A DNA stretch of 20,292 nucleotides from a virus. The notes below the pieces were generated by a model that saw only the letters and a list, made by a program, of their open reading frames with translations, did no database searches and had not been told where the DNA came from. Position numbers and translations under genes: made by a program. The DNA lies in IMG/VR virus record IMGVR_UViG_3300022198_001883, positions 1 to 20,292 of that record. One strand, 5' to 3'. Positions 1 to 20,292 of this stretch are shown here, piece by piece; within the stretch, counting starts at the first letter, position 1; each line of letters opens with the position of its first letter.

Positions 1-153
1 TGCAAAACGGATGTAACTATAAATTTACCTAGTAAATTAAATAATGATTGGAGAAAGTTATCGGATGAACAATTTAAATATATAATGAATATGTATGACA
101 AGCCTTTATCAATAGGCTATCAATTAAATATAAAAGACAATGGCAAAATCTAA
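1..153 (+). CDS. 3' end of an unknown gene upstream of the terminase genes (partial)
   Basis: The first reading frame is open from the first base of the window to a TAA at 151-153, giving 50 residues of a C-terminus. The readable end includes WRKLSDEQFKYIMNMYDKP and then SIGYQLNIKDNGKI. I do not recognise the family. The frame overlaps the small terminase start at 140 by 14 bases, the same tight overlap seen between the other genes here, which supports a real gene in the same transcription unit. Internal ATG codons at 85 and 91 exist, but the frame is open upstream of them, so the real start is probably outside the window. No function is proposed. Confidence 0.6.
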   Translation, partial: CKTDVTINLPSKLNNDWRKLSDEQFKYIMNMYDKPLSIGYQLNIKDNGKI

Positions 154-556
154 AAATCTAGGGGGGAGACCAGAAGAGCTTTTAAAGCCTGAGAAAGTCA
201 ATCAACTAAAAACTGCTTTTAGCGATGGGCTGACAATAGATCAAGCTTGTGTTTACGCTAAAATTTCAAAACAAACTTATTATAATCATATTGAAAAATA
301 TCCAGAGTTTTTGGACGAGGTAAACGCCTTAAGGCAGAATATAAGCATCTTGGCAAAAAAAAATGTAGTTAATAAGATTAAAAGCGGAGATGAGATTTCT
401 AGTAAATGGTGGCTTGAAAGAAAAGATAAAGATGAATTTAGTTTAAAAACAGAGACTCAGTTATCAGGTGAAGTGACTGAAAGGGTAGTTTATATTGATA
501 AAGAAGAAAAAGAAGCATATAATAATCATATTGATAAAATAATTAATGAAGATTAA
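140..556 (+). CDS. terS: Terminase small subunit (putative)
   Basis: A 138-residue protein immediately before, and overlapping, the large terminase gene by 11 bases, the normal place for a small terminase. Residues about 5-60 look like a DNA-binding helix-turn-helix: GGRPEEL leads into GLTIDQACVYAKISKQTYYN (30-49), with the small-residue turn and the T-Y-Y-N recognition helix typical of phage small terminases. A basic middle (KNVVNKIKSGDEISSKWWLE, about 74-93) probably belongs to oligomerisation, and the acidic Lys/Glu-rich C-terminus may contact the large subunit. By family knowledge it binds phage DNA at the packaging start and recruits and regulates the large subunit. The start has no Shine-Dalgarno sequence. 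The call rests on the HTH, the size and the position; sequence-specific recognition is inferred. Confidence 0.8.
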   Translation: MAKSKNLGGRPEELLKPEKVNQLKTAFSDGLTIDQACVYAKISKQTYYNHIEKYPEFLDEVNALRQNISILAKKNVVNKIKSGDEISSKWWLERKDKDEFSLKTETQLSGEVTERVVYIDKEEKEAYNNHIDKIINED

Positions 557-2027
557 GCACCCCGTTTATTTTGGGCAACTGCTACACAAAAGGGGGTTTA
601 AAGATTGGTTTTTATATTTATTCAGGCAGATAGAGGGTAGGAAGTTTATTATAGAGCCTATCCATCAAGATTTATTTCAGCTTTTTCAAGATATATATGA
701 TCTAAAAACAACTAGAGATAATATTAATGTACCGCCAAGATCAGCAAAAACCACACTAGCTAAATATTTTATTGCTTACACTTTGGCAATGAATCCAAAG
801 GCTAACTTTATCTATACTTCATTTTCTCAAGAGCTACTAAGCACAATATCAAGAGAGCTTGCAAGCATATTGACTAATCCAGTTTATTTGGCTATGTATA
901 ATCAGCCAATAGAAGAAGAAAAAGAAGAGTCAAACCCTATCAATGAATTTTGGCAAGAATATTTACAAAAGACGGAAGGGAAAAGCCATTTTACAAGTAG
1001 AAAAATCACTACAAAAGAAAATGGCGTTACTTTGTTTGCCTCTATTGGTTCAACTATTACAGGTCTTGGCTCAGGAACAAGGGGAGCAACTACATTTTCT
1101 GGCTGCCTTATTGTGGATGATGCAAATAAACCTTCTGACATTCATTCACAAACTATGAGAAATAGGGTAAAAACTTATTTTGAAGAAACTCTATTATCAA
1201 GGCTTAATGAATCAAACACTCCAATAATTAACATTCAACAAAGGTTGCATTTACAAGATTTAAGCGGATTTTTAATTGAAACCTATAAATTTAAAACTCT
1301 TAAAAAGCCTTTGATAGTTGACGGAGTTTGTCAAATACCTAGTCAATACACAAAAGAAAGGATTGAAGAGCTGCAAAAAAACGAGTATATGTTTTCAGCT
1401 CAATATCAACAAGCCCCTATTATGGCAGGCGGTAATTTGTTTAAAAAAGAGACAATAAAAGAAATAAGCAAGGAAGAATTACCAAGCAATTATGAATATA
1501 GATTTATTACTGGCGACTTATCGTATAAATCAAAAGAACAAAATGATTATACTTGTTTTTGCTATTGGGGGGTAGAGGTTATTAATTCATTGCCTAAGTT
1601 ATATTTAATTGATGCTAAAAGAAAAAAGATTAATGCAGTTGATGTTGATGAATGGATTGATTCTTGGATTGCTTCAAAAATAACTACTGGCTTTAGATAT
1701 ATTTGTATTGAAGATAAATCACACGGCATTTATTTAAATCAGAAATACAGGAAAAAAGGCTATCCAGTACCAAGCGAAGAGAAGCTAAAAGAATTATTGC
1801 CAGCAAGAAATATTGACAAAATTGCAAGAGCTAATAACTCTATACCTTGTTTAAATAGCAACGATCCCAATTTAATAATCAATAAAGATATTGAAAACTG
1901 GCAAGAAATGAAAGATGAATTGTTAAGCTTTCCTAATGCTGACCATGACGATTTTGTAGATAATGTTATAGATGGTGTTCATATTGCACTACTCAAGAGG
2001 AAAGCAACCTTTTTTGATATTTTATAG
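546..2027 (+). CDS. terL: Terminase large subunit (packaging ATPase and nuclease)
   Basis: A 493-residue protein of usual TerL length. The ATPase half has a phage-type Walker A motif, VPPRSAKTT (62-70), in which the second glycine of the classical P-loop is replaced by Ala, and a Walker B motif CLIVDD (187-192). INIQQRLHLQDLSG (228-241) fits the coupling-motif region. The C-terminal half looks like an RNase H-fold nuclease: acidic residues D324 (ITGD), E389/D390 (ICIED) and the DHDDFVDN cluster (466-473). By family knowledge it cuts concatemeric DNA and pumps it through the portal into the prohead. A short acidic low-complexity stretch IEEEKEES (122-129) looks like a lineage-specific loop insertion. 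It starts inside the small terminase gene and ends with TAG, before the largest non-coding gap of the window. Confidence 0.95.
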   Translation: MKIKHPVYFGQLLHKRGFKDWFLYLFRQIEGRKFIIEPIHQDLFQLFQDIYDLKTTRDNINVPPRSAKTTLAKYFIAYTLAMNPKANFIYTSFSQELLSTISRELASILTNPVYLAMYNQPIEEEKEESNPINEFWQEYLQKTEGKSHFTSRKITTKENGVTLFASIGSTITGLGSGTRGATTFSGCLIVDDANKPSDIHSQTMRNRVKTYFEETLLSRLNESNTPIINIQQRLHLQDLSGFLIETYKFKTLKKPLIVDGVCQIPSQYTKERIEELQKNEYMFSAQYQQAPIMAGGNLFKKETIKEISKEELPSNYEYRFITGDLSYKSKEQNDYTCFCYWGVEVINSLPKLYLIDAKRKKINAVDVDEWIDSWIASKITTGFRYICIEDKSHGIYLNQKYRKKGYPVPSEEKLKELLPARNIDKIARANNSIPCLNSNDPNLIINKDIENWQEMKDELLSFPNADHDDFVDNVIDGVHIALLKRKATFFDIL

Positions 2028-2085
2028 TTGACAATTTACAAATCTTTATTTTATCTATAATTAAGGGATATATATTTCAATTTTG
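2028..2085 (+). promoter_or_regulatory. Intergenic gap with a possible promoter before the head genes
   Basis: At 58 bases this is the longest non-coding stretch in the window. It begins with a perfect TTGACA (2028-2033). At 17 bases' spacing lies TTATCT (2051-2056), a poor -10 match. A perfect TATAAT lies at 2056-2061 but is 22 bases away, or 15 bases from an alternative -35-like TTTACA (2035-2040). An AAGGGA at 2063-2068 resembles a Shine-Dalgarno core but is about 17 bases from the portal ATG, too far to work normally. In DNA this AT-rich, chance promoter-like hexamers are common. The only support is that this is the single place where the gene block is not continuous. Confidence 0.35.
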
Positions 2086-3369
2086 ATGGCGAAAAAAAAA
2101 GCAATTGCAACAGCTGGACAATATATATCTAATGGCTTATCTGATATAGCTTTTGGCTTATCTGCAACTAAACAATTATCAAGCGTTGACACTATAAGGC
2201 TAAATAATAGAGAGTATCTAGTATCTAATGATCGTCCTACTTTATCTTATGCTTATTCAACCTATGGTATAATTCAGACTTTAATTGATCAACCTATTGA
2301 CGATGCTTTTAGAGGTGGATTTATGATTAAATCAAATCAATTAGATGATAATGACATTTACGAGCTGCAAAAGTACATTACTAAAAATGATGTTTTGGAA
2401 GTAATAAAAGAGTCGGCGAAGTGGTCGAGGCTTTTTGGTGGTGCAGGAATTATAATAAATACAGTTGGCAATTCTAACCAACCACTTAATATAAATCAAA
2501 TCAATAAAAACACGCCTCTTAAATTCTATGCCGCTGATCTTTGGGAGCTTAATAGAGTAAATGAAGGAAGCTACACAGAAGAAAAGCCATATATTGAAGG
2601 AAGCGGACAAGCTACATATTATTATTATGGTAAGGAAATACACAGCTCAAGAATAAATATAATAAATGGTAAAACTGCCCCTTCATTGCTTAGACCACAA
2701 TTAAGAGGTTGGGGAATGAGTGAGGTTGAAAGAATAATAAGAAGTTTCAACCAATATCTAAAAAATAATAATGTTATATTTGAATTGCTTGATGAGGCTA
2801 AGGTTGATATTTATTCTATTGAAGGCTTAAATGATAGAATAGCAACTCCAGATGGCTCAAGAAAAACATTACAGATATTACAAGCAATGAATCAAATTAA
2901 AAGCTATCAAAACGCCATTGTTAAAGACAAAGCTGATGAATACGAGCAAAAGAGCTTAACATTCGCAGGACTTGCGGAAGTATTAAGGGAAATAAGAATC
3001 GGCATTGCCGCAGATGTTAAAATGCCAGTTAATAAACTTTTCGGACAATCAGCAACAGGCTTTTCAAGTGGTCAAGATTCTATTGAAAACTACAACTCAA
3101 TGATTGAATCAGAGATTAGAGGCAAATATGATAGTATTATTATAAACATACTTAAATTATGTTGCAAAAAGCTATTTGATGTAGTTATAGATGATCTTGA
3201 TATTGAATATTATCCATTAAGACAATTAACAGCAGATCAAGAGGCAACCGTCAATAATACAATCATTAATAACATTTTATCTTTGCTTGATAGAGGTATA
3301 ATAAGTAATGAACAAGCAATCCAAGAAATAAACAAGCGTAATATTTTAATGACTCAAATTGATGAGTAA
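2086..3369 (+). CDS. Portal protein (DUF1073 family)
   Basis: A 427-residue protein directly after the large terminase. It resembles the DUF1073 portal family: an early segment SYAYSTYGIIQTLIDQPIDD (about 54-73) that leads into the AFRGG stretch, then WSRLFGGAGIII, a central region rich in helices, and a late QSATGFSSGQDSIENY segment typical of the portal clip/crown region. By family knowledge a dodecameric ring sits at one capsid vertex, nucleates assembly and is the channel for DNA. I chose the ATG at 2086; an in-frame TTG one codon earlier (2083) is less likely. The frame ends just after PLRQLTADQEATVNN and a short helical tail. The 2H-phosphodiesterase-like Acb1 domain fused to some members of this family is absent. 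Its last 8 bases overlap the next gene. Confidence 0.88.
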   Translation: MAKKKAIATAGQYISNGLSDIAFGLSATKQLSSVDTIRLNNREYLVSNDRPTLSYAYSTYGIIQTLIDQPIDDAFRGGFMIKSNQLDDNDIYELQKYITKNDVLEVIKESAKWSRLFGGAGIIINTVGNSNQPLNINQINKNTPLKFYAADLWELNRVNEGSYTEEKPYIEGSGQATYYYYGKEIHSSRINIINGKTAPSLLRPQLRGWGMSEVERIIRSFNQYLKNNNVIFELLDEAKVDIYSIEGLNDRIATPDGSRKTLQILQAMNQIKSYQNAIVKDKADEYEQKSLTFAGLAEVLREIRIGIAADVKMPVNKLFGQSATGFSSGQDSIENYNSMIESEIRGKYDSIIINILKLCCKKLFDVVIDDLDIEYYPLRQLTADQEATVNNTIINNILSLLDRGIISNEQAIQEINKRNILMTQIDE

Positions 3370-4315
3370 AGAATTAAAGCCAGTTATAACGCCAATTAAA
3401 TTTGAACAAGAAATAGCTAAAAATATTTATAGCTTTTTGCTTGAATCTTTATTACAGCCCTTACTTGATGAGTTTAAGGAAAAAAAAGGCTTATATTATA
3501 ATTCAGCAATAAATAATATTACTAGAGCAATAAGAAGCGGTCGCATTGGATATGATCAAGGAATTGTTAAAGGCTCGTTTAATGTTGCAATAATAAAAGA
3601 ATTTAACAAGCTGGGTTTTAAATTTGATCAAAGAATAAAAGGCTTTAGAGTTAATGTTAATCAATTACCAGTTGAGCTGCAATTAACTATCGGTAAAGCT
3701 AATTATGCAGGAAAAAGACTGGCAACTTCTTTATTGGATAAAATAAACAATCTTAATATTGAGGAAAAAATCATAAATTTTAACTTGCAAGATAAATATT
3801 ATCAAATATTAGATAATATAGATGATAACTTAACCAAAAGTATTAGCCAAGTTATTGGGCTTGATATAAAAACAACTCAAGCACAAAAACTAAAAATATC
3901 TGAAGAGTTTACAAATAATATGAAACTCTTTATTAAAGATTTTGCTAATAATGAAATTGTTAAGTTAAGAGAGCAGGTAGAGCAATCTGCTTTTAGTGGC
4001 GTGAGAGCTGAAAGTTTACAAAGAACTATTGAAAAAAGCTTTGGAGTGAGTCAAAATAAATCACTTTTTTTAGCAAAACAAGAAATAGGACTTTTTACTT
4101 CATTTTATAAAGAAGCAAAATATAAAGAGCTAGGTATTACAAAATATAGATGGTCAACCTCTAGGGATGTGAGAGTAAGAGAAGACCATCAAGATCTCAA
4201 CAACAAGATTTTTTCATTCAATAATCCTCCAATAGTTAATAAACAAACTGGTAAACGAGCAAATCCAAGCCAAGATTTTGGCTGTCGTTGTGTCGCAATA
4301 CCTATTATAGATTAA
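3362..4315 (+). CDS. Minor head / head morphogenesis protein (Mu gpF / SPP1 gp7-like)
   Basis: A 317-residue protein with the C-terminal signature of the Phage_Mu_F family: the tryptophan of YRWSTSRDVRVREDHQDL (W264, H276), then an NPPIVNKQTGKRANPSQ stretch and a terminal DFGCRCVAI with two cysteines (C308, C310). The N-terminal two thirds are helical, charged and poorly conserved, as usual. By family knowledge this minor head protein binds the portal and a few copies enter the capsid; in SPP1 gp7 it affects DNA delivery. I take the ATG at 3362, inside the last codons of the portal gene (8-base overlap); a TTG one codon earlier at 3359 is not preferred. The portal-then-Mu-F order matches related phages and supports both calls. 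Confidence 0.88.
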   Translation: MSKELKPVITPIKFEQEIAKNIYSFLLESLLQPLLDEFKEKKGLYYNSAINNITRAIRSGRIGYDQGIVKGSFNVAIIKEFNKLGFKFDQRIKGFRVNVNQLPVELQLTIGKANYAGKRLATSLLDKINNLNIEEKIINFNLQDKYYQILDNIDDNLTKSISQVIGLDIKTTQAQKLKISEEFTNNMKLFIKDFANNEIVKLREQVEQSAFSGVRAESLQRTIEKSFGVSQNKSLFLAKQEIGLFTSFYKEAKYKELGITKYRWSTSRDVRVREDHQDLNNKIFSFNNPPIVNKQTGKRANPSQDFGCRCVAIPIID

Positions 4316-4318
4316 AGA

Positions 4319-4645
4319 ATGTCTTTAAAACAATTTCAATCTGATTTAACCATTAACAACTTGTATCAAGTTAGTATAGCTGTTCCTTCTGGGTTAGGTG
4401 ATATTTTAAAACCTAGAATTACTAATATTGGCGGCAATATCACGATCTATGGTTCGGAAAAACAACCAGCAGGTTTAACTTTAGCTAATATTTCAACAAA
4501 AATGGCTCTCATCGTTACAATGGATAGCCAAATGAAAATACTTGATTCAATACCTAATTATATTTGCGTTGTTCAAAACTCAGGCACAAGCACAGAGCTT
4601 GTAGTTTCTGCTTTGGATATAACATCGTTACAAGTTATTTCTTAA
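4319..4645 (+). CDS. Small protein of unknown function in the head module
   Basis: A 108-residue protein, three bases after the minor head gene and one base before the protease gene. I do not recognise the family. It has no signal peptide and no clear transmembrane helix. Alternating hydrophobic and polar residues (NNLYQVSIAV, NITIYGS, MALIVTM, YICVVQN, TELVVSALDI) suggest a mainly beta-strand fold. Position among head genes and a beta-rich composition would fit a capsid decoration or head-associated virion protein, but that is inference from context only. The start follows the previous stop with the sequence TAAAGA and has no good Shine-Dalgarno sequence. Confidence 0.65.
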   Translation: MSLKQFQSDLTINNLYQVSIAVPSGLGDILKPRITNIGGNITIYGSEKQPAGLTLANISTKMALIVTMDSQMKILDSIPNYICVVQNSGTSTELVVSALDITSLQVIS

Positions 4646-4646
4646 T

Positions 4647-5600
4647 ATGAAAGCAACTAATCAAAGCCCTAAATTGAAAGCTCAAACTTATACTGGCAGG
4701 TTTCTTGAAGCTGGCGTTGTTCAATATGAAGATGAAATGGCTTATATACGCCAAGAAAACTTAATGAATATTGGCGAAAAGTTTAAAGGAGCTTATGTTG
4801 TTATCGATCATAAAGATTTAACGGAAGATGAAACCGATCAAGTATGCGGCTATATTTCCAAAGTTTGGCTTGATGATGGTTGGGTATGGTGTGATTTTGT
4901 AGTGAATAATGAAGAAGCAATAAATTTGATTGATAATGAAAATTATTCTTTAAGTTGTGCATATTGGGCGATAACTAAAGACATCAAAGGTACATACCAC
5001 AATATACCTTATGATAAAGAGATTGTTGATGGCGAAGCAATACACTTAGCCATTGTCAATAAGCCTCGTTATGAGGACGCAATTATTTATAAAAATTCAA
5101 TTAAAGACAAAATAATGACTATTTTTAAATTTAAAAAAGAGGAAAAAAAAGAAAACTCTATAACTAAAGAAATTGATCTTGAGACTGCTCGTTTTGAGAT
5201 TGAAGAAGGTAAAACTGTTTCAGTTGCTGATATGATCAAAGCATATAACGCCGCAGAAGAAGAAAAGAAAGCCAAAGAAGAAGAAGAAAAAGCAAAAGTA
5301 AATTCTGATGATGAATTTGAAATTGATGGCAAAATGGTTAAAGTCAAAGACTTAGCTAATGCTTACAAAGCTCAAATGAAGAAAAACGAGGAAGAAAAAG
5401 AAGAAGAGAAAAAAGAAAACGAAGAAGATGAAAAAAAAGATGAAGAAGAAAAGAAAGAAGCAAAAAAAAATTCTAAGGATTTTGAGGAAATAGAAGAAGC
5501 TAAAAAAGAGGCTTTGAAAAACTCAAAAGAAAATCAAGTTAAAATTTCAACTCCAATGTCGGAATTAAAACTTGGTAAGTCTCTTTATGGGTCTAAATAA
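4647..5600 (+). CDS. DUF2213 prohead protease fused to a charged scaffold-like C-terminus
   Basis: A 317-residue protein in two parts. Residues 1-148 resemble the DUF2213 prohead protease family: TGRFLEAGVVQYED near the start, VVIDHKDL carrying a candidate catalytic His (H55), NYSLSCAYWA with candidate nucleophile Ser (S101 or S103), and HLAIVNKPRYEDA (133-145). Residues about 158-300 are almost entirely Glu, Lys, Asp and Ala in long helix-forming runs (EEKKE-type repeats), the composition expected of a scaffolding domain. No separate scaffold gene is seen, so the C-terminal half probably serves as scaffold and is removed on maturation. An internal Met157 (ATG at 5115) at the domain boundary could start a separate scaffold. 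Catalytic assignments follow herpesvirus-type protease folds and are inferred, not certain. Confidence 0.85.
   Translation: MKATNQSPKLKAQTYTGRFLEAGVVQYEDEMAYIRQENLMNIGEKFKGAYVVIDHKDLTEDETDQVCGYISKVWLDDGWVWCDFVVNNEEAINLIDNENYSLSCAYWAITKDIKGTYHNIPYDKEIVDGEAIHLAIVNKPRYEDAIIYKNSIKDKIMTIFKFKKEEKKENSITKEIDLETARFEIEEGKTVSVADMIKAYNAAEEEKKAKEEEEKAKVNSDDEFEIDGKMVKVKDLANAYKAQMKKNEEEKEEEKKENEEDEKKDEEEKKEAKKNSKDFEEIEEAKKEALKNSKENQVKISTPMSELKLGKSLYGSK
5115..5600 (+). CDS. Possible nested scaffolding protein from an internal start
   Basis: The ATG at 5115 lies in frame exactly between the protease domain and the charged C-terminal region. It would give a 161-residue protein starting MTIFKFKKEEKKENS and containing only the scaffold-like part. 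In phage lambda the scaffold Nu3 is made in the same way from a start inside the protease gene C. The sequence before this ATG is AT-rich (AAAGACAAAATA) without a Shine-Dalgarno sequence, but nearly all starts in this phage look like that. The evidence is positional only. Confidence 0.3.
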   Translation: MTIFKFKKEEKKENSITKEIDLETARFEIEEGKTVSVADMIKAYNAAEEEKKAKEEEEKAKVNSDDEFEIDGKMVKVKDLANAYKAQMKKNEEEKEEEKKENEEDEKKDEEEKKEAKKNSKDFEEIEEAKKEALKNSKENQVKISTPMSELKLGKSLYGSK

Positions 5601-5620
5601 TAATTTAAATAAAAAAGAAA

Positions 5621-6061
5621 ATGGCTGAATTAAATCAATTCGAACAATCACAAGTTAAAGGTCTTTTAGATCTTGGCTTTAATGCAAATATTTTAAATGC
5701 TCAAGTTAAGTCTAGCTCTGTAAATACACTAGTTGGCGGTAGTGCTGTTGTACTACAAGACGAAGCAGGAAAAATAATGACTGTAGACAAAGCAGGTGCA
5801 ACCACTGATGACATTATTGGTGTTGTACTTTACGAAGTTAAAAAAAGCTCTTTTGTAGCTAATGATTTCGTAAGAGTAGCTTTTGCAAACTCTGTTGTAG
5901 TTATGGAAGCTTCGGCTGCTATTGCTAAAGGTGCAGATGTTGAGGTTGTTTTATCTGGTGATAAAATAGCAACTAAAACTACTGGAACTACTATTGGTAG
6001 AGCTTTGGATAAAGCAAGTGCTGATGGCGACTTAATAAGAGTTTTAATCAAAACTAACTAA
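5621..6061 (+). CDS. Putative capsid decoration / cement protein (DUF2190-like)
   Basis: A 146-residue protein between the protease/scaffold and the major capsid protein, where decoration proteins usually sit. It has a low-complexity, beta-strand-rich composition dominated by Val, Ala, Gly and Ser. The pattern GSAVVLQDEAGKIMTVDKAG, then DDIIGVVLYEVKK, VRVAFANSVVVMEASAAIAK, VEVVLSGDKIATKTTGTTIG and a closing DGDLIRVLIKTN resembles small trimeric capsid proteins that note an initial value, a default status and an imposed property in successive strands, as in DUF2190 members. By family knowledge such proteins sit on the outside of the head and stabilise it. The start follows an AT-rich leader, AATTTAAATAAAAAAGAAA. 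The family assignment is moderate; the position is strong. Confidence 0.65.
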   Translation: MAELNQFEQSQVKGLLDLGFNANILNAQVKSSSVNTLVGGSAVVLQDEAGKIMTVDKAGATTDDIIGVVLYEVKKSSFVANDFVRVAFANSVVVMEASAAIAKGADVEVVLSGDKIATKTTGTTIGRALDKASADGDLIRVLIKTN

Positions 6062-6062
6062 T

Positions 6063-6084
6063 TTTAATTTAAAATATTTATAAA
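6063..6084 (+). promoter_or_regulatory. AT-rich leader of the major capsid gene, with motif shared with the sheath gene
   Basis: The 23-base gap before the capsid gene is purely A and T and contains TTTAATTTAAAAT (6063-6075), ending 9 bases before the ATG. The same 13-mer precedes the tail sheath gene at 9272-9284. There is no Shine-Dalgarno sequence. An unstructured A/T-rich leader could promote ribosome binding for these two high-copy virion proteins. With such AT-rich DNA a chance match is possible. Confidence 0.35.
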
Positions 6085-7131
6085 ATGGACAAGAACAAAA
6101 TATTTAATATGATTGCAGGATTAGAGCTAACTGGAAAAGCTCCAGAAGGTTCTATTATCTCATCAGTACAACATTCTAAGCAAGACAAGCCTTTATATAA
6201 TGCTGCTCCTACTGGATATCAAGCTACTATTGATACCCTTACTTATATCAAGCAAGAAGTTATCAAACAAAAATTCTATGAAGAAAGCCCTGCTGACTTC
6301 TTACCAGTTAAAGTAGGCGAAGGTGCTTTCTCAAGTGAATTTGTTTACTACACTAATTTTGAATTTTCTGATAGTTTTGAATCTGGCTTAATGGGTCAAG
6401 GAACTGGAACTAGGAAATCTAAATCAGAAGTTGGTTATGATACTAAAAGGTTAAACCCTTATTTTTGGGCTAAAGAGCTTGAATATTCACTAATTGAAAT
6501 TGAGCAAGCATCTAAAAATGTTGGTTCAGCTATTTCTTTAATAACTCAAAGAGAAGAAGCTCAAAAAAGAAACTGGGATCTTGGTATTCAAAAAACAGCT
6601 TTCTTAGGTTTAAATGCAAATGGTGTTGAAGGTCTTTTGAACTTAAGCGGAGTTACTAATAATTTAGCTGTTATTACTAAGGCTATTAGCTCAATGACTC
6701 CAGCAGAAATTCAAGTTGTGGCTAGAAATATGATTAATGCATATTGGACTAACAATAACAAAACTGCTAAACCTAATACTTTAGTAATTCCATATTCTGA
6801 TTATTTTGGTTTGTCTGAATTTATTGATGCAACTGGTATTTACAAAACTAAAGGCGAGTATCTATTAGAATCTCTTAGATTTGCTACTGGTAATCCAAAT
6901 TTCCAAGTTAAGCCTTTACAATATGCAGATACTGCTGATAATGGCTTAGGTGTTAATAGATATACTTTGTATAAAAATGACGCTCAAGTTTTGGAAATGA
7001 ACATTCCAATCGATTATACAACTACTACTTTTGGAACTGCTAATAATTTTGATTTTGGCTCTGTTGCTTATGGTCAATTCACTGGCGTTATTGCTAAGAG
7101 ACCGAAAGAAATCTTATATTTCAGTTACTAA
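6085..7131 (+). CDS. Major capsid protein (DUF2184-type)
   Basis: A 348-residue protein with features of the DUF2184 capsid family (HK97 fold by family knowledge). FLPVKVGEGAFSSEFVYYTN (about 72-91) is followed by a GTGTRKSKSEVGYD loop, the long helix region ELEYSLIEIEQASKNVG, the conserved KRNWDLGIQKTAFLG turn and GVEGLLNLSGV. Later come TPAEIQVVARNMINAYW and the A-domain-like stretch NTLVIPYSDYFGL. The C-terminus, AYGQFTGVIAKRPKEILYFSY, matches the usual ending in which the chain returns to the capsomer. Several hundred copies form the icosahedral shell. No obvious N-terminal propeptide boundary is visible, although the first 45 residues could be cleaved by the upstream protease. Confidence 0.88.
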   Translation: MDKNKIFNMIAGLELTGKAPEGSIISSVQHSKQDKPLYNAAPTGYQATIDTLTYIKQEVIKQKFYEESPADFLPVKVGEGAFSSEFVYYTNFEFSDSFESGLMGQGTGTRKSKSEVGYDTKRLNPYFWAKELEYSLIEIEQASKNVGSAISLITQREEAQKRNWDLGIQKTAFLGLNANGVEGLLNLSGVTNNLAVITKAISSMTPAEIQVVARNMINAYWTNNNKTAKPNTLVIPYSDYFGLSEFIDATGIYKTKGEYLLESLRFATGNPNFQVKPLQYADTADNGLGVNRYTLYKNDAQVLEMNIPIDYTTTTFGTANNFDFGSVAYGQFTGVIAKRPKEILYFSY

Positions 7132-7147
7132 TAAAAAATAAATAACA

Positions 7148-7414
7148 ATGTCTAAAATAGAAGTAATTAATCACTCTGGAGCAATGGCTACACTTTCAAA
7201 AGGAGATATTAAGCCAAATGAAATTGTAACTTTGGAAGGTAAAGAGTTAGAATTAGCTTTAAAACTAGGTTTTAAAAAAACATCTGAGCTAGGCAAGATT
7301 ATTGATGATAGTAAACTTCTTGAAGAAGCTTTATCAGAAAACGAAAGACTATCAAAAGAACTTGAAAAAGCTTTAGATAAAATAGCAAAATTAGAAAAAT
7401 CTAATCGCAAATAG
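7148..7414 (+). CDS. Small head/neck-region protein with a C-terminal coiled coil, function unknown
   Basis: An 88-residue protein between the major capsid and the connector genes. The first half (IEVINHSGAMATLSKGDIKP, then EIVTLEGKELELALKLGFKK) looks like a compact mixed alpha/beta domain. Residues about 55-86 (LLEEALSENERLSKELEKAL, then DKIAKLEKSNRK) have heptad spacing of Leu and Ile and should form a coiled coil. Small proteins at this locus are common in related phages and are often virion or neck components, but I do not recognise this one well enough to name it. It ends with TAG and is separated from the next ATG by 3 bases. Confidence 0.65.
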   Translation: MSKIEVINHSGAMATLSKGDIKPNEIVTLEGKELELALKLGFKKTSELGKIIDDSKLLEEALSENERLSKELEKALDKIAKLEKSNRK

Positions 7415-7417
7415 TTT

Positions 7418-7984
7418 ATGGCAATCAACCCAATTATTACAGCTATCACAATAGACGATTTTAAAAGTCAATTCTATCGTGATTTTGATTTTGTTGATGA
7501 TTGGGTTGATGGTACTTACAACGCAGGCGATAAAGTTTTTTATCTTGTTAATAGTAAATTCTATGAAGCAAAGGCAGATGGTGTAACTTCAACGCCTACT
7601 ACTGCCAATGATTGGAACTTGTTACAACCTAGCACCCTTATCGCATCTAAAGATATTACTAATGCTTTTAATGAAGCTTTGGCAAATTTTAATAGCTATA
7701 TCACGGATGATGAAAACAGTTTAAAATTAATGTATTTATATTTATCTGCTCATTATTTGGTTAATGATATAAACGCAGGGGGTGCTAGTAGCTCTGGTTC
7801 TAATTTAGTAAATTCAAGATCTGTTGGTAGTGTAAGCGAAAGTTACTCAATACCACAATGGATGCTTGATAAACCTAGTTTTTCTTTAATTGCAAAATCA
7901 AGTTATGGTCAAAAATACCTTAGCTTAATATTGCCATATACAATAGGTTTTATGGCAACAATTGAAGGCGGAACTAATGCCTAG
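7418..7984 (+). CDS. Head-tail connector (DUF4054) with an inserted carbohydrate-binding-module-like segment
   Basis: A 188-residue protein. The DUF4054 pattern is clear: ITIDDFKSQFYRDF at the N-terminus, then the helices SKDITNAFNEALANFNSY (77-94) and LMYLYLSAHYLVNDI (104-118), and the loop and closing segment SVGSVSESYSIPQW (135-148) followed by SSYGQKYLSLI. By family knowledge this protein forms a ring below the portal that joins head to tail. It is longer than usual because residues about 29-70 are inserted between the first strand and the helices. The insert, WVDGTYNAGDKVFYLVNSKF then YEAKADGVTSTPTTANDW, has the aromatic and Gly-Asp pattern of CBM5/12 (chitin-binding type 3) modules, and a similar motif occurs in both tail-fibre genes. 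The insert's role is unknown. Confidence 0.82.
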   Translation: MAINPIITAITIDDFKSQFYRDFDFVDDWVDGTYNAGDKVFYLVNSKFYEAKADGVTSTPTTANDWNLLQPSTLIASKDITNAFNEALANFNSYITDDENSLKLMYLYLSAHYLVNDINAGGASSSGSNLVNSRSVGSVSESYSIPQWMLDKPSFSLIAKSSYGQKYLSLILPYTIGFMATIEGGTNA

Positions 7985-8435
7985 CGGTATTGTAATAAAA
8001 GAAGATTTTAAGGGTTTAGAAGATTTAAAAAAAACCCTTAACACAAAGAAAACAGCCAAGATTGGTATTTTTAGCAATAAAGATGCTAGAGATGATCAAT
8101 TAACCAATGTTAAAATTGGAGCTAAACACGAATTTGGTTCTTTTAGTGAAAACCTACCTCGTAGGTCTTTTTTAAAAGATCCAATGGATATAAAAAGAAA
8201 AGAAATAGTAAAAGAAGCCAAACGCATAATTAATAAATATGCTATGGATGGCGAAAATAAAATTTTAGAATTACTAGGGGTTTATGGTGAAAGTATAGTA
8301 CAAGAAGCTTTTGAAACTGGAGGCTTCGGAACTTGGAAACCACTTTCGCAAAGCACAATAGAGGCTAAGGGTAGTAATTCAATATTAATTGATACTGCTC
8401 AATTAAGGCGATCAATAACATCTAAAGTAAGTTAA
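7977..8435 (+). CDS. Virion morphogenesis / tail completion protein (Mu gpG or HK97 gp10-like)
   Basis: A 152-residue protein. Signature segments are AKIGIFSNKDAR (27-38), VKIGAKHEFGS (45-55), LPRRSFLKDP (60-69), and the C-terminal WKPLSQSTIEAKGSN (120-134) with LIDTAQLRRSI (137-147). This pattern is shared by Mu gpG-like morphogenesis proteins and HK97 gp10-like tail completion proteins, which act at the neck or tail end. The ATG at 7977 is chosen because it overlaps the previous stop by 8 bases; an in-frame TTG at 7962 would add five residues and lie deeper in the neighbour. AAGG at 7965-7968, 8 bases before this ATG, is one of the few Shine-Dalgarno-like sequences in the window. Confidence 0.82.
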   Translation: MPSGIVIKEDFKGLEDLKKTLNTKKTAKIGIFSNKDARDDQLTNVKIGAKHEFGSFSENLPRRSFLKDPMDIKRKEIVKEAKRIINKYAMDGENKILELLGVYGESIVQEAFETGGFGTWKPLSQSTIEAKGSNSILIDTAQLRRSITSKVS

Positions 8436-8437
8436 TT

Positions 8438-8770
8438 ATGTTGCCACAAATACAAGTTGCTTTAAATGGTTGGGAATCACCAATAACTTTAGTTAAAATT
8501 ACTCAATCTATTGTTAATTTTAAAAAAGTAGAGGTTGAGGCTAATTTAGATTTTAGGGGTGTTGTTCAGCCACTAAGCAAACAAGATTTAATGATGAAGC
8601 CTACTGAAACGAGATCGTGGAAATGGCTAATGATTCATACTAAATCAAGCATAGAGCTTAATGTAGGCGATAAAATAAAGTATTTAGACAATTCTTTTAA
8701 AGTTATGTCTAAAAATGATTATGGTTTAAATGGTTTTTTTGAGTATCATATAGTAGAAAATTATGATTGA
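8438..8770 (+). CDS. Putative neck / head-closure protein
   Basis: A 110-residue protein between the gpG-like gene and the tail terminator, the usual place for a stopper or head-closure protein. It is beta-strand-rich: VALNGWESPITLVKITQ, VEVEANLDFRGVVQPLS, WKWLMIHTKSSIELNVGDKI, then FKVMSKNDYGLNGFFEYHIV. The VGDKIKYLDNSFKVMSKNDY stretch resembles the small beta-barrel of phage stopper and minor tail proteins that describe a formula of 'defined surface plus current state'. By context it closes the portal channel after packaging or joins the tail. Its stop overlaps the next start by 8 bases. The family name is uncertain. Confidence 0.65.
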   Translation: MLPQIQVALNGWESPITLVKITQSIVNFKKVEVEANLDFRGVVQPLSKQDLMMKPTETRSWKWLMIHTKSSIELNVGDKIKYLDNSFKVMSKNDYGLNGFFEYHIVENYD

Positions 8771-9266
8771 AGTCGTAGCACAATTAATTAAGGATTTTAT
8801 GGCTTTAGATAATGATCAAATCTATATCTATAATCAAGACTTTAATTTGAATAATAGCGGCAAGTTGCAAGTTATTATACAATATACCTCGTCAGAGCCA
8901 TACTCAATAACTAATAAATTTATCCCTGCTGATGAAGGGGTTGAAGGGGCAAAAGAAAAAATAGTAATGTTAGTTAAAGAGAATTACACGATTAATATTG
9001 TATCAAAAGGGGAAGAGGCGAGAACGAGGAAAGAGGAGCTATTGCTTGCTTTAATAACAAATCAAGCTGCAAATATTCAAGAACAGTATCAATTTAAGCT
9101 TGCAAATTTACCAAATAATTTTATTGATATTTCAGGGGTAGAGGGTGCAGGATCATTAAATAGATATGCAATAAATATTAGTCTATTAACTTATCACTCA
9201 AAGGAATTAGACACAGCCTATTATGACACTTTTGATTTTAATAATATTACTGCTGAAAGTGCATAA
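8763..9266 (+). CDS. Tail terminator / neck protein (LIC_12616-like)
   Basis: A 167-residue protein directly before the sheath gene. The pattern of an N-terminal helix and strand (IEVVAQLIKDFMALDNDQIY), a beta core with YTINIVSKGEEARTRKEELL (about 76-95), and a C-terminal segment ANLPNNFIDISGVEGAGSLN then RYAINISLLTYH matches LIC_12616-type proteins, where a W/Y-x-hydrophobic strand ends the fold. By family knowledge these cap the tail tube or sheath at the head-proximal end and set the joining interface. It starts within the preceding stop region (overlap 8 bases). I see no membrane segment or signal peptide. Confidence 0.72.
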   Translation: MIEVVAQLIKDFMALDNDQIYIYNQDFNLNNSGKLQVIIQYTSSEPYSITNKFIPADEGVEGAKEKIVMLVKENYTINIVSKGEEARTRKEELLLALITNQAANIQEQYQFKLANLPNNFIDISGVEGAGSLNRYAINISLLTYHSKELDTAYYDTFDFNNITAESA

Positions 9267-9271
9267 TTAAC

Positions 9272-9289
9272 TTTAATTTAAAATTTAAA
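9272..9289 (+). promoter_or_regulatory. AT-rich leader of the sheath gene (same 13-mer as before the capsid gene)
   Basis: TTTAATTTAAAAT at 9272-9284 is identical to 6063-6075 and ends 5 bases before the sheath ATG. The leader has no Shine-Dalgarno sequence. The gap also contains the related palindromic AAATTTAAA, so pairing is weak. A role as ribosome-loading sequence for a high-copy protein is inference. Confidence 0.35.
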
Positions 9290-10762
9290 ATGACTATACC
9301 TCTAACTAATATAATTAATGTATCAATTACTAATGTACCACAAGGCTTGCAAGTGCCTAGCGTTAATAGTATTGCTTTATTTACAAACGAGACTCCTTCT
9401 AATATAGATGATTACAGAATTTATTTAGAGCCTTCTTCGGTTGCTACTGATTATGGCACAAACTCAGAAACTGCTGAATTTGCAAATCTTATATTTTCTC
9501 AATCACCAAATATCTTAACTGGTGGTGGTAGATTGGTTATTATACCTCTGCAATCTTCTATAAGTGCAACTCAAGGAGACTTTACAACTGCTGATCTAGC
9601 AAGCAATTTATCTAATTTACAATCAATAGCTGATGGTGATATTAGAATTGTTTTAAATGGCAATAATGTTGATTTGACAAATTTAGATTTTACAAATGCG
9701 TCAACTCTTATAGATATTGCTAAAATAATACAAAAGAAACTAACTGATGTTATTGTTGAAGTTGTTGGAAATACAATCAAATTTTCATCTAAAAAAGTTG
9801 GTCTTGCTTCAACTGTTGATGTGGTACAATTACCTGCTGGTAGTGGCTCTGATTTAAGCGGTGCTAGTTTGTTAAATGTTGCTGGCGGTGTAGATACAGC
9901 AGGAACTAACTCAAGCGGCGAAACTATTGAAGATGCGATTGCAAGAACTGAGCAAAGCGTTCAATATGTAGGAGCTTTTACTAATCTTCAAGTTGAAGAT
10001 GCTAAAATTAGCACAATAGCGACAGCAGTACAAGCAAAAGATAAATTATTTTTTCATCATTTCGCTTCAACTGAAGATTTAGATGGGATTTGCACAACAA
10101 TTAAAGATGCTAGTCAAACTAAAACTAGATGCTTATTTTATTCTGTAAGCCCTCAAGAAGCAAACAAAATGAAAGCCGCTTATGTTGGCAGAGCTAACAG
10201 CGTCAATTTCTCTGGTTCAAATACTGCTCAAACTATGTTTAATAAAACACTAGCAGGAATAACTCCTGATGTAGCGGTTAATCAAACCATACTAATTAAA
10301 GCTGAAACTGCAGGAGCTGATTTATACGGTTCTGTAAATGGTCTTGGTGTAGTGTTCTCAAATGGTGCAAATGATTTCTTTGATAATGTTTATAATCAAA
10401 TTTGGTTTAAATTTGCAATGGAAGTTGCAGGATTTAACTACTTGAGACAAACTAATACTAAAATCCCTCAAACTGAAAAAGGGATGGACGGATTGAAAGC
10501 CGCTTTAGCTAAGGTTTGTCAAACTGGAGTAAATAATGGAATTATTGGGACTGGTTTAACTTGGAACTCACCAGAAACCTTCGGTAATCCAGATGACTTT
10601 AGAAGAAATATTACTGATGCAGGTTATTATATTTATAGCTTGCCAATAGCTCAACAATCACAAGCAGAAAGAGAAGCAAGACAAGCTCCTCTAGTACAAA
10701 CTGCTATTAAATTTGCTGGTGCTATTCATTCAGTAGATATTATTGTTAACATTGAAAGATAA
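9290..10762 (+). CDS. Tail sheath protein (DUF3383)
   Basis: A 490-residue protein of the usual DUF3383 length. It opens with ITNVPQGLQVPSVNSIALFT, a typical start of this sheath family, followed by a first domain ending in GGGRLVIIPLQ. An inserted beta/alpha domain (about 105-200) contains DGDIRIVLNGNNVDLTNLDF and ASTLIDIAKIIQKKL. The C-terminal half carries ETIEDAIARTEQSVQYVGAF, KDKLFFHHFAST, a conserved core around VFSNGANDFFDNVYNQIW, KAALAKVCQTGVNNGIIGTG and a closing FAGAIHSVDIIVNIER strand. By family knowledge hundreds of copies surround the tail tube and contract during DNA injection. This is the main evidence that the phage is a contractile-tailed myovirus. The gene is followed after 7 bases by the tube gene. 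Confidence 0.9.
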   Translation: MTIPLTNIINVSITNVPQGLQVPSVNSIALFTNETPSNIDDYRIYLEPSSVATDYGTNSETAEFANLIFSQSPNILTGGGRLVIIPLQSSISATQGDFTTADLASNLSNLQSIADGDIRIVLNGNNVDLTNLDFTNASTLIDIAKIIQKKLTDVIVEVVGNTIKFSSKKVGLASTVDVVQLPAGSGSDLSGASLLNVAGGVDTAGTNSSGETIEDAIARTEQSVQYVGAFTNLQVEDAKISTIATAVQAKDKLFFHHFASTEDLDGICTTIKDASQTKTRCLFYSVSPQEANKMKAAYVGRANSVNFSGSNTAQTMFNKTLAGITPDVAVNQTILIKAETAGADLYGSVNGLGVVFSNGANDFFDNVYNQIWFKFAMEVAGFNYLRQTNTKIPQTEKGMDGLKAALAKVCQTGVNNGIIGTGLTWNSPETFGNPDDFRRNITDAGYYIYSLPIAQQSQAEREARQAPLVQTAIKFAGAIHSVDIIVNIER

Positions 10763-10769
10763 TTAAATT

Positions 10770-11225
10770 ATGGCTACAAATACTTTAACAGGAAATGACA
10801 CTATCACAATTAATGATAGGGTTTTGACTGATTTCGGCGATGGCTCAGTTGTTGCAATCACTTTTCCAAACGAACTAGTTGCAGTAAAAACTGGCAAAAA
10901 TGGCAACGCTGTTTATTCTCTTAATGAAACTGGCAGGCAAGCCGATGTTGAGTTGAGAATTTTAAAAGGCTCAAGCGATGATAAATTCTTAAATTCACTT
11001 AAATTAAGCATGGAAGCAGATATAGCTTCTTTTGCTCTTTTAAGTGGCGAGTTTGTAAAAAGAATCGGCGACGGTCTTGGTGGTGTTAGTAGAGAGATCA
11101 CTTCTTTAAATGGTGGTATATTTACTCAATCAATAGACACTCAATCTAATGTTGAAGGTGATACCGAGCAAGCTTTGTCAGTTTATAGATTAAGATTCTC
11201 GAACGGAACTAAAACAATAGCATAA
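10770..11225 (+). CDS. Tail tube protein (DUF3277)
   Basis: A 151-residue beta-rich protein right after the sheath gene. It has the DUF3277 pattern: TLTGNDTITINDRVLTDFGD (about 5-24), AITFPNELVAVKTGKNGNAV (about 29-48), the conserved polar GRQADVELRILKGSSDDKFL region, and late SREITSLNGGIFTQSID and VYRLRFSNGTKTIA strands. By family knowledge it forms stacked hexamer rings inside the sheath. A long anti-parallel strand set and lack of signal peptide fit a tube subunit. The TAA stop overlaps the ATG of the tail chaperone gene (TAATG), suggesting coupled translation. Confidence 0.87.
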   Translation: MATNTLTGNDTITINDRVLTDFGDGSVVAITFPNELVAVKTGKNGNAVYSLNETGRQADVELRILKGSSDDKFLNSLKLSMEADIASFALLSGEFVKRIGDGLGGVSREITSLNGGIFTQSIDTQSNVEGDTEQALSVYRLRFSNGTKTIA

Positions 11226-11629
11226 TGTCAAAAGAATTAAAATTTGATAATGGAGATGAAGCGGTAATAAATATCGCTTCATTTTCTAATAGTTTAAGTC
11301 TTAAAAATGCGATTTCAAAATCTTTGCTAGCTCAAGGCGTTAAACTAGCCAATATCGATATTAACAATGTAGATTCATTATTAGATGCTATTTTGGCGGC
11401 TGATAGTGATGAAGCGGTTAATAAAGCAATATTTACTTGTTTAGCTAAATCAACATATAATAAAGAAAAAATAACTTTTGATATTTTTGAAGATGAAAAA
11501 GCAAGGGAAAATTATTATGAAATTGTTATTGAATGTTTAAAAATTAATTTAAGCCCTTTTTTGAAGCCCCTTATTTCAAAGTTGAAAGCGTTTTTTCAAA
11601 ACAGGGTAGAAAACCAAAAATTGAAATAA
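11225..11629 (+). CDS. Tail assembly chaperone, zero-frame product (gpG-type)
   Basis: A 134-residue protein between the tube and the tape measure genes, the invariant place of tail assembly chaperones. The C-terminal half contains a pattern I associate with such chaperones: EAVNKAIFTCLAKSTYN, KITFDIFEDEKARENYYEIV and IECLKINLSPF (about 103-113). By family knowledge the chaperone binds the hydrophobic tape measure protein and keeps it soluble until tube subunits polymerise around it. The final 22 residues after NLSPF are Lys-rich and probably replace the conserved extension found in the frameshifted product. The stop is TAA at 11627-11629. Start TAATG overlaps the tube stop. Confidence 0.8.
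   Translation: MSKELKFDNGDEAVINIASFSNSLSLKNAISKSLLAQGVKLANIDINNVDSLLDAILAADSDEAVNKAIFTCLAKSTYNKEKITFDIFEDEKARENYYEIVIECLKINLSPFLKPLISKLKAFFQNRVENQKLK
11554..11560 (+). promoter_or_regulatory. Predicted programmed -1 ribosomal frameshift site (C CCT TTT)
   Basis: In the chaperone frame the bases read agC CCT TTT TTG, a canonical X XXY YYZ heptamer, and a second overlapping heptamer T TTT TTG starts at 11557. It lies just 6 bases after the last stop in the -1 frame (TAA 11545-11547) and well before the zero-frame stop (11627-11629). Downstream, TTGAA/TTCAA repeats can form weak alternative hairpins, for example TTGAAA-GCGTTT-TTTCAA; these are AT-rich and would be poor stimulators. The strength of the case is the open -1 frame, described separately. 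Confidence 0.72.
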
Positions 11630-11802
11630 GAGCTAGTGAGCTAGATATAATTTGTCTAAGATTAGCTAAGGCAGGGTACGGAGGGGGCGTACCTCAAAAC
11701 ATTGCAGAAATGAGTTGTGATTGGGTTTTAAAAATCTTGCAATATGAGGATTTTTGCAATGATTACGAACGAGAATTGTTAGAAATAAATAAAAATGGCT
11801 AG
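11560..11802 (+). CDS. Tail assembly chaperone, -1 frame extension (gpGT-type T domain)
   Basis: The -1 frame relative to the chaperone is open from 11548 to 11799 and ends in TAG at 11800-11802, overlapping the tape measure ATG (11795). It has no ATG, GTG or TTG start before 11710, so it is unlikely to be an independent gene of this length. After slipping at 11554-11560 it adds 80 residues to the first 112, giving a 192-residue fusion. The extension contains FSKQGRKPKIEIRASELDII, then LAKAGYGGGVPQN and IAEMSCDWVLKILQYEDFCN, with hydrophobic helical spacing like that of T domains in lambda-type G-GT chaperones. By family knowledge the T part binds tube subunits while the G part binds the tape measure. 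Amino-acid-like composition across the whole frame supports real coding. Confidence 0.75.
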   Translation, partial: FEAPYFKVESVFSKQGRKPKIEIRASELDIICLRLAKAGYGGGVPQNIAEMSCDWVLKILQYEDFCNDYERELLEINKNG

Positions 11803-13198
11803 TCTTGGAGAATTATTTATAAGCTTAGGAATTAAGGCTGATGAAGCAAGTCTTAAAAGAATAGATAATGGTATTAAATCACTTAGAAACGGAGCGTTCG
11901 CATTATCTGCCGCTTTTACTGGTGCTGTTTATGGCTTAAATAAGTTTGTTGATGGTTCTTTACAGGGAGTAGTAGCTCTTCAAAATTTATCTAATCAAAC
12001 AGGTTTAGCAATTGAAGGATTGCAAAAATGGCAACAAGCAGGGCAATTATCTAATCTTGCAATTAGTGCCGAGCAAATAGCAGGGTCAATAGGTAATGTA
12101 CAAAAAAACTTAGCTCAAATTAGAATGGGTCAAGGCAACCTTGCCCCTTTTCAATTACTAGGCATTGATGTAATGGGTCAAGATGCTTTCGGCGTTTTAG
12201 ATCAATTAAGAAATTCAATACAAGGCTTAGACTCAGCAACGGCAACAAATCTAATTACTCAAATTGGATTAACTCCTGATTTTATAAATCTTCTTAGATT
12301 AAGTAGAAAAGAATTTGAAGCCTTAAGCGAAAACACTTTTTTAAATAAAAAACAAAGAGAAGAAATAGACAAAGTAGGAACTAGTATAAAAGCCCTACAA
12401 TTAAGAATGGGAGCTTTAAAAGATCAAGCGGTTGCAAAAATAGCCCCCTTACTTAATGACTTAGTACAAGACTTTTTCAAGTGGCTTAGTGATAATGGCG
12501 ATAAAATAGTTAATACTATGTCAGATTTTGCCAAAGGCTTTGCTATGTTTACTCAAGCAATAGGAAATGCTTTTAGTGTGTTAACTGGCTTTTTGTCAAA
12601 TATAACAGGAATGGAAAGCGGAACTAAGGCTTTAGCAATTGCCTTTGGTGCTTTAACTTTGGCAATGCGTCCAATGTTATTAGGTTTTACTGCTTTGCTT
12701 TTAGTCTTAGATGATATAGCGGTATTCCAAAGAGGAGGGGAAAGTTTAATTGGTAGCTTCTTTGATGTGTTTAAAAATGGTGAACTAACAACTCAAATTA
12801 CAACAATTGCAACAGCTATTGGGGTTTTATCGCTTGCTTTAGGTGGTATAACTGGAAGTCTAAAAACAATTAAGGGTCTTGGTGGAATAGGTGCGGTATT
12901 AGGTGCAACTGGTCTAATATCTCAAGCTCCAGAACTAGGTAAAAAGTTTGCTTCCTTTTTGGAAGAAAAAACAAATATTGGAGATTTTATTGATAAATTA
13001 CTTGGAAACGATCTAGCTTCAATTAATCAACGCATGGGGTTAAATACTGCTTTAAATGCCAATATAACTAATAATGTTACAATTAATGGAATACAAGAGC
13101 CAAAGGCGGTAAAAGATGAATTATCAAGAGGGCTAGATGTTATAACAACACAAAGCCTTAAAAAGGTTCAAATTAATCAAGGTAATAATTTAAAATAA
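11795..13198 (+). CDS. Tail tape measure protein
   Basis: A 467-residue protein following the chaperone. The N-terminal part is helical (LGELFISLGIKADEASLKRI; GLAIEGLQKWQQAGQ). Central and later hydrophobic segments lie at about 277-310 (LAIAFGALTLA and MLLGFTALLLVLDDIAVF, followed by QRGGESLIGSFF) and 332-352 (TTQITTIATAIGVLSLALGG), typical of tape measures that insert in the membrane or are held by chaperones. The end, NNVTINGIQEPKAVKDELSR, is a common tape-measure C-terminus. By family knowledge it sets tail length and passes into the cell envelope at injection. At about 1.5 angstroms per residue it would suggest a short tail of roughly 70 nm; this is only a rule of thumb. The start overlaps the -1 extension stop. 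Confidence 0.85.
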   Translation: MASLGELFISLGIKADEASLKRIDNGIKSLRNGAFALSAAFTGAVYGLNKFVDGSLQGVVALQNLSNQTGLAIEGLQKWQQAGQLSNLAISAEQIAGSIGNVQKNLAQIRMGQGNLAPFQLLGIDVMGQDAFGVLDQLRNSIQGLDSATATNLITQIGLTPDFINLLRLSRKEFEALSENTFLNKKQREEIDKVGTSIKALQLRMGALKDQAVAKIAPLLNDLVQDFFKWLSDNGDKIVNTMSDFAKGFAMFTQAIGNAFSVLTGFLSNITGMESGTKALAIAFGALTLAMRPMLLGFTALLLVLDDIAVFQRGGESLIGSFFDVFKNGELTTQITTIATAIGVLSLALGGITGSLKTIKGLGGIGAVLGATGLISQAPELGKKFASFLEEKTNIGDFIDKLLGNDLASINQRMGLNTALNANITNNVTINGIQEPKAVKDELSRGLDVITTQSLKKVQINQGNNLK

Positions 13199-13199
13199 T

Positions 13200-13976
13200 A
13201 TGCCAGTACCAAGTTTTGATAAAGTCACTAATACAGCAGATTTAGCTAGTAATTTAACTAGTAAATATGTTGTCTCGCCTATTGCCAATTTAGGACTTGC
13301 AGGGCTTGCCTTTGATATTTATGAAGAGCATAAAATAGAATTGCAATCAGATATAACGGATCACTACACAGAAAAAAACACAGCAATTCAAGATCATATA
13401 GCGGTTAAGCCCTTAATGTGTACGCTTCGCGGTTTTGTAGCTGAATTAGTAAGCGAAAGAGCTGATCCAAAAGGAGAATTTGTAGAGCTTTTTCAAAAAC
13501 TAACTGTAATTAATAGCTATGTACCTCAAGTAACGCAACAAGCAAAGCAAGTCAAAAATTTAATTACAGGTCAAAAACAAGATAAAGTCAAATTGCTTAA
13601 TGATTCAATTGGGACTGGCGTTGATCTTTTCAAAACATTTAAAGAATTAAATCCGCCAAAAACAAAGCAGGCTAAGGCTTATAATTTTATCAAAGCTTTA
13701 TTTGATGCAAAACAATTAGTCGGTATTGATACGCCCTTTGGATTTCTTAAAAATATGGCAATTCAAAATGTAGTCATTATTCAAGGCAATAATGAATTTG
13801 AGTCTGATTTATCGGTTACTTTAAAACAAATTAGATTTGCTAATACTGAAACTGTAGATTTTAAAGAAAACCAATATCAAAATAGAACTAATAACCAAAG
13901 AGCAGAAATCAAAGATAAGGGCAAAGTTGAAGGTAAAAAGGTTGATAGATCAATATTAAGTAGTTTTTTTAAATAA
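13200..13976 (+). CDS. Dit-like baseplate/tail protein
   Basis: A 258-residue protein directly after the tape measure, separated by one base. The N-terminal domain (about 40-90), HKIELQSDITDHYTEKNTAI then QDHIAVKPLMCTLRGFVAEL, matches the Dit-like family pattern: a strand, an H-Y-T-E-K/N loop, a D-H-x-x-x-K-P turn and a G-x-x-x-E strand. Next is a helical segment (about 90-190) and a C-terminal beta region, IQNVVIIQGNNEFESDLSVT then LKQIRFANTETVDF, which is also conserved in such proteins. By family knowledge it forms part of the ring that joins the tail tube to the baseplate hub. Its C-terminus ends SSFFK and its stop overlaps the next start (TAATG). Confidence 0.72.
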   Translation: MPVPSFDKVTNTADLASNLTSKYVVSPIANLGLAGLAFDIYEEHKIELQSDITDHYTEKNTAIQDHIAVKPLMCTLRGFVAELVSERADPKGEFVELFQKLTVINSYVPQVTQQAKQVKNLITGQKQDKVKLLNDSIGTGVDLFKTFKELNPPKTKQAKAYNFIKALFDAKQLVGIDTPFGFLKNMAIQNVVIIQGNNEFESDLSVTLKQIRFANTETVDFKENQYQNRTNNQRAEIKDKGKVEGKKVDRSILSSFFK

Positions 13977-13980
13977 TGAA
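13965..13980 (+). repeat. 16-bp direct repeat at gene junction, copy 1
   Basis: TTTTTTAAATAATGAA spans the stop of the Dit-like gene and the start of the plug gene. An identical copy is at 14303-14318, 338 bases downstream. Each copy encodes the FFK end of one gene and the MK start of the next in the TAATG overlap. Confidence 0.75.
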
Positions 13981-14314
13981 GCAAATCACAGAAATTACAA
14001 ATGATGCAATCCAGCAATTAACAATAACAACAGATGCTCAAGATGAATTTGATTTATTATTGTATTATTCGGATATTCAAGAATGTTGGTTTTTTGATTT
14101 AACTTTTGGCGATTTTGAATTAAAAGGTCAAAAGATAGTTAATCATCCTAATTTATTAAGAAGTTTTAAAAATATTCTTCCTTTTGGTTTATCGGTTGCC
14201 ACAAATGATGGTGGGGAGATATTATTTATAGATGATTTTACAACTAGCAGAGCTTTTTTATATATTTTAGAAAAAGATGAAGTTATAGCAACTGAAAATG
14301 AATTTTTTAAATAA
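13976..14314 (+). CDS. Baseplate plug-like protein (cyanophage Pam3 gp18 type)
   Basis: A 112-residue protein. WFFDLTFGDFELKGQKIV (38-55), PNLLRSFKNILPFGLSV (58-74) and FIDDFTTSRAFLYIL (84-98) match the small baseplate plug family that I know from the Pam3 baseplate. The pattern W-x-x-D-x-x-x, then NLLR-x-F/Y-x-x-x-LPFG, then DDF, LYIL and E is strongly shared among these proteins. It sits between the Dit-like protein and the hub gene, as expected. It should sit inside the baseplate at the tube end. Both its start and its stop are TAATG overlaps, and it ends with FFK like its neighbour. Confidence 0.78.
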   Translation: MKQITEITNDAIQQLTITTDAQDEFDLLLYYSDIQECWFFDLTFGDFELKGQKIVNHPNLLRSFKNILPFGLSVATNDGGEILFIDDFTTSRAFLYILEKDEVIATENEFFK

Positions 14315-14318
14315 TGAA
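14303..14318 (+). repeat. 16-bp direct repeat at gene junction, copy 2
   Basis: TTTTTTAAATAATGAA spans the stop of the plug gene and the start of the hub gene, identical to 13965-13980. The pair flanks the plug gene exactly. Confidence 0.75.
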
Positions 14319-15183
14319 ATTCAATAGAAAGTTTAGATTATTAATTGAGATAATTGAAAACGGAGAAACAAAAACTTTAGAAATAAAAAGCCCTTTAACG
14401 ATTCAATTTCAAATTGAAAGAAATTCGGCTAGTAGTTTAAATAGTGCATCAATTAGAGTTTATAATCTAACTGAAAATAATCGAAACGCTATTTTCCAAA
14501 ATATCTATGATATAAGAAATGCACAATCTAGGCGTAAAGTTATTTTACAAGCTGGATATGGCGATGAATTATCAACCATCTTTATTGGTGGTATGAATGA
14601 AGCCTATTCTTATAGACAAAGTACGGAAATAATAACTTTTATAAATGCTTTAGATGGCGGAATTGAGGCTTATAATTCATATATTAATAAAACTTTTGAA
14701 GCAGGACTTACAAAAGAGAATCTATTTAAGGAATTAGCGAAATCTTTAGGTTTACCTATTGGCACTATTGGCGAAACTCAAGGAGAGTCAAAAAGAGGGG
14801 TCGCGGTAAATGGCAATACTTTCACACTACTTAAAAAGGATTTTAAAGATGAGTTTTTTATTGATCTTGGAACTATACATAAATTAAAACCTAATGAAGC
14901 AATAAAAGGCAAAGTACCATTGATTAATAGCGATACTGGTTTATTAGGTACGCCTTTATTGCAGGGGGTTTATTTACAAGTAGATTTAATATTTGAGCCT
15001 AGATTAAAAGTCGGTCAATTAATTCAAATTGAATCATCATTTAATAAAAAATTTGATGGTCAATATAAAATAATCGGTATTAGGCATAATGCTATAATAT
15101 CAGAAGCCACAAGCGGAGAAGCGACTACAACCTTGCAATTATTGTTAGGTAATAAATTACTAGGAGGATTAAAACAGGTATGA
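14314..15183 (+). CDS. Baseplate hub protein
   Basis: A 289-residue protein between the plug and the spike genes. The N-terminal domain has LTIQFQIERNSASSLNSASI and RVYNLTENNRNAIFQN, a pattern shared by hub proteins of Mu gp44/P2 gpD type; next are VILQAGYGDELSTIFIGGMN and EIITFINALDGGIEAYNSYI. The middle includes TKENLFKELAKSLGLPIG, and the C-terminal part LIFEPRLKVGQLIQIESSFN, GQYKIIGIRHNAIISEATSG and TTLQLLLG, again typical of a hub beta domain. By family knowledge a trimer forms the hub around the spike and continues the tube. It ends with TGA that overlaps the next ATG (ATGA). An AGGAGG (15162-15167) inside its end may serve the spike gene. Confidence 0.8.
   Translation: MKFNRKFRLLIEIIENGETKTLEIKSPLTIQFQIERNSASSLNSASIRVYNLTENNRNAIFQNIYDIRNAQSRRKVILQAGYGDELSTIFIGGMNEAYSYRQSTEIITFINALDGGIEAYNSYINKTFEAGLTKENLFKELAKSLGLPIGTIGETQGESKRGVAVNGNTFTLLKKDFKDEFFIDLGTIHKLKPNEAIKGKVPLINSDTGLLGTPLLQGVYLQVDLIFEPRLKVGQLIQIESSFNKKFDGQYKIIGIRHNAIISEATSGEATTTLQLLLGNKLLGGLKQV
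15162..15179 (+). promoter_or_regulatory. Strong Shine-Dalgarno-like sequence before the spike gene
   Basis: TAGGAGGATT (15161-15170) contains a perfect AGGAGG core (15162-15167), 12 bases before the spike ATG (15180). It is the only perfect SD core near a start in the window. The spacing is longer than the usual 5-9 bases. It lies inside the coding sequence of the hub (LLGGLK), so it may be a coincidence of Gly codons. Confidence 0.45.
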
Positions 15184-15878
15184 CAATATTTAGAGGCGAG
15201 CCAGATTTATCGGACATAATGGACAATTTAAAAGATGATGTTTTTACTGAGTTAAATTGTCATAGAATAGGGGTTATACAAAGCTTTAATCCGTCTAATC
15301 AGACAGCAACAATCAAATTAGTTGATAAAGGTATAAGAGAAACGCCAGAAGGTAATATTATTCAAGAATATTCTTTATTGAAAGATTGCCCTGTTTTGAT
15401 AGCTAAAAGTTTACTTGGAGGCTTAACAATACCAATTAATCAAGGCGATACTTGTTTAGTTGTTTTCAATGATAGAGATATTGACAACTGGTTTAGTGAT
15501 GGCTTAGTGCAAAAACCAAACACAGCAAGAAGTCATGATTTTTCTGATGCAATAGCAATTGTTGGCATAAGAAATTTAGTCAATCAAATTAGTGATTATA
15601 ATAATACAGCAACAGAAATAAATTATGAAAATAATAAGATTATACTTGACACAAGCAATATTAAATTAATTAATAATTTAGGTGGTCAAATTAATATAGA
15701 TGATAAATTAGAGCTAAAAAATACAGCAGAAAACTTGAAACTTATCATCGATGATTTAATAACTGCATTAACTAGTTTGCAATGTGTTGATCCAGTAAGT
15801 GGTAATTTGCCAATAGATGGGGCGACAGCTTCTAATTTATCAGCATTATCAACAAGATTAAATGCTTTGTTAAAATGA
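15180..15878 (+). CDS. Baseplate spike protein (Gp138 N-terminal domain)
   Basis: A 232-residue protein. Residues about 22-115 look like the OB-fold domain of Gp138-type spikes: CHRIGVIQSFNPSNQTATIK, then KDCPVLIAKSLLGGLTIPIN, and the characteristic GDTCLVVFNDRDIDNWF (89-105), followed by RSHDFSDAIAIVG (117-129). Next comes a short strand-repeat part (TEINYENNKIILDTSNIKLI, GGQINIDDKLELKN), like a small beta-helix, and a helical C-terminus (NLKLIIDDLITALTSL and LSTRLNALLK). By family knowledge a trimer forms the central membrane-piercing spike, as gpV does in P2. The His-x-His metal-binding tip motif seen in some spikes is absent. Start overlaps the hub stop by ATGA, its own stop by ATGA with the next gene. 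Confidence 0.82.
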   Translation: MTIFRGEPDLSDIMDNLKDDVFTELNCHRIGVIQSFNPSNQTATIKLVDKGIRETPEGNIIQEYSLLKDCPVLIAKSLLGGLTIPINQGDTCLVVFNDRDIDNWFSDGLVQKPNTARSHDFSDAIAIVGIRNLVNQISDYNNTATEINYENNKIILDTSNIKLINNLGGQINIDDKLELKNTAENLKLIIDDLITALTSLQCVDPVSGNLPIDGATASNLSALSTRLNALLK

Positions 15879-16225
15879 CAAAAATAAGAACTTTAGATAG
15901 TAATGGAGATTGGACTTTTGGAAAAGGAAAATCTGATTATAAAATAGATGAAAAAGCTCTTGCACAACATATAATATCAAGAGTTAGAGAGTGGAAAACT
16001 GATTGCTTTTTTGCTCAAGAAAATGGTGTTGATTGGAATAATAGATTAGGGTATAAAAATCAAGAAACAATACTAGAAGATGAAATAAGGGATATACTTT
16101 TAAAAACTGATCAAGTTTTGGAAGTTTTGAGTGTCAATGCTAATATTGACAATAGAAAAGTAGTAATAACAGCAAGCATAAAATCAATATACTCAAATTC
16201 GCAAAAAATAGATATTGCATTATAA
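15875..16225 (+). CDS. Baseplate wedge protein (gp25-like / DUF2634)
   Basis: A 116-residue protein. It opens with a short N-terminal IRTLDSNGDWTFGKGKSDYK, a strand typical of DUF2634 proteins, then ALAQHIISRVREWKTDCFFA (29-48) and GVDWNNRLG (52-60), the gp25-like core, followed by LEDEIRDILLKTDQVLEVLS and VVITASIKSI. By family knowledge this T4 gp25/P2 gpW-like protein contributes the small core of each baseplate wedge and links it with the sheath. It overlaps the spike stop (ATGA) and is exactly contiguous with the baseplate J gene (TAA followed directly by ATG). Confidence 0.85.
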   Translation: MTKIRTLDSNGDWTFGKGKSDYKIDEKALAQHIISRVREWKTDCFFAQENGVDWNNRLGYKNQETILEDEIRDILLKTDQVLEVLSVNANIDNRKVVITASIKSIYSNSQKIDIAL

Positions 16226-17419
16226 ATGAGTGTATTAGATTCAACAGGCTTAACTATTGATAGCCTAAACGACATTATAACTAAATTTGAAGAGGGCTAT
16301 AAAAGTATTTATGGCAATGATATTATTTTGTCTAGCGATAGCCCCGATGGTCAAAGAATAAACATTGAAGCTCAAGCAATAAGAGATTTGCTAGAAGTGA
16401 TCGCTGCAATTTACAATTCTTTTGATCTCAACAAAGCTAATGGCGTTGATCTTGATAGATTAACTGCTATTCTAGGGATTGAAAGGCAAGGAGCGACATT
16501 TACTCAACAGCAAATAGAAATAACAGTTGATAGAAGTTTAACTTTAGACGGACTAGATGAACTAGCAACCGATATTGACGGAACAGGCTACACAGTAGCA
16601 GATGATACAGGTAATGAATTTATTTTACTTGATACCGCTAATCTGACAGCAGGAACTCATCTTTTAACTTTTAGAGCAAAAGAATTAGGCTCAATTACAA
16701 CACTACCAAACACAATAACTAATCCAGTAACTGTAGTTTTAGGGGTCACGAATATTAATAATCCTAGCGGCGTTTTGGAACTTGGCAAAGATGGGGAATT
16801 AGACTCAACTTATAGAATAAGAGCTTTACTATCATCTGCTATTAAATCTATCGGCTTTACTGATGGTTTACTTGCAAATATTTTAAATATTTCAGGCGTT
16901 ACCGATGCAAAAGTTTATGAAAATTTTACTAATGCAACCGATGTAAACGGAATCCCCTCGCATTCAATTTGGGCTATTGTAGAAGGCGGAGCTAATACGG
17001 ATATTGCCAATAGTATTTATTTGAAAAAAAATTCTGGTTGCGGTTTAAAAGGTTCTATAACGCTTGATATTATCAAAAATAATGGCGAAACATTTACAGC
17101 TAAATTTGATCGTCCGCAATCAAAAAATCTTTGGATTAGGTTTGATTTGAAAGCCACTAAAATAGGCGTTACCTTTGATCAATCTAATATTAAACAATAC
17201 ATAGTTGATAATCTTACTTTTAATATTGGCGAGCCTGCCGAGACTTCCAAAATTACAGCTATTGCAATAGAAGCAATAAATAATGAAGGGGGCGGAGGCG
17301 TACCACTTAATATTGAAATATCTGATGATAATATAACTTATGTTGACTTTTTAGATGTTACAACAGTTGATGAAAAATGGATTGTTGACTTAGCAAGAAT
17401 AACTATATCAGAGATATAA
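16226..17419 (+). CDS. Baseplate J-like protein
   Basis: A 397-residue protein. The N-terminal part contains a J-family pattern: FEEGYKSIYGNDI (21-33), SPDGQRINIEAQAIRDLLEV (39-58), NGVDLDRLTAILGIERQGAT (72-91). A central strand-rich domain has TFRAKELGSITTLPNTITNP, the conserved E/L-G-x-x-x-x-L-P motif of the family. Later come GELDSTYRIRALLSSAIKSI, ILNISGVTDAKVYENFTNAT and HSIWAIVEGG, the second conserved block. By family knowledge six pairs of J-like proteins form the baseplate wedge ring that holds tail fibres. The 397-residue length is normal. Its stop overlaps the DUF2612 gene (TAATG). Confidence 0.9.
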   Translation: MSVLDSTGLTIDSLNDIITKFEEGYKSIYGNDIILSSDSPDGQRINIEAQAIRDLLEVIAAIYNSFDLNKANGVDLDRLTAILGIERQGATFTQQQIEITVDRSLTLDGLDELATDIDGTGYTVADDTGNEFILLDTANLTAGTHLLTFRAKELGSITTLPNTITNPVTVVLGVTNINNPSGVLELGKDGELDSTYRIRALLSSAIKSIGFTDGLLANILNISGVTDAKVYENFTNATDVNGIPSHSIWAIVEGGANTDIANSIYLKKNSGCGLKGSITLDIIKNNGETFTAKFDRPQSKNLWIRFDLKATKIGVTFDQSNIKQYIVDNLTFNIGEPAETSKITAIAIEAINNEGGGGVPLNIEISDDNITYVDFLDVTTVDEKWIVDLARITISEI

Positions 17420-18168
17420 TGGCAATCAATATAGAGGAAGTTATACAATATTATCAAAATCTTTTGATTATACAATATAATCAAAAAGAGAAGGCTAAGG
17501 CTGAAATTGAGTTATTTGTAAAAACTCTTCTTAATGATGATATATATTCTAAAGTAAGAGAGGGCTTTGATTTAGAAACTGCAACAGGCAAGCAATTAGA
17601 TATTCTAGGGAAGATAATTGGTGTTGATAGATTCTATGAAGCTACAGGAATAGCAGATGGTAGCAATTGGCAATTAGCTAATTATATTGGAAATATTAAC
17701 GAAATACAAATTGCTGATTATAATAATAATATTTTTGGCGGTGAAGTTGTAGAATATAGCGATCTGCAATTAAATAATAGATTAAGCGATATTAATTATA
17801 GATTTATTTTAAAGCTTAAAATTATTCAAAATAATTCTAATCATAGCGAAAAATCTATTGATGATGGTTTGTTTTTGTTTTTTGGTGATGAGTTGGTGCA
17901 ATCGCCATCTGATAATATGACTATGGTTTATTTTGTAAAAAGTGATTCAATAAAATCGTTAGCATTAATTGCTTTTTCTAAAAAGGTATTGCCAAGACCA
18001 ATGGGTGTCAACCTATCGGGTTTAATTGTAAGAAATAAGCCTTTTTTTGGATTTAGAACTTACAACACGCAAATTGTTAATTCTAATATTGCAGGATTTG
18101 CCAATTATGACAATACAGCTTTTACAAATGGCGAAATGCTAACTTATGATAAAATAATAAATTTATAA
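17419..18168 (+). CDS. Baseplate protein, DUF2612 family
   Basis: A 249-residue protein right after baseplate J. ATGKQLDILGKIIGVDRFY (55-73) is the family signature (L-D-x-x-G-x-x-x-G), followed by a beta-rich middle, the helical segment RLSDINYRFILKLKIIQNNS and the late FGDELVQSPSDNMTMVYFVK. The C-terminus includes RPMGVNLSGLIV, a conserved P-x-G-V-x-x strand, and then GFRTYNTQIVNSNIAGFANY. By family knowledge and context it is the next part of the baseplate wedge, comparable in place to P2 gpI, and likely carries the tail fibres encoded just after. Nothing in it suggests enzymatic activity. Confidence 0.82.
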   Translation: MAINIEEVIQYYQNLLIIQYNQKEKAKAEIELFVKTLLNDDIYSKVREGFDLETATGKQLDILGKIIGVDRFYEATGIADGSNWQLANYIGNINEIQIADYNNNIFGGEVVEYSDLQLNNRLSDINYRFILKLKIIQNNSNHSEKSIDDGLFLFFGDELVQSPSDNMTMVYFVKSDSIKSLALIAFSKKVLPRPMGVNLSGLIVRNKPFFGFRTYNTQIVNSNIAGFANYDNTAFTNGEMLTYDKIINL

Positions 18169-18171
18169 ATA

Positions 18172-19701
18172 ATGGCTAAATTAACAAGACAAACTCAGAA
18201 GCTTTTTGCTCAAAATGTTAATAAAGGTACTTTTGGAAGTTTTAAATTAGGCACTCCGACAGTTGCAACAACGCTAGCAGATATGCAATCAGCAGAATAT
18301 CTTAATGGTTGGATTGATGGCTACAAGGAGCAAAACGGAAACAAACAAATACCAATTGAAGAGCAAAACACTTTACAATATATCAACAACTATCAGCAAG
18401 CTTATTTATTGCAAGAAGGAATAGCTGAATATGATATTGGCACAGAATATTATATTGATTCCTTAGTTAAGAATAGCGGATTAATATATAAATCATTAAT
18501 TGATAGTAATATTGGGCAATCTTTAAGCGATGCTTCCAAATGGCAAGTTTTAGGAGATCTTAAAACCTCAATCAATGTTGTTTATATAGATAAAAAAGAA
18601 GATTTACCAAGTGCAATATCTAATGTAATTACTCTTGAAGCTAAAACTTATATATTTACTTCTAGCGTTGATTTATTAGGTGATAGATTAGTTGCAATTG
18701 AAGGAACGGCAATTTTAGGGTTGGCGACTGATTCTTGTAAAATATCATCAACAGGATTAACTGGTTCACCATTAATTACCTCTAATTATACTTTATCAAT
18801 AAGACATATAACTTTAGAAGCGGAAACCCCTTTTAATTTAGATGCCTCCGCTAATGCTGATCAAATATTAAGCTGGTTTGAAGTGCATCTTGAGAATTGC
18901 ACAAATTCAGGCGTAATTAAATCTTACTCAAGCTTTATTGGTGATTCAATCAATGTCTTAAATTCAGCAGGAATATCTTTTGATGGCTCTATTAATACAA
19001 TAGGCTTTATTAAAAGTTATTTTGATATTCCATTGGGTAAAGTCGGGGTTAATTTTGAATCAAGTTTAATCCTTTCTTTAAGAAGTGGTTTATCTTATAC
19101 AGCGTTTAATATAGCCTCAACAGGTACAGCAATTAAAATTAACGCTGGAGCTACAATTCCAAATGAAGGTTTTTTATTAGACAATTGTAATTTCTCTGGA
19201 AGCGGTGTTTATTTAGATGGCATCAGCTCAAGCGATATTGAGTCAAGATTTAGAGATAATAGAGGTATTGCAAATTCTATAAGTGCTGGACAATATTATA
19301 TGAATGGCAATACTACCCCTACCACTATTGCCTCTTCTGGAACTTATACTAAAATTTTAGGTTCAACAAGTGCAGGCTCAATAGTACAAAGATTTGATGT
19401 CTCAACCTCAAATAAAGCGATTTATACAGGCTCATTGACGGATAATTTTATCGTGCATGTTGTTTTAACTTTTACTGGCACTAATAATGATGATCTTTCT
19501 TTTAAAATTGCTAAGAATGGAGTTGAGATTGATTCAAGCCAATTATCAAGGACAGTAGTTGGAACTGGCAATTATGCTTCGGTTGCCTTGCAAGACATAG
19601 TAGAGTTATCAACAAATGATTATATTGAAGTGTTTGCTACAAATGACACTAACACAAACAATATTATAATTAAAGATTTAAATGTAATTGTATCTAAATA
19701 A
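18172..19701 (+). CDS. Tail fibre protein, first of two tandem copies with shared N-terminus
   Basis: A 509-residue protein. The first 128 residues, including LQYINNYQQAYLLQEGIAEY (68-87) and a module-like YYIDSLVKNSGLIYKSLIDS then KWQVLG (93-128), are paralogous to the next gene and are probably the attachment to the baseplate. The module at 85-127 resembles CBM5/12 folds. Residues about 140-365 are rich in Ser, Ile, Asn and Gly strands (for example LVAIEGTAILGLATD and TGSPLITSNYTLSIRHITLE), suggesting a beta-helix. From about 370 a jelly-roll-like C-terminal domain starts with AGQYYMNGNTTPTTIA and continues with VQRFDVSTSNKAIYTG, SFKIAKNGVEIDSS and ALQDIVELSTNDYIEVF. Such C-terminal domains are usual for receptor binding. 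No chaperone domain or autoprotease site is seen. Confidence 0.85.
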   Translation: MAKLTRQTQKLFAQNVNKGTFGSFKLGTPTVATTLADMQSAEYLNGWIDGYKEQNGNKQIPIEEQNTLQYINNYQQAYLLQEGIAEYDIGTEYYIDSLVKNSGLIYKSLIDSNIGQSLSDASKWQVLGDLKTSINVVYIDKKEDLPSAISNVITLEAKTYIFTSSVDLLGDRLVAIEGTAILGLATDSCKISSTGLTGSPLITSNYTLSIRHITLEAETPFNLDASANADQILSWFEVHLENCTNSGVIKSYSSFIGDSINVLNSAGISFDGSINTIGFIKSYFDIPLGKVGVNFESSLILSLRSGLSYTAFNIASTGTAIKINAGATIPNEGFLLDNCNFSGSGVYLDGISSSDIESRFRDNRGIANSISAGQYYMNGNTTPTTIASSGTYTKILGSTSAGSIVQRFDVSTSNKAIYTGSLTDNFIVHVVLTFTGTNNDDLSFKIAKNGVEIDSSQLSRTVVGTGNYASVALQDIVELSTNDYIEVFATNDTNTNNIIIKDLNVIVSK

Positions 19702-20292
19702 TGGCTAATATAACAAGAAAACATCATAAAATATTTGCAAGCTCTGCTACAAATAACGGACAATTTGGCTCTGCACAATTAGGAACTAAAATAAATAGTA
19801 ATGATCCCGATGTAATTCAAGCTTTATCAGCTTATGATCAAGGTTGGAACTCTGCAACAACTGGCGGAACTGAATTGCCTACGCTTGAAGAAATGCAGGG
19901 CTTGCAATATAACAATAGCTATCAAATAGCTTATTTATTGCAAAAAGGTATTCCAGAATGGAATACAAGCACCGATTATTATATTGGAGATATAGCAAGA
20001 GAAATTGCAGGAACTAAGTTTTATAAATCAATTACTGATAATAATATTGGCAATGCTTTAACTGATATTAATAATTGGGAGTTTTTAGGAAATTTTGGAC
20101 TAGCCACCACCACAACTCAAGGTATATCTTACCTAAACAAACCAGTAACCATTACCAATAATGCTACTGATGCCGATCATGATATGGACTTTGGAGCTGG
20201 TAACTTTGATTTTGATGACGGAAGCGGACAAGCAACTCTAAGTGCATTAACTAAACAATTTGACGCTACTTTCGCACTAGGCACAAATGCAG
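19701..20292 (+). CDS. Second tail fibre protein (partial, runs off the window)
   Basis: The ATG at 19701 overlaps the stop of the first fibre gene (TAATG). The frame is open to the end of the window (197 codons seen). Its N-terminus aligns with the first fibre over about 130 residues: MA-x-x-TR start, FAS-x-x-x-x-x-GQFGS, then LQYNNSYQIAYLLQKGIPEW, STDYYIGDIA and KFYKSITDNNIGNALTDINN followed by WEFLG. After this shared part the sequences diverge. Here follow GISYLNKPVTITNNATDADH and DMDFGAGNFDFDDGSGQA, a low-complexity Asp/Gly/Asn segment that I associate with fibre proteins that carry repeated shaft regions. The rest of the gene is outside the window. Confidence 0.85.
   Translation, partial: MANITRKHHKIFASSATNNGQFGSAQLGTKINSNDPDVIQALSAYDQGWNSATTGGTELPTLEEMQGLQYNNSYQIAYLLQKGIPEWNTSTDYYIGDIAREIAGTKFYKSITDNNIGNALTDINNWEFLGNFGLATTTTQGISYLNKPVTITNNATDADHDMDFGAGNFDFDDGSGQATLSALTKQFDATFALGTNA

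Follow-up and report, generated by a model that had tools for sequence, protein, structure and literature searches.

Tail assembly chaperone gene of a contractile-tailed virus with a predicted −1 ribosomal frameshift of the lambda G/GT and P2 E/E′ type

We analyzed the 20,292-base virus record IMGVR_UViG_3300022198_001883, the whole of which is called the window here, and suggest that this phage very probably makes a longer, predicted chaperone fusion by −1 ribosomal frameshifting of the G-GT/E-E′ type. Most ribosomes would reach the chaperone stop and release a 134 amino acid protein, and a minority would slip back one base on C CCT TTT TTG (11554–11563) and read on in the −1 frame as far as the TAG at 11800. 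The slipped ribosomes would give a 192 amino acid fusion, in which the first 112 or 113 chaperone residues are followed by a folded extension of 80 or 79 residues. By analogy with lambda G/GT and P2 E/E+E′, the short and the fused products may coat the tape measure protein together during tail assembly, and the extension may recruit the tube subunit. The open frame, the heptamers, the conservation of the extension at the protein level and the synonymous conservation of the slip site are observed directly. The arrangement is already known in kind, as a fused CDS is annotated in the phages Aaphi23 and Magia and the mechanism is the textbook one of G/GT and E/E′.

Table 1. Features of the tail region of the window, with the evidence for each.
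Feature	Coordinates	Strand	Evidence
Tail sheath protein (DUF3383)	9290..10762	+	PF11863, E 2.6e-58; PHROG 205 tail sheath, E 1e-78
Putative tail tube protein	10770..11225	+	PHROG 280 virion structural protein, E 5.5e-9; lies between sheath and chaperone
Zero-frame tail assembly chaperone, 134 aa (G/E-like)	11225..11629	+	PF21822 Phage_TAC_15; fold matches
Slippery heptamer C CCT TTT, chaperone frame	11554..11560	+	Sequence; C CCT TTY in 38 of 61 loci
Second, overlapping slippery heptamer T TTT TTG (P2-type T6G)	11557..11563	+	Sequence; identical locus L002
−1 frame, 84 open codons; the part from 11560 or 11563 is the T/E′-like C-terminal extension	11548..11802	+	PHROG 16793; AlphaFold2
Tape measure protein	11795..13198	+	PHROG 8125 tail length tape measure, E 1.6e-25

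Pfam and PHROG profiles place a contractile-tail module in the window, with sheath, putative tube, chaperone, tape measure, Dit-like, hub (E217 gp41-like) and baseplate genes, and with portal, Mu F-like and major capsid genes upstream of it. The tube function is putative and was read from gene order. A small protein gene thus stands between the tube and tape measure genes, as in the G/GT and E/E′ systems. At the two ends of the window (546–2027 and 18172–19701) there are long ORFs of 493 and 509 amino acids without a Pfam match, which, from their position, may belong to the terminase region and to a tail fibre. A megablast search against the phages in the collection gave no DNA-level match to the whole window. 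At the protein level, the closest isolated phage found is Bdellovibrio phage phi1422, a phiPLPE-like dwarf myovirus (PMC3391216), which, in a comparison that covers the structural module, matches the window in the sheath, tube, chaperone, extension and tape measure.

The 134 amino acid protein had been called a tail chaperone from the sequence, and this identity is borne out both by profile and by fold. It scores 31.0 bits against PF21822 (Phage_TAC_15), where the curated cut-off is 22, and the same family matches 25 of 45 relatives at E 0.01 or better. Its zero-frame model (pLDDT 92) matches annotated tail assembly chaperones in a BFVD fold search, and the phiPLPE protein B5AX67 also matches the model by fold. 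The HK97 chaperone (2ob9) is a weak match (Foldseek E 1.5; VIA-align Z 4.1 over 77 residues, rmsd 3.9). Among solved structures the best match is ORF19 of a Vibrio cholerae PICI-like element (5ir0), with Z 7.0 over 93 residues, a Z that lies in the range common by chance, but a satellite protein similar to the tail chaperone of a phage would deserve attention.

The sequence-only reading described a stretch of 165 bases between the chaperone stop and the tape measure ATG, crossed by a −1 frame without a stop between 11548 and the TAG at 11800–11802 and without a start codon before the ATG at 11710. The ORF coordinates agree on each of these points. No other intergenic gap in the window exceeds 55 nt, which makes this one the longest, and the extension shares its last 8 nt with the start of the tape measure gene, ATG included. 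We compared 25 gene ends of the window, and only at the chaperone does a long −1 tail reach into DNA that is otherwise empty while the overlap contains an X XXY YYZ heptamer in register. The heptamer C CCT TTT was also placed correctly in the chaperone register, and slippage on it does join 112 chaperone residues to 80 new ones, 192 in total. What the sequence-only reading overlooked was the contractile nature of the tail, evident from the sheath gene, and a second in-register heptamer, T TTT TTG, which overlaps the first; a slippery heptamer in register within the overlap is a feature of the G/GT and E/E′ systems. A slip on T TTT TTG would join 113 to 79 residues, again 192 in total, so that the two possible fusions differ at one residue only, F113 for C CCT TTT and L113 for T TTT TTG. 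The predicted tryptic junction peptides are INLSPFFEAPYFK for the slip on C CCT TTT and INLSPFLEAPYFK for that on T TTT TTG, and the predicted peptide of the zero-frame product is INLSPFLKPLISK.

The loci of related phages were gathered by a scan for sheath relatives, and those with readable sequence downstream of the sheath make up 61 distinct loci, among which L002 is identical to the window. Relatives without the extension would speak against a frameshift, and none was found: in all 61 loci the −1 frame stays open beyond the stop of the chaperone, and C CCT TTY or T TTT TTN is present in 46 of them. The −1 tail is 137–239 nt long, except for one of 77 nt that is cut by the contig end, and in nearly all of the 61 loci it ends at the tape measure start or within a few tens of nucleotides of it; the few exceptions have a contig end or an insertion before the tape measure. 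The +1 tail past the chaperone stop is usually short in these loci. In locus L067 (3823–4285), unlike all other loci, about 470 nt separate the extension stop from the tape measure start, possibly an insertion. By tblastn the extension was found in all close relatives and also in Bdellovibrio phage phi1422 (33.75% identity) and Vibrio phage Athena1 (24%). The one scan of genome contigs yielded one relative, which lies in a Bdellovibrio MAG.

Past the zero-frame stop, the dN/dS of the extension in the three nearest pairs is 0.31 (L002 with L005), 0.10 (L002 with L017) and 0.17 (the third pair), compared with 0.45, 1.22 and 1.46, respectively, for a control reading of this DNA in another frame. 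Judged from these substitutions (dN/dS of about 0.1–0.3), purifying selection acts on the extension as a protein in this region. One alternative is that the −1 frame is open by chance or is decaying, in an AT-rich genome where short open frames are common. An open frame of 84 codons has a chance probability of about 0.0008 in first-order Markov sequence of the window's composition, and together with the conserved protein, the low dN/dS and a confident AlphaFold model of the extension this leads us to reject the chance reading, the probability of which we regard as practically negligible. A further alternative is a sequencing or assembly error, by which a base lost in the T6 run would have split one continuous gene. 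The T run does sit exactly at the frame change, yet the same −1 arrangement is present in 61 distinct loci, many of them with only T4 and different flanks, and in finished phage genomes as well, and the zero-frame C-terminal tail is itself kept among close relatives (KPLISKL). After weighing these points we also rejected this explanation, as extremely improbable.

A more serious alternative regards the extension as a small gene in its own right, with a start codon of its own and with translation that is coupled to the chaperone gene and follows its stop. Databases list it so for phi1422 (gp58) and Athena1 (0052), and the profile family that it matches, PHROG 16793, is only 50 amino acids long. 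However, a start at ATG 11710 would leave 30 amino acids and omit the conserved part ..EAPYFKV..EI..LDIICLRLAKAGYGGG.., which lies upstream of this first start codon; the β-hairpin of the AlphaFold model (residues 10–27) would be lost with it. In the relatives the first start codons are mostly found 25–55 codons past the slip site, at variable positions, and a separate gene would leave the conservation of the heptamer unexplained. An own-start gene, which the sequence-only reading had named as a possible refutation, is thus countered: because the conserved part of the extension precedes the first start codon, the extension is not a separate gene of this kind, and we weighed and rejected this alternative as improbable, although it is the least improbable of the four discussed here.

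Frameshifting, in turn, is well supported by the slip site itself. We compared the codons at the conserved Pro-Phe in 53 loci with the counts expected from each locus's own codon use, and found CCT as the Pro codon in all 53 (19.2 expected), TTT as the Phe codon in 47 (31.6 expected) and C as the base before the Pro codon in 39 (10.7 expected); kinship among the loci inflates these counts, and the pattern is unchanged in a reduced set of 44. In the 11 loci with at least 50% GC, the respective values are 11 against 2.3, 9 against 2.5 and 11 against 4.2. The residue before the Pro is variable (S, N, D, L, A), and its third base remains C. Among relatives the slippery heptamer is thus kept far beyond what codon usage would give, and a slip-point CCT that is invariant even in GC-rich relatives would be a clear example of recoding found from sequence alone. 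It is also this conservation that argues against slippage of the RNA polymerase on the T run, which would yield a mixed mRNA population and reach the same frame. The run in the window is only T6, many relatives have just T4 (C CCT TTT followed by ACG, ATC or GTT), and what is kept is the codon register of CCT TTT together with the preceding C, which fits two-tRNA slippage. Polymerase slippage was therefore weighed and rejected too, as very improbable.

Returning to ribosomal frameshifting, the slip sites of the 61 loci fall into several classes: C CCT TTY in 38, T TTT TTN in 8 more, other heptamers of the canonical pattern in 7 and the tetramer T TTN alone in 8. In E. coli, heptamers of the type H_HH.U_UU.Y, to which C CCU UUU belongs, rank with the most efficient (PMC4066793), and T6G is the slippery site described for P2 E/E′ (PMC3931495). 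Several loci that lack the first C have T TTT TTY (L017, L050, L057, L080 and L096). Locus L019 narrows the place of the shift, as its −1 frame becomes open just ahead of CCC TTT: the shift has to occur at or after the heptamer and not upstream of it. Loci with a −1 extension and with neither C CCT TTY nor T TTT TTN are L039, L040, L041, L042, L043, L048 and L131, L061, L063, L065 and L069, and L072; some of them have another pattern heptamer, and the rest have a T TTT tetramer at Pro-Phe or Cys-Phe. The natural variants (C CCT TTY, T TTT TTY and T TTT only) could serve to measure how the strength of the slip site and the ratio of the products co-evolve.

Elements that could stimulate the shift were looked for on both sides of the slip site. 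No consistent signal of a downstream RNA structure was obtained in 21 loci, and in L002 the fold has a z near 0 for 50 nt and of −1.7 for 90 nt. Upstream, Shine-Dalgarno-like pairing averages −2.9 kcal/mol against a synonymous expectation of −1.6 kcal/mol, and in the window anti-Shine-Dalgarno pairing is absent upstream. Since there is no consistent downstream structure and no such upstream pairing in the window, the frameshift efficiency could be low.

A search of the extension against phage profiles, proposed by the sequence-only reading, gave a match to PHROG 16793 (E 2.2e-6), which carries the label "unknown function". This family is matched by 33 of 45 extensions and is evidently a fragment of such tail chaperone fusions, within which it can now be given a role. 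The annotation of this phage group, in which the extension is either missing or entered as a small gene by itself with no known function, would be corrected by this reading. The AlphaFold2 model of the extension (pLDDT 92) consists of a β-hairpin and helices. A fold search with this model gave no clear match, a sequence search of solved structures returned nothing, and no profile similarity to the extensions of Aaphi23 and Magia was detected. One tentative idea, which we hold to be rather less probable than its opposite, is that the extension represents a distinct and as yet undescribed class of T-like domain, of which PHROG 16793 would be a fragment, that has a fold and possibly a partner of its own, and that L039/L041/L131, L061/L063/L065/L069 and L072 make the fusion while lacking a strong heptamer at the conserved position. 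If this were true, fusion in these loci would point to single-tRNA slippage on the T TTT tetramer.

Several known systems can be compared with the window. In Haemophilus phage Aaphi23, a fused CDS (ORF54-54′) is annotated at the same place, but its slip site is T TTT TTT and its extension is not detectably homologous to that of the window. Burkholderia phage Magia (PQC04_gp15/gp16) has the same sheath family, an annotated fused tape measure chaperone (PMC7883833) and an identical C CCT TTT; the zero-frame protein of its group aligns with that of the window through the PF slip position (profile probability 85.5%, E 5.7e-6), whereas the extension, again, is not detectably homologous. In phi1422 (gp57/gp58), the closest isolated phage found, the chaperone is 38% and the extension 34% identical and C CCT TTT is kept, yet gp58 appears in the record as an ORF by itself, with a TTG start and no frameshift, and frameshifting is not mentioned in the genome paper (PMC3391216). 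Lambda G/GT, the precedent named at the outset, occupies the same place just upstream of the tape measure gene and has a −1 shift near the 3′ end that gives a short product and a long fusion, gpGT, the extension of which binds the tube subunit (PMC5009743). Lambda, however, is non-contractile, and while the product ratio and tube binding are established there, the occurrence and frequency of slippage, the ratio of the products and their binding roles are carried over to our phage by analogy. As the tail of the window is contractile, P2 E/E+E′ is the nearer experimental precedent, with a small protein between tube and tape measure that has an overlapping −1 extension, and with a T6G heptamer, T TTT TTG, identical to the second site of the window (PMC3931495). 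The window differs from P2 in having C CCT TTT in addition, which most of its relatives keep instead, and the two are compared here in arrangement and slip site.
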